From positions 89,801 to 153,800 of the forward strand of contig NZ_JAAXCY010000015.1 in NCBI RefSeq assembly GCF_014230465.1: 64,000 nucleotides of DNA. Direction: 5' to 3'. The notes beneath the pieces are model-generated. The model did no database searches and had not been told where the DNA came from. It saw only the letters and a list, made by a program, of their open reading frames with translations. Made by a program: the position numbers and the translations under genes. Each line of letters opens with the position of its first letter. Position 1 is the stretch's first letter. Shown here piece by piece: positions 1 through 64,000 of this stretch. The stretch comes from Pseudomonas cremoris. Its GTDB lineage: Bacteria > Pseudomonadota > Gammaproteobacteria > Pseudomonadales > Pseudomonadaceae.

Positions 1-758
1 GGCAGGCTTGCCATCGCCAACAGGCGCATAGACTGGCTCTTGGAGAACAGCAGGATTGCCACCAGCAGGCATAACGCACTGCCTGAACCGCCGATAAACG
101 CGAAGCTGCCCAACAAGCCGCTGTTGAGCACATATCTGATCGGCTCGCCGGCCGCCAGCGCGGCGCTGTTCAGCACCACGGCCTGGTCCAGCACATCGAA
201 CAGCGGTTGCATGGCATACACGCCATGGATACCGAAAAACCACAACAGCGAGTTCATCAGCGTCACAAACAAGCCGCTGCCGTAGGGCGTTTCCAGGGCA
301 TCGAGAACCTGAGGCCCCTGGAGCTGTGCCACATACGGCACCTGCAACAGCACCGACAACACCAGCACCAACGCCAGAGCGGTGATCGCCCCCGGCACCA
401 CCATATTGATGGTGCCCCTAAGGTTATGCCCGACCAGGTCCTCATTGACCAGCCGCGTCCAACGATAGCGGTGCAGCCAGGCAATCGCCGGCACGTTGAG
501 CAGTGGCGAGGCAATTGCAATAAACAATACAAAGGTGGCCGAGGCCCGAGGGTATTCGCGCAGGACAAACGTTGCCACCACCACATGGGCCAGGCACAGG
601 AACGCCACCGGCAGTTGCGGCAGGCGATGTTGGATCGCGAGCATGTAGCCAATGGAGGCAGCCACCAGCAGCGGAATCACCGAGCTGATCTGGTTATGCA
701 GCCCTGCGAGAAACGCCACCACTTGCGGGTCGAACCCCAGCACCCGGGCGCATTCCGG
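1..758 (-). pseudogene. PTS EIIC-like membrane protein, N-terminus replaced and 3' end off the window
   Basis: Reading the minus strand from about 758 down to base 1 gives one uninterrupted frame. It contains LGFDPQVVAFLAGLHNQ, then several hydrophobic helices, a WFFGIHG motif, AGEPIRYVLN and IGGSGSALCLL. These are hallmarks of the PTS_EIIC permease domain (lactose/cellobiose type). In Pseudomonas this domain is commonly joined to a C-terminal EAL phosphodiesterase; that part would lie beyond the window and is inferred. No in-frame start with a ribosome site is visible. Upstream the frame runs into an NRPS fragment in another frame, so the natural N-terminus is absent. It may be a truncated gene or the product of a deletion or assembly junction. 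Confidence 0.7.
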
Positions 759-1171
759 GCTTCGGGCGGCAGGTCTGAAATGTCCGCGCGGGCGATGTGC
801 AACGGCTGCGTCGCCGGCACTTGGCGAGGCTGATCGTCTGCGTCCTGGACAAACACCGTGCGCAACGTCTCGTGGCGCTCGATCAACAGCGCGAACGCCT
901 GCTCCATGGCCGACACATTCAACCGCCCGCCAAGCCGCACCGCCGTCGGCAGGTTGTACGCACCGCTGCTTGGGTCCAACTGCCACAGAAACCACATGCG
1001 TTGCTGCGCATAGGACAGCGCCTTGCGATCCTCCACCTCCACCCCTGCCGGAATCGGGAACCGGGAAAAATCCACCCCTTCCTTCTGCAAGGCCTGCAGG
1101 AACAACTGGCGTTTTTCCAGGGGCAACCCGATAAACCGGCGAGCAAGTTTCAAGGAGTCTTCAGCATTCAT
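757..1171 (-). pseudogene. Truncated pyoverdine-type NRPS, N-terminal part of a condensation domain
   Basis: The frame starts at an ATG (1171) and encodes MNAEDSLKLARRFIGLPLEK, the typical first residues of PvdI/PvdJ-type pyoverdine peptide synthetases. The condensation-domain C1 region (SYAQQRMWFLWQLD) and C2 region (RHETLRTVF) follow. After about 138 residues, near EAR, homology stops before the catalytic HHxxxDG motif. About 24 out-of-frame residues then lead to a stop at 677. The adjoining DNA encodes an EIIC permease in another frame. The parent protein would be thousands of residues long, so this is a remnant. A PvdS-like promoter lies upstream (1227-1249), suggesting the 5' end is native. 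Confidence 0.75.
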
Positions 1172-1226
1172 TTGTTGGGATCCGGAGCAATAGGCAGGAA
1201 GCACAAAGGCACGTCGTCCCTATAAA

Positions 1227-1249
1227 ACGAATCGGGCGGGGAAAAATTA
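1227..1249 (-). promoter_or_regulatory. PvdS (iron-starvation sigma factor) promoter-like box
   Basis: On the minus strand TAATT is followed 15 bases later by CGT, about 55 bases upstream of the NRPS-fragment start. The iron-starvation box recognised by PvdS is TAAAT-N16/17-CGT, so this is a near match with one changed base and slightly short spacing. Its position ahead of a pyoverdine-synthetase start supports the call. Confidence 0.55.
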
Positions 1250-1329
1250 GCGGGGGATGGGGAAGCCGAAGCGAGGTGTCATCAAGGGTTACATCAATCT
1301 CGGGAAAGCAACACGAACCCGAGCTAGCA

Positions 1330-1364
1330 TTGACTCACACCACTTTTTGCAACTACATTTAGTT
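1330..1364 (+). promoter_or_regulatory. hicAB promoter with overlapping inverted repeat
   Basis: A TTGACT -35 (1330-1335) is followed after 17 bases by a CTACAT -10 (1353-1358). An inverted repeat AACTA-N4-TAGTT (1351-1364) covers the -10 hexamer. HicB-type antitoxins autorepress through short palindromes at their promoter, so this is a reasonable operator candidate. Repressor assignment is inference. Confidence 0.5.
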
Positions 1365-1380
1365 ACACGCAGGGAACGCC

Positions 1381-1632
1381 GTGTCCAAAAATGAAAAGCT
1401 GCTCGCCAAACTGCTCAATGAACAAATGACATTTACATGGCCCGAACTCGTAACGCTGTTGCGAAGGCTGGGTTACACGCAGATAGAAGGGGCTGGAAGC
1501 CGCGTCAAGTTCGACATCGGCGATCCCAGTGCAATGATCACCCTGCATAAGCCTCATCCCGGCAACGAACTGAAACACTACATTCGGCGCCAGATCATCG
1601 AACAATTGAAATCAGGAGAACTGATTCAGTGA
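1381..1632 (+). CDS. hicA: HicA family toxin (mRNA interferase)
   Basis: An 83-residue protein beginning at GTG 1381 behind AGGGAA. The core (WPELVTLLRRLGY, then a GAGSRVKF turn, then ITLHKPHPGNELKHYIRRQI) is the HicA double-stranded-RNA-binding fold. The subfamily carries GSRV instead of the GSHH motif of classical HicA, and the histidine near the HKPHP segment is probably catalytic. HicA proteins cleave mRNA and stop translation until bound by HicB. The stop overlaps the start of the next gene (GTGA at 1629-1632), so toxin and antitoxin are translationally coupled. Confidence 0.85.
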   Translation: MSKNEKLLAKLLNEQMTFTWPELVTLLRRLGYTQIEGAGSRVKFDIGDPSAMITLHKPHPGNELKHYIRRQIIEQLKSGELIQ

Positions 1633-1994
1633 ACAACCAACTGAAACACAATGGCTATATCGGCTCCATTGAAGCCAGCCTCGAAGACAACTGTCTGTTC
1701 GGCAAGGTGCTGTTCATCAAGGCACTGGTCAGCTACGAAGGAAAAACCGTCGCCGAATTGGACGCAGCCTTTCGCGAAGCCGTGGAAGACTATCTGACAA
1801 CCTGCCAAGCCCTCGGGCAAACGCCCGAGAAACCCTGCAAAGGCTCATTCAACGTCCGTGTTGGCCATGACCTGCACTTGGCCGCTGCTTTGGCAGCAAC
1901 CCGCAAGAAGGTGACGCTCAATGACCTGACACGTCAGGCGTTGAACGAATTCCTGCAACACCACAGCGCGGACACTTGCCCGGCGATTGGCTGA
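1629..1994 (+). CDS. hicB: HicB family antitoxin
   Basis: A 121-residue protein starting at GTG 1629. The N-terminal part (YIGSIEASLEDNCLFGKV, then FREAVEDYL) is the partly degraded RNase-H-like HicB fold that neutralises HicA. The C-terminal segment (KKVTLNDLTRQALNEFLQ) is a ribbon-helix-helix or Arc-like DNA-binding motif, consistent with autoregulation of the promoter at 1330-1364. The gene lies directly after hicA with a 4-base overlap. This toxin-first order is normal for HicAB. Confidence 0.85.
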   Translation: MNNQLKHNGYIGSIEASLEDNCLFGKVLFIKALVSYEGKTVAELDAAFREAVEDYLTTCQALGQTPEKPCKGSFNVRVGHDLHLAAALAATRKKVTLNDLTRQALNEFLQHHSADTCPAIG

Positions 1995-3167
1995 TCACCC
2001 CAACCGCCGATACCCCAACACCGCTGACCCCATTACCACCGCCCCCGCCGCCAGCGCCACCCAGAAACCGCTGGTGGCGCCGAAGTGGTCGATCATCCAG
2101 CCGGAGCTGGCGGCGCCGATGGCCACGCCGATGCTGAGGCCGGTGATGAGCCAGGTCATGCCTTCGGTGAGGCGGCTCGGTGGCACAACTTTCTCCACCA
2201 GCGCCATGGACACGATCAAGGTTGGAGCGAAGAACAGGCCGGAGATAAAGATCGCCACCGCCAGCCCGGGTATGTTCGTCACCTGCAACAGTGGCAACGT
2301 GGTTAACGCTGTAGCGACGCCGCAGAACAGAAATTGTCGGGGCAACGGCGCCTTGAGCTTGAGCGTGCCGAAGGCCAAGCCCGCCAGGCATGAACCGATG
2401 GCGTACACCGACAGCACGATACTCGCCGCCGCCGGTTGGCCCTGATGCTGGGCGAAGGCGACGCTGACCACATCCACCACACCCACGATCACACCCATGG
2501 CCAACAGCAGGGTCATCAGGATCAGCACCGAGGGCGAAGCGATCAGCCAACCACTGTGGTGCGCCTGATGGGCGTGCACCGGCGGCTCTGTCTCGCGCTG
2601 CAGCACAAAGGTGGTGACACCCACGGCGAGCAGCAACGCCGCCACCAACGGCCCGGCTTCCGGGAACAGCACCACACACAGCCCCACCGAGATCGGCGGG
2701 CCGATGATGAAGCACACCTCGTCCAGTACCGACTCCAGCGCAAACGCGGTTTGCAGCTTGGGCTGGCCCCGGTACAACTCGGTCCAGCGTGCCCGCACCA
2801 TCGCCGACATGTTCGGCATGCAGCCGGCCAGCGCGGCAAACAGGAACAGAGTCCAACTGGGCGCCTGCAAGCGGGTGCACAGCAGCAACATCAACAACGC
2901 GCCGCCGCCGATCAGCGCTGCGATGGGCAATACGCGGCCCTGGCTATAGCGGTCCACCAAGCGTGAAACCTGCGGCGCACAAAATGCCGTGGCCAAGGCA
3001 AATACCGCCGCCACCGAACCCGCCAGACCGTAGCCGCCATGCACCTGCGCCAGCATGGTGATCAGGCCGATACCGGTCATGGACACCGGCATGCGCGCAA
3101 GCATGCCGGCCAATACAAAAGCGCGAGCGCCAGGGACCTGGAACAACTCGGCGTAGGGGTTTGCCAT
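1995..3167 (-). CDS. MFS family efflux transporter
   Basis: A 390-residue integral membrane protein with about twelve hydrophobic helices. A cytoplasmic loop between the two halves is histidine-containing (PPVHAHQAHHSG). The start at 3167 (MANPYAELFQVPG) is chosen because AGG-rich sequence precedes it and because the longer frame would run through the operator region. It belongs to the MFS of small-molecule exporters (sugar-efflux or drug type); the substrate cannot be read from sequence. It is divergent from a TetR repressor with two operators between them, so it is probably that repressor's main target. Confidence 0.8.
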   Translation of the reverse strand: MANPYAELFQVPGARAFVLAGMLARMPVSMTGIGLITMLAQVHGGYGLAGSVAAVFALATAFCAPQVSRLVDRYSQGRVLPIAALIGGGALLMLLLCTRLQAPSWTLFLFAALAGCMPNMSAMVRARWTELYRGQPKLQTAFALESVLDEVCFIIGPPISVGLCVVLFPEAGPLVAALLLAVGVTTFVLQRETEPPVHAHQAHHSGWLIASPSVLILMTLLLAMGVIVGVVDVVSVAFAQHQGQPAAASIVLSVYAIGSCLAGLAFGTLKLKAPLPRQFLFCGVATALTTLPLLQVTNIPGLAVAIFISGLFFAPTLIVSMALVEKVVPPSRLTEGMTWLITGLSIGVAIGAASSGWMIDHFGATSGFWVALAAGAVVMGSAVLGYRRLG

Positions 3168-3226
3168 CCTGCTGACCTCTTCCTGAATGCCCTTGAACTT
3201 GCTATCCGCAATGATCAAGGCAAAAT

Positions 3227-3243
3227 ACATACGGTGCGTATGT
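3227..3243. promoter_or_regulatory. TetR operator 1
   Basis: The 17-base inverted repeat ACATACGGTGCGTATGT, with seven-base arms ACATACG/CGTATGT, lies between the divergent MFS and TetR genes. An almost identical copy lies 32 bases away centre to centre. Two copies of a TetR-type palindrome in a divergent promoter strongly suggest repression of both genes. Confidence 0.75.
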
Positions 3244-3258
3244 GACAAATCATGCGTA

Positions 3259-3275
3259 ACATACGTAGCGTATGT
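3259..3275. promoter_or_regulatory. TetR operator 2
   Basis: The inverted repeat ACATACGTAGCGTATGT has the same seven-base arms as operator 1 and differs only in the three-base centre. The 32-base centre spacing equals about three helical turns, which would place both repressor dimers on the same face of the DNA. It lies 33 bases before the TetR start codon. Confidence 0.75.
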
Positions 3276-3308
3276 CAATCACTCACTGACCCACTGCGAG
3301 CCATAACC

Positions 3309-3896
3309 ATGAGCCGAGCCCGTGCCGAAATGATCGAAGACACCCGCGCCCGACTGATCGCCAGCGCGCGCCAGGCGTTCGCCACGCAAGGTTACGCCAA
3401 CACGTCGATGGACGACTTTACCGCCCGTGCAGGCCTGACCCGGGGTGCGTTGTACCACCATTTTGGTGACAAGAAAGGCCTGTTGGCCGCCGTGGTCGCA
3501 CGACTCGACAGTGAAATGGACGCCCGCCTGCAGCGCATCACAGATGAGGCCGTCGACCCATGGAATGGCTTTGGCGACCGCTGCCGCGCCTACTTGCGCA
3601 TGGCCCAGGACAGCGAGATCCAACGCATTGTGCTGCAGGACGCACCGGCGGTACTGGGCGACACCGGCTCCCAACAACACTGCGTCGATTCATTGTGCCA
3701 ACTGCTGGAAGCGCTGATGCAGTCCGGTGTCATCCACCGTGCCCCGAGTCTCGCGCTGGCTCAGTTGATCAATGGCAGCCTGGTCAACACCGCCCTGTGG
3801 ATCGCCCGGGATGAACACCCGGACGAGCGACTGGAGCAAGGCTTGCAGGGCCTGGAGTTATTGCTGCGCGGCCTGCCCCTCACACCAACCGTGTGA
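3309..3896 (+). CDS. TetR/AcrR family transcriptional repressor
   Basis: A 195-residue protein from ATG 3309. The N-terminal helix-turn-helix is clear (ARQAFATQGYANTSMDDFTA, then RGALYHHFGDKKGL, residues about 14-60). A ligand-binding C-terminal domain with VLGDTGSQQHCVDSLC and LLRGLPL follows. The longer frame from 3252 would begin inside operator 2 and lacks TetR homology, so the later ATG is preferred. It is divergent from the MFS exporter and probably represses both itself and that gene. Its last 17 bases overlap the end of the convergent MATE gene. Confidence 0.85.
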   Translation: MSRARAEMIEDTRARLIASARQAFATQGYANTSMDDFTARAGLTRGALYHHFGDKKGLLAAVVARLDSEMDARLQRITDEAVDPWNGFGDRCRAYLRMAQDSEIQRIVLQDAPAVLGDTGSQQHCVDSLCQLLEALMQSGVIHRAPSLALAQLINGSLVNTALWIARDEHPDERLEQGLQGLELLLRGLPLTPTV

Positions 3897-5235
3897 TCTG
3901 CTTGTGCCGCCACACCAGCCGGTAATACGCCGTCTGCAACGCCAGCATCGCCAGGTAAGTCACCGGAAACGCCATCCACACCCCTTCCAGTCCGAAGTGT
4001 GCATTGAGCAGGTAGGCCATCGGCAATTCAACACAGAGCACGCAGAAGATCGAGATGGCGACCGGCATCAACACTACGCCACTGGCGCGCATGATCCCGC
4101 CCACCACTGCCTGGAAACCGAACACCAGGATGCTCCACAACATGATGTGCAACAGGTGCTCGGCCTTGACCCGCGCCGCGTCGTCAGTAATGAACAGGCC
4201 CAGCAACCAGTGGGACAACACATAGCCAAGCACGATCAGGCCACCGGTCAGGCAGGTGTTGATCAACAGCCCTGTGCGCAGGATCGGCCCGATACGCTCC
4301 AGGCGCCCGGCGCCAATGGCCTGAGCACCAAGGATCGAGGCAGTGATGGCAATCGACAGCGCCGGGAACTGCACGTAGTTGACGATCTGCGTCACCGCGC
4401 CATAGGCAGCCGTGGCCTGGGAACCATGGCTGTTGACCAGGGCGAGGATCACTAGCTCCGACAGCGACAACACCACCATCTGTAGGCCGGTGGGCAGGCC
4501 AATACGCAGGACCTTTCCCAAAATCACGCGATCCAGGCGCAACGCCGCTATCAGCTGCCGATCCGGCGCCATCACATGGTTTTTATGTCGCAGGCGCAGC
4601 ACCAGAAACAGCATTGCCAACGCGTTACCCACCAACCCGGCGTACACCGCGCTCTGGATGCCCATGGGCGGCAGGCCGATCCAGCCGCGAATCAACGCCG
4701 GCGTCAGCAACAGGCCGACCAGGGTCGAGACCATCAGCGCCAGCAACGGCGAGACGGTATCGCTGACACCGCGCAGCAACTGGGTGTAGAGGATGAACAC
4801 CAACAGCAGCGGCATGATCAGCATCATCCTCTGCGCGTAACCCACGGCATCGTCCAAGACATCAATAGGCGTGCCCAACGCTTGCAGCGCCTGGCGCGCA
4901 AACAGGCTGCCGAGCACCGCCGCAATCAAACCCACCAGCGCGCCCAGGGTCAGGGTCGCACCGGTAATCACCTTGACCAGCCCGGTTTCCTGGGCACCCC
5001 ATGCCTGGCCGATCAACACTGACGCGCCGGCCCCCAGGCCGATCACCAGGGCAATAAAGAAAAACACGATGGGGAACATGCCCGACACCGCCGCCAGCGC
5101 CTGGGTGCCGAGCATTTGCCCGACGTAGATACCGTTGAGGGTGCCGGAAAAACTCTGCAGGAAGTTGGACAGCACCATGGGTGCCAGAAAGATCAGGTAG
5201 ACCTGCCACAGCGGGCGTTGCACAGGGCTTTGCAT
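3880..5235 (-). CDS. MATE family multidrug efflux transporter
   Basis: A 451-residue, twelve-helix membrane protein. Family features include the N-terminal LAPMVLSNFLQSFSGTLNGIYVGQMLG segment, GAGASVLIGQAWGA in the first half, and the corresponding repeat (FPALSIAITASILGAQAIGAG) in the second half. MATE proteins export cationic drugs or organic compounds using a Na+ or H+ gradient. It is convergent with and slightly overlaps the TetR gene, so it need not belong to that regulon. Confidence 0.88.
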   Translation of the reverse strand: MQSPVQRPLWQVYLIFLAPMVLSNFLQSFSGTLNGIYVGQMLGTQALAAVSGMFPIVFFFIALVIGLGAGASVLIGQAWGAQETGLVKVITGATLTLGALVGLIAAVLGSLFARQALQALGTPIDVLDDAVGYAQRMMLIMPLLLVFILYTQLLRGVSDTVSPLLALMVSTLVGLLLTPALIRGWIGLPPMGIQSAVYAGLVGNALAMLFLVLRLRHKNHVMAPDRQLIAALRLDRVILGKVLRIGLPTGLQMVVLSLSELVILALVNSHGSQATAAYGAVTQIVNYVQFPALSIAITASILGAQAIGAGRLERIGPILRTGLLINTCLTGGLIVLGYVLSHWLLGLFITDDAARVKAEHLLHIMLWSILVFGFQAVVGGIMRASGVVLMPVAISIFCVLCVELPMAYLLNAHFGLEGVWMAFPVTYLAMLALQTAYYRLVWRHKQITRLV

Positions 5236-5272
5236 GAAAAACGGGGCCTCGGTTAACTAAAGCGTCCGAGGG

Positions 5273-6256
5273 TTATACCGTAAGTGGAACCCATCTTCCT
5301 GTGCTTTCGGGTTCCACTACCAGGCAGGCGTTGCGCACCGTTGCTGTCAGGTGCCGAGCGTTGCCTTGCAACAGGCATTCGGCAAGTGCCGGCTCCAGCT
5401 CCACTCGCAGGCGCCTGGCCAGCGCCCGCGCACCAAAGCGCACGTCGTGCTGGCGGCACAACCATGCCCGCGCCTGTTCATCTACGTCCAGGGAACGTTG
5501 GTGTGCAGCTAATCGTTGGTTGAGCTTGACCAGTTCCACATCCAACAGCGCATCCAACCACTGCGCATCAATGGGTTCGAACATCAGGATACGGTCAATG
5601 CGGTTGAGAAATTCCGGCTCGAAATGACCGTGCAGCGCCTCTTCCAACACTGCTGATTCATTGCGCGCAAACCCTCGCACCATTCGCCGCCAGCCCTGGG
5701 CAAACCGCTGGCGGTGGCGACGGGCCTGTTGCGCGCCGATATTGCTGGTCATGAAGATCAGGCTGTTGCGAAAGTCCAACGTCCGCGTACCGCCCGCCAA
5801 CGTCAGCTGGCCGTTTTCCAGAATGCCCAACAGGCTGCGCACCACTTCCTGGCTGGCCTTTTCCAGTTCATCGAACAACACAATGCCCGGCCGGCTGTAA
5901 GTACCCTGGATCAACTCGCTGTTGAACAGGCTGATGCCTTCCTTGCTGCCCACATACCCCGGCGGCGCACCGGTCAGTGCGGCCGCGTAATGTTCCTGGG
6001 CCAGGGTATGCATATCGATGCGGCAAAACCCGTCCGCGCGACCGTGCAGCGCCTGGGCCAGCAACCGTACGATCTCAGTCTTGCCCACGCCAGTCGGCCC
6101 CATGAACAGGTTGACACTCAGTGGTCGATCACGCTCACCGATATCGGCCTTGACCACCTTTAGCAAGCCTTCCACCTGGGCCAACGCGGCATCCTGGCCG
6201 ACGATACGGCTGCGCAACAAGGCCATGACCTGAGCCGGTTCAAAGGTAAAACGCAT
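5273..6256 (-). CDS. Clp-like AAA+ ATPase next to amidase (AmiB-like)
   Basis: A 327-residue single-module AAA+ protein. It has Walker A GPTGVGKT (residues 53-60), pore-loop GYVG (100-103), Walker B IVLFDELEKA (about 125-134), sensor-1 MTSN, an FLNRID arginine-finger region, and a C-terminal small domain with GARAL. The architecture is the second ATPase module of ClpB/ClpA without the rest. P. aeruginosa carries a Clp-like gene, amiB, directly after amiE; this gene sits 3 bases after amiE in the same orientation, so it is probably the equivalent. A chaperone or remodelling role for the amidase or transporter is inference. Confidence 0.75.
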   Translation of the reverse strand: MRFTFEPAQVMALLRSRIVGQDAALAQVEGLLKVVKADIGERDRPLSVNLFMGPTGVGKTEIVRLLAQALHGRADGFCRIDMHTLAQEHYAAALTGAPPGYVGSKEGISLFNSELIQGTYSRPGIVLFDELEKASQEVVRSLLGILENGQLTLAGGTRTLDFRNSLIFMTSNIGAQQARRHRQRFAQGWRRMVRGFARNESAVLEEALHGHFEPEFLNRIDRILMFEPIDAQWLDALLDVELVKLNQRLAAHQRSLDVDEQARAWLCRQHDVRFGARALARRLRVELEPALAECLLQGNARHLTATVRNACLVVEPESTGRWVPLTV

Positions 6257-6259
6257 GCC

Positions 6260-7303
6260 CTACCCCGCGGTCTTTTCTTTGCCGCCATGGGGCAACTGCC
6301 CCACCGGGCACTCGGCAACACCTACGGTACTGCGGGTGATTTTTTCCACATTCTCCTGGGCCTTTTGCGCATCCAGCACCCAGGTGCGGTAAAACTCGAA
6401 CGGGCAGTCCGCCACGCCCTTGTCGCCGTCGCCCGAGGCATGCATGCCGGTGTAGCCCCGGTGCAGCAGCTTGAACAGGTGGTTCTGCGACTGGTCATTG
6501 GCCCGTGCGTCGCGGATCTGCGACACCGACAACTGCGCGTACTGGATGCCCATTTCCTCCTCGCCGCACTCGCCCAAGGTACGCCCATCAAAACCGATGA
6601 TCGCTGAGTGGCCGAAGTACGAATACACCCCGTCGAACCCCGCCGCGTTCGCCACGGCCACGTAGCAGTTGTTCGCCCAGGCCATGCTCTTGGACATCTG
6701 CACCTGCTGCTCTTTGGCCGGGTACATATAGCCCTGGCAACGCACGATCAGTTCGGCGCCCTTCATCGCACAGTCGCGCCAGATCTCCGGGTAGTTGCCG
6801 TCGTCACAGATGATCAGGCTGATCTTCATGCCCTTGGGCCCCTCGCACACATAGGTGCGGTCACCCGGATACCAACCTTCGATGGGGCACCAGGGGATGC
6901 ACTTGCGATACCGCTGGACGATTTCGCCGAGGTTATTGATCAGTACCAACGTGTTGTACGGTGCCTTGTGCGGATGTTCTTCGTGGCGCTCGCCCGTCAA
7001 GGAAAACACGCCCCAGGTATTCGCCTGGCGACAAGCTACCGAGAAGATCGCGGTTTCTTCACCAGGAATGCTCGCGGCAGTCGCCATCATTTCATCGTGG
7101 TCATACATGATCCCCATGGTGCTGTACTCGGGGAACACCACCAGGTCCATACCGGGCAAGCCCTGTTTCATGCCGAGAATAATCTCGGCAATTTTCTTAG
7201 CGTTCTCGATCACCTCGGCCTTGCTGTGCAGGCGCGGCATCTTGTAGTTCACCACCGCTACACCGACGGTGTCCGGGCTGCTGGAAATGTCGCCATGGCG
7301 CAT
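6260..7303 (-). CDS. amiE: Aliphatic amidase
   Basis: A 347-residue nitrilase-superfamily enzyme hydrolysing short aliphatic amides (acetamide, propionamide) to acid and ammonia in the cytoplasm. The sequence is nearly collinear with P. aeruginosa AmiE, starting MRHGDISSS. The catalytic triad is intact: Glu59 (FPEY), Lys134 (RYRK) and Cys166 ([13 protein letters not shown]). Long blocks such as [19 protein letters not shown] are unchanged. It lies in the amide operon after formamidase and FmdB. The known amiC-amiR regulators are not adjacent, suggesting control by the sensor kinase/regulator pair at 14-18 kb. Confidence 0.95.
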
Positions 7304-7318
7304 TGCAACGCTCCTGTT

Positions 7319-7666
7319 CTAGTGACTGATCATCCACGGCCGTGGCCCGGTCTTGGTCTTGAGGCCCAAGGGGTTTGCCTTGCTTGGAACGACTTTTTTG
7401 CTGGTGCCACAGCAGCTGCAACCGGCCGGGTGTTTGCGACTCTCTTGGTATTCGCCAACCGTTTGCGGAGCATGGGCGCTGCGTTCATTGCCGGCGATGG
7501 CCTTGCGTTGGTTGGCCGACAAGGTCTGCAGCGCCGGGGCGGACACCAGCAGGTGCCCGCCCGGCCCTTCGCAGTACGGGCACTGGCTGGGTTCGTTGCG
7601 CTGGGCGATGGGCCGCAACATCGTAAAGGTGCCGCACGCCGCGCAGGCGTATTCGTAGGTCGGCAT
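7319..7666 (-). CDS. fmdB: FmdB family zinc-ribbon protein
   Basis: A 115-residue protein starting at ATG 7666. The frame is open further upstream, but that part lies inside formamidase. The N-terminus MPTYEYACAACG...CPYC is the FmdB CxxC...CxxC zinc ribbon. A second cysteine cluster, GCSCCG, lies near residue 84. FmdB was named from the formamidase region of Methylophilus, where it is thought to regulate or assist formamidase; its molecular function is uncertain. The start lies 2 bases after the fmdA stop, indicating coupled translation. Confidence 0.85.
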   Translation of the reverse strand: MPTYEYACAACGTFTMLRPIAQRNEPSQCPYCEGPGGHLLVSAPALQTLSANQRKAIAGNERSAHAPQTVGEYQESRKHPAGCSCCGTSKKVVPSKANPLGLKTKTGPRPWMISH

Positions 7667-7668
7667 GG

Positions 7669-8898
7669 CTACAGGTCCGGTGCGATAGGCAGGTCGATGC
7701 TGCCGTCGAGGAACTTGGTCGGGCCGTTGGCATTCGGGTTGATGTCGAATTCGAAGATTTCGGTGGGCAACCACAAGGTCGCGCAAGCATTCGGAATATC
7801 CACCACGCCGCTGATATGCCCCTGCACCGGTGCCGAACCGAGCAGTGCATAGCCCTGGGCTGGCGAGTAGCCGAATTTGGTCAGGTAGTTGATCGCATTC
7901 AGGCACGCCTGGCGGTAGGCGACGTTGACGTCCAGGTAATGCTGCTGGCCCTGCTCGTCCACCGAGATGCCTTCGAAGATCAGGTAATTCTTGTAGTTCG
8001 GTGTGATCGGGCTGGGCTTGAACACTGGGTTCTTAATGCCGTACTTGGCCATGCCGCCCTTGATCAATTCGACTTTCATGTGCACCCAGCCGGCCATTTC
8101 GATAGCGCCGCAAAAGGTGATTTCGCCGTCGCCCTGGCTGAAGTGCAAATCCCCCACCGACAAACCGGCGCCGTTGACGTAGACCGGGAAGAAGATCTTC
8201 GAGCCTCGGGACAAATCCTTGATATCGCAGTTACCGCCATGCTCGCGCGGTGGCACGGTGCGCGCGCCGGTTGCAGCGGCATCGTCACGGGCCTGGCCCT
8301 GCATCTTGCCCATGTGCGCCGTTGCGGCAAGCGGTGCGTTGGCCAGCGGTGGAACGCGGGTCGGGTTGGTGTCGATCAGTTCCTGTTCGCGACGGTTCCA
8401 GTCGGCGAGCATCACCGGGTCAGGCAGGCAGCCGATCAGGCCGGGGTGGATCAGACCGGCGAAGTTCACGCCCGGAATGTGCCGGGAGCTGGTGAACATG
8501 CCCTTGAAATCCCAGATGGCTTTTTGCGCGCTGGGGAAGTGATCGGTCAGGAAGCCGCCGCCGTTCTGGCGTGAGAAGAAACCGTTGAAGCCCCATTGGG
8601 AATCGGCCTTGGCACCAATGTCCAACAGGTCCACCACCAGCAAATCACCCGGCTCGGCGCCGTGCACACCGACTGGGCCCGAGAGGTAGTGCACGGTGGA
8701 CAAGTCCACATCACGCACATCGCTGGCGTCGTCGTTGTTCTTGATCGCGCCGGCAGTCCAGTCGTAGGTCTCCAGGATGAAGTCATCACCCGGCTTGACC
8801 CAGCAGGCCATCGGAATATCCGGATGCCAGCGGTTGTGGATTTGTTCGTTTTCAGTGACAGGCTGGTTAAGGTCGACTTTGATCAGCGTTTCGGTCAT
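7669..8898 (-). CDS. fmdA: Formamidase (acetamidase/formamidase family)
   Basis: A 409-residue enzyme from ATG 8898 (MTETLIKVDLNQP). The longer frame would read through a REPIN. Family signatures include WHPDIP near the N-terminus, GVHGAEPGDLLVVD, the HPGLIGCLPDP segment, REHGGNCDIKDLSRGSK, and DLHFSQGDGEI in the middle. FmdA enzymes hydrolyse formamide to formate and ammonia. It is followed at once by fmdB and amiE. A TACGT-N6-ACGTA palindrome lies about 70 bases upstream, suggesting its own regulated promoter in addition to read-through from the urt genes. Confidence 0.93.
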   Translation of the reverse strand: MTETLIKVDLNQPVTENEQIHNRWHPDIPMACWVKPGDDFILETYDWTAGAIKNNDDASDVRDVDLSTVHYLSGPVGVHGAEPGDLLVVDLLDIGAKADSQWGFNGFFSRQNGGGFLTDHFPSAQKAIWDFKGMFTSSRHIPGVNFAGLIHPGLIGCLPDPVMLADWNRREQELIDTNPTRVPPLANAPLAATAHMGKMQGQARDDAAATGARTVPPREHGGNCDIKDLSRGSKIFFPVYVNGAGLSVGDLHFSQGDGEITFCGAIEMAGWVHMKVELIKGGMAKYGIKNPVFKPSPITPNYKNYLIFEGISVDEQGQQHYLDVNVAYRQACLNAINYLTKFGYSPAQGYALLGSAPVQGHISGVVDIPNACATLWLPTEIFEFDINPNANGPTKFLDGSIDLPIAPDL

Positions 8899-8966
8899 GG
8901 ACAGGCTCCTGGACGGATGGCTTGGTGCGTTGGAACCAGTCTCGTGGAGCGTGCAAAAACGGGAAA

Positions 8967-8982
8967 TACGTTGGATGACGTA
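8967..8982. promoter_or_regulatory. TACGT-N6-ACGTA operator upstream of fmdA
   Basis: The sequence reads TACGTTGGATGACGTA on the plus strand (TACGTCATCCAACGTA on the minus). The arms are perfect, and with flanking bases the repeat extends to ATACGT/ACGTAT. The same element occurs upstream of urtA at 14071-14086 with identical arm spacing. A LuxR-type response regulator is encoded in the same island, so it is the likely binder. Confidence 0.65.
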
Positions 8983-9011
8983 TAAAAATCCGGTTGGAAC
9001 GCGATAAAAAA

Positions 9012-9099
9012 GTGGGAGCGGGCTTGCTCGCGAAAGCGGCGTGTCAGTCGATGCATTCATCAATTGACAGACTGCATTCGCGAGCAAGCCCGCTCCCAC
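9012..9099. repeat. REPIN (paired REP sequences)
   Basis: Two inverted copies of GTGGGAGCGGGCTTGCTCGC flank a variable loop between fmdA and urtE. The same unit occurs several times in this window. Such pairs are non-autonomous elements spread by a RAYT transposase encoded elsewhere in Pseudomonas genomes. Confidence 0.9.
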
Positions 9100-9117
9100 C
9101 TTGTTGGACGGCGCTGC

Positions 9118-9807
9118 TTAGACGGAGAGGTATCGGCTTATGATCGCCTCATCCACCCGATCACGGGTCTCTTCAATCACGAAGCGGCCCTTCTCGATCA
9201 CCAGGAAACGGTCAGCAATTTCCAGGGTAAAGGACAGCACCTGCTCCGACACCACGATGGTCAAGTCCCTCAAGTTGCGGATCTCTTTGAGCGTGCGGGC
9301 GATGTCCTTGATGATCGACGGCTGGATGCCCTCAGTGGGCTCATCCAGCAGCAGCACCTTGGGGTTGGTCGCCAATGCCCGGGCAATCGCCAGCTGCTGT
9401 TGCTGGCCGCCGGACAGGTTGCCGCCCTTGCGCGATTGCATGTCGTAGAGCACCGGGAACAACGCATACAAGTCTTCCGGCACCTTGCCGCGCGCCGAGG
9501 CCGGCAGGCCGGTCTGGATATTTTCCAGCACCGTCATGCTCGGGAAAATCATGCGGCCCTGGGGCACATAGGAGATGCCACGCTCCACGCGTTCATGGGT
9601 TTCCAGCGCTGACACATTGTGCCCGTCCACACTCACCTGGCCTTTCCACTGCGGCAGGATGCCCATCAAGCTCTTGAACAAGGTGGTCTTGCCCATGCCA
9701 TTGCGGCCCATCACCGCGACAATCTCACGCTTGGCCACGTTCAGGTCCAGGTCGTGGAGGATCTGGCTCTGCCCGTAGCCGCAGGACAACTGGTCGATCT
9801 TGAACAT
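9118..9807 (-). CDS. urtE: Urea/amide ABC transporter ATPase UrtE
   Basis: A 229-residue ABC ATPase of the branched-chain (LivF) class. It has Walker A GRNGMGKTT, Q-loop YVPQGRMIFP, signature LSGGQQQQLAIARAL, and Walker B VLLLDEPTEGIQP. The EPTEGIQPSII form is typical of UrtE. It is the last gene of the urtABCDE block and powers import of urea or short amides. The start MFKIDQLSCGYG lies 10 bases after urtD. The downstream gap of 219 bases to fmdA contains a REPIN and an operator. Confidence 0.9.
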   Translation of the reverse strand: MFKIDQLSCGYGQSQILHDLDLNVAKREIVAVMGRNGMGKTTLFKSLMGILPQWKGQVSVDGHNVSALETHERVERGISYVPQGRMIFPSMTVLENIQTGLPASARGKVPEDLYALFPVLYDMQSRKGGNLSGGQQQQLAIARALATNPKVLLLDEPTEGIQPSIIKDIARTLKEIRNLRDLTIVVSEQVLSFTLEIADRFLVIEKGRFVIEETRDRVDEAIISRYLSV

Positions 9808-9817
9808 GCCTGCTTCC

Positions 9818-10576
9818 TCAGTGGCCCAAATACACTTCGATGACTTTAGGGTTGCTTTGCACCGACTCCATGCTGCCCTCGGCCAGCACTTTGCCCTGGT
9901 GCAGCACCGTGACTTTGTGGGCGATGCTTTTGACGAACTCCATGTCGTGCTCGATCACCAGCACCGAACGGCCCTGGCTGATGCGGTTGAGCAATTCGGC
10001 GGTTTGCGCGCGCTCGTTGACGCTCATGCCCGCCACCGGTTCATCGAGCATCAATAACTCCGGGTCTTGCATCAGCAACATGCCGATTTCCAGCCACTGC
10101 TTTTGCCCGTGGGACAACAGGTCCGCCTGCTGTTGCAGCAGGTCGCCGAGGAAGATTTCCCGTGCAACCTCCTCCACCCGCGCAATCACTTGGGCATTGC
10201 GCTTGAAGAACAGCGCGCCCCACACCTTGCGACCGGAGGGATAAGACATCTCAAGGTTTTCGAACACGGTGAGGTTTTCGTAGATCGACGGGTTCTGGAA
10301 CTTGCGCCCCACGCCCGCGCGCACGATGTTGTACTCGCGCATCTTGGTCAGTTCCTGGCCGTCGAACTGAATACTGCCGCTGGTGGCGCGGGTCTTGCCG
10401 CAGATCAGGTCGAGCACGGTGGTCTTGCCGGCGCCATTGGGACCGATCACCACGCGCACTTCATTGCGGTCGATATACAGGTTGAGGTTGTCGACCGCCT
10501 TGAAGCCGTCGAACGACACGGTGAGGCCTTCGATGGCCAGCACCGGTTTTTTCATTTCAAAGCCGACGGCGGTCAT
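9818..10576 (-). CDS. urtD: Urea/amide ABC transporter ATPase UrtD
   Basis: A 252-residue LivG-class ABC ATPase with Walker A GPNGAGKTT, the GVGRKFQNPSIYENLTVFENL switch segment characteristic of UrtD, signature LLSHGQKQWLEIGMLL, and Walker B LLMLDEPVAGMS. The LSHGQ form of the signature is normal for UrtD. The ATG overlaps the urtC stop in an ATGA arrangement (10573-10576). It forms the nucleotide-binding pair with UrtE. Confidence 0.9.
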   Translation of the reverse strand: MTAVGFEMKKPVLAIEGLTVSFDGFKAVDNLNLYIDRNEVRVVIGPNGAGKTTVLDLICGKTRATSGSIQFDGQELTKMREYNIVRAGVGRKFQNPSIYENLTVFENLEMSYPSGRKVWGALFFKRNAQVIARVEEVAREIFLGDLLQQQADLLSHGQKQWLEIGMLLMQDPELLMLDEPVAGMSVNERAQTAELLNRISQGRSVLVIEHDMEFVKSIAHKVTVLHQGKVLAEGSMESVQSNPKVIEVYLGH

Positions 10577-11730
10577 GGCTGGGTCTCCAGGATCTTGGTG
10601 TTGGCCTTGGCCTCGGCTTTAACTGGGGCTCTCACCACCGGTTTGCGCCGTAACAGTTTTGCCAACGCCTGGCGCCCATGGCTCTCCCACAAACCGGCCA
10701 GGCCATTGGGGAAATACATCACCACCGCAATAAACAACCCGCCCATCAGGTACAGCCACAGCTCGGGGAAGGATTCGGAAAAATAGGTCTTGCCGTAGTT
10801 CACCAGCAACGCGCCGTACACCGCGCCGAGCAGCGACATGCGCCCGCCCACCGCAGCAAAGATCACCATTTCGATAGACGGCACGATGCCGACGAACGAG
10901 GGCGACATAAAGCCCACCTGCAAGGCAAACATCGCCCCGCCAATCGCCGAGAACGCGGCGGCCACGCAGAACACGAAGATCTTGAAGCTGGCCACGTCAT
11001 ACCCGGAAAAACGCACGCGCTCTTCCTTGTCGCGCATCGCCATCAGCAGCCGACCCAGCTTGGACGCGAGGATAAAGCGCCCGATAAAGATGCAGCCAAA
11101 CAGCAAGCCCGCGTTAATGAAGTACAGGATCATCTTCGCGCTGTCGGTACGCAGGTCCCAGCCCAACAGGGTCTTGAGGTCGGTAATACCGTTGACGCCG
11201 CCAGTCAGGCCCTGCTGGCCGACGATCAGTACGGTGAGGATCAGTGCAATCGCCTGGGTGACGATGGAGAAATACACATCACCCACCCGCCGCTTGAACA
11301 ACGCCATGCCGATGATGAACGCCAGCAGTACCGGCACGGCGATCACGGCGAAAACGGTAAAGCTGAAACTGTGGAACGGCTGCCACAACCACGGCAGTTC
11401 GGTGATCTGGTTCCAGTCCATGAAATCCGGAATGCCCGGTGTGGATTGGATCTTGGTGCTCTCCGGGTCCGAGGCTTCGAGCTTGAGGAACATCGCCATG
11501 CAATAGCCGCCAACACCAAAGAACACCCCCTGCCCCAGGCTGAGAATGCCACCGTAACCCCAGCACAACACCAGGCCCACCGCGACGAACGCATAGGTCA
11601 GGTATTTGCCCACCATGTTCAGGCGGAACGCGTCCAGCGTGAGGGGGAATACCACCAGGATCAACAGCGCCAACAACACGATGCCGATCAGGTTTTGCTG
11701 GCCGCCCAGCAACTTGTCTAAAGCCTTCAT
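10573..11730 (-). CDS. urtC: Urea/amide ABC transporter permease UrtC
   Basis: A 385-residue LivM-class permease with about ten membrane helices. Diagnostic segments are LCWGYGGILSLGQGVFFGVGGYCMAMFL (residues about 55-85) and LTGGVNGITDL in the middle, plus the FAAVGGRMSLLGAVYGALLVNYGKT end region. UrtC forms the heterodimeric membrane channel with UrtB. The start lies 10 bases after the urtB stop and the stop overlaps urtD, consistent with one transcript. Confidence 0.9.
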   Translation of the reverse strand: MKALDKLLGGQQNLIGIVLLALLILVVFPLTLDAFRLNMVGKYLTYAFVAVGLVLCWGYGGILSLGQGVFFGVGGYCMAMFLKLEASDPESTKIQSTPGIPDFMDWNQITELPWLWQPFHSFSFTVFAVIAVPVLLAFIIGMALFKRRVGDVYFSIVTQAIALILTVLIVGQQGLTGGVNGITDLKTLLGWDLRTDSAKMILYFINAGLLFGCIFIGRFILASKLGRLLMAMRDKEERVRFSGYDVASFKIFVFCVAAAFSAIGGAMFALQVGFMSPSFVGIVPSIEMVIFAAVGGRMSLLGAVYGALLVNYGKTYFSESFPELWLYLMGGLFIAVVMYFPNGLAGLWESHGRQALAKLLRRKPVVRAPVKAEAKANTKILETQP

Positions 11731-11740
11731 CCGGTCGCCT

Positions 11741-12658
11741 CTACTTGCGCACTTTGATGGAGAACAACCCTTGCGGGCGCAGCATCAGGATCAGAATCAC
11801 CGAGGACAAGGTGAGCACCTTGGCCATCGAGCCACTGAGGAAAAACTCCGACAGCGATTGGGTCTGGGCAATCACGAACGCCGAGGCGATGGTGCCGAAC
11901 AGGCTTTGCGCGCCGCCGAACACCACCACCAGGAACGTGTCGACGATGTACTGCGAACCCGCCGTCGGCCCAGTGGAGCCGATGGTGGTGAACGCAGCGC
12001 CCGCCACTCCGGCCACGCCGCAACCGAGGGCGAAGGTCATGCGGTCGACCTTGCGCGTATTGATGCCCACGGCGCGGCTCATCAAGCGGTTCTGCACGGT
12101 GGCGCGCACCTGCAGGCCCCAGCGTGAGCGGTACAGCATGATAAAGATCGCACCGGTCAGCAGCAGGGTCAGGCCCATCATGAACAGGCCGTTGCGCGGG
12201 ATCTCGATGGCGTCGGTGAAATTCACCGACCCCATCAGCCACGCCGGCGGTTCGGCACTGACTTCGCGGGCGCCGAATACCGAGCGGAAGGTTTGCTGCA
12301 TCACCAGTGACAGGCCCCAGGTGGCGAGCAAGGTGTCCAGCGGGCGCTTGTACAAGCGGCTGATCATCGCCCATTCCACCAGCCAGCCAATGGCACCGGC
12401 CACCAGGAATGACAGGGCGATGGCGAAGAAGAAGTAATAGGGTTGGAAGCTTGGCGCAAAGTGCGCGGTGAGGCTGGAACACACGTAGGTGGTGTAGGCG
12501 CCGATGGTCAGAAACTCGCCGTGGGCCATGTTGATCACGCCCATCTGGCCAAAGATGATCGCCAGCCCCAATGCCATCAGCAACAGCACGCAGAACACGG
12601 ACAAACCGTTGAACCCCTGCATTGCCGCGATGGCTCCAAATTCCGATAGCCATTCCAT
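11741..12658 (-). CDS. urtB: Urea/amide ABC transporter permease UrtB
   Basis: A 305-residue LivH-class permease from ATG 12658 (MEWLSEFGAIAAMQGFNGLS). The key segment GLAIIFGQMGVINMAHGEFLTIGAY is the conserved LivH/UrtB motif, and DTLLATWGLSLVMQQ follows. The longer open frame extends into a REP-like hairpin, so the internal start is preferred. It pairs with UrtC. A hairpin at 12708-12758 separates it from urtA and may trim the transcript or lower expression of the membrane genes relative to the binding protein. Confidence 0.9.
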   Translation of the reverse strand: MEWLSEFGAIAAMQGFNGLSVFCVLLLMALGLAIIFGQMGVINMAHGEFLTIGAYTTYVCSSLTAHFAPSFQPYYFFFAIALSFLVAGAIGWLVEWAMISRLYKRPLDTLLATWGLSLVMQQTFRSVFGAREVSAEPPAWLMGSVNFTDAIEIPRNGLFMMGLTLLLTGAIFIMLYRSRWGLQVRATVQNRLMSRAVGINTRKVDRMTFALGCGVAGVAGAAFTTIGSTGPTAGSQYIVDTFLVVVFGGAQSLFGTIASAFVIAQTQSLSEFFLSGSMAKVLTLSSVILILMLRPQGLFSIKVRK

Positions 12659-12707
12659 GATGATGGTCTCCGACAGAGAGATGAAGTGCAGACTGCTTTT
12701 TGCTCTA

Positions 12708-12758
12708 TGTGGGAGCGGCGGTGCGAGCAAGTCGAATCGTCGCACCGCCGCTCCCACA
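12708..12758. repeat. REP-like hairpin between urtA and urtB
   Basis: Perfect 19-base arms, starting TGTGGGAGCGGCGGTGCGA and ending with its reverse complement, enclose a 13-base loop. It shares the TGTGGGAGCGG end of the REP family but has a divergent stem. Position after the highly expressed binding-protein gene is typical for mRNA-stabilising or attenuating REP hairpins. Confidence 0.8.
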
Positions 12759-12782
12759 TTTGGACCCTGGTATGCCAGTTAC

Positions 12783-13991
12783 TTATTGGTAGCCTTTAGG
12801 AAACGGATTCGGCTCGATCAGATCCGACTCGTAGATCACCTTGAACTGCCCGTTCGGCTGCACTTCACCAATGCGCGCCTTGCTCCACAGGTGGTGGTTC
12901 TCGTGGATCTTCACGTAGCCTTCCGGCGCGGTTTTCAGCTCGATCCCTGGGGAGGCAGCCACCACTTTATCCACGTCGAAACTGCCGGCCTTTTCCACCG
13001 CCGCTTTCCACAACCATGGGCCGAGGTAGGCGGCCTGGGTCACGTCGCCGATCACCGCGTCTTTACCGTATTTGGCCTTGAAGGCTTCGACGAAGGCTTT
13101 GTTGTTCGGGTTGTCCAGGCTCTGGAAGTACTTCATCGAGGCATAGAAACCGGCCATGTTCTCGCCGCCGATACCGAGCAGTTCGTCTTCGGTCACCGAC
13201 AGGGTCAGCAGGGTCTGCTTGGCCGAGTTCACACCGGCTGCGTTGAGCTGCTTGTAGAAGGCCACGTTGGAGCCGCCCACCACGGCTGCGAACACCACGT
13301 CAGGCTTTTTCAGCTTGACCTTGTTGATCAGCGAGCCGAACTGCGTGTTGCCCAGCGGGTAGTAGTCTTCACCGACCACAGTGCCGTGCAGCACGTTTTC
13401 AATGTGCTTGCGCGCGATCTTCATCGAGGTACGCGGCCAGATGTAGTCCGAGCCCACCAGGTAGAAGGTCTTGGCGCCTTTGGTCTTGGCGATCCAATCG
13501 AGGCTGGCGAGGATCTGCTGGGTCGCTTCCTGACCGGTGTAGATCACGTTTTTCGACTGTTCCAGGCCTTCATAGAAGGTCGGGTAGTAGAGCAGGCCAT
13601 TCTCTTTTTCGAAGATCGGCAGTACGGCTTTGCGCGAAGCCGAGGTCCAGCAGCCGAACACGGCGGCGACCTTGTCGTTGACCAGCAGTTTTTTGGCTTT
13701 TTCGGCGAAGGTCGGCCAGTCGGAAGCGCCGTCTTCCTGGATCACCTTGATCTGTCGTCCCAGGATCCCGCCCGAGGCGTTGATCTGTTCGATGGCCAGG
13801 CGCTCGGCCTGGATCGAACCCGTCTCGGAAATCGCCATGGTGCCGGTGGCCGAGTGCAATTGGCCGACGGTGACTTCGGTGGGGGTCACGGCCAGGCCTT
13901 CGTTATCGGCCAGCACGCCCTGGCTGAACAGAGCGGCGGCCAGTAACGACAAGGCCAACAGCGGTTTGGAGCGGATCAATCTTTGTGCCAT
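12783..13991 (-). CDS. urtA: Urea/amide ABC transporter substrate-binding protein UrtA
   Basis: A 402-residue periplasmic binding protein. The start at 13991 gives a clear signal peptide (MAQRLIRSKPLLALSLLAAALF, cleavage near VLADNE) and has an AGGAG 8 bases upstream. UrtA-type segments include VGQLHSATGTMAISE, VFGCWTSASRKAVLPIFE, GLLYYPTFYEG, and YLVGSDYIWPRTSMKIA. Related FmdD proteins bind short amides. Because the operon encodes formamidase and amidase rather than urease, an amide ligand is as likely as urea. It is the first gene after the phased half-site array. Confidence 0.9.
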   Translation of the reverse strand: MAQRLIRSKPLLALSLLAAALFSQGVLADNEGLAVTPTEVTVGQLHSATGTMAISETGSIQAERLAIEQINASGGILGRQIKVIQEDGASDWPTFAEKAKKLLVNDKVAAVFGCWTSASRKAVLPIFEKENGLLYYPTFYEGLEQSKNVIYTGQEATQQILASLDWIAKTKGAKTFYLVGSDYIWPRTSMKIARKHIENVLHGTVVGEDYYPLGNTQFGSLINKVKLKKPDVVFAAVVGGSNVAFYKQLNAAGVNSAKQTLLTLSVTEDELLGIGGENMAGFYASMKYFQSLDNPNNKAFVEAFKAKYGKDAVIGDVTQAAYLGPWLWKAAVEKAGSFDVDKVVAASPGIELKTAPEGYVKIHENHHLWSKARIGEVQPNGQFKVIYESDLIEPNPFPKGYQ

Positions 13992-14048
13992 GGGGCGACT
14001 CCTCTGCAATGAGGGGTCCAGCATGGCGGCATGGGGCCAGCGCGGGTA

Positions 14049-14097
14049 TACGCAGCCTGACGTAACGGCGTACGTCATTTGACGTATGCCGCTACGC
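14049..14097. promoter_or_regulatory. Phased TACGT/ACGTA half-site array in urtA/kinase divergent region
   Basis: Five pentamers occur at exactly 11-base intervals: TACGC (14049), ACGTA (14060), TACGT (14071), ACGTA (14082) and TACGC (14093). They alternate in orientation, so adjacent pairs form two TACGY-N6-ACGTA palindromes 22 bases apart. One of them has the same arms as the site before fmdA. This looks like a cooperative binding platform for dimers of the LuxR-type regulator encoded at 17598-18263. It lies 58 bases from the urtA start and about 140 from the kinase start. Confidence 0.65.
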
Positions 14098-14143
14098 ACC
14101 ATTTTCGAGCAGGATCGCGAGCTCCCAGGCACTGGAGATCCCC

Positions 14144-14167
14144 TGTGGGAGCAAGCCCGCTCCCACA
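14144..14167. repeat. Single REP hairpin
   Basis: TGTGGGAG and CTCCCACA arms enclose CAAGCCCG. It is a minimal copy of the REP family between the divergent urtA and sensor-kinase genes, upstream of the kinase start. Confidence 0.75.
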
Positions 14168-14239
14168 TTTAGATCTCAGTGCTTGCAAGGGCATGGAACT
14201 TGCTCACCCAATCTCGCCCACCTCCCGGAGCCTCCCACC

Positions 14240-17200
14240 GTGCACCCTCCTTCCGGCACCCAGCGCATCGTCAAGATCCGCCGCGACTACAACACCTGGG
14301 TCGCTGACGAGACCATGGAAGACTACGCCCTGCGCTACACCCCCAAGTCCTTTCGCAAATGGTCGGAGCTGCGCATTGCCAATACGGCGCTGGGCGCGGT
14401 GTCGTTCCTGGCGTTGGAGGCCATCGGCGGCGTATTGGCATTGAGCTACGGCTTCACCAACACCTTTTGGGCCATCCTCGCCATCAGCCTGGTGATCTTT
14501 CTCACCGGCCTGCCCATCAGCTATTACGCGGCGCGCTACGGTGTGGACATGGATTTGCTCACCCGTGGCGCCGGTTTCGGCTATATCGGTTCCACCATTA
14601 CCTCGCTGATCTACGCCAGCTTCACGTTCCTGTTCTTTGCCCTGGAAGCGGCGATCATGGCCCTGGCCCTGGAGTTGTATTTCCATATCCCGCTGGCCTT
14701 CGCCTATGTGATCTGTTCGCTGCTGGTGATTCCGCTGGTGGCCTACGGCGTGACCCTGATCAGCCGCCTGCAACTGTGGACGCAACCCCTCTGGCTGCTG
14801 CTATTGGTGTTGCCCTACGGCTTTGTGTGGTGGAAAAACCCCGACGCCTTCAGCGACTGGACCAGCTTCGTCGGGCGCAGCGGCGATGGCGGCGGGTTCA
14901 ACCTGCTGGCGTTCTGCGCCGCTTGCACCGTGGCGCTGTCGTTGGTGACGCAGATCGGCGAGCAGGTCGACTACCTGCGCTTTCTGCCGGAAAAAACCGC
15001 CGCCAACCGCAAACGCTGGTGGGCCGCCCTGCTCTGCGCCGGCCCCGGCTGGATCATCCCTGGCGCGTTGAAGATGTTCGCCGGTGCGTTCCTGGCGTTT
15101 CTCGCCCTGCAACATGAAATCCCCATGGAGCGCGCCGCCGAGCCGACGCAGATGTACCTGGTGGCGTTCCGCTACGTGTTCAGCTCGCCGGAATGGGCCC
15201 TCGGCGCCATGGTGCTGTTCGTGTTCATCTCGCAAATGAAGATCAACCTCACCAACGCCTACGCCGGCTCCCTGGCCTGGTCGAACTTCTTTGCCCGCGT
15301 GACCCACAGCCACCCCGGCCGCGTGGTGTGGCTGGTGTTCAACGTGGCCATCGCGTTGATGCTGATGGAGCTGGGCGTGTTCGATGTGATCGACCAGGTG
15401 CTGGGCCTGTACGCCAATATCGCGATTGCCTGGATCGGCACGCTGGTCGCCGACTTGGTGATCAACAAGCCATTGGGCCTGTCGCCCAAGCACATCGAGT
15501 TCAAACGCGCGCACCTCTACGACATCAACCCGGTAGGCGTCGGCTCGATGCTGATCGCCTCGTTGCTGTCGATCCTCGCCCATTTTGGCCTATTCGGCGC
15601 GCTGGCCCAGGCGGCACCACCCTTTGTCGCGCTGGGGACGGCCCTGATTATGGCGCCGTTGCTGGCCTGGCTGACCAAGGGCAAGTACTACATTGCCCGC
15701 ACCAGTGATGCGCAGTTGATTCACCCGGTGGCACCCGCCACCCACGCGGTGTGCGGGCTGTGCAGCAACCCGTTTGAAACAGCGGACATGGCGTTCTGCC
15801 CGGCCTACTGCACGCCGATCTGCTCGTTGTGTTGCTCGCTGGATGCGCGCTGCGGTGACCGCTGCAAACCCCACGGACGGCTGGTGAGCCAGTTTGAGGG
15901 CGTACTGCGCTGGTTGCTGCCCAATACGATGATGCCGCGCCTGCACACGCGGTTGGCGCACTACCTCGGGTTGCTGCTGGCGCTGGTGCTGATGCTCGCC
16001 GGTGCCTTGGCGTTGATCTACGTGCAGGCGGCGCAGGGGTTACCCCACTCGGAGACCTTGTACCAGGCGTTCTTCAAGGCGTTCCTGACCTTATCTGTAT
16101 TGGCCGCCGTGCTCGCCTGGTGGGTGGTGCTGACCCGCGAAAGCCGTGGTGTGGCCCAGGAAGAATCCGACCGCCAAACCCTGCTGTTGATGCAGGAGAT
16201 CGACGCCCACAGCCTGACCGACCAGGCGCTGCAACAGGCCAAGGAAGCCTCGGAAGCCGCGAACGCCGCAAAAAGCCGCTACGTCACCGGGCTGTCCCAC
16301 GAGCTGCGCACGCCGCTCAATAGCATCCTTGGGTTCACCCAGATTCTGCAGCGTGACAGCGCCATGCCCGAGCAGCATCAAGACGCCCTGGCGACGATAT
16401 TGCGCAGCGGCTCGCACTTGGTGTCGCTGATCGATGGGCTGTTGGATGTGGCCAAGATCGAGGCCGGCAAGTTGCGCCTGGAACTCACCGAAATCCCCTT
16501 CCCGGAACTGCTCCACGACCTGGAGCAGATGTTCACGCCCCAGGCCCAGGACAAGGGTTTGCGCTTTCGCCTGGACTGCGTGGGCAAGATCCCGGCGGTG
16601 GTGCGCGGCGATGAGAAGCGCGTGCGGCAGATCCTGATCAACCTGTTGGGCAACGCGGTGAACTTCACCGACAGCGGTGAGGTGCGCCTGCGGGTCAGCT
16701 ACATGCGCGAGACCGCCAACTTTGAAATCATCGACACCGGCATTGGTATCGACCCAGGGCAACTGGAGCGGATTTTCCAGCCGTTCGAACGCGGCGACCT
16801 GATGCGCCAGGACAACGGCGTAGGCCTGGGCCTGACCATCACGCGCATGCTCACCGCCTTGATGGGCGGCGAGTTGCGGGTGACCAGCGAACTGGACAAG
16901 GGCACCTGCTTCCAGGTGCGGTTGTTCCTGTCGCAAGTGCGCGCACCGCAAGCGGTGGTGCATGTGGAGCACGACATCATCGGCTACCAGGGCGAACGCC
17001 GGCGCATCCTGGTGGTAGACGACCACGTGGACCATCGCAAGGTACTCGCCGGCATGCTCACGCCCCTGGGTTTCGAGGTGATCCAGGCGAGCAACGGCCA
17101 GGACGCGATTCGCCAGGTGGCGCTGCTGGCACCGGACCTGATCCTGATGGACCTGTCGATGCCGACGCTGGACGGCTATGAAACCAGCCGTCTGATCCGC

Positions 17201-17623
17201 CGTAATGCGCTGTCCACCGCGCCGATCATCGTGATCTCCGCCAACGCTTTTACCGACGACCGCGAGCGCAGCATTGCCGCGGCCTGCAACGACTACCTGG
17301 CCAAGCCGGTGCGCACCCCGGAACTGCTAGGGCGCGTGCAACAGCACCTGGGCTTGCAGTGGTTGCGGCGCACCCAAAGCCGCGTGCCGCCGCCACCGCC
17401 CAGCGTATTGCCCAGCCCCGAAGACCTGGCCGAACTCGCCGAACTCAGCGCCATCGGTTATGTGCGCGGCCTGCACGCCAAACTCGACAGCATCCTTGCG
17501 CAGCGCCCAGACACCGAGCCGTTCATCAGCAAGGTGCGCGGGCTGCTCAAGGGCTTTCGCCTGGATGAACTCAACCGAACCCTCAAGGAGGCCGAACATG
17601 AATGCGCTCACCCACAGCACTGA
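14240..17623 (+). CDS. NCS1-type permease / hybrid sensor histidine kinase fusion
   Basis: About 1127 residues from GTG 14240, which has GGAG 8 bases upstream; an ATG at 14183 lacks a well-spaced site. Residues 1-480 are a twelve-helix permease of the NCS1 (cytosine/purine/hydantoin) type. Residues 505-542 form a nine-cysteine cluster (CxxC...CPAYC...CSLCC...C). Two helices follow, then a coiled linker, a HisKA domain with SHELRTPLNSI (His687), an HATPase domain (NLLGNAVNF, DTGIGI, GVGLGL) and a receiver with Asp971 (LILMDLSMP). The C-terminal 120 residues resemble no domain I recognise. It probably senses or transports an amide, urea or nucleobase-like solute and phosphorylates the next gene product. 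The stop overlaps that gene by 26 bases. Confidence 0.85.
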   Translation: MHPPSGTQRIVKIRRDYNTWVADETMEDYALRYTPKSFRKWSELRIANTALGAVSFLALEAIGGVLALSYGFTNTFWAILAISLVIFLTGLPISYYAARYGVDMDLLTRGAGFGYIGSTITSLIYASFTFLFFALEAAIMALALELYFHIPLAFAYVICSLLVIPLVAYGVTLISRLQLWTQPLWLLLLVLPYGFVWWKNPDAFSDWTSFVGRSGDGGGFNLLAFCAACTVALSLVTQIGEQVDYLRFLPEKTAANRKRWWAALLCAGPGWIIPGALKMFAGAFLAFLALQHEIPMERAAEPTQMYLVAFRYVFSSPEWALGAMVLFVFISQMKINLTNAYAGSLAWSNFFARVTHSHPGRVVWLVFNVAIALMLMELGVFDVIDQVLGLYANIAIAWIGTLVADLVINKPLGLSPKHIEFKRAHLYDINPVGVGSMLIASLLSILAHFGLFGALAQAAPPFVALGTALIMAPLLAWLTKGKYYIARTSDAQLIHPVAPATHAVCGLCSNPFETADMAFCPAYCTPICSLCCSLDARCGDRCKPHGRLVSQFEGVLRWLLPNTMMPRLHTRLAHYLGLLLALVLMLAGALALIYVQAAQGLPHSETLYQAFFKAFLTLSVLAAVLAWWVVLTRESRGVAQEESDRQTLLLMQEIDAHSLTDQALQQAKEASEAANAAKSRYVTGLSHELRTPLNSILGFTQILQRDSAMPEQHQDALATILRSGSHLVSLIDGLLDVAKIEAGKLRLELTEIPFPELLHDLEQMFTPQAQDKGLRFRLDCVGKIPAVVRGDEKRVRQILINLLGNAVNFTDSGEVRLRVSYMRETANFEIIDTGIGIDPGQLERIFQPFERGDLMRQDNGVGLGLTITRMLTALMGGELRVTSELDKGTCFQVRLFLSQVRAPQAVVHVEHDIIGYQGERRRILVVDDHVDHRKVLAGMLTPLGFEVIQASNGQDAIRQVALLAPDLILMDLSMPTLDGYETSRLIRRNALSTAPIIVISANAFTDDRERSIAAACNDYLAKPVRTPELLGRVQQHLGLQWLRRTQSRVPPPPPSVLPSPEDLAELAELSAIGYVRGLHAKLDSILAQRPDTEPFISKVRGLLKGFRLDELNRTLKEAEHECAHPQH

Positions 17624-18263
17624 ACCTGGCGTCGTGCTGATCGTCGACGACACGCCGGACAACCTGGCCATGCTCTCGGATGCACTCGACGACGCCGGCT
17701 ACATGGTGCTAGTGGCCCTCGACGGCCTCAGCGCGCTGAACCGCGTGCAACGCCGGCGCCCGGACCTGATCCTGCTGGACGCAATGATGCCCGGCCTGGA
17801 CGGCTTCGAAACCTGCCGCCGGCTCAAGGCACAACCGGCCAGCGCGGATATTCCGGTGGTGTTCATGACCGGCCTGACGGACACCAAGCATGTGGTGCAA
17901 GGCTTCGAAGTGGGCGGCAGTGACTATGTGACCAAGCCGATCCAGACCGACGAAGTGCTGGCGCGGGTGGCGGCGCATTTGCGTACCTCGCGCATTTTGC
18001 TGTCGGCGCGGGAGGCCCGGCAGCCGAGTGTGTTGACGCTGGAGGATGAGCCGGCGCATCGGTTGTTGTCGGCGCGGTTTGCGCTGACGGAGCGCGAGGT
18101 GGAGGTGCTGCGGTGGGTGGCGTGCGGTAAGACCAATCGGGATATTGGCGATATTTTGGGGTTGAGTCCGCGGACCGTGAACAAGCATTTGGAGCATGTG
18201 TATGTGAAGCTCGGCGTGGAAACACGCACGGCGGCAACATCAGTTGCGTTAGCCGCACTCTGA
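17598..18263 (+). CDS. Response regulator, receiver plus LuxR-type HTH
   Basis: A 221-residue two-domain regulator from ATG 17598, preceded by AAGGAGG and lying inside the end of the kinase gene. The receiver has the acidic pair VDD (16-18), phospho-acceptor Asp61 (LILLDAMMPGLDG) and the TKPI lysine. The C-terminal LuxR helix-turn-helix reads LTEREVEVLRWVACGKTNRDIG, then LSPRTVNKHLEHVYVKLGV. It is the cognate output of the permease-kinase. The TACGT-N6-ACGTA palindromes near urtA and fmdA have the size and symmetry expected for such a regulator; that link is inferred. Confidence 0.88.
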   Translation: MNALTHSTEPGVVLIVDDTPDNLAMLSDALDDAGYMVLVALDGLSALNRVQRRRPDLILLDAMMPGLDGFETCRRLKAQPASADIPVVFMTGLTDTKHVVQGFEVGGSDYVTKPIQTDEVLARVAAHLRTSRILLSAREARQPSVLTLEDEPAHRLLSARFALTEREVEVLRWVACGKTNRDIGDILGLSPRTVNKHLEHVYVKLGVETRTAATSVALAAL

Positions 18264-18283
18264 ATGTTGGTGAAGTTCTTCTT

Positions 18284-18386
18284 GTGGGAGCGGGCTTGTG
18301 TGGGAGCGGGCTTGCTCGCGAAGGCGTAGTGTCAGTCAAAGACCTTCTAACTGAACCACCGCCTTCGCGAGCAAGCCCGCTCCCAC
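18284..18386. repeat. REPIN with an extra partial REP
   Basis: A full inverted pair of GTGGGAGCGGGCTTGCTCGC units spans 18300-18386. A second truncated copy of the left unit (GTGGGAGCGGGCTTGT) lies directly before it at 18284. It occupies the gap between the convergent response-regulator and IclR genes. Confidence 0.88.
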
Positions 18387-18414
18387 ATTTGATCTGCAGT
18401 GTTATGAAAATCGG

Positions 18415-19245
18415 TTACCCGCCGAAGGCTTGGGAGGGCCTGCGCAACGTCGGATCAAACGGATTGATCCTCGGCCCGATCGCCGCCGCTTCGCGCTTCA
18501 ACAACTCCACCACCATCGGCAACCGGCTCGGCCCCAGCCGATCACTGATGGTCGCCACACTCAACGCCGCCACCGCGTGCCCATCGCGATTGAGGATCGG
18601 CACCGCCAACCCGGCCATGCCTTCCAGCACCCCGGTATTGCGCGCGGCGTAACCCAGGTTGCGCACGTTCTCCACCTCCGAGCGCAACAGCACCTCGTCA
18701 TACAGGTGAAAGTCCTTGAGCCGTGGCAGGTTGTAGCGGATCACCGTTTCGCGCTCTTCCTCCGGCAGGAACGCCAGGATCGCCAAGCTGCCCTGCCCCA
18801 CGCCCAACGCGACGCGCCCGCCAATATCGCCGGTGAAGGTGCGGATCGGGTACGGGCCTTCGCTGCGGTCCAGGCAGATCGCGTCAAAGCCGGAGCGCGC
18901 CAGCAGGAACAACGAATCGCCCAACGAAGCACTCAGGCGCAACATGCTCGGCCGAACCAGGTCGCGCAGGTTGCCGGTCTTGCCTGCGTTCGCCGCCAGC
19001 GCGAAGAACTCCAGGCTCAGGCGATAGCGTTTGCTGCGCGCGTCCTGTTCCACCATGCCTTCGTCCATCAGGCTGCGCAGCAGGCGGTGGGTGGTCGGCT
19101 GGGACAGGCCCACCTGTTGCGCCAACTGAGTCACGCGCTCGCCGCCTTCGGGCACCTCGCCCAAGGTGCGCAAGAGCGCAAACAAACGTGACACCCCGCC
19201 AGCACCGACTTCTTTGCCGCCGCTATTTCGATCAGTGGAATCCAT
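18415..19245 (-). CDS. IclR family transcriptional regulator
   Basis: A 276-residue protein from ATG 19245. The N-terminal winged helix (VSRLFALLRTLGE, then RVTQLAQQVGLSQPTTHRLLRSLMDEGMVEQ) is followed by the IclR effector domain (GDSLFLLARSGFDAICLDRSEG, then GVLEGMAGLAVPIL). It is divergent from the transporter/dehydrogenase operon at 19488-25927 and most likely controls it. A CGATCAGTG-type sequence covers its own start codon and recurs in the intergenic region, a candidate operator pair. Confidence 0.88.
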   Translation of the reverse strand: MDSTDRNSGGKEVGAGGVSRLFALLRTLGEVPEGGERVTQLAQQVGLSQPTTHRLLRSLMDEGMVEQDARSKRYRLSLEFFALAANAGKTGNLRDLVRPSMLRLSASLGDSLFLLARSGFDAICLDRSEGPYPIRTFTGDIGGRVALGVGQGSLAILAFLPEEERETVIRYNLPRLKDFHLYDEVLLRSEVENVRNLGYAARNTGVLEGMAGLAVPILNRDGHAVAALSVATISDRLGPSRLPMVVELLKREAAAIGPRINPFDPTLRRPSQAFGG

Positions 19246-19318
19246 AGCACCCGTTACCTTGGTAAATTCCGGTGAGTGAATAAAACTGAAAATAATAGTC
19301 CGATCAGTGAAATTCCAT
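19229..19318. promoter_or_regulatory. Direct repeats, candidate IclR operators
   Basis: CGATCAGTGGAATCCAT (19229-19245) covers the IclR start codon. A close copy, CGATCAGTGAAATTCCAT, lies at 19301-19318 in the same orientation. The copies differ by one base and one insertion. The rest of the gap to the ABC gene (19319-19487) contains no other strong signal that I can see. IclR binding here is inferred. Confidence 0.4.
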
Positions 19319-19487
19319 CTTCCGCCCATCCTAGTCTTCGTCCTAATCTGCGTCCACAGGGGCGAAATGAACAACAACGGCAGCCGACTTTGAGATCGAG
19401 CGCCAACGCACCCGCAACACCCTTTTCGCATCTGCCCAAAACAACAAAGCGCGTTTCGACGCGACTTAAAAAAGGTGGAACGCACCC

Positions 19488-20516
19488 ATGGCATTTCTCC
19501 AACTCAACGCCTTGAGCAAACGCTACGGCGCCGTCGACGCGGTGGTTGCCACCGACCTTGCGGTGGAAAAAGGCGAGTTCGTGTCCCTGCTCGGCCCCTC
19601 GGGCTGCGGCAAGACCACCACCCTGCAAATGATCGCCGGCTTCGTTGATGTCAGCGGCGGCCAGATCCTGCTGGACGGCCGCGACATCACCCACGCCAAG
19701 CCCGCCAGCCGTGGCCTGGGCGTGGTGTTCCAAAGCTACGCGCTGTTCCCCCACATGACCGTGCGCGACAACGTCGCCTTCGGCTTGAAGATGCGCAAGG
19801 TGCCGGCCACCGAGATCGCCAGCAAGGTCAAGACCGTGCTGGAGCTGGTGCGCCTGGCCCAACACGCCGACCGCTACCCACGCGAACTCTCTGGCGGCCA
19901 ACGCCAACGCGTCGCCTTGGCACGCGCCTTGGTGATCGAGCCGCCGGTGTTGCTGCTGGATGAACCGCTGTCCAACCTCGACGCCAACCTGCGCGAAGAG
20001 ATGCAATTCGAGATTCGCCGCATTCAGTGCGCCGTCGGCATCACCACCTTGATGGTCACCCACGACCAGGCGGAGGCGCTGTCCATCAGCGACCGCGTAG
20101 TGGTGATGCAAGCCGGGCGCGTCACCCAGATCGACGCGCCGTACAAGCTGTACGAACACCCGCGCACTCGTTTTATCTCGGACTTCGTCGGCAAGGCCAA
20201 CCTGCTGCCCGGGGACTACGACGAACTGCGCATCCCGCAAGTGCGCCACGCAGGTGGCGACGGCGAACTGACCCTGAGCCTGCGCCCGGAAAAAATCCAG
20301 TTGGTGGACGCAGGTACGGGCCGCCTGCAAGGCCAGGTGATCAACCGCTATTTCTTCGGCAGCCAATGGCTGTACCACGTCGACACCGCCTTGGGCGAAG
20401 TCACCGTGGTGCGCAGCAACGACGGCAATGCACCGCTGCGTTGCGGCACGGCAGTGGGCCTGGATTGGCACGCGAGCCTGCTGCGGGTATTGGCAGCGGA
20501 TGAGGTGCACCCATGA
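19488..20516 (+). CDS. ABC transporter ATPase, PotA-like
   Basis: A 342-residue importer ATPase of the polyamine/Fe/opine class with Walker A GPSGCGKTT, Q-loop VVFQSYALFPHMTV, signature ELSGGQRQRVALARAL, Walker B VLLLDEPLSNLDANLR and H-loop VTHDQ. The C-terminal 90 residues form a TOBE domain (LSLRPEKIQL). The stop overlaps the next permease start (ATGA-type junction at 20513), so the genes are coupled. It energises uptake of the substrate oxidised by the dehydrogenase encoded downstream. Confidence 0.9.
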   Translation: MAFLQLNALSKRYGAVDAVVATDLAVEKGEFVSLLGPSGCGKTTTLQMIAGFVDVSGGQILLDGRDITHAKPASRGLGVVFQSYALFPHMTVRDNVAFGLKMRKVPATEIASKVKTVLELVRLAQHADRYPRELSGGQRQRVALARALVIEPPVLLLDEPLSNLDANLREEMQFEIRRIQCAVGITTLMVTHDQAEALSISDRVVVMQAGRVTQIDAPYKLYEHPRTRFISDFVGKANLLPGDYDELRIPQVRHAGGDGELTLSLRPEKIQLVDAGTGRLQGQVINRYFFGSQWLYHVDTALGEVTVVRSNDGNAPLRCGTAVGLDWHASLLRVLAADEVHP

Positions 20517-21358
20517 GTCGAGGGTATCTGCTGTCGTTGCCGGCCCTGGTGCTGTTTATCGGGCTGCTGATTGTGCCCCTGGGGCTGACATTGGTGCTGT
20601 CGTTCAACGTGTTCGACTACCAGCTAGGGGTGAAGGCCGATGAGTGGACCTTTGCTCATTATTGGTCGCTGCTGAGCGATTCGTACTTCTACGGGATTTT
20701 CTGGCGCACCTTCTGGATCAGCGCCCTGGTCACCCTGCTGTGCGTGGTGATCGGGGTGCCCGAGGCGTACATCCTCAGCCGCATGGGCACGCCGTGGCGC
20801 TCGATTTTCCTGATCCTGATCCTCACGCCACTGCTGATCTCGGTGGTGGTGCGTGCCTTCGGCTGGAGCCTGCTGTTGGGGGCCGATGGGCTGGTGAACC
20901 AAACCATCCAGTTCCTCGGCGGGCGCCCGGTGAAACTGCTGTATACGCCGTTCGCGGTGATCATCGCGCTGGTGCACGTGATGCTGCCGTTCATGATCAT
21001 TCCGGTATGGACTTCCCTGCAAAAGCTCGACCCGTCGGCTGAGCAGGCGGCGTTGTCACTCGGTGCAAGCCAGGCCACGGTGATGCGCAAAATCGTCTTG
21101 CCGCAAGTCATGCCTGGAGTGCTGTCCGGCACCCTGATCGTGTTCGGCCTGGCGGCCAGCTCCTTCGCCATCCCCGGCCTGCTGGGCGGGCGACGCCTGA
21201 AAATGGTCGCCACCGTGGTGTACGACCAGTACCTGTCGGAACTCAACTGGCCCATGGGCGCGACCATCGCGGTGGTGCTGCTGTTGGTCAACCTGCTGAT
21301 CATGCTGAGCTGGAACCGCATGGTCGAAGGCCGCTACAAAAAGTCCCTGGGGGTTTAA
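20513..21358 (+). CDS. ABC transporter permease, PotB-like
   Basis: A 281-residue membrane protein with six helices. The EAA loop is visible (LDPSAEQAALSLGASQATVMRKIVLPQVMPG), typical of polyamine/opine-class permeases. The first helix begins almost at the N-terminus. It overlaps the ATPase gene by 4 bases and lies 4 bases before the second permease. Confidence 0.9.
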   Translation: MSRGYLLSLPALVLFIGLLIVPLGLTLVLSFNVFDYQLGVKADEWTFAHYWSLLSDSYFYGIFWRTFWISALVTLLCVVIGVPEAYILSRMGTPWRSIFLILILTPLLISVVVRAFGWSLLLGADGLVNQTIQFLGGRPVKLLYTPFAVIIALVHVMLPFMIIPVWTSLQKLDPSAEQAALSLGASQATVMRKIVLPQVMPGVLSGTLIVFGLAASSFAIPGLLGGRRLKMVATVVYDQYLSELNWPMGATIAVVLLLVNLLIMLSWNRMVEGRYKKSLGV

Positions 21359-21362
21359 GCGC

Positions 21363-22157
21363 ATGTCCAGAAACGGTCCTTTGGCCCTCGGTTTCCACGG
21401 TTTGGTGGTGCTGTTCATGATGGCCCCGCTGGTGGTGGTGTGCCTGGTGGCGTTCACCCCGGAAAACACCCTGAGCCTGCCCACGTCGGGCTTCTCGCTG
21501 CGTTGGTTTCGCGCGGTGTTCGAGCGCGCTGACTTTATCCAGGCGTTCTATAACAGCGTGATCCTGGCGTTCACCGCCGCGAGCCTGGCGACGTTGATCG
21601 CGGTGCCGGCGGCATTGGCGATCAGTCGCTATCAGTTTCCGGGGCGCAACTTCTTCAGCGCGTTGTTCCTGTCACCGATCATCATCCCGCACCTGGTGCT
21701 GGGGGTGGCGATGCTGCGTTTATTCGCACTGATGGGCGTTAACGGCAGCTTTACCTGGTTGATGCTGGCGCACGTGGTGATCATCACCCCGTACGTGCTG
21801 CGCCTGGTGCTGGCAGCGGCCATCGGCATTGACCGCAGTGCCGAACAGGCCGCGGAATCACTAGGTGCCAGCCGCTTTACGCTGTTTCGCCAGATCACCC
21901 TGCCGATGATCCTGCCCGGCGTGGCTGGCGGTTGGTTGCTGGCGTTCATCAACAGTTTCGACGAGGTGACGCTGTCGATCTTCGTCAGCTCACCCGCCAC
22001 GCAAACCCTGCCGGTGCGCATGTACGTGTACGCCACCGAATCCATCGACCCGATGATGGCGGCCGTTTCTGCGTTGGTGATCGCGCTGACCGCCGCCACC
22101 ATGATTCTGCTGGACCGGGTCTACGGTCTTGACCGCGTATTGGTGGGGAAACATTGA
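21363..22157 (+). CDS. ABC transporter permease, PotC-like
   Basis: A 264-residue six-helix permease with the EAA motif IDRSAEQAAESLGASRFTLFRQITLPMILPG, the partner of the preceding permease. Its TGA stop overlaps the ATG of the following ferredoxin-like gene (TGATG at 22155-22159). Transporter and dehydrogenase are therefore translated from one message. Confidence 0.9.
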   Translation: MSRNGPLALGFHGLVVLFMMAPLVVVCLVAFTPENTLSLPTSGFSLRWFRAVFERADFIQAFYNSVILAFTAASLATLIAVPAALAISRYQFPGRNFFSALFLSPIIIPHLVLGVAMLRLFALMGVNGSFTWLMLAHVVIITPYVLRLVLAAAIGIDRSAEQAAESLGASRFTLFRQITLPMILPGVAGGWLLAFINSFDEVTLSIFVSSPATQTLPVRMYVYATESIDPMMAAVSALVIALTAATMILLDRVYGLDRVLVGKH

Positions 22158-22447
22158 TGGCCTTGTTCAAACGCCTGGCCGAGACCCAGCGCCCTGCCGT
22201 GGCCTTTACCCTCGACGGCCAACCGGCCAGCGGCTTGCTGGGCGATACCTTGCTGACCGCCGTGCTGACCTGCGCCGAGCACCTGCGTGGCAGTGACTTC
22301 AGCGCCGAACGGCGTGCCGGTTTCTGCCTGATGGGCGCGTGCCAGGATTGCTGGGTGCGGCTTGAAGATGGGCGGCGCGTGCGCGCGTGCTCGACGCTGC
22401 TGGAGGAAGGCCAGGCGATCAGCCGCGACCTGGGGCGTCAGCCATGA
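22157..22447 (+). CDS. [2Fe-2S] subunit of HcnA/opine-oxidase-like dehydrogenase
   Basis: A 96-residue ferredoxin-like protein. The cysteine pattern C-x4-C-x2-C-x11-C (FCLMGACQDCW...RVRAC) fits the HcnA/OoxA-type [2Fe-2S] subunit. The start is the ATG at 22157, which overlaps the upstream stop. The three-gene set of small iron-sulfur protein, FAD/iron-sulfur protein and FAD oxidoreductase is shared by hydrogen cyanide synthase, opine oxidases and D-hydroxyproline dehydrogenase. With its ABC transporter, an amino-acid-derived secondary amine is more likely than glycine for cyanide, but the substrate is unknown. Confidence 0.82.
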   Translation: MALFKRLAETQRPAVAFTLDGQPASGLLGDTLLTAVLTCAEHLRGSDFSAERRAGFCLMGACQDCWVRLEDGRRVRACSTLLEEGQAISRDLGRQP

Positions 22448-23787
22448 AGCCGGTGGTGATTGTGGGCGCAGGCCCAGCGGGGATCAGCGCGGCGCGCACC
22501 CTGCTCGACCACGGCATCAAACCCTGCCTGGTGGATGAGAGCCTGCGCGGCGGCGGGCAGATCTATCGCCGCCAACCGGCAAATTTCCAGCGCTCGGCAA
22601 GGCAACTCTATGGCTTTGAGGCGAGCAAGGCCGAGGCCGTACACCGCACCGTGGATGAGCTGGCACCGTTGATCGACTACCGCCCGGAAACCTTGGTGTG
22701 GAACGCCGAAGAGGGCCGCCTGGACATGCTCAACAACAGCCACGCCACGAGCATCGAATACGCACAGATCATTGTTGCCACAGGCGCCACCGACCGCATC
22801 CTGCCGGTGCCGGGCTGGACCTTGCCCGGCGTGTACAGCCTGGGCGCTGCGCAGATCGCCTTGAAATACCAGGGCTGCGCCATTGGCGAACGCGTTGCGT
22901 TTTGTGGCAGCGGGCCGTTGCTTTACCTGGTCGCTTATCAATATGCCAAGGCCGGTGCCAAGGTCGTCGCAGTGCTCGACAGCGCGCCGTTCAGCGCCCA
23001 GTGCCGTGCATTACCGGCGCTGCTCGGACAACCGGCGACCTTGGCCAAGGGCGTGTATTACCGCGCCTGGCTGACCGCCCATGGCATTCCTGTGCATCAG
23101 GGCGCGACGCTCACGCACATCGACGGTGAGCAACGGGTCAGCGGCATTCGTTGGGGCGATCACACCCTTGAATGTGACGCCGTGGCCTTCGCCCACGCCC
23201 TGCGCAGCGAGACCCAACTGGCGGACTTGCTCGGCTGCCAATTCACCTGGAACGCATTGAATCGTGCCTGGTTGCCGCAACGGGACAACGCCGGACGCAG
23301 CAGCGTCGAAGGCGTGTACCTGGCGGGTGACGGTGCCGGGATCATGGGCGCCGATGCCGCACAGATGGCCGGTGAACGTGCAGCATTGGCGGTGCTGGAG
23401 GACTGCGGTATCGCGATAGATCATCGCCGCCCCGCTGTACTGGAGCAGCAATTGGCAGGCATCCAACGTTTTCGCCAGGGCCTGGAAACCGCGTTCCCCT
23501 TCCCCGAACAATGGGCGGCGCAAGCGCCAGATGAGTTGATCCTGTGCCGTTGCGAAGAAGTCAGCGTCGGCGATGTGCGTAAGGTGGTGGATGAAGGCCA
23601 TTGGGAGATCAATCGGGTCAAGGCCCATTGCCGTGTCGGCATGGGCCGCTGCCAGGGGCGCATGTGCGGGCTGGCGGCAGCGGAAATCGTGGCCGAACGC
23701 AGTGGCCGAGCGATTGAACAAGTGGGACGTATGCGCGGCCAGGCACCGATCAAGCCACTGCCGTTTGGCGTGGAGGTGCAGCCATGA
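22444..23787 (+). CDS. FAD/NAD-binding and [2Fe-2S] subunit of HcnB/OoxA-like dehydrogenase
   Basis: A 447-residue protein from ATG 22444, overlapping the preceding stop. The N-terminal dinucleotide fold is VVIVGAGPAGISAARTLL, and a second fold begins near GERVAFCGSGPLLYLVAYQ. A C-terminal flavin motif reads YLAGDGAGIMGADAA. The last 90 residues hold a BFD-like [2Fe-2S] domain (CRCEEVSVGDVRKVV, then HCRVGMGRCQGRMC). This is the electron-transferring B subunit. It overlaps the next gene by 4 bases. Confidence 0.87.
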   Translation: MKPVVIVGAGPAGISAARTLLDHGIKPCLVDESLRGGGQIYRRQPANFQRSARQLYGFEASKAEAVHRTVDELAPLIDYRPETLVWNAEEGRLDMLNNSHATSIEYAQIIVATGATDRILPVPGWTLPGVYSLGAAQIALKYQGCAIGERVAFCGSGPLLYLVAYQYAKAGAKVVAVLDSAPFSAQCRALPALLGQPATLAKGVYYRAWLTAHGIPVHQGATLTHIDGEQRVSGIRWGDHTLECDAVAFAHALRSETQLADLLGCQFTWNALNRAWLPQRDNAGRSSVEGVYLAGDGAGIMGADAAQMAGERAALAVLEDCGIAIDHRRPAVLEQQLAGIQRFRQGLETAFPFPEQWAAQAPDELILCRCEEVSVGDVRKVVDEGHWEINRVKAHCRVGMGRCQGRMCGLAAAEIVAERSGRAIEQVGRMRGQAPIKPLPFGVEVQP

Positions 23788-24881
23788 TCGACGTGATCGT
23801 ACTCGGCGGCGGCATTGTTGGCGCGTCGGCGGCGTTGATGCTCGCGCAAAAAGGCCAACGCGTGGCGCTGGTGGAGCGTGACTTCTGCGGCTCCCATTCC
23901 AGCGGCGTGAATTATGGCGGTGTACGGCGCCAAGGGCGACCTCTGCACCAGTTGTCGCTGTCGCAGCGTGCGCATGAACTGTGGGCCGACTTGCCGGGGT
24001 TGATCGGCATCAATGGCGAATATGTGCGTTCAGGCCATTTGAAGTTGGCGCGCAGCCACGCCGATTTTGCCGCGTTGCAGGCCTATGCCGAACAGACTCG
24101 GGGGTTTGGCCTGGGTTTGCAGTTGCTGGACTACGCCGAGTTGCGCGCGCGTTTCCCCTGGGTCGGTGATATCGCCGTGGGCGCCTCGTTGTGCCCAGAG
24201 GACGGCCATGCCAACCCACGCCTGGTCTCGCCCGCCTTCGCCCGTGCCGCGCAGCGCTGCGGTGCCGACGTGTACGAACAGGCCGAAGTGACTTGCATCG
24301 AACATGACAGCCGCCAGTTTCAGGTGCACTGCGCCAATGGCCTGCACCTGCAAGCGCCGTGGCTGCTGAATTGCGCCGGGGCCTGGGCCGGCACCGTCGC
24401 CGCGCAGTTTGGCGAAGCGGTACCGATGACCTCGGCGCACCCGGCAATGCTGGTGACCGAGCCGCTGCCGGTGGTGATGAACGTGAGCACCGGCGTCGAA
24501 GGCGGCGGCATTTATGCGCGCCAGGTTTCCCGGGGCAATTGCATCCTGGGCGGTGGTCGTGGTTTTGCCTTGGGCCCCGCGCAAGCGCGACCGGGACAAG
24601 CCGCCGTCCTGGAGATCCTGCGTAATGCCGGCGAACTGTACCCGTTCCTCAAAGGTGCCCAGGCCATCCGTACCTGGAGCGGCACCGAAGGTTACCTCCC
24701 CGATCATGAACCGGTGATCGGGCCCAGCAGCACCCAACCTGGCCTGCTCCACGGTTTCGGCTTTGCCGGCGCCGGGTTCCAGCTTGGTCCCGCCGTCGGT
24801 GAAGCCCTGGCAGAGATCGTCTGCACCGGAGCCAGCCGTCACCCCATCGAAGCGTTTTCCATCCGTCGTTTCCAAGCCTGA
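23784..24881 (+). CDS. FAD-dependent amine oxidoreductase (HcnC/OoxB/DadA-like)
   Basis: A 365-residue DAO-superfamily flavoenzyme. The N-terminal FAD fold is VIVLGGGIVGASAALMLAQKG, and the C-terminal end has GFGFAGAGFQLGPAVGEALAEIV, the FAD-pyrophosphate closing motif. It is the catalytic subunit that oxidises a C-N bond of an amino-acid-like substrate. The two upstream genes would receive the electrons. The assignment to a specific amine (opine, D-hydroxyproline, sarcosine-like) cannot be made from sequence. Confidence 0.87.
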   Translation: MIDVIVLGGGIVGASAALMLAQKGQRVALVERDFCGSHSSGVNYGGVRRQGRPLHQLSLSQRAHELWADLPGLIGINGEYVRSGHLKLARSHADFAALQAYAEQTRGFGLGLQLLDYAELRARFPWVGDIAVGASLCPEDGHANPRLVSPAFARAAQRCGADVYEQAEVTCIEHDSRQFQVHCANGLHLQAPWLLNCAGAWAGTVAAQFGEAVPMTSAHPAMLVTEPLPVVMNVSTGVEGGGIYARQVSRGNCILGGGRGFALGPAQARPGQAAVLEILRNAGELYPFLKGAQAIRTWSGTEGYLPDHEPVIGPSSTQPGLLHGFGFAGAGFQLGPAVGEALAEIVCTGASRHPIEAFSIRRFQA

Positions 24882-24895
24882 GAGGAAAAACACCC

Positions 24896-25927
24896 ATGAA
24901 CCCACGTATTGCGCTGTCCTGCTTGTCCCTCGCCCTGCTCGCCTCCACCGCCCATGCAGCGCCCACGCTGTACCTGGGCATGAACGGCGGCACCATGGAA
25001 CGGGTGTACGCCGACAAGGTGCTGCCCGCGTTCGAAAAGGCCAATAACGTCAAGGTGGTGATCGTGCCCGGCACCTCGTCGGACATTCTCGCCAAGGTCC
25101 AGGCCAACAAAGACAACCCGCAGATGCACGTGATGTTCCTCGACGACGGCATCATGTACCGCGCAATTTCCATGGGCCTGTGCGACACGCTCGCACCAAG
25201 CCCGACCCTGGACCAGATTCCCGCCAAAGCGAAGATCAAGGAACAGGCGGTGGCCGTCACCCTCGGCGTCACCGGCCTGGGTTACAACGCCAAGATGTTC
25301 AAGGAAAAAGGCTGGGCCGCCCCCACTTCCTGGATGGACCTGGCCGACCCGCGTTTCAAGGAAAAAGTGGTGTTCCAATCCCTGGCTTCGTCCACCTTCG
25401 GCCTGCACGGTTTCCTGATGTTCAACCGCATCCAGGGCGGCGACGAGACCAACGTCGAGCCCGGCTTCAAGGCCTGGCCAAAGACCATCGGCCCCAATGT
25501 GCTGGAATACATCGCCAGCTCGGCGAAAATCTCCGAGATGGTGCAAACCGACGAAGCGGCGATTTTCCCGCTGACCCCGACCCAGGTCACCACCCAGAAA
25601 CTGCTGGGTATCCCGATGGAATATGCGCAACCCAAGGAAGGCGCAGTGGTGCTCAACGTGGCCGAATGCGTGATCGCCCGCAACGACCAACCGGAACTGG
25701 CGCAGAAACTCGCGGCCTACCTGCTCACCGCCGAGGCCCAGGCACCGGCGCTGGAGGAAGGTGACCAGATCCCTTCGAACCCGACCACGCCGACCACCGA
25801 CAAGACCCGCGCGCGGGTGGAAGCGATGCAGGGTTACCTGCAGACCGCGATCTCGATTGACTGGGACCAGGTCAACCAGGCGCGGCCCGAGTGGAATGCG
25901 CGGTGGAGCCGTTCTATCGAGCGCTGA
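24896..25927 (+). CDS. ABC transporter periplasmic substrate-binding protein, PotD-like
   Basis: A 343-residue protein with a signal peptide (ALSCLSLALLASTAHAAPT, cleavage after AHA). The extracellular solute-binding fold of the PotD/Fe-binding class is seen in LYLGMNGGTMERVYADKVLPAFEKA and VTLGVTGLGYNAKMF. It is the last gene of the ABC/dehydrogenase operon, 14 bases after the oxidoreductase. Its stop abuts the end of the convergent nadE gene, with no space for an independent terminator. Confidence 0.88.
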   Translation: MNPRIALSCLSLALLASTAHAAPTLYLGMNGGTMERVYADKVLPAFEKANNVKVVIVPGTSSDILAKVQANKDNPQMHVMFLDDGIMYRAISMGLCDTLAPSPTLDQIPAKAKIKEQAVAVTLGVTGLGYNAKMFKEKGWAAPTSWMDLADPRFKEKVVFQSLASSTFGLHGFLMFNRIQGGDETNVEPGFKAWPKTIGPNVLEYIASSAKISEMVQTDEAAIFPLTPTQVTTQKLLGIPMEYAQPKEGAVVLNVAECVIARNDQPELAQKLAAYLLTAEAQAPALEEGDQIPSNPTTPTTDKTRARVEAMQGYLQTAISIDWDQVNQARPEWNARWSRSIER

Positions 25928-26737
25928 TCAGAGCGGCGCAAGCGGCAGCGCACGTTTGTGCGCGGTCTTGCCGTACGCGTCCTCCACAATCACTCTCACC
26001 CGCTCGCTCACCGGTTCGCCCATCAGGTACGCGTCAATCTCTGCGTACGTGCAACCATAGGCATGCTCATCCAGCTTACCCGGCACCAATTCTTCAAGGT
26101 CGGCGGTGGGGTGTTTGTGGACCAGGTTATCCGGTGCACCAAGGGCCGTGGCCAGCAGGCGGACCTGGGTCTTGGTCAGTCCCGACAGCGGTGTGAGGTC
26201 GCAGGCGCCGTCGCCGAATTTGGTGAAGAATCCCATCAGCGCTTCGGCGCCGTGATCAGTGCCAACCACCAGGCCGTGGTGCAGGTTGGCCACGGCGTAC
26301 TGGGCGATCATCCGCGTGCGTGCCTTGACGTTGCCCTTGATGAAGTCGACATGGGCGGCGCTGGCTTCGCTGGCAGTGAGGCTGGCCATGAGGCCGTCGA
26401 CACTGGCGGCGATGTTCAGGGTGTCGACCTGGTCGGGGGTGATGAAGTCCAGGGAAGCTTGGGCATCGCTTTCGTCGGCCTGGGTTTTATAGGGCAGGCG
26501 CATGGCGATAAAGCGCGCGGCGTAACCTTCATCGCGCATCTGCTCCACTGCCAGTTGGCAAAGGCGACCGGCGGTCAGGGAGTCGACACCACCACTGATG
26601 CCCAGCACCAGGGCCTTGCAGCCAGAACCACGCAATGTGGCTTTGATAAAGTCGATGCGCCGCTGAATCTCCTCGGCTTCACCACCTTGCACCAGTTGCC
26701 GATTGATATTGAGTTCCCGTGCGATACGTTGTTGCAT
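25928..26737 (-). CDS. nadE: NH3-dependent NAD+ synthetase
   Basis: A 269-residue enzyme converting nicotinate adenine dinucleotide, ATP and ammonia into NAD+. It has the PP-loop SGGVDS (within [15 protein letters not shown], residues about 46-56), and conserved [15 protein letters not shown] and [23 protein letters not shown]. It lacks the nitrilase domain, so it uses free ammonia. The start at 26737 is one base after the pncB stop. It is the third gene of the NrtR-controlled pncA-pncB-nadE operon. Confidence 0.93.
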
Positions 26738-26738
26738 G

Positions 26739-27956
26739 TCACACCTCCACATTGCCGACGTTGAACACCTGGGCTGCGTACTGCAAAAACGAGGCGTCTT
26801 CGCAGACATTCTTGATCGGGTCGTCGGAGAACTTCACCACCGGTTCAGCGTGCACCCGCACCAGTTTCATCACGATGCTCAGCGGTTCCACTCCCTCCAC
26901 ATCGCACGCCAGGCTGGTGCCCATACCAAACCCGAACTTGGCCTTGCCCCGCACGTGACGCAGGATCGGCAGGCATTTTTCGAAGTTCAGGCCGTCAGAG
27001 AACATCAAGTCCTTGGTCATCGGATCGATGCCCAGCTGCTTGTAGCGCGCCAGCACCTTGTCGGCCCAGGCAATCGGGTCGCCGGAGTCCTGGCGCAGGC
27101 CGTCATAGAGCTTGGCGAAGTACAGGTCAAAGTCCTTGAGGAAAAAGTCGGTGCTGATGCAATCGGTCAAGGCGATGCCGAGGCGACCACGGTATTCACG
27201 CACCCAGTTTTCCAGGGCGGCGTTCTGGCTCTCGCGCAGGCGCCCTAGTTGCTGGTGCACCATCAGCCATTGGTGGGCCATGGTGCCGATCAGCGGCAGG
27301 TCGAACTCATAAGCCAGGTGTGCGTTGCTGGTGCCGACAAACTGGCCGGGAAAGTCGCGCCGCATGATGTCGACCACTTCACGCTGGGCCTTGAACGACA
27401 GGCGCCGGCGGGTAGAGAAGTCGGACACGCGCAGGTCGGCCAACTCGTCACGGCTGAGGTTTTTCTCCAGCCAGTCGAATTTCTGGTAGAGCTTGCGGGT
27501 GACGTCCTCCAGGGTTACGTCCGGGTATTTGTCGCGGTTGCGCAGTTCGCTGACCAGGGCCAACACCGGTTGTTCGAACATGATGCAGTGCAGCATTGGG
27601 CCGATGACGCGAATGTTCAGCTGGCCGTCGATTTCGCTGACGTGGATATAACGCAGGTTGAAGCGGAACAGGCCCAGGAAGCGCTCGTAGTCCGGCGTGA
27701 GGTATTCGCGAAAGCGCGGGTTGAACAGGAAGCGCAACTCGCCCTCACGCATGTGCAGGCCCGCGAGCTTTTCCAGTTCGTCACGCAGTTGCGGGATCAA
27801 GTGGCCGAGCTTTTCCCTGGAGCGCACGATGAAGTTGTATTCCACATCGACGTTAGGGTACTGGTGCAACACGGCCTGCATCATGGTGAAGGTGTAGTAG
27901 TCGGTGTCGAGCAAGCCCTGGATCACCGGGGACTCGTAGTCGTAGGCACTTTCCAT
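26739..27956 (-). CDS. pncB: Nicotinate phosphoribosyltransferase
   Basis: A 405-residue enzyme joining nicotinate and PRPP to give nicotinate mononucleotide in NAD salvage. Family markers include [18 protein letters not shown] at the start, [38 protein letters not shown] with the conserved autophosphorylated histidine region, RQDSGDP and [10 protein letters not shown]. It lies between pncA and nadE in one operon. Confidence 0.95.
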
Positions 27957-27967
27957 GGTAGGTCTCC

Positions 27968-28615
27968 TTAACGCGTGGCCTGTGCTGCCAGTTCTTCACG
28001 AGTGCGGCTGATGACGGCACCCGCCTTGAGCAGATCGTTGACGGCCTGGATGCCGCCCTCCTCGCTGATACCTCGGCAAGCCGGCAGGTGCAGTACCACC
28101 TCGAAACCGGCCTTGAGCAATTGCAAAGCGGTGGTCTTGACGCAGTAGTCCAGGGCCAGCCCGCCGACGATCACCCGAACCACACCATGGGCCCTCAGGT
28201 ATTCGATGACGCCCGTCGACAGCTTGTCGTGCAGGTCGTGGAAGCACGCGCCGTAAGGGTGCAGGTCGGGCTCGACACCTTTCCAGATGAAATAGTCGTA
28301 GTCGTACGGAGTGGGCAACTCGTCGAGCAGGGTGAAGCCCTCGGTGCCCGGTACGCAGTGGCTGACCCAGGTGACATCGGCGTGGGCCAGGCCGGTGGGT
28401 TGCAGCATCTCGCTGTGCTGCGACACCACCCAGGGCGCGTACGGGGTGTGGGCGTCCTTGCTGCCAATACGGTGGCCGGCGAGGCTGGCCATGTAGTTGA
28501 GCTCGGCGCCGATCTGGTCGCCACCGGCCACCGGCAACTCGTTGGGGCACAGAGGCGTGAAGCTCTTTTGGGCGTCGACGTCGAATGAAGCAAGGGCGGT
28601 TTTCGCGAGGGTCAT
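27968..28615 (-). CDS. pncA: Nicotinamidase
   Basis: A 215-residue isochorismatase-fold hydrolase converting nicotinamide into nicotinate. The catalytic Asp (FDVDAQKSF), Lys (IWKG) and Cys (GLALDYCVKTTALQ) are present, with the metal-binding region SKDAHTPYAPWVV. ATG 28615 (MTLAKTALASF) is used because a longer frame would run towards the NrtR operator. It is the first gene of the salvage operon. Confidence 0.93.
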   Translation of the reverse strand: MTLAKTALASFDVDAQKSFTPLCPNELPVAGGDQIGAELNYMASLAGHRIGSKDAHTPYAPWVVSQHSEMLQPTGLAHADVTWVSHCVPGTEGFTLLDELPTPYDYDYFIWKGVEPDLHPYGACFHDLHDKLSTGVIEYLRAHGVVRVIVGGLALDYCVKTTALQLLKAGFEVVLHLPACRGISEEGGIQAVNDLLKAGAVISRTREELAAQATR

Positions 28616-28641
28616 GGCGGTTCTCCTGTGGCCTGGAAACA

Positions 28642-28662
28642 AAAGTACACGTCATGTACTTT
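28642..28662. promoter_or_regulatory. NrtR operator upstream of pncA
   Basis: Perfect inverted repeat AAAGTACA-N5-TGTACTTT, 27 bases before the pncA start and in the divergent region with nrtR. It contains GTACA/TGTAC arms resembling the NrtR-regulated NAD-gene operators of proteobacteria. Confidence 0.75.
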
Positions 28663-28696
28663 CATTGCAAGATACATTTAGTTATCTATGCTGGTG

Positions 28697-28716
28697 GCAG
28701 TACATGACATATCTGC
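28697..28716. promoter_or_regulatory. Second NrtR-like site near nrtR
   Basis: GCAGTACATGACATATCTGC carries the same GTACATGAC half as the pncA operator in reverse orientation, with GCAG/CTGC outer arms. It lies 45 bases before the nrtR start and may mediate autoregulation. Confidence 0.5.
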
Positions 28717-28761
28717 TCGATCCGTTAGACTGTGCTCCGCCACTGTTCATAAGGACCCCAC

Positions 28762-29454
28762 ATGCCACTTAGCGCCTACCTGCACACCGTCGACCTGTGC
28801 GTACTGTTTTACTGCCGCGTCTCCGGTGAGTTGAAGCTGTTACTGAATAAGCGCGACGCCGACCCCTTCGCTGGGCATTGGGCGCTGCCAGGCGTGGTGG
28901 TCAATGGTGGCGTGCAAGACCTGAGCCTCAAGGATGCGGTGGAGCGCTTGCGCGCAAGTGACAAGGTGGGCTTCAAGCTGGCCTGGCACGAACAGGTGGG
29001 CACGGTGGGCGACGCGTTTCGCGACCCGCGCTGCTGGTCGTCGTCCACTTACTACCTGGCGATCGTGGCGGATGAGGTGGAGTTGGCTGAGCACCAGGCC
29101 TGGTTCACGCTGGAGGCCGTGGCCGATGGCAGCATCAAGCTGCCGTTCGATCACAACCTGATCGTCGCGGCGGTGCAGGAGCGGCTGTTGTCCAAGTCGC
29201 TGTACAGCAGCTTGCCGCTGATGTTCCTGGGTAACGAATTCAGTGCGCCGGAAGCCACCGCGATTTTTTCCCGGGTGCTGGCACGGCCGGTGTTGAAGAC
29301 CAGTATTCGCCAGCGTCTGTTGAAACTGACCGAGGCGGGGTATTTGCGTGAGACCGGGCGCAAGAAGCAAGGCGAGGGAGGCCGGCCGCAGGCGACGGTG
29401 GAGGTTTTGAAGCCTGGAGACGTCTACTTCTTTGATCGCAGTTTCGCTGACTAG
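28762..29454 (+). CDS. nrtR: Nudix-related transcriptional repressor NrtR
   Basis: A 230-residue protein with an N-terminal Nudix-like domain (VLFYCRVSGELKLLLNKRDADPFAGHWALPGVVV) and a C-terminal winged helix (ISIRQRLLKLTEAGYLRETGRKKQGEGGRPQ region). In NrtR the Nudix fold senses ADP-ribose-type metabolites and releases DNA. Divergent placement from pncA-pncB-nadE, with the palindrome between them, reproduces the Pseudomonas arrangement. The nadD2 gene found there in P. aeruginosa is absent here. Confidence 0.9.
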   Translation: MPLSAYLHTVDLCVLFYCRVSGELKLLLNKRDADPFAGHWALPGVVVNGGVQDLSLKDAVERLRASDKVGFKLAWHEQVGTVGDAFRDPRCWSSSTYYLAIVADEVELAEHQAWFTLEAVADGSIKLPFDHNLIVAAVQERLLSKSLYSSLPLMFLGNEFSAPEATAIFSRVLARPVLKTSIRQRLLKLTEAGYLRETGRKKQGEGGRPQATVEVLKPGDVYFFDRSFAD

Positions 29455-29484
29455 CCCAAACCTCAAGAACAATGAAAATCCAGT

Positions 29485-29571
29485 GTGGGAGCGGGCTTGC
29501 TCGCGAATGAGGTGTGTCAGCTACAGATCAGTGGGCTGATCCACCGCATTCGCGAGCAAGCCCGCTCCCAC
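29485..29571. repeat. REPIN
   Basis: Inverted pair of GTGGGAGCGGGCTTGCTCGC units with a variable loop, between the convergent nrtR and SDR genes. It could also serve as a bidirectional terminator. Confidence 0.9.
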
Positions 29572-29598
29572 AGTGGATCTCCTTTGCCTGGACGGCCG

Positions 29599-30372
29599 TT
29601 AGTTCATCCAGTTGCCGCCATCGACGTTGTAGGTCTGGGCGACCACATAATCGGCATCGGTGGAGGCGAGAAAAATCGCCATCCCCGTCAAATCCTGCGC
29701 CGTGCCCATTCGCCCAAACGGCACCTCCTCCCCTACCCGCTTCTTCTTCTCGCCCGGTGCCAGCCCTTCATACCGGGCGAACAACGCATCCACGCCATCC
29801 CAATGTTCGCCATCCACCACACCGGGGGCAATCGCATTGACGTTGATGCCCTGCTTGATCAGGTTCAACCCGGCCGACTGTGTAAGGCTGATCACCGCCG
29901 CCTTGGTCGCGCAATACACCGCCACCAACGGCTCGCCACGCCGCCCGGCCTGGCTGGCCATGTTGATGATCTTGCCGCCATGGCCCTGGCGGATCATCTG
30001 CCGCGCCGCCGCCTGTAGGGTGAAGAGCGTTCCGGCAACGTTGATCGAGAACAGCCGATCAAAGCTGTCGCGAGTGATGTCGACGATGGGTGCCAAGTCG
30101 AACAATGCGGCGTTGTTGATCAGGATATCCAGCTTGCCGGCGTGGGCAACCACCGCGGCAATCGCGTCATCGATGGAGGTTTGGTCGGTGACATCCATCG
30201 CCACCGCGTAGGCCTGCGGCCCCAACTCAGCGACCGTGGCCTGGGCCCGTTGCAGGTTGATGTCGGCAATGGCGACCGTCGCGCCTTCATTGATGTAGGC
30301 CTGGGCAAAGGCCCGACCAATTCCGCGCGCAGACCCTGTGATCAGCGCGCTTTTACCTTCCAGTCGTTTCAT
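29599..30372 (-). CDS. SDR family polyol (sorbitol/L-iditol-type) dehydrogenase
   Basis: A 257-residue short-chain dehydrogenase with NAD-binding TGSARGIG (residues about 11-18), the NNAA motif, catalytic Ser (INMAS) and YCATK. The C-terminal YNVDGGNWMN end resembles sorbitol dehydrogenases (SmoS type) that oxidise sorbitol to fructose in polyol operons. The start at 30372 has AGGG 9 bases upstream; a start at 30381 would be too close to it. It lies 21 bases after mtlE and is presumably cotranscribed. Confidence 0.82.
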   Translation of the reverse strand: MKRLEGKSALITGSARGIGRAFAQAYINEGATVAIADINLQRAQATVAELGPQAYAVAMDVTDQTSIDDAIAAVVAHAGKLDILINNAALFDLAPIVDITRDSFDRLFSINVAGTLFTLQAAARQMIRQGHGGKIINMASQAGRRGEPLVAVYCATKAAVISLTQSAGLNLIKQGINVNAIAPGVVDGEHWDGVDALFARYEGLAPGEKKKRVGEEVPFGRMGTAQDLTGMAIFLASTDADYVVAQTYNVDGGNWMN

Positions 30373-30393
30373 GGGGTACATGTCCCTTTAAAG

Positions 30394-31704
30394 TTATTTG
30401 GGATAACCGGCGCGTTTCATCTCGCGCTCGGTGGTGGACTGGGCTTCCAGCAAGGCCTGGTCAACCGACATGCCGCCGGTGAGCGCCGCCGAGAACAGTT
30501 TGCCCACCGAGGTGCCGATGGCCTGGAACTCGGGAATGGTCACGTACTGGATACCCACGTACGGCACCGGTTTGGCCGACGGGTGCGCGGGGTCGGCGTG
30601 TTTCATCATCTCCAGGGTCACCTGCGCGAACGGCGCGGCCTTCAGGTAGGCGTCGTTGTAGGTGGACTGGCGAGTGCCCGGCGGTACGTTGGTGATGCCC
30701 TCTTTATCGGCGACCAGTTGGATGTAGTCCTTGGAAGTTGCCCAGGTGATAAAGGCCTTGGCCGCGTCCTTGTGCTTGGACGTCGCCGGAATCGCCAGGG
30801 ACCAGGCGTACAGCCACGACGAGCCTTTGTCGGTGACTTCGGTCGGCGCGGCGGCGAAACCGACGCTGTCGGCGACCTTGCTTTGGCTCTTGTCGGTGGT
30901 GAAGGAACCGGCGACGCTGGCATCCACCCAGATCGCGCATTTGCCGCTGTTGAACAGCGCCAGGGTTTCGTTGAAACCGTTGCTGGACACGCCCGGCGGG
31001 CCGTATTGCTTGAGGGTATTGACGTAGAAGTTGGCGGCGGCGGTCCACTCGGGGCTGGTCAGCTCAGGCTTCCATTGCTCATCGAACCAGCGCGCGCCAA
31101 AGGCGTTGGCCATGGTGCTCAACAAGGCGATGTTTTCACCCCAGCCCGCTTTGCCGCGCAGGCACATGCCGTATTGGTCCTTGTCCCTGGCCGTCAGCTT
31201 GGCGGCGAACTCACCGAGCTGGGACCAGGTGGGGTGCGCGGGCATGCTCAGGCCGGCTTGCTTGAACAGGTCGGTGCGGTAATACGTGACAGTGCTTTCG
31301 CCATAGAACGGCAAGGCGTACAGGGTGTTGTTGACCGACAGGCCTTGGCGCACCGAGGGGAAGATATCGTCGGCGTCATAGTCGGCCGGCAATTGGGTCA
31401 AGGGTTCCAGCCAGTGCTTGGCACCCCAGAGCGGGGTTTCGTAGGTGCCGATGGTCAGCACGTCGAACTGGCCGCCTTGGGTGGCGATGTCGGTGGTCAG
31501 GCGCTGGCGCAGCACGTTCTCTTCGAGCACAACCCAGTTGAGTTTGATGTCCGGGTGCTGCGCTTCAAAGACCTTGGACAGGCGCTGCATACGGATCATG
31601 TCGCTGTTGTTGACCGTGGCAATGGTGACGGTGTCGGCAGCGTGGCTGGGCATGGCCAGCGCCAGGCCGGAAAGCAGGAACAACGCTTGCGGGAACTTGA
31701 ACAT
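30394..31704 (-). CDS. mtlE: Polyol ABC transporter substrate-binding protein MtlE
   Basis: A 436-residue periplasmic sugar-binding protein with signal peptide (LFLLSGLALAMPSHAAD, cleavage after SHA). Segments such as VNNSDMIRMQRLSKVFE, LTIGTYETPLWGAKHWLEPL and YALPFYGESTVTYYRTDLFKQAGL fit the mannitol/sorbitol-binding MtlE of P. fluorescens. Normally mtlF, mtlG and mtlK (permeases and ATPase) follow; here the next gene is the SDR. The binding protein therefore has no adjacent transporter partner in the window. Confidence 0.85.
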   Translation of the reverse strand: MFKFPQALFLLSGLALAMPSHAADTVTIATVNNSDMIRMQRLSKVFEAQHPDIKLNWVVLEENVLRQRLTTDIATQGGQFDVLTIGTYETPLWGAKHWLEPLTQLPADYDADDIFPSVRQGLSVNNTLYALPFYGESTVTYYRTDLFKQAGLSMPAHPTWSQLGEFAAKLTARDKDQYGMCLRGKAGWGENIALLSTMANAFGARWFDEQWKPELTSPEWTAAANFYVNTLKQYGPPGVSSNGFNETLALFNSGKCAIWVDASVAGSFTTDKSQSKVADSVGFAAAPTEVTDKGSSWLYAWSLAIPATSKHKDAAKAFITWATSKDYIQLVADKEGITNVPPGTRQSTYNDAYLKAAPFAQVTLEMMKHADPAHPSAKPVPYVGIQYVTIPEFQAIGTSVGKLFSAALTGGMSVDQALLEAQSTTEREMKRAGYPK

Positions 31705-31787
31705 AGCGGTTTCTACCTGTTTTTTTTGTTGTTGAGGGCCGATTACAGCAGCTTGCCTGGCCCCTCACAAACGCCTGGCGGATGCTC

Positions 31788-31835
31788 GACTGATACTTTT
31801 TTAACTTCCGCCTTCAAGTTAAAAAAGTATCAGTC
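31788..31835. promoter_or_regulatory. Long perfect inverted repeat upstream of mtlE
   Basis: Perfect 20-base arms (left arm GACTGATACTTTTTTAACTT, 31788-31807; right arm 31816-31835) enclose the loop CCGCCTTC. It lies 84 bases before mtlE and 80 before mtlR, in an A/T-rich divergent promoter. It could be the operator for two inverted MtlR monomers or dimers. The T-run also makes it terminator-like, but no upstream gene ends here. Confidence 0.7.
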
Positions 31836-31915
31836 CCGCATGAAAGCGGGGGTAGCGCACACCGGACCTGGGCGCGTATTTTGAAGCGATTCCAAGAATC
31901 ATAAGAAGCCTCGCC

Positions 31916-32803
31916 ATGCCTGCCAGCCGCGCCCAGCTGTTCGAGCACCGCCCCGCCGAACTCGAAGTGATCCTGCCCGAACCGGACCACTGCTTCCGCT
32001 GGTTCGAACACGACTACCCCTACGACCTGGCGCGCTGGAACCACCACCCCGAATTCGAAATCCACCTGATCCGCCAAGGCAGCGGCAAACTGGTGGCGGG
32101 CGACTACATCGGCGCATTCAGCGCCGGGCATGTGGCGCTGATCGGCCCGGACCTGCCCCACGATTGGATCGGCGAACTGGCGCCTGGCGAATACCTGAGC
32201 GGTCGCGACGTGGTGCTGCAATTTGACGGCGCCGCCCTCCTCGCCTTACGCAAGGCCCTGCCGGAGCTTGGCAATTTGCAGCCATTGTTCGAGCAGGCCC
32301 GGCGCGGCCTGGAATTCAGCGGCGACACGGCAGCAAACGCGGCGCGCCTGATGGAAAGCATCGGTCACGCCCAGGGCCTGCAACGGTTGATCCTGTTCCT
32401 GCAACTGCTCAACGTGTTGAGAAATGCCCCGCCCGCGCAAACGAAGGCCCTGGCCAGCCCTTGCTACGCGCCGACGCTGGATGCGCGCAGTGCCGAGCGT
32501 ATCAACCAGGCGTTCGATTACCTGATGCGTGAACTGACCGGCGACGTGCGCCTATCCGTCATCGCCCAGCAATTGGAGATGAGCGAGCCGGGCTTCTCGC
32601 GCTTTTTCAAGCGCAACACTGGCCACGGGTTTATCGACCTGATGCGCAAGTTTCGCGTGCAGCGTGCCTGCAGGCTGTTGCTGCAAAGCGAGATGTCGGT
32701 GGCGGCTATCTGCTTTGAGGTGGGTTACGCCAACCTGTCCAACTTCAACCGGCACTTCCGGATAGAAATGGGCCAGACACCTAGCGAATACCGACGATCC
32801 TGA
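31916..32803 (+). CDS. mtlR: AraC family regulator of polyol metabolism MtlR
   Basis: A 295-residue protein. The N-terminal cupin-like sensor half starts MPASRAQLFEHRPAELEVIL and contains WNHHPEFEIHLI. The C-terminal AraC domain has two helix-turn-helices (LSVIAQQLEMSEPGFSRFFKRNTGHGF and VAAICFEVGYANLSNFNRHFR). The sequence fits P. fluorescens MtlR, the activator of the mannitol operon. Divergent placement from mtlE agrees. The ATG at 31916 follows a weak purine-rich region. Confidence 0.85.
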   Translation: MPASRAQLFEHRPAELEVILPEPDHCFRWFEHDYPYDLARWNHHPEFEIHLIRQGSGKLVAGDYIGAFSAGHVALIGPDLPHDWIGELAPGEYLSGRDVVLQFDGAALLALRKALPELGNLQPLFEQARRGLEFSGDTAANAARLMESIGHAQGLQRLILFLQLLNVLRNAPPAQTKALASPCYAPTLDARSAERINQAFDYLMRELTGDVRLSVIAQQLEMSEPGFSRFFKRNTGHGFIDLMRKFRVQRACRLLLQSEMSVAAICFEVGYANLSNFNRHFRIEMGQTPSEYRRS

Positions 32804-32854
32804 AAAACTGATCTTCTTGGAAAAAGGCGTCCCGAAGCCAAATAAAAATCAAAA

Positions 32855-32882
32855 TGTGGGAGCTGGCTTGCCTGCTCCCACA
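32855..32882. repeat. Short REP hairpin between convergent genes
   Basis: TGTGGGAG and CTCCCACA arms surround CTGGCTTGCCTG. It is a REP variant between the ends of mtlR and the quinone oxidoreductase gene and could terminate both. Confidence 0.75.
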
Positions 32883-32894
32883 TTTATCACCCTG

Positions 32895-33854
32895 TCAGGG
32901 CAGGAAGATGATTTTATCTGCGCTGCCGCTGTTCACGTCCTCATAGCTCTGCACGCCATCCGCCAAGGCCACTTCCCGTAAACCAGTCGGCAATGGCAAC
33001 GACCCTTCATCAAAGTACCGCCCAAACTGCTCCAGCATCACCGCGCACTGTTCGCAGTTGTAGAGTAATGAATTGATCCCCACCACCGAACCACCCTTGC
33101 GGTACAGCGCCAGGGCCGGCAGTTGCACATGTCCATCCACGGGCGCTGCGATGATGGCGATGCGACCGAACGGTGCCAGGCCTGCAACCGCAGCGGGCAA
33201 CCAAAACCCGGTGGTATCGAAGATCACATCGGCGCCGCCCTTGAACACGGCATTGACTTGCGTACCCAACGCTTCAGGCTGGCCCAGGGCAATCGCTTCA
33301 AACCCCTGGCCCTGCAACACCTCGAGCTGCTCCGGCCGACGCACCGCCGCCAGCACCTGGGCACCGCGGATTTTCGCCAAGGCCAGGGTTGCGCTGCCCA
33401 CGGCCCCATTGGCCCCGATCACCAGCAACCGCGTGCCCTTTGTCACGCCGCTGCGCTCCAGGGCATCCCAAGCGGTGGTGTACGGCACACCCAGGCTGGC
33501 GGCCTGGGCAAAACTCAAATGGGTTGGTTTGTGCGCCACGCCCTTGGCCGACACGGTGAGGTACTGGGCGTGGGAACCGTCGGCAAAAAAGCCCAGGTCG
33601 CGACCGGTGCCCCAAACTTCCTGCCCAACCAGCGCCGGCGGGCCCTCGACCACAACACCCGCGAAGTCACGACCGGGAATGCGCGGCAGTGTGGTGTAGG
33701 GAAAACGACCCAGTACGTTTTTGACATCGCTGGGGTTGAGTCCAGCGGCTTTGATCTGTACCAGGACTTCACCGGCAGCCGGTACCGGAGTGGCGACGTC
33801 GACGAAACTGAGGTGGGCGAGATCGCCAGTGGCGGAGAATTGCAGTGCTTTCAT
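32895..33854 (-). CDS. NADPH:quinone oxidoreductase-like MDR protein
   Basis: A 319-residue zinc-independent medium-chain reductase from ATG 33854. It has the GroES-like half (AAGLNPSDVKNVLGRFPYTTLPRIPGRDFAGVV) and the nucleotide-binding motif VIGANGAVGSATLALA (residues about 145-160). No catalytic or structural zinc cysteines are visible. Such enzymes reduce quinones, enones or alkenals with NADPH. It follows the small XapX protein by 28 bases, so the two probably form an operon under the inverted repeat at 34101-34133. Confidence 0.85.
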   Translation of the reverse strand: MKALQFSATGDLAHLSFVDVATPVPAAGEVLVQIKAAGLNPSDVKNVLGRFPYTTLPRIPGRDFAGVVVEGPPALVGQEVWGTGRDLGFFADGSHAQYLTVSAKGVAHKPTHLSFAQAASLGVPYTTAWDALERSGVTKGTRLLVIGANGAVGSATLALAKIRGAQVLAAVRRPEQLEVLQGQGFEAIALGQPEALGTQVNAVFKGGADVIFDTTGFWLPAAVAGLAPFGRIAIIAAPVDGHVQLPALALYRKGGSVVGINSLLYNCEQCAVMLEQFGRYFDEGSLPLPTGLREVALADGVQSYEDVNSGSADKIIFLP

Positions 33855-33882
33855 GGCCAATATCCATCGAAGGGAAAAGAAA

Positions 33883-34056
33883 TCAGGACAACCAACCGCT
33901 GACCAACTGGCGCCCCATGGGCCAGAGTTTTTCGCCCAGCAGCATGCCCATCAGGCCCACCAGGGCGATGGCCGGCGGTGCGGGTGAGCGGAAGTCCAAG
34001 GCGCCGTAGATCACGCCGACAAACAAGCCGATGGCGAGGGAGATCAGGTAGTTCAT
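33883..34056 (-). CDS. XapX domain small membrane protein
   Basis: A 57-residue protein (MNYLISLAIGLFVGVIYGAL..., ending LVSGWLS). It has two hydrophobic helices joined by the loop DFRSPAPPAIALVGLMGMLLGE, the XapX (DUF1427) pattern. The function of the family is unknown; members often sit beside quinone or redox enzymes, as here. It is upstream of the quinone oxidoreductase gene in the same orientation. Confidence 0.75.
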   Translation of the reverse strand: MNYLISLAIGLFVGVIYGALDFRSPAPPAIALVGLMGMLLGEKLWPMGRQLVSGWLS

Positions 34057-34100
34057 GAGAGCAGCGCCTTGTGGGTTGATGGGCTCAGTGTAGAGAGCCC

Positions 34101-34133
34101 AATCCTGAAGTACCGGCCAAGTACTTCAGGATT
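34101..34133. promoter_or_regulatory. 13-base inverted repeat upstream of xapX/MDR genes
   Basis: AATCCTGAAGTAC and its exact reverse complement are separated by CGGCCAA. It is centred about 60 bases before the XapX start and just after the AraC gene end. A second short hairpin, GGGCTC/GAGCCC, lies at 34081-34100. It is either an operator for the AraC regulator or a terminator of the AraC gene; the lack of a T-run favours an operator. Confidence 0.55.
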
Positions 34134-34145
34134 TCGGCCAAATCC

Positions 34146-34919
34146 TCAACCCCGGTAGTGCGAGGGTGCCACCCCCAGCTCACGCCGGAACATGTCGCTG
34201 AAACTGCTGGGCGAATAGCCAAGGGAGCGGGCAATGCCGCTGACTGGCTCGCCCTGGATCAACTCTGCCACCGCCGTGGCCAGTTGCACTTGGCGACGCC
34301 ATTCGGCAAAGCCCATGCCCAGGGTGGTCTGGAACAGCCGCGCCAAGGTGCGCACACTGGCACCGGCTGTTTCGGCGTGGTGCTCGAAAGAAATCTCCAG
34401 CGACGGTGCGGCCATGACAGCCTGGCAGGCATTGATCAGGCGGCGGTCGCCGTCTACTGGCATGGCGATGCGGATTTGCGAGCGGCGTGCCCGTTGCAGT
34501 TCCAGCAGGGCCAGGCCAACCACCGCGTCGTAGTAGGCAGAATCCCCGCCATCGCCCTCATCCACCAGCGTGACGATCAGCTCGCGCAGCAGCCCACCCA
34601 CTTCAATCACCTGCACCTGGCTGTCCAACGTTGCCGCCAATGCCGGACGCAGGTAGATGTTGCGCATCTGCAGATCCGACACCACGCGAATCCCATGCTC
34701 CACGCCGGGCGGCAGCCACACCGCACGTTGCGGCGGCACTACCAGCGCTTCGCGCGGGGTCTCGACCCACATCACGCCGCTCATTGCATAAAGCAACTGG
34801 CCCCAGTCGTGGCTATGGGGCTCTATATGCAAACCACGCGGGTAGGTGCGCGCCAAGGGCTGCACGGGGACGGCGTGATCACTGAGGTCGGGGGGCGCAG
34901 CCAAGGCCATGGGGAGCAC
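34146..34919 (-). CDS. AraC family transcriptional regulator with cupin sensor
   Basis: A 257-residue protein. The N-terminal cupin-like half has PHSHDWGQLLYAMSGVMWVET and VPPQRAVWLPPGVEH, the form usual in YdeO/NimR-type exporter and oxidoreductase regulators. The C-terminal AraC domain reads AGASVRTLARLFQTTLGMGFAEWRRQ, then VSGIARSLGYSPSSFSDMFRRELG. It lies upstream of and in line with the xapX-MDR pair, which it may control. Confidence 0.87.
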   Translation of the reverse strand: MLPMALAAPPDLSDHAVPVQPLARTYPRGLHIEPHSHDWGQLLYAMSGVMWVETPREALVVPPQRAVWLPPGVEHGIRVVSDLQMRNIYLRPALAATLDSQVQVIEVGGLLRELIVTLVDEGDGGDSAYYDAVVGLALLELQRARRSQIRIAMPVDGDRRLINACQAVMAAPSLEISFEHHAETAGASVRTLARLFQTTLGMGFAEWRRQVQLATAVAELIQGEPVSGIARSLGYSPSSFSDMFRRELGVAPSHYRG

Positions 34920-34977
34920 ATCTAGCTAGGGTGAGCGGCCATGGTAATGACCGCCACCCGACAAGCCGAGAGAATTT

Positions 34978-35148
34978 TCAGCCATGTGCCGACTTGGCGC
35001 ACTCACAGCCGGTCGCAGCCGCGCAGGGCTCACCATGGGCATGGTGCTCGGCGCAGCCTTTGCAGCAATAACTCTTACCGTCTTTCATTACGGCGTTCTT
35101 GCCCACCACACATTTGCAGTGAGGGCAGGCACAGGTTTTATCGGGCAT
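34978..35148 (-). CDS. Bacterial metallothionein
   Basis: A 56-residue protein from ATG 35148 with AAGGAG 7 bases upstream. It contains ten cysteines and five histidines: CACPHCKC at residues 6-13, YCCKGC at 27-32, and CAAATGCEC at 42-50. This arrangement matches the SmtA/BmtA-type metallothioneins of Pseudomonas, which bind Zn2+, Cd2+ and Cu+ in the cytoplasm. No metal-responsive regulator is adjacent. Confidence 0.85.
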   Translation of the reverse strand: MPDKTCACPHCKCVVGKNAVMKDGKSYCCKGCAEHHAHGEPCAAATGCECAKSAHG

Positions 35149-35235
35149 GGTCAGACTCCTTTTTCATGGTCGTCCAGGTGCGGCGAGCGCCGCACCTTAA
35201 GCAGTGACTATAGGCAAGGAATCACGTTGCACCGG

Positions 35236-35691
35236 TCAATCCGCCCGGCGGGTATTGCTGCGGTACATGAACACCAGCGCCAGTGCCAACAAGAGCATCG
35301 CCACGACACGGCTGCCGGACAGTTCGATGGCAGGGTTGCCCAGCCAACCAAAGTTGTCGATGAGCATGCCCATGCCCAGTTGCCCGACGATCACCGCCAC
35401 CGTGGCGACTGCCGTGCCCACGACCGGCACGGCGCCGACCATCACCATCATGTACACCACGCCGAACAAGGCACCGGTCAACTGCCACTTTGGAACATCC
35501 AGCAGGCTGCTGGCCTGGGCGGGCTCGAAGAAGAAAATCAACAACGCCGTCGTCAATGCACCCACGGCAAACGTCAGCAGGCTGCTGCGCAACACGCCCA
35601 CGGTCTGGCCCAGGCGCCCATTGATCGCCGCCTGCACACTCAATACCGCGCCGGCGGCAATCACCAGTACCAATAACAGAATCAGATTCAT
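35236..35691 (-). CDS. DMT family YdcZ-type (DUF606) membrane protein
   Basis: A 151-residue protein with about five hydrophobic helices, starting MNLILLLVLVIAAGAVLSVQAAINGRLGQ. The QAAINGRLG and PKWQLTGALFGVVYM motifs are characteristic of the DUF606/YdcZ half-size drug/metabolite transporters. It forms a pair with the homologous gene directly upstream; such proteins probably work as heterodimers. The substrate is unknown. Confidence 0.82.
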   Translation of the reverse strand: MNLILLLVLVIAAGAVLSVQAAINGRLGQTVGVLRSSLLTFAVGALTTALLIFFFEPAQASSLLDVPKWQLTGALFGVVYMMVMVGAVPVVGTAVATVAVIVGQLGMGMLIDNFGWLGNPAIELSGSRVVAMLLLALALVFMYRSNTRRAD

Positions 35692-35695
35692 CGCC

Positions 35696-36184
35696 TTACC
35701 CTCGTGCAATCAGAACAAGTGCCGCCACAATCAACGCCAGGGCGATCCAGCGTTCACCGTTGACCCGTTTGCGAGCCGTGCCGAACCAGCCGAAATGGTC
35801 GATCAACACGCTCTTGCCGACTTGGCCAGAAAGTATCGCGATCATGGTCATGGCAATTCCGATATGGGGCGTGGCCAGGGTCAGCACCACCACGTACATG
35901 GGCCCCAGGAACCCGCCGATCAGTTGCCAGCGCGGCAAGTCAGTCAGCGCCGGGCCCTTTTGCGGGCCGCTGAATAGCAACAGCAAATACAGGATCGCCG
36001 AGCCCACGCCGAAGATGCTCAACGTCGCCCACAAATGCCCGACCTGTACGCCCAATGGCCCAAGCAAACCGGCCTCGACCGACAAGCCCATGCCCGCCAG
36101 GATAACCAACGGCAACAACAGCAACCGCAAGCCGTTTTTTTTCGGCGTGGCCTGCGCCACACCCTCGATGGAACTCGCCTGCAT
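35696..36184 (-). CDS. DMT family YdcZ-type (DUF606) membrane protein, partner
   Basis: A 162-residue protein with five predicted helices, homologous to the next gene (LPRWQLIGGFLGPMYVVVLT versus VPKWQLTGALFGVVYM). It starts at ATG 36184 and ends 4 bases before its partner. It is divergent from a LysR regulator that probably controls the pair. Confidence 0.82.
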   Translation of the reverse strand: MQASSIEGVAQATPKKNGLRLLLLPLVILAGMGLSVEAGLLGPLGVQVGHLWATLSIFGVGSAILYLLLLFSGPQKGPALTDLPRWQLIGGFLGPMYVVVLTLATPHIGIAMTMIAILSGQVGKSVLIDHFGWFGTARKRVNGERWIALALIVAALVLIARG

Positions 36185-36301
36185 ACATCACCTGCACTTC
36201 AATAAAGAAAACATGGCGCGCATTATCCGGTGGCCGTGCTGTGCGATAAATGGGAGCATACGGACAACACCTTTGCGCAACACGCACAGAACGGAGCCAC
36301 G

Positions 36302-37234
36302 ATGCAGGGTTTGAATGAATTGAGTTTCAAGGCGCTGCGCCTGTTCGTCGCGGTGCTGGACCTTGGCAGTTTCTCCGAAGTGGCACGCCGCGAAGGCCTG
36401 GCGCCCTCCTCTATCTCCCGGCAAATCCAGTTGATGGAGCAGGCTCTCGGCCAGCAATTGCTCTACCGCCACACCCGTGCGGTCAGCCCCACCGAGGCCG
36501 GTCGACTGCTAGGAAGGCACGCGCGGCTGATGCTGGAACAATTGGAAGCCGCCGGCCAAGCGTTGCAAGAGCAGGAAAGCGAACCCAGTGGCCTGGTGCG
36601 CATCAATGCGCCGATGGTGTTTGGCCAACGCCACCTTTCACCGTGGCTGGGTGAGTTGTGTCGCCGCTATCCAAAGTTGCAACTCGAGATCCAGCAAACC
36701 GACACCTACGTCGATCCCCTGCAAGACGGCACCGATTTGCTGTTTCGCATCGGCGTACTCAACGACTCCAGCATGCAGGCACGCATCTTCGCGCCCCAGC
36801 GTTTTCGCATTGCCGCAAGCCCTGCCTACCTGGCCAAACACGGCACGCCCCAACACCCCGATGAACTGGCCCACCACCAATGCCTGGCCTACAAAGGCAT
36901 CACCGGCCAACAACGCTGGTTCTTCCGCCGCGACGGCAGCGACTGGACGCCCTACAGCGTCAAGGGCCCCATCACCGGCAACCACGCCGACACCCTGACC
37001 CACGCCGCCGAACAAGGCCTGGGGCTGGTGGTGTTTCCCTCTTGGCTGATTGGTGAAGGCCTGCGCGCAGGCACATTGCAGGCGGTGCTCACGGAATATG
37101 AAGTAGCGACGACGCTGGAACCGCAGCAGATTGCGGCGCTGTGGCCCGGCAGCCGACGGTTGTCGCTGAAGGTGAGGACGGTGATTGATTACTTTGTGGA
37201 GTGTTTTGGGCGGGTGCCGTATTGGGACCGGTGA
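36302..37234 (+). CDS. LysR family transcriptional regulator
   Basis: A 310-residue regulator from ATG 36302. The N-terminal winged helix reads LRLFVAVLDLGSFSEVARREGLAPSSISRQIQLMEQALG, and a periplasmic-binding-like effector domain follows (GLVRINAPMVFGQRHLSPWLGELCRRYP). It belongs to the CrgA/YafC-like group. It is divergent from the YdcZ pair, 117 bases away, and is the likely regulator of that pair. Confidence 0.87.
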   Translation: MQGLNELSFKALRLFVAVLDLGSFSEVARREGLAPSSISRQIQLMEQALGQQLLYRHTRAVSPTEAGRLLGRHARLMLEQLEAAGQALQEQESEPSGLVRINAPMVFGQRHLSPWLGELCRRYPKLQLEIQQTDTYVDPLQDGTDLLFRIGVLNDSSMQARIFAPQRFRIAASPAYLAKHGTPQHPDELAHHQCLAYKGITGQQRWFFRRDGSDWTPYSVKGPITGNHADTLTHAAEQGLGLVVFPSWLIGEGLRAGTLQAVLTEYEVATTLEPQQIAALWPGSRRLSLKVRTVIDYFVECFGRVPYWDR

Positions 37235-37356
37235 AGGGCACAGCTGGGGATATTTCCTAGTCGGGAAAGTAGGTTCGGTCTGATTTTCGGGGCCATTATT
37301 CCATGCCAGATCTGGCTACCCGCAAACTTCAGCGAATTGCGCTAGGAAGATACGCC

Positions 37357-37521
37357 ATGAATGCGACACCTGCAGTCATTAAAGTCACCATAAGCCAAGC
37401 GAGAGCTAGCTTTTCAAAATGGGTCAATCAAGCCAGTGGAGGAATGAAAGGGAAAATCGCGATACCAGATGATTTTGATGCCTCACTCCCTGACGACCTG
37501 TTGAATGCGTTCGAAGCTTGA
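37357..37521 (+). pseudogene. Internally deleted Phd/YefM-type antitoxin
   Basis: A 54-residue frame starting MNATPAVIKVTISQARASFS after AGGAAG. The first 28 residues match the Phd/YefM N-terminus, ending QASGG. The last 24 (MKGKIAIPDDFDASLPDDLL...) match the C-terminal toxin-binding tail. The middle of the normal protein (the IAKAGKPVARLV-type strand and linker) is missing without frameshift. No VapC- or PIN-type toxin follows; the next gene is convergent mntH. It is probably a relic. Confidence 0.55.
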
Positions 37522-37534
37522 TCTGGACCAACGC

Positions 37535-38854
37535 TCAAAACACCCACTGCGCAATCAACCACGCATTCGCCCCACTGATCACCGCAAACAGAAACCATGC
37601 CAGCGCCTTCGTAGGCAGCCGATTGACGAACGGCCCCATCAGCTGTTTATCGCCGGTCATGCGAATCAGCGGATACAGCGCAAACGGCAACTGCAGGCTG
37701 AGCACCACCTGGCTCAGGATCAGAAGCTTGCCGATGGCGTCATCGCCCATCAGCCACACACCGAGAAACGCCGGGATCAACGCCAACCCGCGCGTGATCA
37801 GGCGACGTTGCCAGCAGGGAATGCGCAGGTTGAGGTAACCCTCCATGATTACTTGCCCGGCGATGGTGCCGGTGAAGGTGGAACTCTGCCCCGAGGCCAG
37901 CAAGGCAACGCCGAACAGGATGCTGGCGAATGCGCCGCCCACCAGCGGGTCGAGCAGATGATAGGCGTCCTGGATCTCGACTACGTCTGCATGGCCAGTG
38001 TTATGGAACGCCGCAGCGGCAAGGACCAGGATCGCGGCATTGACCAGCAAGGCCAGCGCCAGCGAACCAATGGTGTCGATGCGTGCCAGCTTGACCGCAT
38101 CCTGCTTGCTGGCAAGGTCCTTGCCGATCAGGCGGGTCTGCACGATGGATGTATGCAGGTAGAGGTTATGGGGCATGACCGTGGCACCCAGGATACCGAT
38201 GGCCAGGTACAGCGGCGCGGCATCGCTGATGGCTGACAACGATGGGGTAAAGCCGCTGAGCACATCCGGCCAGTAGGGTTTGATCAACACCAGCTCGATG
38301 AAGAAACACACACCGATAGTTGCCACCAGCGCCAGCATGATCGCTTCCAGGCGGCGGAAACCACGGTTTTGCAGGGCCAGGATCAACAGGGTGTCAAAGG
38401 CGGTGATGACGATGCCAGTAGTCAGCGACACGCCGAGCAACAGGTGAAACGCGAGGGCACAACCCAGCACTTCGGCCAGGTCGGTGGCAATGATGGAAAT
38501 CTCCGCCAGCAGCCATTGGGTACGTGCCGAACGTTTGCTGTAGCGTTCGCGGCACAACTGCGCCAAGTCCTTGCCGGTGGCGATACCCAGCCGCGAACAC
38601 AGGCACTGCACCGCCATTCCGGCCAGGCTGGCCAGCAGCACCACAAACAACAGGTTATAACCGTAGCGTGACCCGGCCTCGATGGCCGTGGCCCAGTTGC
38701 CCGGGTCCATGTAGCCAATGGAGATCAACAGGCCGGGGCCGGCGAACATCAGCATGCGCTTGAAGAAAGAAGCCTTGGGGTCAACGGCGACGGAGCCGGC
38801 CACTTCCGGCGGGCAGAACGGGGCGGTAGCGATTTTCGGCAGGCTGAATTTCAC
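37535..38854 (-). CDS. mntH: NRAMP family Mn2+/Fe2+ transporter MntH
   Basis: A 439-residue protein with eleven helices that imports Mn2+ (and Fe2+) with protons. The metal-site motif YMDPGNWAT in helix 1 and MPHNLYLHTSIVQTR in helix 6 are intact. GTG 38854 (KFSLPKIATAPF follows) with GGGA upstream is preferred over the longer ATG start, since related proteins begin at this point. No Mur/Fur or MntR site was recognised in the short upstream gap. Confidence 0.9.
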   Translation of the reverse strand: MKFSLPKIATAPFCPPEVAGSVAVDPKASFFKRMLMFAGPGLLISIGYMDPGNWATAIEAGSRYGYNLLFVVLLASLAGMAVQCLCSRLGIATGKDLAQLCRERYSKRSARTQWLLAEISIIATDLAEVLGCALAFHLLLGVSLTTGIVITAFDTLLILALQNRGFRRLEAIMLALVATIGVCFFIELVLIKPYWPDVLSGFTPSLSAISDAAPLYLAIGILGATVMPHNLYLHTSIVQTRLIGKDLASKQDAVKLARIDTIGSLALALLVNAAILVLAAAAFHNTGHADVVEIQDAYHLLDPLVGGAFASILFGVALLASGQSSTFTGTIAGQVIMEGYLNLRIPCWQRRLITRGLALIPAFLGVWLMGDDAIGKLLILSQVVLSLQLPFALYPLIRMTGDKQLMGPFVNRLPTKALAWFLFAVISGANAWLIAQWVF

Positions 38855-38895
38855 GCGGTATCCCAGGCAAACACACTCGATAGACACGCAGCTTA

Positions 38896-40449
38896 TCAGT
38901 CCGATGCAACCGTGCGCATTACCGTATCCCGAGGCAGATCGAATGCCTCGACCACTTGCACCACCAGGTCCATCTCCTGGTTGAGTGCCTCACGTTCCAT
39001 GCGCTGGCGAATCACCCCGATCACCAGCACCGCCAAGGTAGTGATTGAATACGCAGGGCCGGAAAACGCCCGCACGCCAGTCACCAACAGCATCGCCGCC
39101 GCCAACGCCTGACCCACCACCGGGATCGCCGTTGCGGCACCCCGGCGCAGAATAAAACCGGTTAGCCCCGCCAACGCCGTGCCACTCAAAGCGGTGGTAG
39201 CCGAGCGGCCCACGTCAAACCGGCTGAACAACCCTTGCTCTTTTTGCGCGGCCGCCTGGAGTTCTGCGTCGAATACCTGCCGGTCGGCATGGCTGAGTTT
39301 GTCCTTGTACTGTTCGATCAGTTTTTCCGCGACGTGGGCTTCCAGGTCCGTCAGCGCAACGGCCTCCAGGGCCCCATCAAACTTGATCCCCAGTCGTTGG
39401 GCAACATCTTCGGCGATTTGCCGGTAACTGACGCCATGACCACGGGCCAGATTCATAAAGGTATCGCCGCCCATGCGCTGCAACTCGACCGCCAGCTTGA
39501 GCGGCTCGCGCACGCTGGCATCGATGGATGCACTGCGTTTCTGGGCCATCAGTTCGGCGAGGAACTTCAACTCTTCCGGCCGCGCCTGCACCAAAGGCGG
39601 GAACAGGTCTGCGTCCTCTTCGGCAAAGCGCACTTCGCTGCTGCGCTGATCGGTGCGGATCATGCCGCGCCGCTCGTGCAACAAGTCGGTGTACTGCACC
39701 ACTGTCTGCAATTGCGGCCAGTAGGCGGCGTGATCAAAGGTCGCTAGATGCACGTTGGTGATCTTGGCCTTGAGTGCGGGTGTCACGGGGATCGCATAAC
39801 GGCCGATGCAGCGCTCGGTATCCGGTTTCATCGCCAGCGCCCAGTCCTTGCTGGAGTGGCAATTGATCACACGCCCCTTGAGCGGCGCCGCCACGGCATC
39901 CCATGGACTGGATGTACAGATCGCCCCGCCCATCAGCAACAGGTTGTCCAAGGGCAGTTCACGGGCGGTTTCAGGGCTGGCCAGCAGGCTCTTGACCAGA
40001 ATGCGTGCGCCCAGGGAGTGACCGATCAGGTTGATACGCCGTACCTGCAGGGACTCACCGCGCAGATAACCGGCCAGCTCCGGCAGCAAGCTCTTGGCCA
40101 CTTCGTCCACCCGCGCCTCGACGCTTTTATAGTGGTCGAGAAAATAGGCAATCGCCTTGCCCACGCCAACCGTCGCAGCGCCCAGGCTGCCGCCACCCAG
40201 CATCGCACCCATCACATCCTTGAACGGTGCAAACAGGTTTTCCAGGAAATGCCCCGCCGGCCAGAACAGCATCAGGTTGGTCGAGCCTTCGATCCCGGCC
40301 AACTGTTGCGTGAACTGGCCCAGTTGTTGTCGGTTGAAGAACGCCGAATAACCGTGAACATAGAGATTGAGCACATCGCCCTGAGGCTCGCCGCACGGTA
40401 CGAACGTGGGCTTGCGGGTGCGGTGCATTTCATCCCACTGGTGCTGCAT
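38896..40449 (-). CDS. Alpha/beta hydrolase fused to UPF0174 (YaaW-like) domain
   Basis: A 517-residue protein from ATG 40449. Residues about 20-260 form an alpha/beta hydrolase of the DUF726/DUF900 type, with the VHGYSAFFNR turn, nucleophile motif GHSLGA and a late DHAAYW histidine. Residues about 300-515 resemble UPF0174/YaaW: LAVELQRMGGDTFMNLARGHGVSYRQI, then a helical segment, and a C-terminal glycine-rich membrane-active end with GPAYSITTLAVLVIGVIRQR. A lipase- or esterase-like membrane role is possible, but unknown. The gene stands alone between mntH and an AraC gene. Confidence 0.65.
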   Translation of the reverse strand: MQHQWDEMHRTRKPTFVPCGEPQGDVLNLYVHGYSAFFNRQQLGQFTQQLAGIEGSTNLMLFWPAGHFLENLFAPFKDVMGAMLGGGSLGAATVGVGKAIAYFLDHYKSVEARVDEVAKSLLPELAGYLRGESLQVRRINLIGHSLGARILVKSLLASPETARELPLDNLLLMGGAICTSSPWDAVAAPLKGRVINCHSSKDWALAMKPDTERCIGRYAIPVTPALKAKITNVHLATFDHAAYWPQLQTVVQYTDLLHERRGMIRTDQRSSEVRFAEEDADLFPPLVQARPEELKFLAELMAQKRSASIDASVREPLKLAVELQRMGGDTFMNLARGHGVSYRQIAEDVAQRLGIKFDGALEAVALTDLEAHVAEKLIEQYKDKLSHADRQVFDAELQAAAQKEQGLFSRFDVGRSATTALSGTALAGLTGFILRRGAATAIPVVGQALAAAMLLVTGVRAFSGPAYSITTLAVLVIGVIRQRMEREALNQEMDLVVQVVEAFDLPRDTVMRTVASD

Positions 40450-40585
40450 GGGGCGGTGACTCCGGGTGACGAGGGGTCGCAATAGTAACAAAGGGTGGCC
40501 CAACCCAAGGTGAAAACCTGATGAAGGCCACGCGTCAACGCCGTACGGGCGAGGGAAAAGGCACCGCGTTGGCGCCCTCCTCCTT

Positions 40586-41380
40586 TCAGAACATCGAGGC
40601 CGCCTTGGACTTGGCCAGGTAGCGCGCCGGGGAATCTCCCAGGTTGCGGCGAAACACCGAGGTGAACGCGCTTGAGCTGCTAAAACCCAGTTCGAACGCC
40701 ACGTCGGTAATGGACGAACCATGACTGAGCCGCGCGGTGGCCTCTAGCAGGCACACCTGCTGGCGCCACGACACAAAGGTCATGCCGGTGCACTCGCGAA
40801 AGTTACGCGTAAAGCTGCGCCGGCTCATGCTCGACCAATCGGCCATCTCGCCAATCGAGATCTTCTGCGTGGGCGCGTCGAGAAAGCGTTGACAGGACCG
40901 GGCCAAGCGGGATTCCGAGGGCAACGGTGCGCTGAGGGGCAGTTCGGGCATTGCGCCAATCTCATCAATCAACAGGGTTAGCACGCAGCGGTCGCGCATG
41001 CTGGGTGAAACGGGCGGAATCGCCAGCGCGGCCTCCAAGAGATGGCGCAACAGCGGCGAAACACCAAAGACCTGGCAATGGTCCTGCAAACCCGCACGCC
41101 GGGCCGCATCGTCATCCAGGTACGTATTGAGCATCACCACATCGCCGCGCATGTGCATCTCATGCGACACACCACCTGGCACCCAGATCGCCCGTTGCGG
41201 CGGCACCACCCAGTTACCCAGGTCGGTAAACATCTTCAGCGCACCGGTGGAGGCATAGGCGAACTGCCCACGTCGATGGGTATGCCGTGGAAACACCGTG
41301 CCGGACGGGTACTCGCGCAGCGTCACCACCGCTTCGGGGCTGTCGGGTTCATAGGGCGAAAAAGTGAAGGTCGGCGGCAT
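40586..41380 (-). CDS. AraC family regulator divergent from crotonase/diiron operon
   Basis: A 264-residue protein. The N-terminal cupin half has PRHTHRRGQFAYASTGALKMFT and VPPQRAIWVPGGVSHEM. The AraC domain reads GEMADWSSMSRRSFTRNFRECTGMTFVSWRQQ, then ITDVAFELGFSSSSAFTSVFRRNLG. The 107-base gap to the crotonase gene contains TGTCA-N10-TGACA. It is the probable pathway-specific regulator of the 41.5-46.2 kb operon. Confidence 0.87.
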   Translation of the reverse strand: MPPTFTFSPYEPDSPEAVVTLREYPSGTVFPRHTHRRGQFAYASTGALKMFTDLGNWVVPPQRAIWVPGGVSHEMHMRGDVVMLNTYLDDDAARRAGLQDHCQVFGVSPLLRHLLEAALAIPPVSPSMRDRCVLTLLIDEIGAMPELPLSAPLPSESRLARSCQRFLDAPTQKISIGEMADWSSMSRRSFTRNFRECTGMTFVSWRQQVCLLEATARLSHGSSITDVAFELGFSSSSAFTSVFRRNLGDSPARYLAKSKAASMF

Positions 41381-41390
41381 GGCCCGATTT

Positions 41391-41410
41391 TGTCAAAGTA
41401 TGACCTGACA
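41391..41410. promoter_or_regulatory. TGTCA-N10-TGACA inverted repeat in divergent promoter
   Basis: Perfect five-base arms, TGTCA at 41391-41395 and TGACA at 41406-41410, lie 11 bases before the AraC gene and 78 before the crotonase start. Short arms mean it could be chance. It is the only symmetric element seen in this regulatory gap. Confidence 0.35.
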
Positions 41411-41487
41411 TAGCAAGCGGGCCACCAAGCCCCCACCTATCATCGTTGCTCCCCAAGCTGGGTTCATCTCGAAGGGATATTCGGAAA

Positions 41488-42273
41488 ATGAGTGTCAAAA
41501 ACTACTTGGATGTACGAGTAGACGGCGCCGTTCTGATGGTGGGACTCAACCGCCCGCAGAAGCGAAACGCCATGTCTCTCGAAGTCATGCACGAACTGCA
41601 CGACACCTTCACCAACATTCCCGAAGGCGTTGGTGCAGCAGTGCTATACAGCACCAGCCAGCATTTCTGTACGGGGCTGGACCTTTCGGAAATTCGCGAC
41701 CAATCGGTCATCGATAACGTCCAGGCTTTCCGCGAATGGCACAAGACGTTCGAACTGATCCAGTTCGGCAAAGTCCCCGTGGTGGCCGCAATCACCGGCG
41801 CGGCCATCGGTGGCGGCCTGGAAATCGCCACCGCCTGCAGCCTGCGCGTGGTCGATGACAGCGCCTTCTTCTCGCTGCCCGAAGCCATGCGCGGTCTGTA
41901 CGTAGGCGTTGGCGCCTCGGTGCGCTTCCCGCGTATTGCCGGCATCGCGCTGATGACCGACATGATGCTCACCGGCCGCACGCTCTACGCCAAGGAAAGC
42001 TACGAGCGCGGCGTGGCCCAGTACTTGGTGCCGGTCGGCCAGGCAGTGCTCAAGGCCACCGAATTGGCCCACAAGATCGCGGGCAACCTGCCCATGACCA
42101 ATTACGCGGTAACCCACGTACTGCCACGCATTGTCGACCAGAGCCAGCAGGATGGCCTGATGACGGAGGCGTTGATTGCCGCAGTGGTGTCTTCCGACAC
42201 CCGCACACAGGATCGCCTGGCGGACTTCCTGGATCGCAAGAAGGACAAGATCCAGACCGCGCCAGCGGTGTAA
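41488..42273 (+). CDS. Crotonase/enoyl-CoA hydratase family protein
   Basis: A 261-residue crotonase-fold protein from ATG 41488 with AAGGGA upstream. CoA-binding and oxyanion-hole segments are GLDLSEI and GAAIGGGLEIA. Both positions of the hydratase acid/base glutamates are kept (GGGLE and SLPEAMRGL). It probably hydrates, isomerises or hydrolyses an acyl-CoA or a related thioester. It is the first gene of an operon with a diiron oxygenase, an AsnB-like enzyme and an exporter, rather than of a fatty-acid oxidation cluster, which suggests a specialised pathway. Confidence 0.85.
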   Translation: MSVKNYLDVRVDGAVLMVGLNRPQKRNAMSLEVMHELHDTFTNIPEGVGAAVLYSTSQHFCTGLDLSEIRDQSVIDNVQAFREWHKTFELIQFGKVPVVAAITGAAIGGGLEIATACSLRVVDDSAFFSLPEAMRGLYVGVGASVRFPRIAGIALMTDMMLTGRTLYAKESYERGVAQYLVPVGQAVLKATELAHKIAGNLPMTNYAVTHVLPRIVDQSQQDGLMTEALIAAVVSSDTRTQDRLADFLDRKKDKIQTAPAV

Positions 42274-42353
42274 CTCCCGGTCGTGAAAGTTGCCGGGCGC
42301 GCCTCGGCAAACCATGGATGGCCTTCACAGCACATTATCAATCCGGTGAAACC

Positions 42354-43313
42354 ATGTTTCAGCACAGCACTCAAGACGATCTTTATCGCAGCAATGACGC
42401 AGCCGATGAACGATTGATCAAAATCGAACGCAGCTGGCACAAACGCGCACAGATCAAGCTGGACTCCCAACGTCCGGATATCCAGCTCGACCTGCAAGCG
42501 CCGGACTTTCTCGAGGCACTGCTACCCTTCGCCCATGATCCGCAGTACCAGAACTACCCGCATGCCCTGAAACTGCTGATCCTCTCGGCCGGCTGGGTCA
42601 TCTACAACCAAAAAACCATCGCCATCGAAACCGAGATCATCTGCCCGTCGTGCATCGACCTGCTGCAGCTGGGCTCACGCCTGAGCTCCGCCAGCGCCGC
42701 GACGATTTCCGAAACCCTGGCAGATGAGGCCTACCACACGTTGTTCTCGATCAACATGTGTGAACTGGCGATTACCCAGCGCGGCATGCGCATCAAATGG
42801 CCAGAACTGGAGCTGACCCGGCACCTGAGCCAAGCCCAGGCAACGATGTCCGAGGCGGACTTCAAGATCTACCGCCTGGCGTTCTCGCTGGTCTCGGAGA
42901 CGTTTATCAGCGACTACCTGGCCGACCTCAGTGACGCGCCCGACATCCAGCCGGTGTTTCGTCACGTGGTGGCCCTGCACAAAAAAGACGAGCTGGTGCA
43001 CAAGCACATCTTCCCGCTGTTCGTGCAGCAGGTGGTCGGTGACTTCACGGCGCAGCAAACCACCTTGTTTACGCGGGGCATCGCCAACTCCATCCGGATC
43101 TTCCCCATGCGCGAGATTTCTGCGTGGCGAATCATCCTGCCCCAACTGCTCGAAGTGTTCGGCGATCGCTCGCTGCTGCTGCCGACTCAATTTATCGAGA
43201 CCGGCGAAGCGGACTACTCGGCGATGCCCGACATCCTCAGTTCCATTGGCATACATCCCGCAGCCGTGCTGCCAGAACTGCAGGTGATGACAGAGCCGGT
43301 CATCACCGTTTGA
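42354..43313 (+). CDS. AurF-like diiron oxygenase
   Basis: A 319-residue helical protein of the AurF (p-aminobenzoate N-oxygenase) family. Candidate iron ligands follow the AurF order: Glu92 or Glu94, Glu125-x2-His128 (DEAYH), Glu182, and His209-x3-Glu213-x2-His216 (HKKDELVH). Members convert amines into hydroxylamines or nitro groups, or oxidise other small molecules. ATG 42354 is preferred to 42318. It lies 80 bases after the crotonase gene and 45 before the AsnB-like gene. No NRPS or carrier protein is nearby, unlike the pvf, mgo or ham clusters. The substrate is unknown. Confidence 0.78.
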   Translation: MFQHSTQDDLYRSNDAADERLIKIERSWHKRAQIKLDSQRPDIQLDLQAPDFLEALLPFAHDPQYQNYPHALKLLILSAGWVIYNQKTIAIETEIICPSCIDLLQLGSRLSSASAATISETLADEAYHTLFSINMCELAITQRGMRIKWPELELTRHLSQAQATMSEADFKIYRLAFSLVSETFISDYLADLSDAPDIQPVFRHVVALHKKDELVHKHIFPLFVQQVVGDFTAQQTTLFTRGIANSIRIFPMREISAWRIILPQLLEVFGDRSLLLPTQFIETGEADYSAMPDILSSIGIHPAAVLPELQVMTEPVITV

Positions 43314-43358
43314 ACCCAGCGTGCCGCTGATCACTACAAATTCAATCGAGTACTTTTT

Positions 43359-45263
43359 ATGTGTGGATACATTGGCGTCTTCGCCAAACAACCTCGTGCA
43401 TTCGACCCGAACATGTTCGATGCCGCCCTGCGCGCCATCCATCACCGCGGCCCGGACAGCTCCAGCCAGTGGTTCGACCCCAAGGGCCAGGCTGCTTTCG
43501 GCTATGTACGCCTGGGCCTGGTCGGGCTGGGCAACGGCACCCAGCCTATCGTCGCCGACGAAGGCGATCTGGTGATGATGGTCAACGGCGAGTTCTACGA
43601 CTACCAACGCATTCGCGCGGAGCTGGAAAGCTACGGCTGCCGGTTCAAGACTTCCTCGGACAGTGAAATCGCCATGCACCTGTACCGCCGCCATGGCGTG
43701 CGCGGCCTGAAGCAACTGCGTGGCGAGTTCACCATCCTGATTTACGACCGCCTGCACAAAAAGCTGTTTGCGGTGCGTGACCGAGTGGGCGTCAAGCCGC
43801 TGTACTACACCGAACATGAAGGCGCCTGGTACTTCGCTTCCGAGATCAAAGCCTTGCTCGCGGCGGGCGTTCCGGCGCAGTGGGACCACGAGTCCTACGC
43901 TAACCGGGGCTTTATCCTGCGTGACCGTACCGTGTTCAACACCATCCGCAGCGTGAAGCCGGGGTGCTGGATCATCGCCGACGAAAGCGGCCTGCAAACC
44001 GAGCAATACTGGGACTGGGACTTCCCCGGCGCCCAGGCCACCGAGCAGCGCAGTGAAGCCGAGATGATCGACTCGCTGCGCAACACCATCGAAGAGTCCG
44101 TGCGCCTGCGCCTGCACGCCGATGTGCCGGTGGGCGTCTGCCTCAGCGGCGGCCTGGATTCATCGGCCATGCTGGGGATTGCCACAGAGCTGACCGGCCA
44201 ACCGTTGCAGGCGTTCCACTTGTCCTTCGAAGGCGAGCAAGCCTACGACGAACGCCAGTACGCCGAAGTTGCCGCGCGGCATAACCGGGCGCACCTCAAC
44301 GTGTTGTCGGTGAACTCCACTGACATGGCGGATAACTTCGAAAATGCCCTATGGCACGCCGAAATGCCCTTCGCCAATGCCCATAGCGTGGCCAAATACC
44401 TGCTGTGCAAATACGTGCAAAGCCAGGGCATGCGTGCGGTGTTGACCGGTGAAGGCGCCGACGAGGTCTTCGGCGGCTACCCGCACTATCGCCGCGACAT
44501 GGTGCTGTACAACCACGAACACCAGGACCCAGCGGTGATTGCCGAACTCACCCGCCGTCTGCACGCCAGTGAAGACCGCTACCTGCCCGGCGGCAAAAAT
44601 GACGTGAAGTGGGTCCAGGACGAAATGGGCCATGGCGTGTCCTGGCTGCAAACCCAATCGGCGCTGTTCGGCCCGTTGGCACAGTTGTACAGCGATGACT
44701 TCCGCGAGCGCTTCTGCAATGTCGATGCCTATCGCCAGTTCTACGACCGCTTGAGCCCACGGGCGCTCGACGGTTGGGAGCCGGTCAACCGCTCGCTGTA
44801 CATGGTCGCCAAGTCCAGCCTGCCCAACGTGGTACTGACCTCCTTGGGTGATCGCATGGAAATGGCCGGCAGCCTGGAAGGCCGCCCGCCGCTGCTGGAC
44901 CATCAAGTGATCGAAGCCGCCTGCCGCCTGCCGGTCAACATGAAAGTGCGCGGCGCCACCGAGAAGTACGCCCTGCGCGAAGCCATGCGCCCTTACGTGC
45001 CGCAGGCAGTGCTGGATCGCAAGAAGCAGTACTTCCGCGCACCACCGGCGTCGGAAAGCCCGCAATCGAAGCTGTTCGAGATGATCAACGACGTGTTGAG
45101 CGGACCGGCGTTGAGCAACGTGCCGTTCTTCGACCCGCGTAAAGTACGCGCCCTGCTGGCAACCTTGCCAAGCTTGTCCCCCGCGCAACGCGCATCGGCA
45201 GACAACCTGCTGATGGAAATTGCCGGTCTGTGCCTGATGCAACAACGGTTCGCTGTGAACTGA
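43359..45263 (+). CDS. AsnB-like glutamine-dependent amidotransferase
   Basis: A 634-residue protein of asparagine synthetase B type. The N-terminal Ntn glutaminase has nucleophile Cys2 (MCGYIGVF), the HHRGPDSS motif and VMMVNGEFYDY. The synthetase domain has the PPi-loop VCLSGGLDSSAM (residues about 262-273) and LTGEGADEVFGGYPHY. The intact Cys2 means it can use glutamine ammonia to convert a carboxylate to an amide. Clustered with an oxygenase and exporter, it may amidate a pathway intermediate rather than aspartate, although ordinary asparagine synthesis is not excluded. Confidence 0.88.
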   Translation: MCGYIGVFAKQPRAFDPNMFDAALRAIHHRGPDSSSQWFDPKGQAAFGYVRLGLVGLGNGTQPIVADEGDLVMMVNGEFYDYQRIRAELESYGCRFKTSSDSEIAMHLYRRHGVRGLKQLRGEFTILIYDRLHKKLFAVRDRVGVKPLYYTEHEGAWYFASEIKALLAAGVPAQWDHESYANRGFILRDRTVFNTIRSVKPGCWIIADESGLQTEQYWDWDFPGAQATEQRSEAEMIDSLRNTIEESVRLRLHADVPVGVCLSGGLDSSAMLGIATELTGQPLQAFHLSFEGEQAYDERQYAEVAARHNRAHLNVLSVNSTDMADNFENALWHAEMPFANAHSVAKYLLCKYVQSQGMRAVLTGEGADEVFGGYPHYRRDMVLYNHEHQDPAVIAELTRRLHASEDRYLPGGKNDVKWVQDEMGHGVSWLQTQSALFGPLAQLYSDDFRERFCNVDAYRQFYDRLSPRALDGWEPVNRSLYMVAKSSLPNVVLTSLGDRMEMAGSLEGRPPLLDHQVIEAACRLPVNMKVRGATEKYALREAMRPYVPQAVLDRKKQYFRAPPASESPQSKLFEMINDVLSGPALSNVPFFDPRKVRALLATLPSLSPAQRASADNLLMEIAGLCLMQQRFAVN

Positions 45264-45316
45264 CCTTTAGGCGGCGCGCTGCGGATGCGGTGCGTCGCCT
45301 GACCCAAGGAGGGTCC

Positions 45317-46219
45317 ATGCTGAAAAAACACTTATCACTCGCCGTGCTCGTGACACTCGTCTGGGGCGTCAACTTCCCCATCACCAAATTGGGTCTGCGG
45401 GCGATCGACCCCTTTGTACTCACGGGCATCCGCTTTGCCCTCGCCGCCTTGCCGCTGGTGTTCTTTATCAAGCGCCCAGCCGTCAAGTTCAGTTACGTGG
45501 TGGCCTACGGGATCATCTTCGGGCTGGGCATGTGGGGCGTGATCAACTACGGCATCCAGGTGGGCGTGAGTCCAGGCATTGCCTCGTTGATCATTCAACT
45601 CAGCGTGTTCTTCACCATGGGCTGGGGCTTTTTGCTGTTCAAGGAAAAGATCCGTGGTGCGCAGATGATCGGCGCGGTGCTGGCACTGATTGGCCTGGCG
45701 GGGATCATTTCGACCCAGGAAGGCAACCATGCGGTGCTGGGCGTCATGTTGATCGTGCTGAGCGCGGTGGCCTGGAGCATCGGCAATGTCATCATCAAGA
45801 AGTCCGGGGTCAAGGAGATCTTCTCGTTCATGGTGTGGGCCAGCCTTATCCCGCCAATTCCGCTGTTCCTTACGGCCTGGCTGATGCATGGCAGCGCGGC
45901 GTTTGAAGGCTTGCAAGCCAGCCTCGACCTGACGGCAGTCTTGTCGATCCTGTTTCAGGTGTACTTGGCCACGCACTTTGCCTACTGGGGCTGGAACTCG
46001 TTGCTCAAGCTGTACCCGGTGTCCACCGTGGCGCCGTTGTCGTTGCTGATTCCCGTGTTTGGCATTGCCAGTTCGATGCTGATACTCGACGAGCGTATTT
46101 CCACGCCGAACCTGATTTCCATCGGGATCATCATCGTGGGGCTGGCGGTGGGGTTATATCGCAGGCCGGTGAACGTGGTTACCACCGGACAGGGCGTCGG
46201 CATGCAGCCCAGCAAATAG
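45317..46219 (+). CDS. EamA/DMT family transporter
   Basis: A 300-residue protein from ATG 45317 with AAGGAGGG upstream. It has ten predicted helices in two EamA repeats (TLVWGVNFPITKLGLRAIDPF, then LSAVAWSIGNVIIKKSG) and ends VGLYRRP. The family includes the cysteine/O-acetylserine exporter YdeD and other small-metabolite exporters. As the last gene of the crotonase-diiron-AsnB operon it probably exports the product. Confidence 0.85.
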   Translation: MLKKHLSLAVLVTLVWGVNFPITKLGLRAIDPFVLTGIRFALAALPLVFFIKRPAVKFSYVVAYGIIFGLGMWGVINYGIQVGVSPGIASLIIQLSVFFTMGWGFLLFKEKIRGAQMIGAVLALIGLAGIISTQEGNHAVLGVMLIVLSAVAWSIGNVIIKKSGVKEIFSFMVWASLIPPIPLFLTAWLMHGSAAFEGLQASLDLTAVLSILFQVYLATHFAYWGWNSLLKLYPVSTVAPLSLLIPVFGIASSMLILDERISTPNLISIGIIIVGLAVGLYRRPVNVVTTGQGVGMQPSK

Positions 46220-46243
46220 CGCGCCTTAGTAGTGAGCGGGGAG

Positions 46244-46549
46244 TCAACACGCGAAGTTGTCGATTTTCACCTGACCATCGGGAAACGTCGCAATAATTTC
46301 CAGCTCACCGCCCATTGCGCGAATGTAGTCACGCAACGTGCTGATATACATATCGGTGCGCCGCTCCATCTTGGAAACAGCCGCCTGGTTGATATTCAAT
46401 GCCTTGGCCAGGCTTTGCTGGCTCAGTCGCTGAGCCTTGCGCAGCTCATGCAGGGGCATTTCCTGCAGATGTTGCTGGAACAGCAGCTTTGCCTCCGCAC
46501 GGGATTGCGGCGTCATGCGCGCTTGAAGTTCAGCGAATTTCTTAGCCAT
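46244..46549 (-). CDS. higA: HigA-type antitoxin (XRE family)
   Basis: A 101-residue protein from ATG 46549. The helix-turn-helix reads LRKAQRLSQQSLAKALNINQAAVSKMERRTDMYISTLRDYIRAMGG, the standard XRE motif of HigA/MqsA-like antitoxins, and it ends KIDNFAC. The start overlaps the toxin stop by 8 bases. It neutralises the toxin and probably represses the operon. Confidence 0.85.
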   Translation of the reverse strand: MAKKFAELQARMTPQSRAEAKLLFQQHLQEMPLHELRKAQRLSQQSLAKALNINQAAVSKMERRTDMYISTLRDYIRAMGGELEIIATFPDGQVKIDNFAC

Positions 46550-46907
46550 GGTTACGGCCCTCTCTACGCATTGTTTCCAGATGTATGTCATACAACTTTT
46601 CTGCCACGGGAACATGCTCCTCATACCATCGGCGTTGTCCGGTCTTGTCACCACCGAGCAGCAACAATGCGCATCGGCGTGGATCAAAGGCGTACAACAC
46701 CCGATAAGGTCTCCCTGCGTGCTGCACGCGCAGTTCCCGTAGGTTGCCATGCCGGGAGCCCTTGATATCGCTACTGTGGGGAAAGCCCAACCCCGGCCCG
46801 AAAAGCCCCAGCAGATCAACGCTGGCAGAGACCGAAATCTGCTCCTTTACCCCCAGGCCATCCCACCAGCCTCCGAACTCATCCGTGTATTCAATTTCCC
46901 AGCTCAT
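46542..46907 (-). CDS. higB: HigB/RelE-family toxin
   Basis: A 121-residue protein from ATG 46907 (MSWEIEYTDEFGGWWDGL). The core is of the RelE/HigB mRNA-interferase fold (GSRHGNLRELRVQHAGRPYRVLYAFDPRRCALLLLGGDKTG). The GRPYRVLYAFD and GGDKTG segments are typical of phage-derived HigB (Gp49-like). The toxin gene precedes the antitoxin, as in other HigBA loci. Confidence 0.87.
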   Translation of the reverse strand: MSWEIEYTDEFGGWWDGLGVKEQISVSASVDLLGLFGPGLGFPHSSDIKGSRHGNLRELRVQHAGRPYRVLYAFDPRRCALLLLGGDKTGQRRWYEEHVPVAEKLYDIHLETMRREGRNHG

Positions 46908-46946
46908 GAAATATGCCATCCAAGGAATATAATCTCAAGAACTTAA

Positions 46947-47150
46947 AACTAGGAGATGAAGTGGCCCACCTTCCACCCGTGCCCCTGGGAAATTGTTTGT
47001 ACATCCTTCCAATTCGACGGCTAACCGTCCGCCCACCCACAAAAAAAGACGCGATATCCGCCTCACGCGCAGCAAAAACACAATTTTCAAAATGTAAAAA
47101 GCGCTCTAATACGCTCCTGTTGATTGGTTTTGAAGATCCTGGAGTTCCCC
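46947..47150. other. A/T-richer intergenic region, no gene seen
   Basis: This gap between the divergent higB and the antiporter gene is visibly richer in A and T than its neighbours. It includes a run of A at 47040-47046 and TTTTGAAGATCCTGGAG before the antiporter start. It must hold promoters for both, but no operator symmetry stood out. Confidence 0.4.
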
Positions 47151-48959
47151 ATGCCCCATGAAGGCAACCTGTTACAAGCAGCCGTGGTGTTCCTGCTCGC
47201 CGCCGTGCTCACCGTGCCGCTGGCCAAGCGCCTGCAACTAGGCGCGGTGCTGGGCTACCTGTTCGCCGGTGTGATCATCGGCCCATCGGTACTGGGCCTG
47301 GTGGGCAACCCGCAGAGCGTGGCGCAATTCTCTGAATTGGGGGTGGTGCTGCTGCTGTTCATCATCGGCCTGGAGCTGTCGCCCAAACGATTGTGGGTGA
47401 TGCGCAAGGCGGTGTTCGGTGTGGGCCTGGCCCAGGTGTTGCTCACCGGGTTGGTGATGGGCGTCGTGGCGCTATGGGTATTTGACCAGTCTTGGAACAG
47501 CGCCATCGTGCTGGGCCTGGGCCTGGCGTTGTCGTCCACTGCCTTTGGCCTGCAAAGCCTGGCCGAGCGTAAAGAGCTGAACCAGCCCCACGGGCGCCTG
47601 GCATTTGCCATCCTGCTGTTCCAGGACATCGCCGCCATCCCGCTGATCGCGATGGTGCCGCTGCTGGCGGGCAGTGATCACCCGACCACCGAAGCCCAGG
47701 GCCTGCAGCACGTGTTGCAAATCCTCGGCAGCATCGCCGTGGTAATCATCGGTGGGCGCTACCTGTTGCGACCCGTGTTTCGCATCGTCGCCAAGACCGG
47801 GCTGCGGGAAGTGTCCACCGCCACCGCGCTGCTGGTGGTGATCGGAACCGCCTGGCTGATGGAACTGGTGGGGGTGTCCATGGCCCTCGGCGCCTTCCTC
47901 GCCGGCTTGCTGCTGGCGGATTCGGAATACCGCCATGAACTCGAATCCCAGATCGAACCGTTCAAAGGTCTGCTGCTGGGCCTGTTCTTTATCAGCGTGG
48001 GCATGGGCGCCAACCTCAGCCTGCTGCTCAGCTCGCCGTTGGTGGTGATCGGCCTGACGCTGCTGCTGATCGGCTTGAAGTTGCCGCTGTTGTACGCCGT
48101 CGGTCGCCTGGTGGGCGACCTCAATCGCGAAAGCGCCCTACGCCTGGGCGTGGTGTTGGCGGCGGGCGGTGAATTTGCCTTCGTGGTGTTCAAGATCGGT
48201 CGCGACCAGGGCCTGTTCGAACCGCATCTCTACGATGTGCTGGTACTCACCATCACTCTTTCCATGGCCGTGACCCCGCTACTGCTGTTGGTATGCCCGA
48301 AGCTGTTCAAGCCCAAGGCCAAGCCAGTGGAGGTGCCAGAGGAATACCGCACCATCGAAAGCGACGCGCCGCGCGTGGTGATTGCCGGCATGGGGCGGAT
48401 GGGCCAGATCGTCGCGCGGATTCTGCGGGCGCAGAACATCTCGTTTATCGCCCTCGACACGTCGGTGGAAACCATCGAACTGACCCGCAGTTTCGGCGGT
48501 ATGCCGGTGTTCTATGGCGACCCGCAACGTCCCGAGATCCTGCACGCCGCAAAAGTCGACCAGGCCGAGTTCTTTGTGATCGCCATGGACGACCCGGAGA
48601 TCAATATCAAGACCGCCGAACTGGTGCGCAACCTCTACCCGCACATGAAGATCATCGCCCGTGCGCGTAACCGCCAGCACGTGCACCGCCTGGTAGACCT
48701 TGACGCTTCACCGGTGCGCGAGACGTTTTACTCCAGCCTGGAAATGAGCCGTCGCACCCTGGTCGGCCTCGGTTTGACCCAGGCCCAGGCCGATGCACGC
48801 ATCACCCGCTTCAAGAACCACGACCTTCAACTGCTGGCCGCGCAACATGCGGTGTACGACGACGCAGGCAAAGTGATGCAAACCGCCCAGGAAGCAAGGG
48901 CGGAATTGGCGCGGCTGTTTGAGATGGACCGACTAGAGGAAGAGTCCGACAAGGTGTGA
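47151..48959 (+). CDS. CPA2 monovalent cation:proton antiporter (KefB/KefC type)
   Basis: A 602-residue protein from ATG 47151. The N-terminal 380 residues form the Na+/H+ exchanger-type membrane domain (GYLFAGVIIGPSVLGLVG, then LFIIGLELSPKRLW and ILLFQDIAAIPLIAMVPLL). The C-terminal TrkA-N domain starts RVVIAGMGRMGQIVARIL and binds nucleotides. The pattern matches glutathione-gated K+ efflux proteins (KefB/KefC). No KefF/KefG ancillary gene is adjacent. Confidence 0.88.
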   Translation: MPHEGNLLQAAVVFLLAAVLTVPLAKRLQLGAVLGYLFAGVIIGPSVLGLVGNPQSVAQFSELGVVLLLFIIGLELSPKRLWVMRKAVFGVGLAQVLLTGLVMGVVALWVFDQSWNSAIVLGLGLALSSTAFGLQSLAERKELNQPHGRLAFAILLFQDIAAIPLIAMVPLLAGSDHPTTEAQGLQHVLQILGSIAVVIIGGRYLLRPVFRIVAKTGLREVSTATALLVVIGTAWLMELVGVSMALGAFLAGLLLADSEYRHELESQIEPFKGLLLGLFFISVGMGANLSLLLSSPLVVIGLTLLLIGLKLPLLYAVGRLVGDLNRESALRLGVVLAAGGEFAFVVFKIGRDQGLFEPHLYDVLVLTITLSMAVTPLLLLVCPKLFKPKAKPVEVPEEYRTIESDAPRVVIAGMGRMGQIVARILRAQNISFIALDTSVETIELTRSFGGMPVFYGDPQRPEILHAAKVDQAEFFVIAMDDPEINIKTAELVRNLYPHMKIIARARNRQHVHRLVDLDASPVRETFYSSLEMSRRTLVGLGLTQAQADARITRFKNHDLQLLAAQHAVYDDAGKVMQTAQEARAELARLFEMDRLEEESDKV

Positions 48960-49032
48960 GGTTACAGGTGAACGATATTGCGAATTTTCTGACAGAATAC
49001 GCCGCAATTTCGTTCATCCCCTGGAGCGCTTC

Positions 49033-49602
49033 ATGGCCACTTTCACCAAGACCGCCGCCCTGCTGGCCCTGGCGCTTGCCGCTGGCAGCGCGTTCGCCGC
49101 CTCCAAGCCGGCCACGCAGAAAGCCGACACCCAAACCATTTCCACTTTGGGCGGCAAGTTCACCTTCAACCTGCCCAAGGCCTACGTTGCCGACACCCTG
49201 CCGTCGGGCAAGGCCGAGGATGGCACCGCCGACACCCAAGGCACGTTGTACGCCAACCAGACCACGAAAAGTGTGGTGATCGTCGCCGAAACCGTGCGTA
49301 ACGACGGGGTAAAGATCCAGGATAACGATGCACAGTTCCTGGACGGCGCCGTGGCAGGTTTCATCAAGGACCAGAGCGCCGCCCTGCCGGACTTCAAGAA
49401 ACAGAACGAGAAGAAACTGACCTTCAAGGGCCTGGGCCTGCGCCAGGTGGACAGCACCGCCACTCAAGGCGGCGGCAAGACCCTGAACTCCACGTTCCTC
49501 GGCGGCTCGGGCAACCACTTGCTGGTGATCCAGGCGATTTCCCGGGGCGATGATGCAAAGGGGCATGCCGCGTTGGTGAAGCAGATTACCGGCGGTAAAT
49601 AA
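49033..49602 (+). CDS. Secreted/periplasmic DcrB-like protein
   Basis: A 189-residue protein with a clear signal peptide (TAALLALALAAGSAFAASK, cleavage after AFA). The mature part (LGGKFTFNLPKAYVADTLP, then DGAVAGFIKDQSAALPDF) has the alternating pattern of DcrB-type periplasmic proteins. No catalytic motif is visible and the role is unknown. It follows the antiporter by 73 bases. Confidence 0.65.
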   Translation: MATFTKTAALLALALAAGSAFAASKPATQKADTQTISTLGGKFTFNLPKAYVADTLPSGKAEDGTADTQGTLYANQTTKSVVIVAETVRNDGVKIQDNDAQFLDGAVAGFIKDQSAALPDFKKQNEKKLTFKGLGLRQVDSTATQGGGKTLNSTFLGGSGNHLLVIQAISRGDDAKGHAALVKQITGGK

Positions 49603-49631
49603 CCCGATAATCCAGGCAACACAAAACCAAT

Positions 49632-49718
49632 GTGGGAGCGGGCTTGCTCGCGAATGCGGTGGAACAGTCGATATACCTATGACTGACACACCGCATTCGC
49701 GAGCAAGCCCGCTCCCAC
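49632..49718. repeat. REPIN
   Basis: Inverted pair of GTGGGAGCGGGCTTGCTCGCGAATGCGG-type arms with a variable loop, between the convergent DcrB-like and esterase genes. Confidence 0.9.
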
Positions 49719-49731
49719 ATTTGTACCGTGC

Positions 49732-50451
49732 TCACTTCAAGCTGTTTTCCATCCAGCCCTTCAAGTCCTGAATCTCCGCCTCACTGATGGTATGCGGCAT
49801 CCCCATATACCCATGAAACTCCGGCTTCAACCCCAGCCCCACCAACACCTCATTCGCCCGGGTCGCCGACGCATACGGCAGCGCCTGGTCCAACGTGCCA
49901 TGGCCGATAAAGATTGCCAGCGCGTCCAATGAGCCATTCGGTTTCAGCTCAGCCTTCAACACCGGCAACACACTGCCACTCAGTGCCGCAATCCCGCGCA
50001 CCAACGCAGGCTGACGCAAGCCCACCTCGTAGGACATGATCGCGCCTTGGCTGAAGCCCACGAGGAACACCCGGTCAGGTTGGGTGTGGTACTTGGCGGT
50101 GGCCTGGGTCACGAAGTCTTCGATCAGCTTGGCGCTGCGTTGCAAATCTGCTGTCTCGCCGTCGTAATCACCATCACCAGGCTTTTTGGCAAACCAACGG
50201 TAGCCACTCGGGTCCACCGGCATTGGCGCCCGCGCCGACAGATAAGTCCAAGTTGACGGCAGCGCGTCCTTGATGCCAAACAGGTCTTCTTCGTTGCTGC
50301 CGAACCCATGCAGGAAAATCACCAAGGGTTCATTGCGCGCATCACCCTGGGTCTGTTCCAGGTACGACAGGGGCAAATCGGTGTGCAGCGTGTCGTCAGC
50401 GTGAACGACGCCAGCCACCAGGGTCAGCGCCAGCGCAAGCAGTTTGAGCAT
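49732..50451 (-). CDS. Secreted carboxylesterase/phospholipase (alpha/beta hydrolase)
   Basis: A 239-residue hydrolase with signal peptide (LLALALTLVAGVVHADD). Family features are FLHGFGSNEEDLFGI, nucleophile GFSQGA, an Asp-containing FIGHGTLDQALPYASA and the late histidine YMGMPHTIS. It resembles the carboxylesterase 2/phospholipase family but is exported. It lies 11 bases after the cobF stop in the same orientation and may be cotranscribed. Confidence 0.8.
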   Translation of the reverse strand: MLKLLALALTLVAGVVHADDTLHTDLPLSYLEQTQGDARNEPLVIFLHGFGSNEEDLFGIKDALPSTWTYLSARAPMPVDPSGYRWFAKKPGDGDYDGETADLQRSAKLIEDFVTQATAKYHTQPDRVFLVGFSQGAIMSYEVGLRQPALVRGIAALSGSVLPVLKAELKPNGSLDALAIFIGHGTLDQALPYASATRANEVLVGLGLKPEFHGYMGMPHTISEAEIQDLKGWMENSLK

Positions 50452-50462
50452 GGGGCGTTACC

Positions 50463-51218
50463 TCAGGGTTTGCGCAGCAGATAAGTGTCCATGATCCAGC
50501 CGTTGGCCACGCGTGCGGCCTTGCGCACTCGCTCGATTTCTTCGGCCACTTCACTGACTTTGCCGCTGATCAGGATTTCGTCTGGCGTGCCCAGGTAGGC
50601 GCCCCAGTAAATGTCCAGGTCCTGATCGGCGACGGTGCGGTAGGAGTCTTCGGCATCAAGCATCACCACCAAGGTGTCGGCATCACTTGCCTGCCCCGCG
50701 GCCAGACGGCGGCCGGTGGTGATCTCGATGGAGCGGCCGATGCGGTTCAGCGGCACTTTGTGCTGGGCCGCCAGTGCCTGCACGCTGGTGATGCCGGGGA
50801 TCACTTCGAATTCAAAGGTGCAACGACCGCTGGCCAGAATCGCCTGCAGGATACGAATAGTGCTGTCGTACAGCGCAGGATCGCCCCAGGCCAGGAACGC
50901 GCCCACTTCACCGTCGGCCATTTCCTCGTTGATCATGCGCTCGAACGTGTGTTGCTTGTCGCGGTTCAGGTCCTGAACGGCGGTGGTGTAGTCGATATCG
51001 CCGCGCACGCGCTCGGGGCAATCGGCCTCGACGAAGCGATAGCCGGGCTCGGTGATGTAGGTCTCGCAGATCTCGCGACGCAGGTCGATGAGCTTGTCTT
51101 TGCTCTGGCCCTTGTCCATCAGGAAAAACACGTCAGTGCGGTTCAGCGCCTTCACGGCCTGCATCGTGATGTAGTCAGGGTTGCCGGCGCCAATGCCGAT
51201 GATCAGGATGCGTTTCAT
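50463..51218 (-). CDS. cobF: Precorrin-6A synthase (deacetylating)
   Basis: A 251-residue SAM-dependent tetrapyrrole methylase of the aerobic cobalamin pathway, catalysing C-1 methylation and loss of acetate from precorrin-5. The N-terminus MKRILIIGIGAGNPDYITMQAV, the LAWGDPALYDSTIRIL motif and VIPGITSVQALAA are diagnostic. Its start overlaps the stop of the histidine phosphatase gene, indicating coupling. No other cob genes are in the window. Confidence 0.92.
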   Translation of the reverse strand: MKRILIIGIGAGNPDYITMQAVKALNRTDVFFLMDKGQSKDKLIDLRREICETYITEPGYRFVEADCPERVRGDIDYTTAVQDLNRDKQHTFERMINEEMADGEVGAFLAWGDPALYDSTIRILQAILASGRCTFEFEVIPGITSVQALAAQHKVPLNRIGRSIEITTGRRLAAGQASDADTLVVMLDAEDSYRTVADQDLDIYWGAYLGTPDEILISGKVSEVAEEIERVRKAARVANGWIMDTYLLRKP

Positions 51219-51802
51219 GGGTTGCTCTCATTGCGGGGCGTGGATTTTGCCATGTGAGTGTCCAGACGCAAGCGCCATACGTTGTTGAAGCGCAACTCGA
51301 TGGCGGACAACGGTTCGACATCGATGCGGTAGAACATCGACACCGGGAATTGCAAGACGTAGAGCATCGCCGCGCGAATCACAAAGGGATGGGTGATGGC
51401 CACGACATGGCCAGGTTGGGATTCGAGGGATTTCATCCAGTCTCCAATCCGCGCGCAGACCTGGTCCACCGACTCGCCACCGTGGGGCGCGCGGGTGCTG
51501 TCGCTTAGCCAAGCGCCCAATTCGTCGCTGTTCAACTGGCCGATATCCTGGCCCTTCCATCGCCCAAAATCAGCATCGCGCAGCCCGTCATCAATGACCG
51601 CATCACTGCCGAACACGCCCGCCGTCTGCCGCGTACGCGCTTCTGGGCCGCACAACAGGCGTCGGTTTTCCTTGTAGCGGCCAGCCAGAGACAGCGCCGC
51701 GCCCTGCCAATCCATTGCCACCGCCTCGTCATCGGGGAAATGCCCCTTTTTCTGCAAGGGTGTAACGGCATGGCAAATCAAGGTCAGACGGGTGGTTTGC
51801 AT
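51215..51802 (-). CDS. Histidine phosphatase family protein
   Basis: A 195-residue phosphoglycerate-mutase-fold protein from ATG 51802. The catalytic region is LICHAVTP (usual LVRHG modified to CHA), followed by CGPEARTRQTAGVFG and the second histidine in AITHPFVIRA. The first arginine of RHG is replaced by Cys. It is coupled to cobF, so a role in cobalamin nucleotide-loop metabolism (CobC-like) is possible but not shown. Confidence 0.75.
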   Translation of the reverse strand: MQTTRLTLICHAVTPLQKKGHFPDDEAVAMDWQGAALSLAGRYKENRRLLCGPEARTRQTAGVFGSDAVIDDGLRDADFGRWKGQDIGQLNSDELGAWLSDSTRAPHGGESVDQVCARIGDWMKSLESQPGHVVAITHPFVIRAAMLYVLQFPVSMFYRIDVEPLSAIELRFNNVWRLRLDTHMAKSTPRNESNP

Positions 51803-51872
51803 CGCAATTGCACTCTGTTTCGACGCGCAGTCAGCATAGACTCGCGAAGCTGTTTCACATGTTACAACGAAC

Positions 51873-52022
51873 ATGAAACAGGAAGCTGGTTGCGTGCGGC
51901 TATGGAAATTCCGCGTGGCATCCCTGGGCATCCAACGGGTGCTGTGGACCACCGTGGGCCTGGTGTTTGGCGCGGTGGCCAAGCGCAAATTGAGCCAGCC
52001 ACGCGCACGTTTCAACGCCTGA
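51873..52022 (+). CDS. Possible small membrane-type protein
   Basis: A 49-residue frame, MKQEAGCVRLWKFRVASLG, then a hydrophobic stretch and a basic C-terminus. It occupies the gap between two minus-strand genes. Codon third positions are mostly G or C as in real genes, but no ribosome site is visible and I recognise no family. It could be a chance frame. Confidence 0.25.
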   Translation: MKQEAGCVRLWKFRVASLGIQRVLWTTVGLVFGAVAKRKLSQPRARFNA

Positions 52023-52026
52023 CGCG

Positions 52027-52566
52027 CTAGATTCCGGGACGGGCCAGATAGAACACCTGATAGCCCGTTCCGGGATGCTCAACGTCCAGCGCCTTCGCCG
52101 ACAAGGTAAACCGCACCAGGCGCCAGGCTTGCACATCCAGCGCCAGGAAGACCGCGAACGTATCGCGGTTGTCCGCCACCTGCTGATTGCGTTGTTTCTC
52201 CTCGGCCAATATCCCGGCCCGATCCGCCCCTGGCTCCAGCGGCCATTCTTCCCGATACACACTCAACGCACTCTGCGCCGGCCCGCGCTGCACGTCCAAC
52301 GGCAGCCAACTCTCGATATGCGGGCGACCAAAGCTGTCGAGCACTTTCTGGAAGCGCTCCCCGAGCAAAAAATCGGCGGCCTGCAGCGGGTCGGCCCACA
52401 GGTATACCGACGAATACACGTTGCCCCCGTGCTCCTGGGCGATAAACGCCTTGAACAGTAACCCTTCGGCGTGATCCCACAACGGCCCCAATTGCGCGGC
52501 ACGGCGGCGGATCACGTTCATGTCGTAGTCGGATGGCAAGCGGTGTGAATACTGTTTGGCAAACAT
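52027..52566 (-). CDS. DUF4865 family protein
   Basis: A 179-residue protein from ATG 52566 with GGGAG 7 bases upstream. The N-terminus MFAKQYSHRLPSDYDMNVIR and LWDHAEGLLFKAF fit the DUF4865 family, whose members lie beside LysR regulators and monooxygenase-type genes. No function is established. It is divergent from the LysR gene at 52660 and probably regulated by it. Confidence 0.75.
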   Translation of the reverse strand: MFAKQYSHRLPSDYDMNVIRRRAAQLGPLWDHAEGLLFKAFIAQEHGGNVYSSVYLWADPLQAADFLLGERFQKVLDSFGRPHIESWLPLDVQRGPAQSALSVYREEWPLEPGADRAGILAEEKQRNQQVADNRDTFAVFLALDVQAWRLVRFTLSAKALDVEHPGTGYQVFYLARPGI

Positions 52567-52659
52567 ATAAAAGCTCCCGTGCAAGGTGAGGTTACAGCTT
52601 GCGCAGCAGCGATGATTTCAACAAGATATGAGCCGATATAGATGCGATAAGGATTTGAT

Positions 52660-53526
52660 ATGGCTGACGTGCTCAAGCCCCTGGATATCGACACCGTACA
52701 GGCCTTCGTCCTGGTGGCCGATTTCGCCAGTTTCACCCGCGCCGCCGACGCGCTCGATACGTCCCAGGCCGCCGTCAGCCTAAAACTCAAGCGCCTGGAA
52801 GAACGCCTGGGTTATCGCTTGCTGGAACGCACGCCGCGGCACGTGCGCCTGTCGCCTCAAGGCGAGCAATTCATCGTCGCCGCCCGCGCGCTGCTCAACG
52901 CCCACGAACGCGCCCTTGGCGACATGGGAGCCCACGCGCCCCGACGTTTGGTCATCGGTATCAGCGACTATGTGGCCGGGCCGGACCTGCCGCTGTGGCT
53001 CAGCCGCCTTGCCGCCTATGACCCACTGGTGATTCTTGAAGTGCGCATCGCCTCCTCCCGCGACCTGGTAGCCGCCTTCGACCGCAATGAGCTGAACGCC
53101 GTGATCGTGCGCAACGAAGGCGACCGGCAGGATGGCGAAGTGTTGGCGGTGGAGCGCTTTGGCTGGTTCGCATCGCCGACCTGGCAACACACGCCGGGCA
53201 TGCCGCTGCGCATGGCGACCATGGCGGCGCCCTGTGGGGTCCGGCATTTGGCGACACGCGTGTTGGATGAGGCGCGTATCGACTGGACCGAAGTGTTTGT
53301 CGGCGGCGGCGTGATGGCCGTCGGGGCAGCCGTCAGCGCCGGCCTCGGGGTCGCCGCCCTCGCCCATCGCGTGGCCCCGGCCGGTGCAGTGGACGTGAGC
53401 GAGCAACACGGCTTGCCGCCCCTGCCGGTGAGTGAGGTGGTGCTCTACAGCCGCATTAGCGATGCGCGCTCGCGGGAGACTCTGCGCGCGTTGAGTGCAA
53501 CGTTTCGAGGTGTGCTGCAACGCTGA
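52660..53526 (+). CDS. LysR family transcriptional regulator
   Basis: A 288-residue regulator whose N-terminal helix-turn-helix reads VQAFVLVADFASFTRAADALDTSQAAVSLKLKRLEERLG. The effector domain follows (GISDYVAGPDLPLWLSRLAAYDPLV). It is divergent from the DUF4865 gene with a 93-base gap, the classical LysR arrangement. Confidence 0.87.
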   Translation: MADVLKPLDIDTVQAFVLVADFASFTRAADALDTSQAAVSLKLKRLEERLGYRLLERTPRHVRLSPQGEQFIVAARALLNAHERALGDMGAHAPRRLVIGISDYVAGPDLPLWLSRLAAYDPLVILEVRIASSRDLVAAFDRNELNAVIVRNEGDRQDGEVLAVERFGWFASPTWQHTPGMPLRMATMAAPCGVRHLATRVLDEARIDWTEVFVGGGVMAVGAAVSAGLGVAALAHRVAPAGAVDVSEQHGLPPLPVSEVVLYSRISDARSRETLRALSATFRGVLQR

Positions 53527-53588
53527 GCCAGATGTGGTTTTTGGATATACCCGCATTCCCCCTGTGGGAGCGTGATCGACAAACCTAC

Positions 53589-54566
53589 TCAATCAAACCA
53601 CTCCCGCCGCCCCTCAAACGTGCTGACGATCAACTCCACAATCATCTGCACCGCCTCGGCATGTTGCACCTGGGCATTCACGGCCAGCCACACCTGGCGC
53701 TGCATACCCTCGGCCAGCAACCCCGGCAACGCCACCAGGCCACGGTCGAAGTTGCTCATGTAGTGCGGCAGCAAACCGATGCAGGCGCCGCAACGGATCA
53801 TTTCCAGCATCAACGAATAGGCATGCACCTGCACCACCGCGGCCAAACGTTGCTGTACCACCTGGTTCCACGGTTGCAAGGCACCGACCTGGGCATCCGG
53901 CTGCCATTGCACCAGCATGTAGTCATCCAGGTCTTCGACGCTGTCCGGGCGTGTGATCAGGCGTGAGTAGCGCTTGGCGATATGCGGCAGATACTCCAAG
54001 CGTGCCAAGGAACGGGGCGGCTCGGTGGCAAAGCTTGGGCCGGGTACCGGGCCGTCGTTGTCCGATAGCCACAGCACCACATCGACGTCCACCGCTTGCA
54101 GGGACAAATGGCTGTCGAGGGAGATGATCTCCAGCCGCACACTGGCGTTGCGCCGCAGCAAAGCGATCAAGTCGCGACCCAGAATGTCATGCAGGATCGG
54201 CTCCGCCACCGCCAGGCGAATCAGCGGCTGCTCCACCACCGGCAAGCGCCGTTCATGGGCCAGGGCGATCAGTTGCGCCTGCAATTGCAGGCCATCACGA
54301 CTGAGCACCAGGCCGTTGCCCTGGTAGGTGAACAGCGAATGGCGCAGGTGTTCTTCCAACTGCGCCAGGCGCTTGCGCAACAGCGTCGCCTTGATATTCA
54401 AACTGCGCGCCGCCTGCATGAAACAACCACAGCGTGCGCTCACCAGAAAGTAGCGCGCCACGTCCGGGTCGATCTCGTGGGCCAGGGCCAACCAGGTGTT
54501 GCGCGACTCGGCTGGCGCCCGATACGCGGCGGGCCCGTGGGGGGCAGACGGTTCTAGAAATGCCAT
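53589..54566 (-). CDS. LysR family regulator at the end of the pdt-like locus
   Basis: A 325-residue protein. The helix-turn-helix (VARYFLVSARCGCFMQAARSLNIKATLLRKRLAQLEEHL) is unusual in having KATLLRK where most LysR proteins have QSAVSR. The C-terminal effector domain reads YMLVQWQPDAQVGALQPW. It lies downstream of the PPIase gene in the same orientation; a LysR gene is found at the same place (PA0701) next to the P. aeruginosa pdt locus. Confidence 0.8.
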   Translation of the reverse strand: MAFLEPSAPHGPAAYRAPAESRNTWLALAHEIDPDVARYFLVSARCGCFMQAARSLNIKATLLRKRLAQLEEHLRHSLFTYQGNGLVLSRDGLQLQAQLIALAHERRLPVVEQPLIRLAVAEPILHDILGRDLIALLRRNASVRLEIISLDSHLSLQAVDVDVVLWLSDNDGPVPGPSFATEPPRSLARLEYLPHIAKRYSRLITRPDSVEDLDDYMLVQWQPDAQVGALQPWNQVVQQRLAAVVQVHAYSLMLEMIRCGACIGLLPHYMSNFDRGLVALPGLLAEGMQRQVWLAVNAQVQHAEAVQMIVELIVSTFEGRREWFD

Positions 54567-54616
54567 GGGAGACTCCCTGTCTTGTGGTCTGTGCATCCAA
54601 TGCGGGTTGATGCGTG

Positions 54617-55558
54617 TTACTCCAGCACCTTGTTCAACTCGGCACCGTCGATGCTCAAGGTTGCGGTGTTGAGCATGCCTTCCAGATAGGCCTTGGCAAT
54701 CTGCTCTTGCCGCTGGGCACGCAAGGCCTGCGTCAGTCGTTCGCGCAGCTCATCAAGGGTGGCAGTGCGCGCCGGTTGCTGGCCGGTCAGCTTCAGCACA
54801 TGGAACCCGGCAGCGCTTTGCACCACGTCCGACACTGCACCGACTTTCAAGCGCGATACCGCCCCGCGCACCTCCGGCACCAATTGCTGCAAGGGCTGCA
54901 TACCCGAATCCCCACCCCGTGCGGCGGTTTCCGGGTCTTGGGAAAACTGCGTGGCCAAGGCTGCGAATTCACCCGGCGCGGCCTGTGCCTTGCGGCTCAA
55001 TTCCTGGGCCTGGCGGCGCACGCTGTCGACGCTTTGCGGGTCGCTCACCCCAAGGAAAATCTGGCTTACCCGGTACAACGGCGGCGTTACCCACTGGGCC
55101 TTGCCGCTGTCATAGGCTTGCTGCAGTTCGGCTGCACTGGGGTAGTCTGCCGGCACCTGGCTGACCGACAGCATGTAGTCGCGAAACACGATCTGCTCGG
55201 CGGCGGCGCGGGTCTGTTGCTCCACTTCCGGGCGTTGGCGCCAGCCCTGGGCGTCGGCCTGCTCCAGCACGGCCTTTTGCGCCAAGCGTGAACGAATCCA
55301 GGTTTCCAGTGCGCCACGGTTGCCGCGCAACTGCTCGCGGGACTCGGCTGGCAGGCTGGCCAGCACGGTTTTCAGTTCCGGCAGGTCGATCTGCTGGTTG
55401 CCCAGGCGCGCAACGGCCGGCCTGGTCGATTGAGGGTTGGTCACTGGCGCCGGCTGTTGCGCCGCCACCGGGTCGCTGCCCGGTCGCAGGCTCAGGCCCA
55501 CCGCCACCACCAGCAAGGCCAGCGCACCCGCGCCGACCATCAGGGTTGGTTTTTTCAC
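54617..55558 (-). CDS. SurA/PpiC-type peptidyl-prolyl isomerase
   Basis: A 313-residue protein with an N-terminal membrane anchor (LMVGAGALALLVVAVGLSL) and a periplasmic parvulin domain. A SurA-N-like helical region precedes the rotamase core (YRVSQIFLGVSDPQSVDSVRRQAQ, then GDSGMQPLQQLVPEVRGAV and SAAGFHVLKL). It probably assists folding of the secreted or outer-membrane proteins of this locus. It corresponds to PA0699 in P. aeruginosa. Confidence 0.83.
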   Translation of the reverse strand: MKKPTLMVGAGALALLVVAVGLSLRPGSDPVAAQQPAPVTNPQSTRPAVARLGNQQIDLPELKTVLASLPAESREQLRGNRGALETWIRSRLAQKAVLEQADAQGWRQRPEVEQQTRAAAEQIVFRDYMLSVSQVPADYPSAAELQQAYDSGKAQWVTPPLYRVSQIFLGVSDPQSVDSVRRQAQELSRKAQAAPGEFAALATQFSQDPETAARGGDSGMQPLQQLVPEVRGAVSRLKVGAVSDVVQSAAGFHVLKLTGQQPARTATLDELRERLTQALRAQRQEQIAKAYLEGMLNTATLSIDGAELNKVLE

Positions 55559-56028
55559 AGTACAGGTGCCTCTTCGCCAACCGGCTCAACCGCTGCCTGG
55601 GCTTGCAACTGCGCAGCTTGCTGGCTGTATTCACGCAGGTAGACGATGAATTCCTGCAACAGTCGATCCCACAGTTCCAACTGGCTGCGCAGGTGCGTGG
55701 CGCCGACACCAGCCACCACCACATCCATCTCCATCAGCAGGAACTCGCCCTGCACCGACAAGCGCGCAAAACGGCGTGAGGCATTCCACACCTGGGCCAG
55801 GCCTTCGGGCAATTCACCCTGGATACGCAGCGCGCAGCTGTAAGTGAAGTCCACATAGTTGCCCTGCTCTGCCGCCGGGTTGCCGAAACGCACGGCGAAA
55901 CCGATGCCTTGGCTGGCGCTGAGCAATTGCACGATGCCGTTCTGTTCGGTCTGGTTGACGCGGTAGCCGGCCTCTTGAAGCAGTTCAGTCAGGCTCTGGG
56001 TGGTCACGCTGGTGATCAATTCGCTCAT
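55555..56028 (-). CDS. YbjN domain protein
   Basis: A 157-residue soluble protein resembling the YbjN/type III secretion chaperone-like fold (SLTELLQEAGYRVNQTEQNGIVQLL, then FTYSCALRIQGELPEGLAQVWN). Its stop overlaps the start of the PPIase gene. The role in the pdt-like locus is unknown. It matches the position of PA0698. Confidence 0.7.
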   Translation of the reverse strand: MSELITSVTTQSLTELLQEAGYRVNQTEQNGIVQLLSASQGIGFAVRFGNPAAEQGNYVDFTYSCALRIQGELPEGLAQVWNASRRFARLSVQGEFLLMEMDVVVAGVGATHLRSQLELWDRLLQEFIVYLREYSQQAAQLQAQAAVEPVGEEAPVL

Positions 56029-56048
56029 GGTGATCTCTTCCTTGTCTA

Positions 56049-56675
56049 TCAGTGATTGGCAGTTGCCTGGGGCGCATCAAAACGGCTCTTGTACAGATCG
56101 TCGCCAAAGCCCTGGGCGAGTTCTTCGAACTTGACCCGGGCGCCGCTGGCGAAGGGTTGGCGAATGCTCATCACCTCGGCCACGTCGATCTTTTCGTAGG
56201 CCGCCAGCAGTTGCTGCGCTACGCCGTACATCTGTTGATTCTTGACTGAACATTGCTGCACTTGTGTGTCACGTTCGCTCAACTGGGCCTGCAAGCGGGC
56301 ACGCTCGGCTTCCTTGCCCTTGGCCAGTACCAGCAACTCGTCATAAGCCTTCTTGAACTTGCCGATCTGCTCGTTGCTTGCCGCCACCTGGGCTTGCGCC
56401 TGGCTGTGCAGGCTCTGTTGCTGGCCGGCCATTTGCTCGGCCACGCCACGGGTCTTTTCCAGCTCGGCGGTCAGTTGCTTGATTTGCGCCTGGGCCTGTT
56501 TAGCCTGGGTTTCGGCAGCGATGCGCGCGGCACTCGCCTGGGCCTGTTCGCTTTGCAACGCCTGCAACTGCTGGGTGGTGCTGCGCAGTTGGGTACGCAG
56601 ACGCTCTTCCATGCCTTCGGCACTGGCGCCGGTGGCGACGAACAACAACAGCAGCCCGCAGATTCGCGTGTTCAT
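56049..56675 (-). CDS. Periplasmic coiled-coil protein
   Basis: A 208-residue protein with a signal peptide (ICGLLLLFVATGASAEG). A long coiled coil rich in Gln, Ala and Glu follows (residues about 25-150, for example QLRSTTQQLQALQSEQAQAS). A short globular end reads IDVAEVMSIRQPFASGARVKFEEL. No catalytic motif. It probably links or stabilises the envelope complex encoded by the locus. Confidence 0.65.
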   Translation of the reverse strand: MNTRICGLLLLFVATGASAEGMEERLRTQLRSTTQQLQALQSEQAQASAARIAAETQAKQAQAQIKQLTAELEKTRGVAEQMAGQQQSLHSQAQAQVAASNEQIGKFKKAYDELLVLAKGKEAERARLQAQLSERDTQVQQCSVKNQQMYGVAQQLLAAYEKIDVAEVMSIRQPFASGARVKFEELAQGFGDDLYKSRFDAPQATANH

Positions 56676-56694
56676 GTGGCATCTCCTGTGCGCA

Positions 56695-58395
56695 TCAGAA
56701 GCGCGTGTTGAGTTCCAGTTGCATCACATCCACTTCAAACGGCTGGCCGTACACTTCCGACGCACTCAACCAACGCGCACTGGCGTAGATGTTCTTGTCG
56801 ATGCCGTAGTTGCCGCCGATGAAATAACCCTTGGCGTTGGTACCGCCCAAGTGAAACGAGGAGTCGTTGAAGCCGTCGGGCAAGGCGTCGGGTTGGATGT
56901 ACTTGTAGCCGGCCAACACGTTCCAGTCGCCGCGCTTGCGCATCTCCAGCGCACTGCCGAGGGTGAACGAAACCATCAGTGCATTGCCGCCACTTTCAAA
57001 CTGGCCGCTGCTGTTGATGTTGGTGACGATCTCGCCCTGGCTGCGCCGCAGCATCTCGCCCTTGTCGTAGGCCAGGTTGCGGATGTAGTTACCCTGGCTG
57101 CGCAGCTTGAAGTCACCCGGCAACTCGCTGTCCCAAACCGCGTTGAGGTCCAGCACATTGAACTTGGAGGCCAGGCCCACGTATTGCGGCAGCGGGGTTT
57201 TTGCAGGGTCCGTCGGGTCCAGTGGGATATCGCGCAGCAGGAACACGGTGTTGCCCTTCTGCATAAAGGCCACCCGCGTGCCGTCGGTGTCGCACCCGGC
57301 GGCGCCGGCCCACGGTTTGCAAGGGCTGGAGCGTTGGCCTTCGATGTCCTTGAACTGGTAGTAGGCACCGGCGAGCTTGAGGCTGTTGCTGCGGTTGATC
57401 TTCCAGTCGGCGCCAATTTGCCCACCGAACAGCCATTTGGTCTCGCTGTCTTCCTTGTCGATGCCGTTGGTGCTGGCAGCGTCAGAGGTGTACTCCACCG
57501 GGAACGCGCCCAAGGTCCCGAACAGGCCCCACTCGTTGCTGAGCTTGTGGTTGAAGATCGCGGCCACACCATCGAAGTTGAGGTCGTTGGAATACATCAT
57601 GTCGGTGGAATAGAACGGGTTGCCGATACGCCCGGCGGTCAGGGTCATGTAGTCGGTGGTTTTCCAGGTCAGGTAGCCCTGGTCCAGCCAGATATCTTTT
57701 TTGCCAAAACCGCCGCCCAACGTCTGGGTAGTGGACACCGGGTTGTTGTCGGAGCCGGTCCCCAGGCGAATGCCAGCGGTCCATTCCGGCGAAATCACGG
57801 CCTTCATGCCCAGGCGGGCACGCAGGCGGAACAGGTTTTCCCGGTCCTCGCGGGTATTGATCATCGGCGGGAACTTGTAGTTGGAGCTTTTGTTCACGTC
57901 ATACGGGCCGGTGTCATTGACCTTGGCGTAGTCGGTGATCTGGTTGCTGTTGTTGCCCGAGAAATAACGCGACTCGTCGCGCAAACGGATATCGCCATCA
58001 AAGCTGATGCGCGAGATCCAGTCCGGGAAAGTATTGGGCTGGGCCCAGTTTTCCTGCTTGGCGGTGTTCATCACTTCGGCTTTCACCTGATCGCGAATCT
58101 GGTCGCGCACCGCCTGCGGCACGTACTGCACACGCACATCGCCGGGTGCTGTCGCGGGGCCCGCAGCGACCACTGGCGCGGCATTGGCCTGGCGTGCCTG
58201 CTGGGCTTCTTTCTCGGCCTGGGCGATCAGCCCGTTGGCGGTGTCCTGGGTCAATACGCCTTGCTGCACCAACAGCCGGATCAGGTTGATGGTGACGTTT
58301 TCCGAGGGGGCGACCGGGGCAGCTGCCGCCTGGCCAACCAGGGTCGCGATGACCATGCCAACCGCCAGGGTCAGTCGATTCACGGGGGAAATCAT
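56695..58395 (-). CDS. Putative outer-membrane porin
   Basis: A 566-residue protein with signal peptide (LTLAVGMVIATLVGQAAAAP). The N-terminal coiled segment is SENVTINLIRLLVQQGVLTQDTANGLIAQAEKEAQQAR. A beta-barrel follows (ISFDGDIRLRDESRYFSG, then LFRLRARLGMKAVISPEW) and ends with the aromatic outer-membrane signature LELNTRF. It matches the putative porin family (Porin_5). ATG 58395 has AGGAG upstream. It probably forms the outer-membrane route for the substrate taken up by the TonB-like system next to it. Confidence 0.82.
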   Translation of the reverse strand: MISPVNRLTLAVGMVIATLVGQAAAAPVAPSENVTINLIRLLVQQGVLTQDTANGLIAQAEKEAQQARQANAAPVVAAGPATAPGDVRVQYVPQAVRDQIRDQVKAEVMNTAKQENWAQPNTFPDWISRISFDGDIRLRDESRYFSGNNSNQITDYAKVNDTGPYDVNKSSNYKFPPMINTREDRENLFRLRARLGMKAVISPEWTAGIRLGTGSDNNPVSTTQTLGGGFGKKDIWLDQGYLTWKTTDYMTLTAGRIGNPFYSTDMMYSNDLNFDGVAAIFNHKLSNEWGLFGTLGAFPVEYTSDAASTNGIDKEDSETKWLFGGQIGADWKINRSNSLKLAGAYYQFKDIEGQRSSPCKPWAGAAGCDTDGTRVAFMQKGNTVFLLRDIPLDPTDPAKTPLPQYVGLASKFNVLDLNAVWDSELPGDFKLRSQGNYIRNLAYDKGEMLRRSQGEIVTNINSSGQFESGGNALMVSFTLGSALEMRKRGDWNVLAGYKYIQPDALPDGFNDSSFHLGGTNAKGYFIGGNYGIDKNIYASARWLSASEVYGQPFEVDVMQLELNTRF

Positions 58396-58438
58396 GTGTA
58401 CGCAACTCCTGTAGAAAATTGCCAAAAATAAGGTTCGA

Positions 58439-59143
58439 TCAATCGGGGCGACGGCCCTTGAGGGACAGGCGCACCGGCATGGTTACCGAGGCCGGCACCC
58501 GCTGCGTGGCATGGGGCGCACGCAGCGCGGCCAACACCTGGGCATCGGTCTGGGCGTCGCCACTGGACTTGGCCAGCTCTGCCCGCGTGACCTGCCCCTC
58601 GGCGTTCAACCACAAGTCCGCCTGCACGGTGTAAGCCTTCTTGCGCAACTCCGGGTCTTCGCGCAGCAGGCGCTGAAACACTCCGGCCAGGTACTGCTTG
58701 TAGGTGCCAGCACCCAAGCCGCCACCACCGGAACCTGCCATGCCGCCGCCTTTGCCGGCGCCAATGTTGAAACCGTCGTTGCCAGACTGCGCATCGCCAT
58801 CGATCTGCATCGGGTTGGCCAAGTCATCGGCGGGTGAAGGCGGCGCTTCTTCGGCCGGCTTGACCTCTTCCGGCTCTGGCGTAGGCACCGGCTCCGGGAC
58901 TTTCTCCTCGACCTGGGGCTCGGGCTCCTTGGGTTTTTCCGGTGGGGGCGGCGGCGGGGGCGGCAACGGAATAATCGTCGGCACCTTCGGCGCTTCGCGG
59001 CGTACACCACTCATGTCATTGGCCCACTGCCACAAGAACCAGGCCGCCACAGCGCCCAGCAAAAGGCCTGCGCCCCACTTCAACGGGCGCAACGGCGGCT
59101 TGTTCTTCACCGGCAACGGCGTGATCGGGATCTGTGCGGTCAT
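58439..59143 (-). CDS. TonB-like energy transducer
   Basis: A 234-residue protein with one N-terminal membrane helix (WGAGLLLGAVAAWFLWQW). A proline/glutamate-rich spacer (IIPLPPPPPPPPEKPKEPEP) and a glycine-rich stretch follow. The C-terminal TonB/TolA-like domain reads YKQYLAGVFQRLLREDPELRKKAYTVQADLW. It completes an ExbB-ExbD-TonB-type machine with the two neighbouring genes and lies 3 bases after exbD. Confidence 0.82.
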   Translation of the reverse strand: MTAQIPITPLPVKNKPPLRPLKWGAGLLLGAVAAWFLWQWANDMSGVRREAPKVPTIIPLPPPPPPPPEKPKEPEPQVEEKVPEPVPTPEPEEVKPAEEAPPSPADDLANPMQIDGDAQSGNDGFNIGAGKGGGMAGSGGGGLGAGTYKQYLAGVFQRLLREDPELRKKAYTVQADLWLNAEGQVTRAELAKSSGDAQTDAQVLAALRAPHATQRVPASVTMPVRLSLKGRRPD

Positions 59144-59146
59144 GGC

Positions 59147-59572
59147 TCAGCCCTGGCTCGGTTTGCCGGTGACCAGCCCGACCTGGGACAGCTCCAGCCG
59201 TCGCAGCAAATCGAGCACTTCGATCACCTTCTGGTACTGCACCAACGCGTCACCGCGCACGATCACCGGGAAGTCCGGGTTCAGCGCTTTCTCGATACGC
59301 AGGCGCTCTTCCAGCTCGCCGAGGGTGACCGGGTAGGCATCCAGGAACACCTGGCCGCCATCGTTGACGGAGATGGCCTTGGTCTTGGCCTCCGACAGCG
59401 ACACCGAGGCACTGGCCTTGGGCAGATGAATCTGAATGCCCGACACCTGGGCAGTAGCGGTGAGGATGAACATCACCAGCACCACCATCAGCACGTCCAC
59501 CAGGGGCGTGATGTTGATGCTGTCGACGGCGGCATCATCGTCATCGTCGTGGGAGGCATTTACGGAAGCCAT
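59147..59572 (-). CDS. exbD: ExbD/TolR family biopolymer transport protein
   Basis: A 141-residue protein with an acidic N-terminus (DDDDDAAVDSINITPLVDVLM). The Asp in NITPLVDVLMVVLVMFI is the proton-pathway residue of ExbD/TolR. The periplasmic domain is LPVIVRGDALVQYQKVIEVLDLL-like. It partners the ExbB-type protein upstream to energise the TonB-like protein. It corresponds to exbD2 of the pdt locus. Confidence 0.88.
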   Translation of the reverse strand: MASVNASHDDDDDAAVDSINITPLVDVLMVVLVMFILTATAQVSGIQIHLPKASASVSLSEAKTKAISVNDGGQVFLDAYPVTLGELEERLRIEKALNPDFPVIVRGDALVQYQKVIEVLDLLRRLELSQVGLVTGKPSQG

Positions 59573-59583
59573 GCTGATTCTCC

Positions 59584-61383
59584 TCAGGCCGGAACGGCAG
59601 CGTGATGCTCGCGACGGTGCGCCGCTTCACTGGACTGGCTCTCGCCGTGCATCTCCGCCAGGCGGGTGATGAACTCGTCGACGAACACCCGCATGTCGGC
59701 GCTGACTTCCTTGTTGCGCGTGATCAGGCGGTTGTAGCCAAACAGCGCGGGAATCGCGACGAACAGGCCCATGGCCGTGGCCAGCAAGGCCGCCGCCATA
59801 CCCGGGGCAATCGCGTTGATGTTCACGTCACCGGCCATGGCCGTGCCGAGGAACACCACCATGATCCCCAGCACCGTCCCGAGCAGGCCGATATACGGGC
59901 CGCCGGCGATGGCGTTGGACAGGGTCGAAAGCTTGGAGCTCAGTTGCTGGTTTTCACGGGTACGCACGCCGTCCATGGAGCAACGGATGGCTTCGATGGT
60001 CGCAGCCGAGACCGACGAGGTGTCGGCACCTTGGGCGCGACGGGTGCGGATCTCCTTGACCGCCACCAGGTACAGCCGCCACAGCGAAGAGTGGGTCAGG
60101 CGCTCACTCAGTTGAGCGTCATCGGCATACATTTCCAGGCGGGTGCCGATCTGCGCGAAGTGCTCGCGAAATACCTCGTTGGCACTGCTCACACGGCTGA
60201 CCTGGCGGTTCTTGCGCAGCATGATGACCCACGACTGGAACATCATCGCCACCAGCACCAGGATGATCACCCAGGCATCCACCGGCACGGCGTTGAGCAA
60301 GAAGCCCAGGCTGCCGAAACCGAAGCCCGACTGCTCTTCATCCACACCGTAGGCCACCAGTTTCGACTCGGCGCCCTGTGCGCTGGCGTCGGCCAGCAGC
60401 AGCGTGGCCGGGCGTGCCACTTTGGACAGGCGCAGCTCATCGATGGCCCCGGCGAATGGCTGATGCGTGCTGCCCGCGTCGGGCAGGTCCGCACCCAGCG
60501 CCAGTTGAGTATTGAATGCCGGCATCGCCACAGCGAGGTTGGCGGTTTCACGACCATTCACATACAGCGTGACTTTTTCACCCTCGGCGGTGAACGCCAG
60601 GTGCTGCCATTGGCCGGGGTTCAGCGGTTGGCTCGACACGGCGCGCTGGCCGTCGATTTCCACAAATGGCGTGCCCTGGTTCAGCCCCAACAGCAGGCTG
60701 TGGGGGCCGTCGCGACGGGCCAATACCACTTGCTCGCCACTGGCCTGGTCCAGACGCAGCCAGGCGCTAAAAGTGAATGCACCAGCGGCGGCGTGTTGCA
60801 GCGATGGGCTGGCCGGCAACATCAGCGGTTGGCCGCTGAACTGCAGGGCGCGACCGATCACACCGTCGATGCTTGCGCCGGTGGCGTTGAGCGCGGTGTT
60901 GGCATAGGCCGTGGTGTCCCGTGGCGGCGTGCCGTTGGCACCGTCAAAGTGATAAAGCGCGGTGTAGCTCGGGTCGAACGTCAACTGGCCGTTACCGGTG
61001 GCCGGGGCCTTCTGGTTGCCGTAGTACATCCACAGCTCTTGGCGTTGGCCACCTTCGACCTTGGGCACATCCACCCAGATCAACGCCATGCCCATCAACG
61101 GGTCGAAGCTTTCGATCTGGTGGTTGAACACGGTCTTGTCATCAGCGCTGACAAAGCGCAAATCAGCGCCGTCGTCTTTCACGCCATCAAAGGTGAAGTT
61201 GCCGGTGTGCAGGCGCACCAGCAGCGCGGTGCGGCCCAGGGCCTGGTTGATCGCGGCGCCTTGGGCGGTGGTGTCCACGGTGATCTGCTTGCGGTAATGC
61301 CAGTCGTCCTGCCACCAGGCATGGGCGGTGGCCGGGAGCGCGAAGCCCAGGCAGATCAACAGGCTCAGGAATAGGCGTTGCAT
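59584..61383 (-). CDS. exbB: ExbB/TolQ protein with extracytoplasmic DUF2341-LamG extension
   Basis: A 599-residue protein with signal peptide (LFLSLLICLGFALPATAHA). The first 340 residues carry a DUF2341 domain (WWQDDWHYRKQITVDTTAQG) and a LamG/concanavalin-like domain (ALYHFDGANGTPPRDTTAY, then FTFSAWLRLDQASGEQ). The remaining part is a MotA/TolQ/ExbB proton channel (IAGGPYIGLLGTVLGIMVVF, then GMAAALLATAMGLFVAIPAL). The extension could bind a carbohydrate or protein in the periplasm. It follows the TpsB gene by 24 bases. Confidence 0.85.
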   Translation of the reverse strand: MQRLFLSLLICLGFALPATAHAWWQDDWHYRKQITVDTTAQGAAINQALGRTALLVRLHTGNFTFDGVKDDGADLRFVSADDKTVFNHQIESFDPLMGMALIWVDVPKVEGGQRQELWMYYGNQKAPATGNGQLTFDPSYTALYHFDGANGTPPRDTTAYANTALNATGASIDGVIGRALQFSGQPLMLPASPSLQHAAAGAFTFSAWLRLDQASGEQVVLARRDGPHSLLLGLNQGTPFVEIDGQRAVSSQPLNPGQWQHLAFTAEGEKVTLYVNGRETANLAVAMPAFNTQLALGADLPDAGSTHQPFAGAIDELRLSKVARPATLLLADASAQGAESKLVAYGVDEEQSGFGFGSLGFLLNAVPVDAWVIILVLVAMMFQSWVIMLRKNRQVSRVSSANEVFREHFAQIGTRLEMYADDAQLSERLTHSSLWRLYLVAVKEIRTRRAQGADTSSVSAATIEAIRCSMDGVRTRENQQLSSKLSTLSNAIAGGPYIGLLGTVLGIMVVFLGTAMAGDVNINAIAPGMAAALLATAMGLFVAIPALFGYNRLITRNKEVSADMRVFVDEFITRLAEMHGESQSSEAAHRREHHAAVPA

Positions 61384-61407
61384 GGGTGAAATCTCCGAAA
61401 GAAAAAG

Positions 61408-63030
61408 TCAGAAAGTCGCCTGCACACTGAAGTGCAGTCGCGAGTCCTGTTTCTGGGTGTTCGGTCCATCGAGCAGCGGGTAGCCCCAATCCAGGCTGCC
61501 GGACAACCATTTGCTCAAACTGGCGCGGGTGCCGAGGCCGACACTGGCCAGGCTGTATTCGTCTTCTTGCTCAGGCAGTGGGTCGTGCAGACGCAGGCGC
61601 GCACCTTCGGCGAACGCATAAAAGCGCCACTCCTTCACGTAACTGCCCATGTACTTGGCCAGCGACGGCGTACGCAGTTCCTGGGAAAGCAAGTAGCCCT
61701 CGTCACCGGTGCGCTCCGCCGCCAGATAGCCGCGTACCGAGGTGGCGCCGCCCGCGGAATATTGCTCGTTGGACACCAGTGGCCCCGAAGCCAGCTGGAA
61801 CGCTGTCTTGGTTGCCGACTGCCAATCATTGGCAAAGGTGTAGGTGTAATTCAGGTCGCCCTTGAGCACCGCAAAACTGGCGCTGGCCTTGTAGCGCTTG
61901 TAGTCGAACTCTTCGGCGTCGCTGCCATAGCCAAAGAAGGCACGGGTGCCTACCACCAGGTTCAGGCCCAGGCCCAACTGGGATTGCTCGGTGTAGCGAT
62001 AGCCGTTGTAGCCGAGGGTGAACGGCGCGTATTTGAGAGGCACCTGGTCACTGCTGGAGCCGAATTTCATCTCTTCATCGAAGTCTTTGAAGTCGATGCC
62101 CAATGAGAACGAATTGGCCCAGGCTTCGGTGGCCGGCAGGCTGTAGATCGCCGACACGCCGTAGGAATGGCCCTTGCCCAACACGTTGCTGCCACCGAGG
62201 GTGGCGATGTTGCTGTCGGACTGGTAGCCGGAGAACTGCAAGGTCCAGCGCTCATCCAGCGGCGCACTGTAGGAGCCCGACCAGACCTTGGCGTTGTTGC
62301 TGTCCTGGGGCGCCGTGAAATAGGTCAGGGAAATGCTGTGGCCCAGTTGCCAGAGGTTGTCGTAGCCCAGGGTTGCGACCGAGCGCAGCTCTTTGGTGTC
62401 GGCACTGTAGTCGTTGTTCAGACCGAGGCTGGCGTGCCAGGGGTTCTGGTCTTCCACCTGCAAGTCCACGTCCATGGTGCCGGGGCGCTGGCCCTCACGC
62501 ACAAGCGGCGTGACCTGGCGACCGGCACCGCGGTTGAGCCCGGCGAGCTGGGTTTGCACCGTGGTGAAATCCGGTACCGCGCCTTCCTTGAGCCCCGGCA
62601 CTTCATCGCGAATTTCTACCGGCGAGTAATGCTTGGCACCCACCACACGCACCCGGCCAACCTTGGTTTCGCTGACTTGCAGGTAGACGATGCCGTCATC
62701 GACCTTCTGCTCCGGCAACTCGACAAACACCGACTGGTAGCCACGCGCCTGGTAGATCTTTTGCAGTGCGTCACGGGCCCCCTCGATATCATCCAAGGTC
62801 TTTTGCGGGCCGAGAAACGGGTACACCGCTTCTTCAATCGCCGCCGCATCGAGCACGGTATTGCCGCGCACGAAGTACTCATTGACGTCTACCCGGCGTG
62901 CCGCAACGGCCTCTTCCGCCAACGCGGGTTGAGCCAAGGCCCCCAGCGTCAGGCAGCACAGCACCAGCGTTGACTTGAACAGATGCTCCACACCGCCCCC
63001 TGATTCTCTAAGTTTTTGCGCCATCGCCAT
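61408..63030 (-). CDS. pdtB: TpsB outer-membrane transporter (ShlB/FhaC/HecB family)
   Basis: A 540-residue protein with an N-terminal signal (LVLCCLTLGALAQPALAEE). A POTRA_2-type region follows (YFVRGNTVLDAAAIEEAVYPFLG, then DALQKIYQARGYQSVFVELP). The C-terminal beta-barrel has GGATSVRGYLAAERTGD, the ShlB signature with VRGY, and ends HFSVQATF. TpsB proteins secrete one dedicated exoprotein. The neighbours match PdtB of P. aeruginosa, but no TpsA gene is visible on either side. Start chosen at 63030, 20 bases after the phdA-like gene. Confidence 0.83.
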   Translation of the reverse strand: MAMAQKLRESGGGVEHLFKSTLVLCCLTLGALAQPALAEEAVAARRVDVNEYFVRGNTVLDAAAIEEAVYPFLGPQKTLDDIEGARDALQKIYQARGYQSVFVELPEQKVDDGIVYLQVSETKVGRVRVVGAKHYSPVEIRDEVPGLKEGAVPDFTTVQTQLAGLNRGAGRQVTPLVREGQRPGTMDVDLQVEDQNPWHASLGLNNDYSADTKELRSVATLGYDNLWQLGHSISLTYFTAPQDSNNAKVWSGSYSAPLDERWTLQFSGYQSDSNIATLGGSNVLGKGHSYGVSAIYSLPATEAWANSFSLGIDFKDFDEEMKFGSSSDQVPLKYAPFTLGYNGYRYTEQSQLGLGLNLVVGTRAFFGYGSDAEEFDYKRYKASASFAVLKGDLNYTYTFANDWQSATKTAFQLASGPLVSNEQYSAGGATSVRGYLAAERTGDEGYLLSQELRTPSLAKYMGSYVKEWRFYAFAEGARLRLHDPLPEQEDEYSLASVGLGTRASLSKWLSGSLDWGYPLLDGPNTQKQDSRLHFSVQATF

Positions 63031-63050
63031 TTGTACGGCGTTTGGCCTGC

Positions 63051-63653
63051 TCAATTGTTGGTGGTCGAAAGATGGCTGTGCCGTGCCAGCCAGGTGTGCA
63101 GCAAGGCGAAGTTCAGCGAGAACTCCGGCATGTGCAGCAAGGCGCCACAAAACACTTCACCGATGATTTTCTGGATGAGTTGCACCGCACGCGGGTTGTT
63201 CAGCAGCGTGGCGATGTCGCGGGTCAGCAGGTGGGTGCTCCAGACCTTCTGGTTGAGGTCCAGGCCGACGAACCAGCGGAACAGCAGGTTGTAGTTGAGC
63301 TGTTCGTGCAGTTGCTGTTCGCTGGGTACCGAATACAGCAGTTGCAGCAGCAGGATGTGCACCAGGGTGTGCGGCGCAATCGACATGCCCGGTTCGGCCA
63401 GTAGCGCGTCGCGATGCTGGTCGATGACCTCGTCGATCTGCGGGCGCAACAACACCAGCGAATGGCCCGCGGGGATGTAGTTGGAGACTTCCTTGAGGGC
63501 GCCTTGCCAGTCTTCCTGGGAGACGATCCACACCCACGGCGCGCCGTAGCGGTACACCGAAACCGGCTTTTTGCGCGCAGCTTCGACGATCTTCGACAGG
63601 CGCTGGTCGAGCTCCTGCATGCCGACTTTCGAGTAACGTTCCATAGTTCCCAT
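63051..63653 (-). CDS. PhdA-like protein: Phd-type N-terminus with transposase-like helical domain
   Basis: A 200-residue protein from ATG 63653 with AGGAG 8 bases upstream. The first 50 residues (YSKVGMQELDQRLSKIVEAA, then VSVYRYGAPWVWIVSQEDW) look like a Phd/YefM antitoxin fold. The following region contains LLYSVPSEQQLHEQLNYNLL and FRWFVGLDLN, the hallmark of the N-terminal domain of IS5-like transposases (DUF772), without the DDE catalytic part. Its position before TpsB/ExbBD matches P. aeruginosa PA0691 (PhdA), reported to limit prophage-mediated lysis in biofilms. The function here is by analogy. Confidence 0.7.
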   Translation of the reverse strand: MGTMERYSKVGMQELDQRLSKIVEAARKKPVSVYRYGAPWVWIVSQEDWQGALKEVSNYIPAGHSLVLLRPQIDEVIDQHRDALLAEPGMSIAPHTLVHILLLQLLYSVPSEQQLHEQLNYNLLFRWFVGLDLNQKVWSTHLLTRDIATLLNNPRAVQLIQKIIGEVFCGALLHMPEFSLNFALLHTWLARHSHLSTTNN

Positions 63654-63662
63654 ATGCCCCAC

Positions 63663-63814
63663 TCCTGGCGTCCTGCTGACGGCTTTGGAGACGACTTTTG
63701 ATCGTGTCCAGCGCGTTACATAGGGGAGACGGGGGTGGCTGGGAGCTACCGAACTTTTGTCATGAAAGCTTCATTTTTGATTGGATGGGGGGCAATTTTT
63801 TTGGGCGCTTTTGG
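63663..63814. other. Upstream region of the pdt-like operon
   Basis: This must hold the promoter of the PhdA-TpsB-Exb operon. A CTTTCATGAC element on the minus strand (about 63758-63770) resembles one half of a Pho box, but the second half is not convincing. No TpsA coding sequence is present. Confidence 0.4.
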
Positions 63815-64000
63815 GGGGCGTACATATCCATTGTTTGGGTAACGGCTGCCTATGGTTCCGCTCTTACAGCGGCTCACTTTTGAAGAGCGCAAAAGTAAGC
63901 AAAACGCTTCGCCCCACCACTCGGCACCTCGCCTAGGCTCGGTGTGCCCTCTCTCCGGCTTGAATCCGTGGGCCGCCGCGATGGGCCATCCCTGGCCCAG
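63815..64000. repeat. Probable dispersed Pseudomonas intergenic repeat, truncated by window end
   Basis: The stretch containing GTTCCGCTCTTACAGCGG, GGCACCTCGCCTAGGCTCGG and GATGGGCCATCCCTGGCCCA resembles a sequence I recall as recurring between genes in many P. fluorescens-group genomes. It encodes no clear protein. GGGCCATCC...GGCCCA near the end forms a short inverted repeat. It continues past the window, so its full extent is unknown. Confidence 0.45.

What the first reader, a model, noticed from the sequence alone, without database searches (positions are those of the whole stretch)
41391..46219. Compact crotonase / AurF-like diiron oxygenase / AsnB-like / EamA operon under a divergent AraC regulator
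Four collinear genes combine thioester chemistry, diiron N- or C-oxygenation, glutamine-dependent amide formation and export, with a private AraC regulator. No NRPS, PKS or carrier protein is present, unlike other AurF-containing clusters in Pseudomonas (pvf, mgo, ham). Seen directly: the AurF-like ligand pattern E125xxH128, E182, H209xxxE213xxH216; both crotonase glutamates; Cys2 of the amidotransferase. Known: AurF proteins oxidise amines to nitro or hydroxylamine groups. Inferred: the operon makes and exports a small oxidised, amidated metabolite from a CoA thioester or free amino acid.
Basis: partly seen in the sequence, partly recalled or inferred. Interest (0 to 1): 0.78.

Follow-up and report, generated by a model that had tools for sequence, protein, structure and literature searches.

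The report
Pseudomonas hydroxamic-acid gene cassette
A small group of neighbouring genes in some Pseudomonas bacteria probably builds a small metal-binding hydroxamic acid without the usual giant assembly enzymes, and relatives have repeatedly lost the three enzyme genes while keeping the exporter and its switch.

Summary
In detail: divergent AraC, then crotonase, AurF-family diiron protein, asparagine-synthetase-like (AsnB-type) protein and EamA exporter, with all seven diiron ligands. AurF-family plus AsnB-type pairs are the hydroxamate module shown for benzohydroxamic acid and shown or proposed for trichostatin, actinonin and matlystatin, so a small exported hydroxamic acid is likelier than a nitro compound or plain amide. 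Support: outside Pseudomonas this diiron type sits beside a class I glutamine amidotransferase (17 of 26 loci) or an AsnB-type gene (6 of 26), never both; it lies outside the supported AurF/CmlI clade; the AsnB-type model's nearest solved structure is TsnB9, a hydroxyamidotransferase. It is not the trichostatin cassette: TsnB7 and TsnB9 are 25% and 28% identical, and no credible TsnB6 was found. New: in 33 of 398 Pseudomonas genomes with this AraC, EamA is beside it in 33; the three enzymes are complete in 11, one has a gutted diiron gene, 21 have none, five of these with deletion scars. AraC and EamA evolve under weaker constraint where the enzymes are missing; flanking genes hardly shift. 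The chemistry is inferred, not shown. New variant of a known kind.

The parts
40586..41380 (-). AraC-family regulator with cupin-type N-terminal domain, divergent from the operon
   Evidence: Pfam HTH_18, AraC_binding; in 33 of 398 Pseudomonas genomes at E<=1e-90
41380..41424 (.). operator-like inverted repeat TGGCCCGATT / AAGCGGGCCA overlapping the AraC start (role inferred)
   Evidence: conserved in the window, nine other complete loci and 21 loci without the enzymes (my pattern missed L022 and L207)
41438..41443 (+). possible -10 element TATCAT (TAGAAT in many relatives) of the operon promoter
   Evidence: read by eye; not tested
41488..42273 (+). crotonase, subfamily NF006013 (PRK08150); E112 and E132
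42354..43313 (+). AurF-family diiron protein, seven ligands; inferred amide N-hydroxylase
   Evidence: Pfam AurF; ligands; tree; model pLDDT 84, nearest folds AurF and CmlI
43359..45263 (+). AsnB-type glutamine-dependent synthetase, 634 aa; inferred hydroxyamidotransferase or amidotransferase
   Evidence: Cys2, R51, N76, E78, D101 and SGGLDSS; nearest solved structure TsnB9
45317..46219 (+). EamA-family exporter
   Evidence: Pfam EamA; beside AraC in 33 of 33 AraC-positive genomes

Best explanation
A compact cassette for a small hydroxamic acid, R-CO-NH-OH. Shown: gene order, families, intact catalytic motifs, repeated pairing of this diiron type with glutamine amidotransferases, repeated joint loss of the enzymes. 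Inferred: the crotonase acts on a CoA thioester and so helps supply a small acid; the diiron enzyme hydroxylates an amide nitrogen, most likely that of glutamine, giving glutamyl-gamma-hydroxamate; the AsnB-type enzyme frees the N-OH nitrogen in its glutaminase domain and joins it to an adenylated carboxylate; EamA exports the product and probably protects the cell; AraC activates the operon. Amide first and N-hydroxylation second would give the same class of product and is counted within this confidence.
Against: No product, substrate or activity is known. TsnB7 (25%) and TsnB9 (28%) are distant and no credible TsnB6 was found in 11 block-carrying genomes. AsnB-type homologues 66-70% identical in Burkholderia gladioli, Paraburkholderia and Chromobacterium had no counterpart among the 13 diiron homologues found, and one from Methylobacterium lies beside other genes, so this AsnB subfamily also works without such a diiron protein. 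G167 keeps crotonase and AsnB-type genes with a gutted diiron gene. A TsnB9 relative sits beside phenazine-type genes, so TsnB9 likeness alone does not show hydroxylamine transfer. DnfA's direct action on glutamine is disputed (PMC11440038). No dedicated reductase is in the block.
Confidence: 0.6

Rival explanations
1. Amide first: the AsnB-type enzyme amidates a carboxylate with ammonia from glutamine and the diiron enzyme then hydroxylates that amide. Same class of product, other order (its share of the 0.6 above).
For: Preferred by the authors for actinonin and matlystatin (PMC5719088); deletion of litN, an AurF-like gene, left non-hydroxylated amides (PMC10616846); like act and mat, our block has no TsnB6.
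Against: The same diiron type stands beside class I glutamine amidotransferases in 17 of 26 loci, which suits glutamine or its hydroxamate as the shared substrate.
Confidence: 0.25
2. The diiron enzyme oxidises an amine of its own substrate to hydroxylamine, nitroso or nitro, and the AsnB-type enzyme adds an amide elsewhere in the molecule (closest to the first reader).
For: AurF family and fold with the same ligands.
Against: Outside the AurF/CmlI/ham/pab clade and without its AE-x-x-[IV]N motif; linked to glutamine amidotransferases instead.
Confidence: 0.15
3. Nitrogen metabolism like the dnf system: glutamine is turned into hydroxylamine or N2, and the AsnB-type enzyme plays the part of DnfC.
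For: Relatives L106 and L031 have a class I amidotransferase, MocR-type regulator and YiiM-type MOSC gene, L106 also SHMT and aminotransferase, much as described for dnf (PMC9136411).
Against: Block has no class I amidotransferase, no reductase, and has a crotonase, exporter and private regulator; a true DnfA was not available for comparison.
Confidence: 0.08
4. The AsnB-type gene is an ordinary asparagine synthetase that happens to lie here.
For: Passes TIGR01536 (415.5 against 267.1 bits).
Against: Fixed order in 11 of 11 genomes and in P. lini with other flanks; lost together with the other enzymes; another family member in 8 of 8 genomes tested.
Confidence: 0.04

Closest known systems
ActI/ActJ (actinonin) and MatA/MatC (matlystatin)
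   Same: AurF-like plus AsnB-like pair, no TsnB6 homologue, substrate reached through CoA chemistry (PMC5719088, passages)
   Different: There embedded in clusters with NRPS and other genes in actinomycetes; here three enzymes, exporter and regulator only.
TsnB6/TsnB7/TsnB9 (trichostatin A; benzohydroxamic acid)
   Same: AurF-family amide oxygenase and AsnB-family hydroxyamidotransferase; compared directly through L131
   Different: TsnB7 25% and TsnB9 28% identical and elsewhere in the trees; TsnB6 absent; crotonase and EamA instead of PKS.
DnfA/DnfB/DnfC (Alcaligenes)
   Same: AurF-family enzyme working with a glutamine amidotransferase; relatives of our diiron protein lie in dnf-like surroundings
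   Different: Class I instead of class II amidotransferase; 2Fe-2S reductase DnfB absent here; true DnfA not compared.
LitN (lipothrenin)
   Same: AurF-like enzyme implicated in hydroxylating an amide nitrogen (PMC10616846, passages)
   Different: The passages describe it beside LitO, not an AsnB-type gene; sequence not compared.
AurF and CmlI
   Same: Family, ligands, fold
   Different: Separate supported clade and different motif at the fourth ligand.

Membership tests
AurF family (PF11583) | Profile score over cut-off and seven diiron ligands | tested here: met
   99.9 against 29.6 bits; 7 of 7 ligands
AurF/CmlI arylamine oxygenases | Falls in the clade of AurF and CmlI | tested here: not met
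   Outside the 9-row clade, support 100/99; motif differs
TsnB hydroxamate cassette | Neighbouring AurF-family and AsnB-type genes | tested here: met
   45 bp apart, same strand
TsnB hydroxamate cassette | Diiron protein in the clade of TsnB7 | tested here: inconclusive
   25% over 205 residues; TsnB7 branch very long, placement unsure
TsnB hydroxamate cassette | AsnB-type protein in the clade of TsnB9 | tested here: not met
   28%; TsnB9 in a distant 3-row group, 100/100
TsnB hydroxamate cassette | TsnB6 accessory subunit | tested here: not met
   11 block-carrying genomes: only a 52-residue match at E 0.002 in a frame with a stop in one; a diverged TsnB6 could be missed
Actinonin/matlystatin pairs | Sequence kinship with ActI/ActJ or MatA/MatC | not tested
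   Sequences not fetched
Dnf system | Class I glutamine amidotransferase (DnfC) beside the diiron gene | tested here: not met
   None found in window or Pseudomonas loci
Dnf system | Kinship with a proven DnfA | not tested
   No DnfA sequence reached
Asparagine synthase (TIGR01536) | Score over the equivalog cut-off | tested here: met
   415.5 against 267.1 bits; the model also takes in enzymes of other function, so activity stays open
Asparagine synthase (TIGR01536) | Makes asparagine | not testable with these tools
   needs an assay
Crotonase subfamily NF006013 | Score over cut-off and both catalytic glutamates | tested here: met
   325.8 against 232 bits; E112, E132
Hydroxamate biosynthesis | Hydroxamic acid produced | not testable with these tools
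   needs expression and mass spectrometry

The most novel reading that the evidence does not exclude
This is among the smallest hydroxamate pathways, free of NRPS, PKS and carrier protein, and its product is an exported agent that acts on neighbours. In Pseudomonas the locus has three states: producer (five genes), exporter-only (AraC and EamA kept after the enzymes were deleted: tolerant non-producers) and empty. The diiron enzyme belongs to a family of amide hydroxylases that swaps class I and class II glutamine amidotransferase partners, one for releasing and one for transferring hydroxylamine.
Probability: 0.25. Interest if true: 0.78.

Novelty: new variant of a known kind. Interest (0 to 1): 0.62.

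Why it matters
Hydroxamic acids bind metals and inhibit metalloenzymes; trichostatin, actinonin and matlystatin are examples. If this reading is right, a three-enzyme route that is easy to move into E. coli makes one in plant-associated Pseudomonas, for which I found no description in the listings of searches (open-access library; only the 20 best of 85 papers were shown). The natural deletions give non-producing, exporter-keeping strains for testing what EamA does, and the partner swap offers a way to tell amide hydroxylases from arylamine oxygenases in genome data.

Tried and rejected
Rejected: an AurF/CmlI-type arylamine oxygenase (tree); a direct TsnB orthologue; taking TsnB9 as nearest PDB hit for proof of function (a TsnB9 relative lies beside phenazine-type genes); PF11583 as a marker of this diiron type (28 of 369 genomes of the class match PF11583 at E<=1e-20, but of the 27 other than G001 only G547 matched the tighter profile).

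Dead ends: reaching Burkholderiales genomes, for the context of the 66-70% AsnB-type homologues and for a true DnfA, through order-level searches and a ribosomal probe. That P0007 (diiron) and P0026 (AsnB-type) lie on one contig rests only on an equal contig length (19618) and was not counted.

Weak points: the 26 non-Pseudomonas loci come from a scan with patterns taken from our own alignment, so they are not an unbiased sample; the amidotransferase profile was built from five of these loci. Within-group dN/dS medians (AraC 0.027 with the enzymes against 0.116 without; EamA 0.040 against 0.141) are confounded by the greater divergence of loci without the enzymes; I rely on the comparison with flanking genes. 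In one search the 12-nt matches of L213 and L215 and a 13-nt match of L208 were taken as chance.

Rows dropped: G001 was left out of the tree and the sets because its genes are frameshifted in that assembly; nine of 21 loci without the enzymes were compared with 14 complete loci (13 for KefB); the diiron tree used 12 of 18 loci with a class I amidotransferase (17 plus L106); the AsnB tree used three of four Planctomycetota proteins.
Full report
What is there. The window holds a five-gene block: an AraC regulator (40586-41380, minus), then crotonase, AurF-family diiron protein, AsnB-type protein and EamA exporter (41488-46219, plus), with gaps of 107, 80, 45 and 53 bp. Pfam assignments are over the curated cut-offs. 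The crotonase keeps both glutamates (E112, E132) and passes the cut-off of subfamily NF006013. The AsnB-type protein keeps Cys2, R51, N76, E78, D101 and the SGGLDSS motif.

Distribution. At E<=1e-40 the diiron protein is in 11 of 398 Pseudomonas genomes. In 11 of 11 the five genes stand together at one place, with lip and NRAMP on one side and KefB on the other; HigBA-like genes beside EamA are whole, partial or missing. Named records with the block include P. simiae, P. marginalis, P. reactans, P. canadensis, P. aylmerensis, P. nabeulensis and isolates labelled P. viridiflava. P. lini has the five genes at 79-88% identity, with none of the nine flanking genes tested in its 20.9-kb locus. Median dN/dS of the five genes over 11 loci is 0.028-0.069.

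Regulator and exporter without the enzymes. The AraC protein is in 33 of 398 genomes at E<=1e-90, and EamA stands divergently beside it in 33 of 33. Of the 33, 11 have crotonase, diiron and AsnB-type genes complete; one (G167, L207) has crotonase and AsnB-type genes but only the two ends of the diiron gene; 21 have AraC and EamA only. Five of the 21 carry scars: G018 (crotonase leader joined to about the last 50 nt of the AsnB-type gene), G241 (first 16 nt of the crotonase gene and the AsnB tail), G389 (crotonase and AsnB fragments), and G242 and G377 (AsnB tail only; sister loci that look alike, so perhaps one event). The other 16 show no convincing remnant, so early loss and an original two-gene state cannot be told apart for them. 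On a tree of AraC+EamA (37 rows) presence of the enzymes needs 6 changes, at least 3 of them forced by well-supported branches. Seven further stretches upstream of KefB were fetched: in G005, G062, G032 and G074 lip lies next to KefB and no block gene was detected there; G018 is the scarred locus; G070 and G033 have other DNA between.

Constraint follows the enzymes. Against 14 complete loci, nine loci without the enzymes give median dN/dS of 0.043-0.125 for AraC (complete pairs 0.025) and 0.041-0.149 for EamA (complete pairs 0.038). Flanking lip (0.047-0.078 against 0.059) and KefB (0.017-0.033 against 0.022) shift by 1.5-fold at most. EamA of G018 hardly shifts (0.041). Pairs are not independent, dS is near 1 for distant AraC pairs, and the method (NG86) is simple. 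AraC and EamA show no internal stop in any of the 37 loci. The inverted repeat at 41380-41424 is conserved with and without the enzymes.

What the diiron protein is. The genome-contig scan gave 36 loci, 10 of Pseudomonas and 26 others. Of the 26, 17 have a class I glutamine amidotransferase (16 next downstream, in L029 2.2 kb upstream; two of these proteins checked as PF00117), 6 have an AsnB-type gene next downstream (Legionella, Burkholderiales, four Planctomycetota), 3 have neither (one contig ends 83 bp after the gene), and none has both. With an assumed five AsnB-type genes per 4000, three or more chance adjacencies in 26 have a probability near 4e-5 (rough). In a 46-row tree the AsnB-linked diirons form three separate groups, and AurF, CmlI, ham-like and pabB-linked proteins form a 9-row clade (100/99) that excludes ours. 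At ligand E182 these nine read AE-x-x-[IV]N; the other 37, including TsnB7 from the S. angustmyceticus cassette (L131), read [ST]E-x-x-[IV][ST]. Loci L031 and L106 also carry a YiiM-type MOSC gene; such proteins are recalled to act on N-hydroxylated compounds. The AlphaFold model (pLDDT 84) matches AurF and CmlI best.

What the AsnB-type protein is. By phmmer, Foldseek and VIA-align the nearest solved structure is TsnB9, ahead of E. coli AsnB (model pLDDT 89.8). That concerns solved structures only: in a 36-row tree TsnB9 sits with a protein from a phenazine-type Rhizobium locus and is 28% identical to ours, while ours lies in a 14-row clade (100/100) with the Legionella and Burkholderiales diiron-linked proteins and with homologues from B. 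gladioli and Chromobacterium. So the pair was not inherited from the trichostatin cassette; similar pairs were put together more than once. The B. gladioli and Chromobacterium homologues have no known diiron partner, which counts against a fixed link.

Mechanism. The three-enzyme TsnB-like module is reported to make benzohydroxamic acid in E. coli from free benzoic acid, not benzoyl-CoA, with glutamyl hydroxamate as donor (PMC13418202, parts 1-3 of 4 read). AurF-like/AsnB-like pairs without TsnB6 are proposed for actinonin and matlystatin, amide first being the authors' preference (PMC5719088, passages). I recall, without a call, that E. coli AsnB accepts glutamyl-gamma-monohydroxamate and hydroxylamine as donors. 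The crotonase would help supply the acid from a CoA thioester; its nearest solved relatives are 3hin and 4izb (4izb is DmdD by recall, which releases CoA). Whether glutamine or the finished amide is hydroxylated is open: DnfA's direct action on glutamine is disputed (PMC11440038, passages), and LitN seems to act on a finished amide (PMC10616846, passages).

Verdict. Known kinds of parts in a coherent, unusually small combination: a new variant of a known kind of pathway, with an unexpected pattern of enzyme loss and exporter retention. PMC11160463, PMC9478400 and PMC9136411 were also seen in passages only. No paper on this Pseudomonas block appeared in the listings of searches, which cover open-access papers only.

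Noticed in passing
window 46244-46919 (-): Gp49/HTH toxin-antitoxin-like pair (HigBA-like) just downstream of EamA; whole, partial or missing in related loci.
   Followed up: partly
L106 3334-11791; L031 7610-13045: dnf-like surroundings: diiron + class I amidotransferase with a YiiM-type MOSC gene and a MocR-type regulator; L106 also SHMT, class III aminotransferase and an FAD reductase.
   Followed up: partly
L128 850-5614; L129 5033-10609: Another AurF-family locus in two Pseudomonas genomes with a branched-chain-type aminotransferase gene and others, resembling ham-type clusters by recall.
   Followed up: no
L054 (nearest genome G001): AraC, AsnB-type, EamA, KefB and LeuE-like genes are all split by frameshifts in this assembly, housekeeping neighbours too, so sequencing error is likely.
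   Followed up: no
L066 5589-9909: Streptomyces plasmid with an AsnB-type gene, an inositol-monophosphatase gene and an AurF-family gene in 4.3 kb: possibly another independent pairing.
   Followed up: no
L068 8932-12149: Pantoea plasmid with AurF-family gene, 2Fe-2S reductase and ATP-grasp gene: possibly an amide hydroxylase with a different ligase partner.
   Followed up: no
L070 37-4665: Methylobacterium nodulans plasmid: related AsnB-type gene (52%) with FAD monooxygenase, acyl-CoA dehydrogenase and thioesterase genes, no diiron gene listed in the stretch.
   Followed up: no
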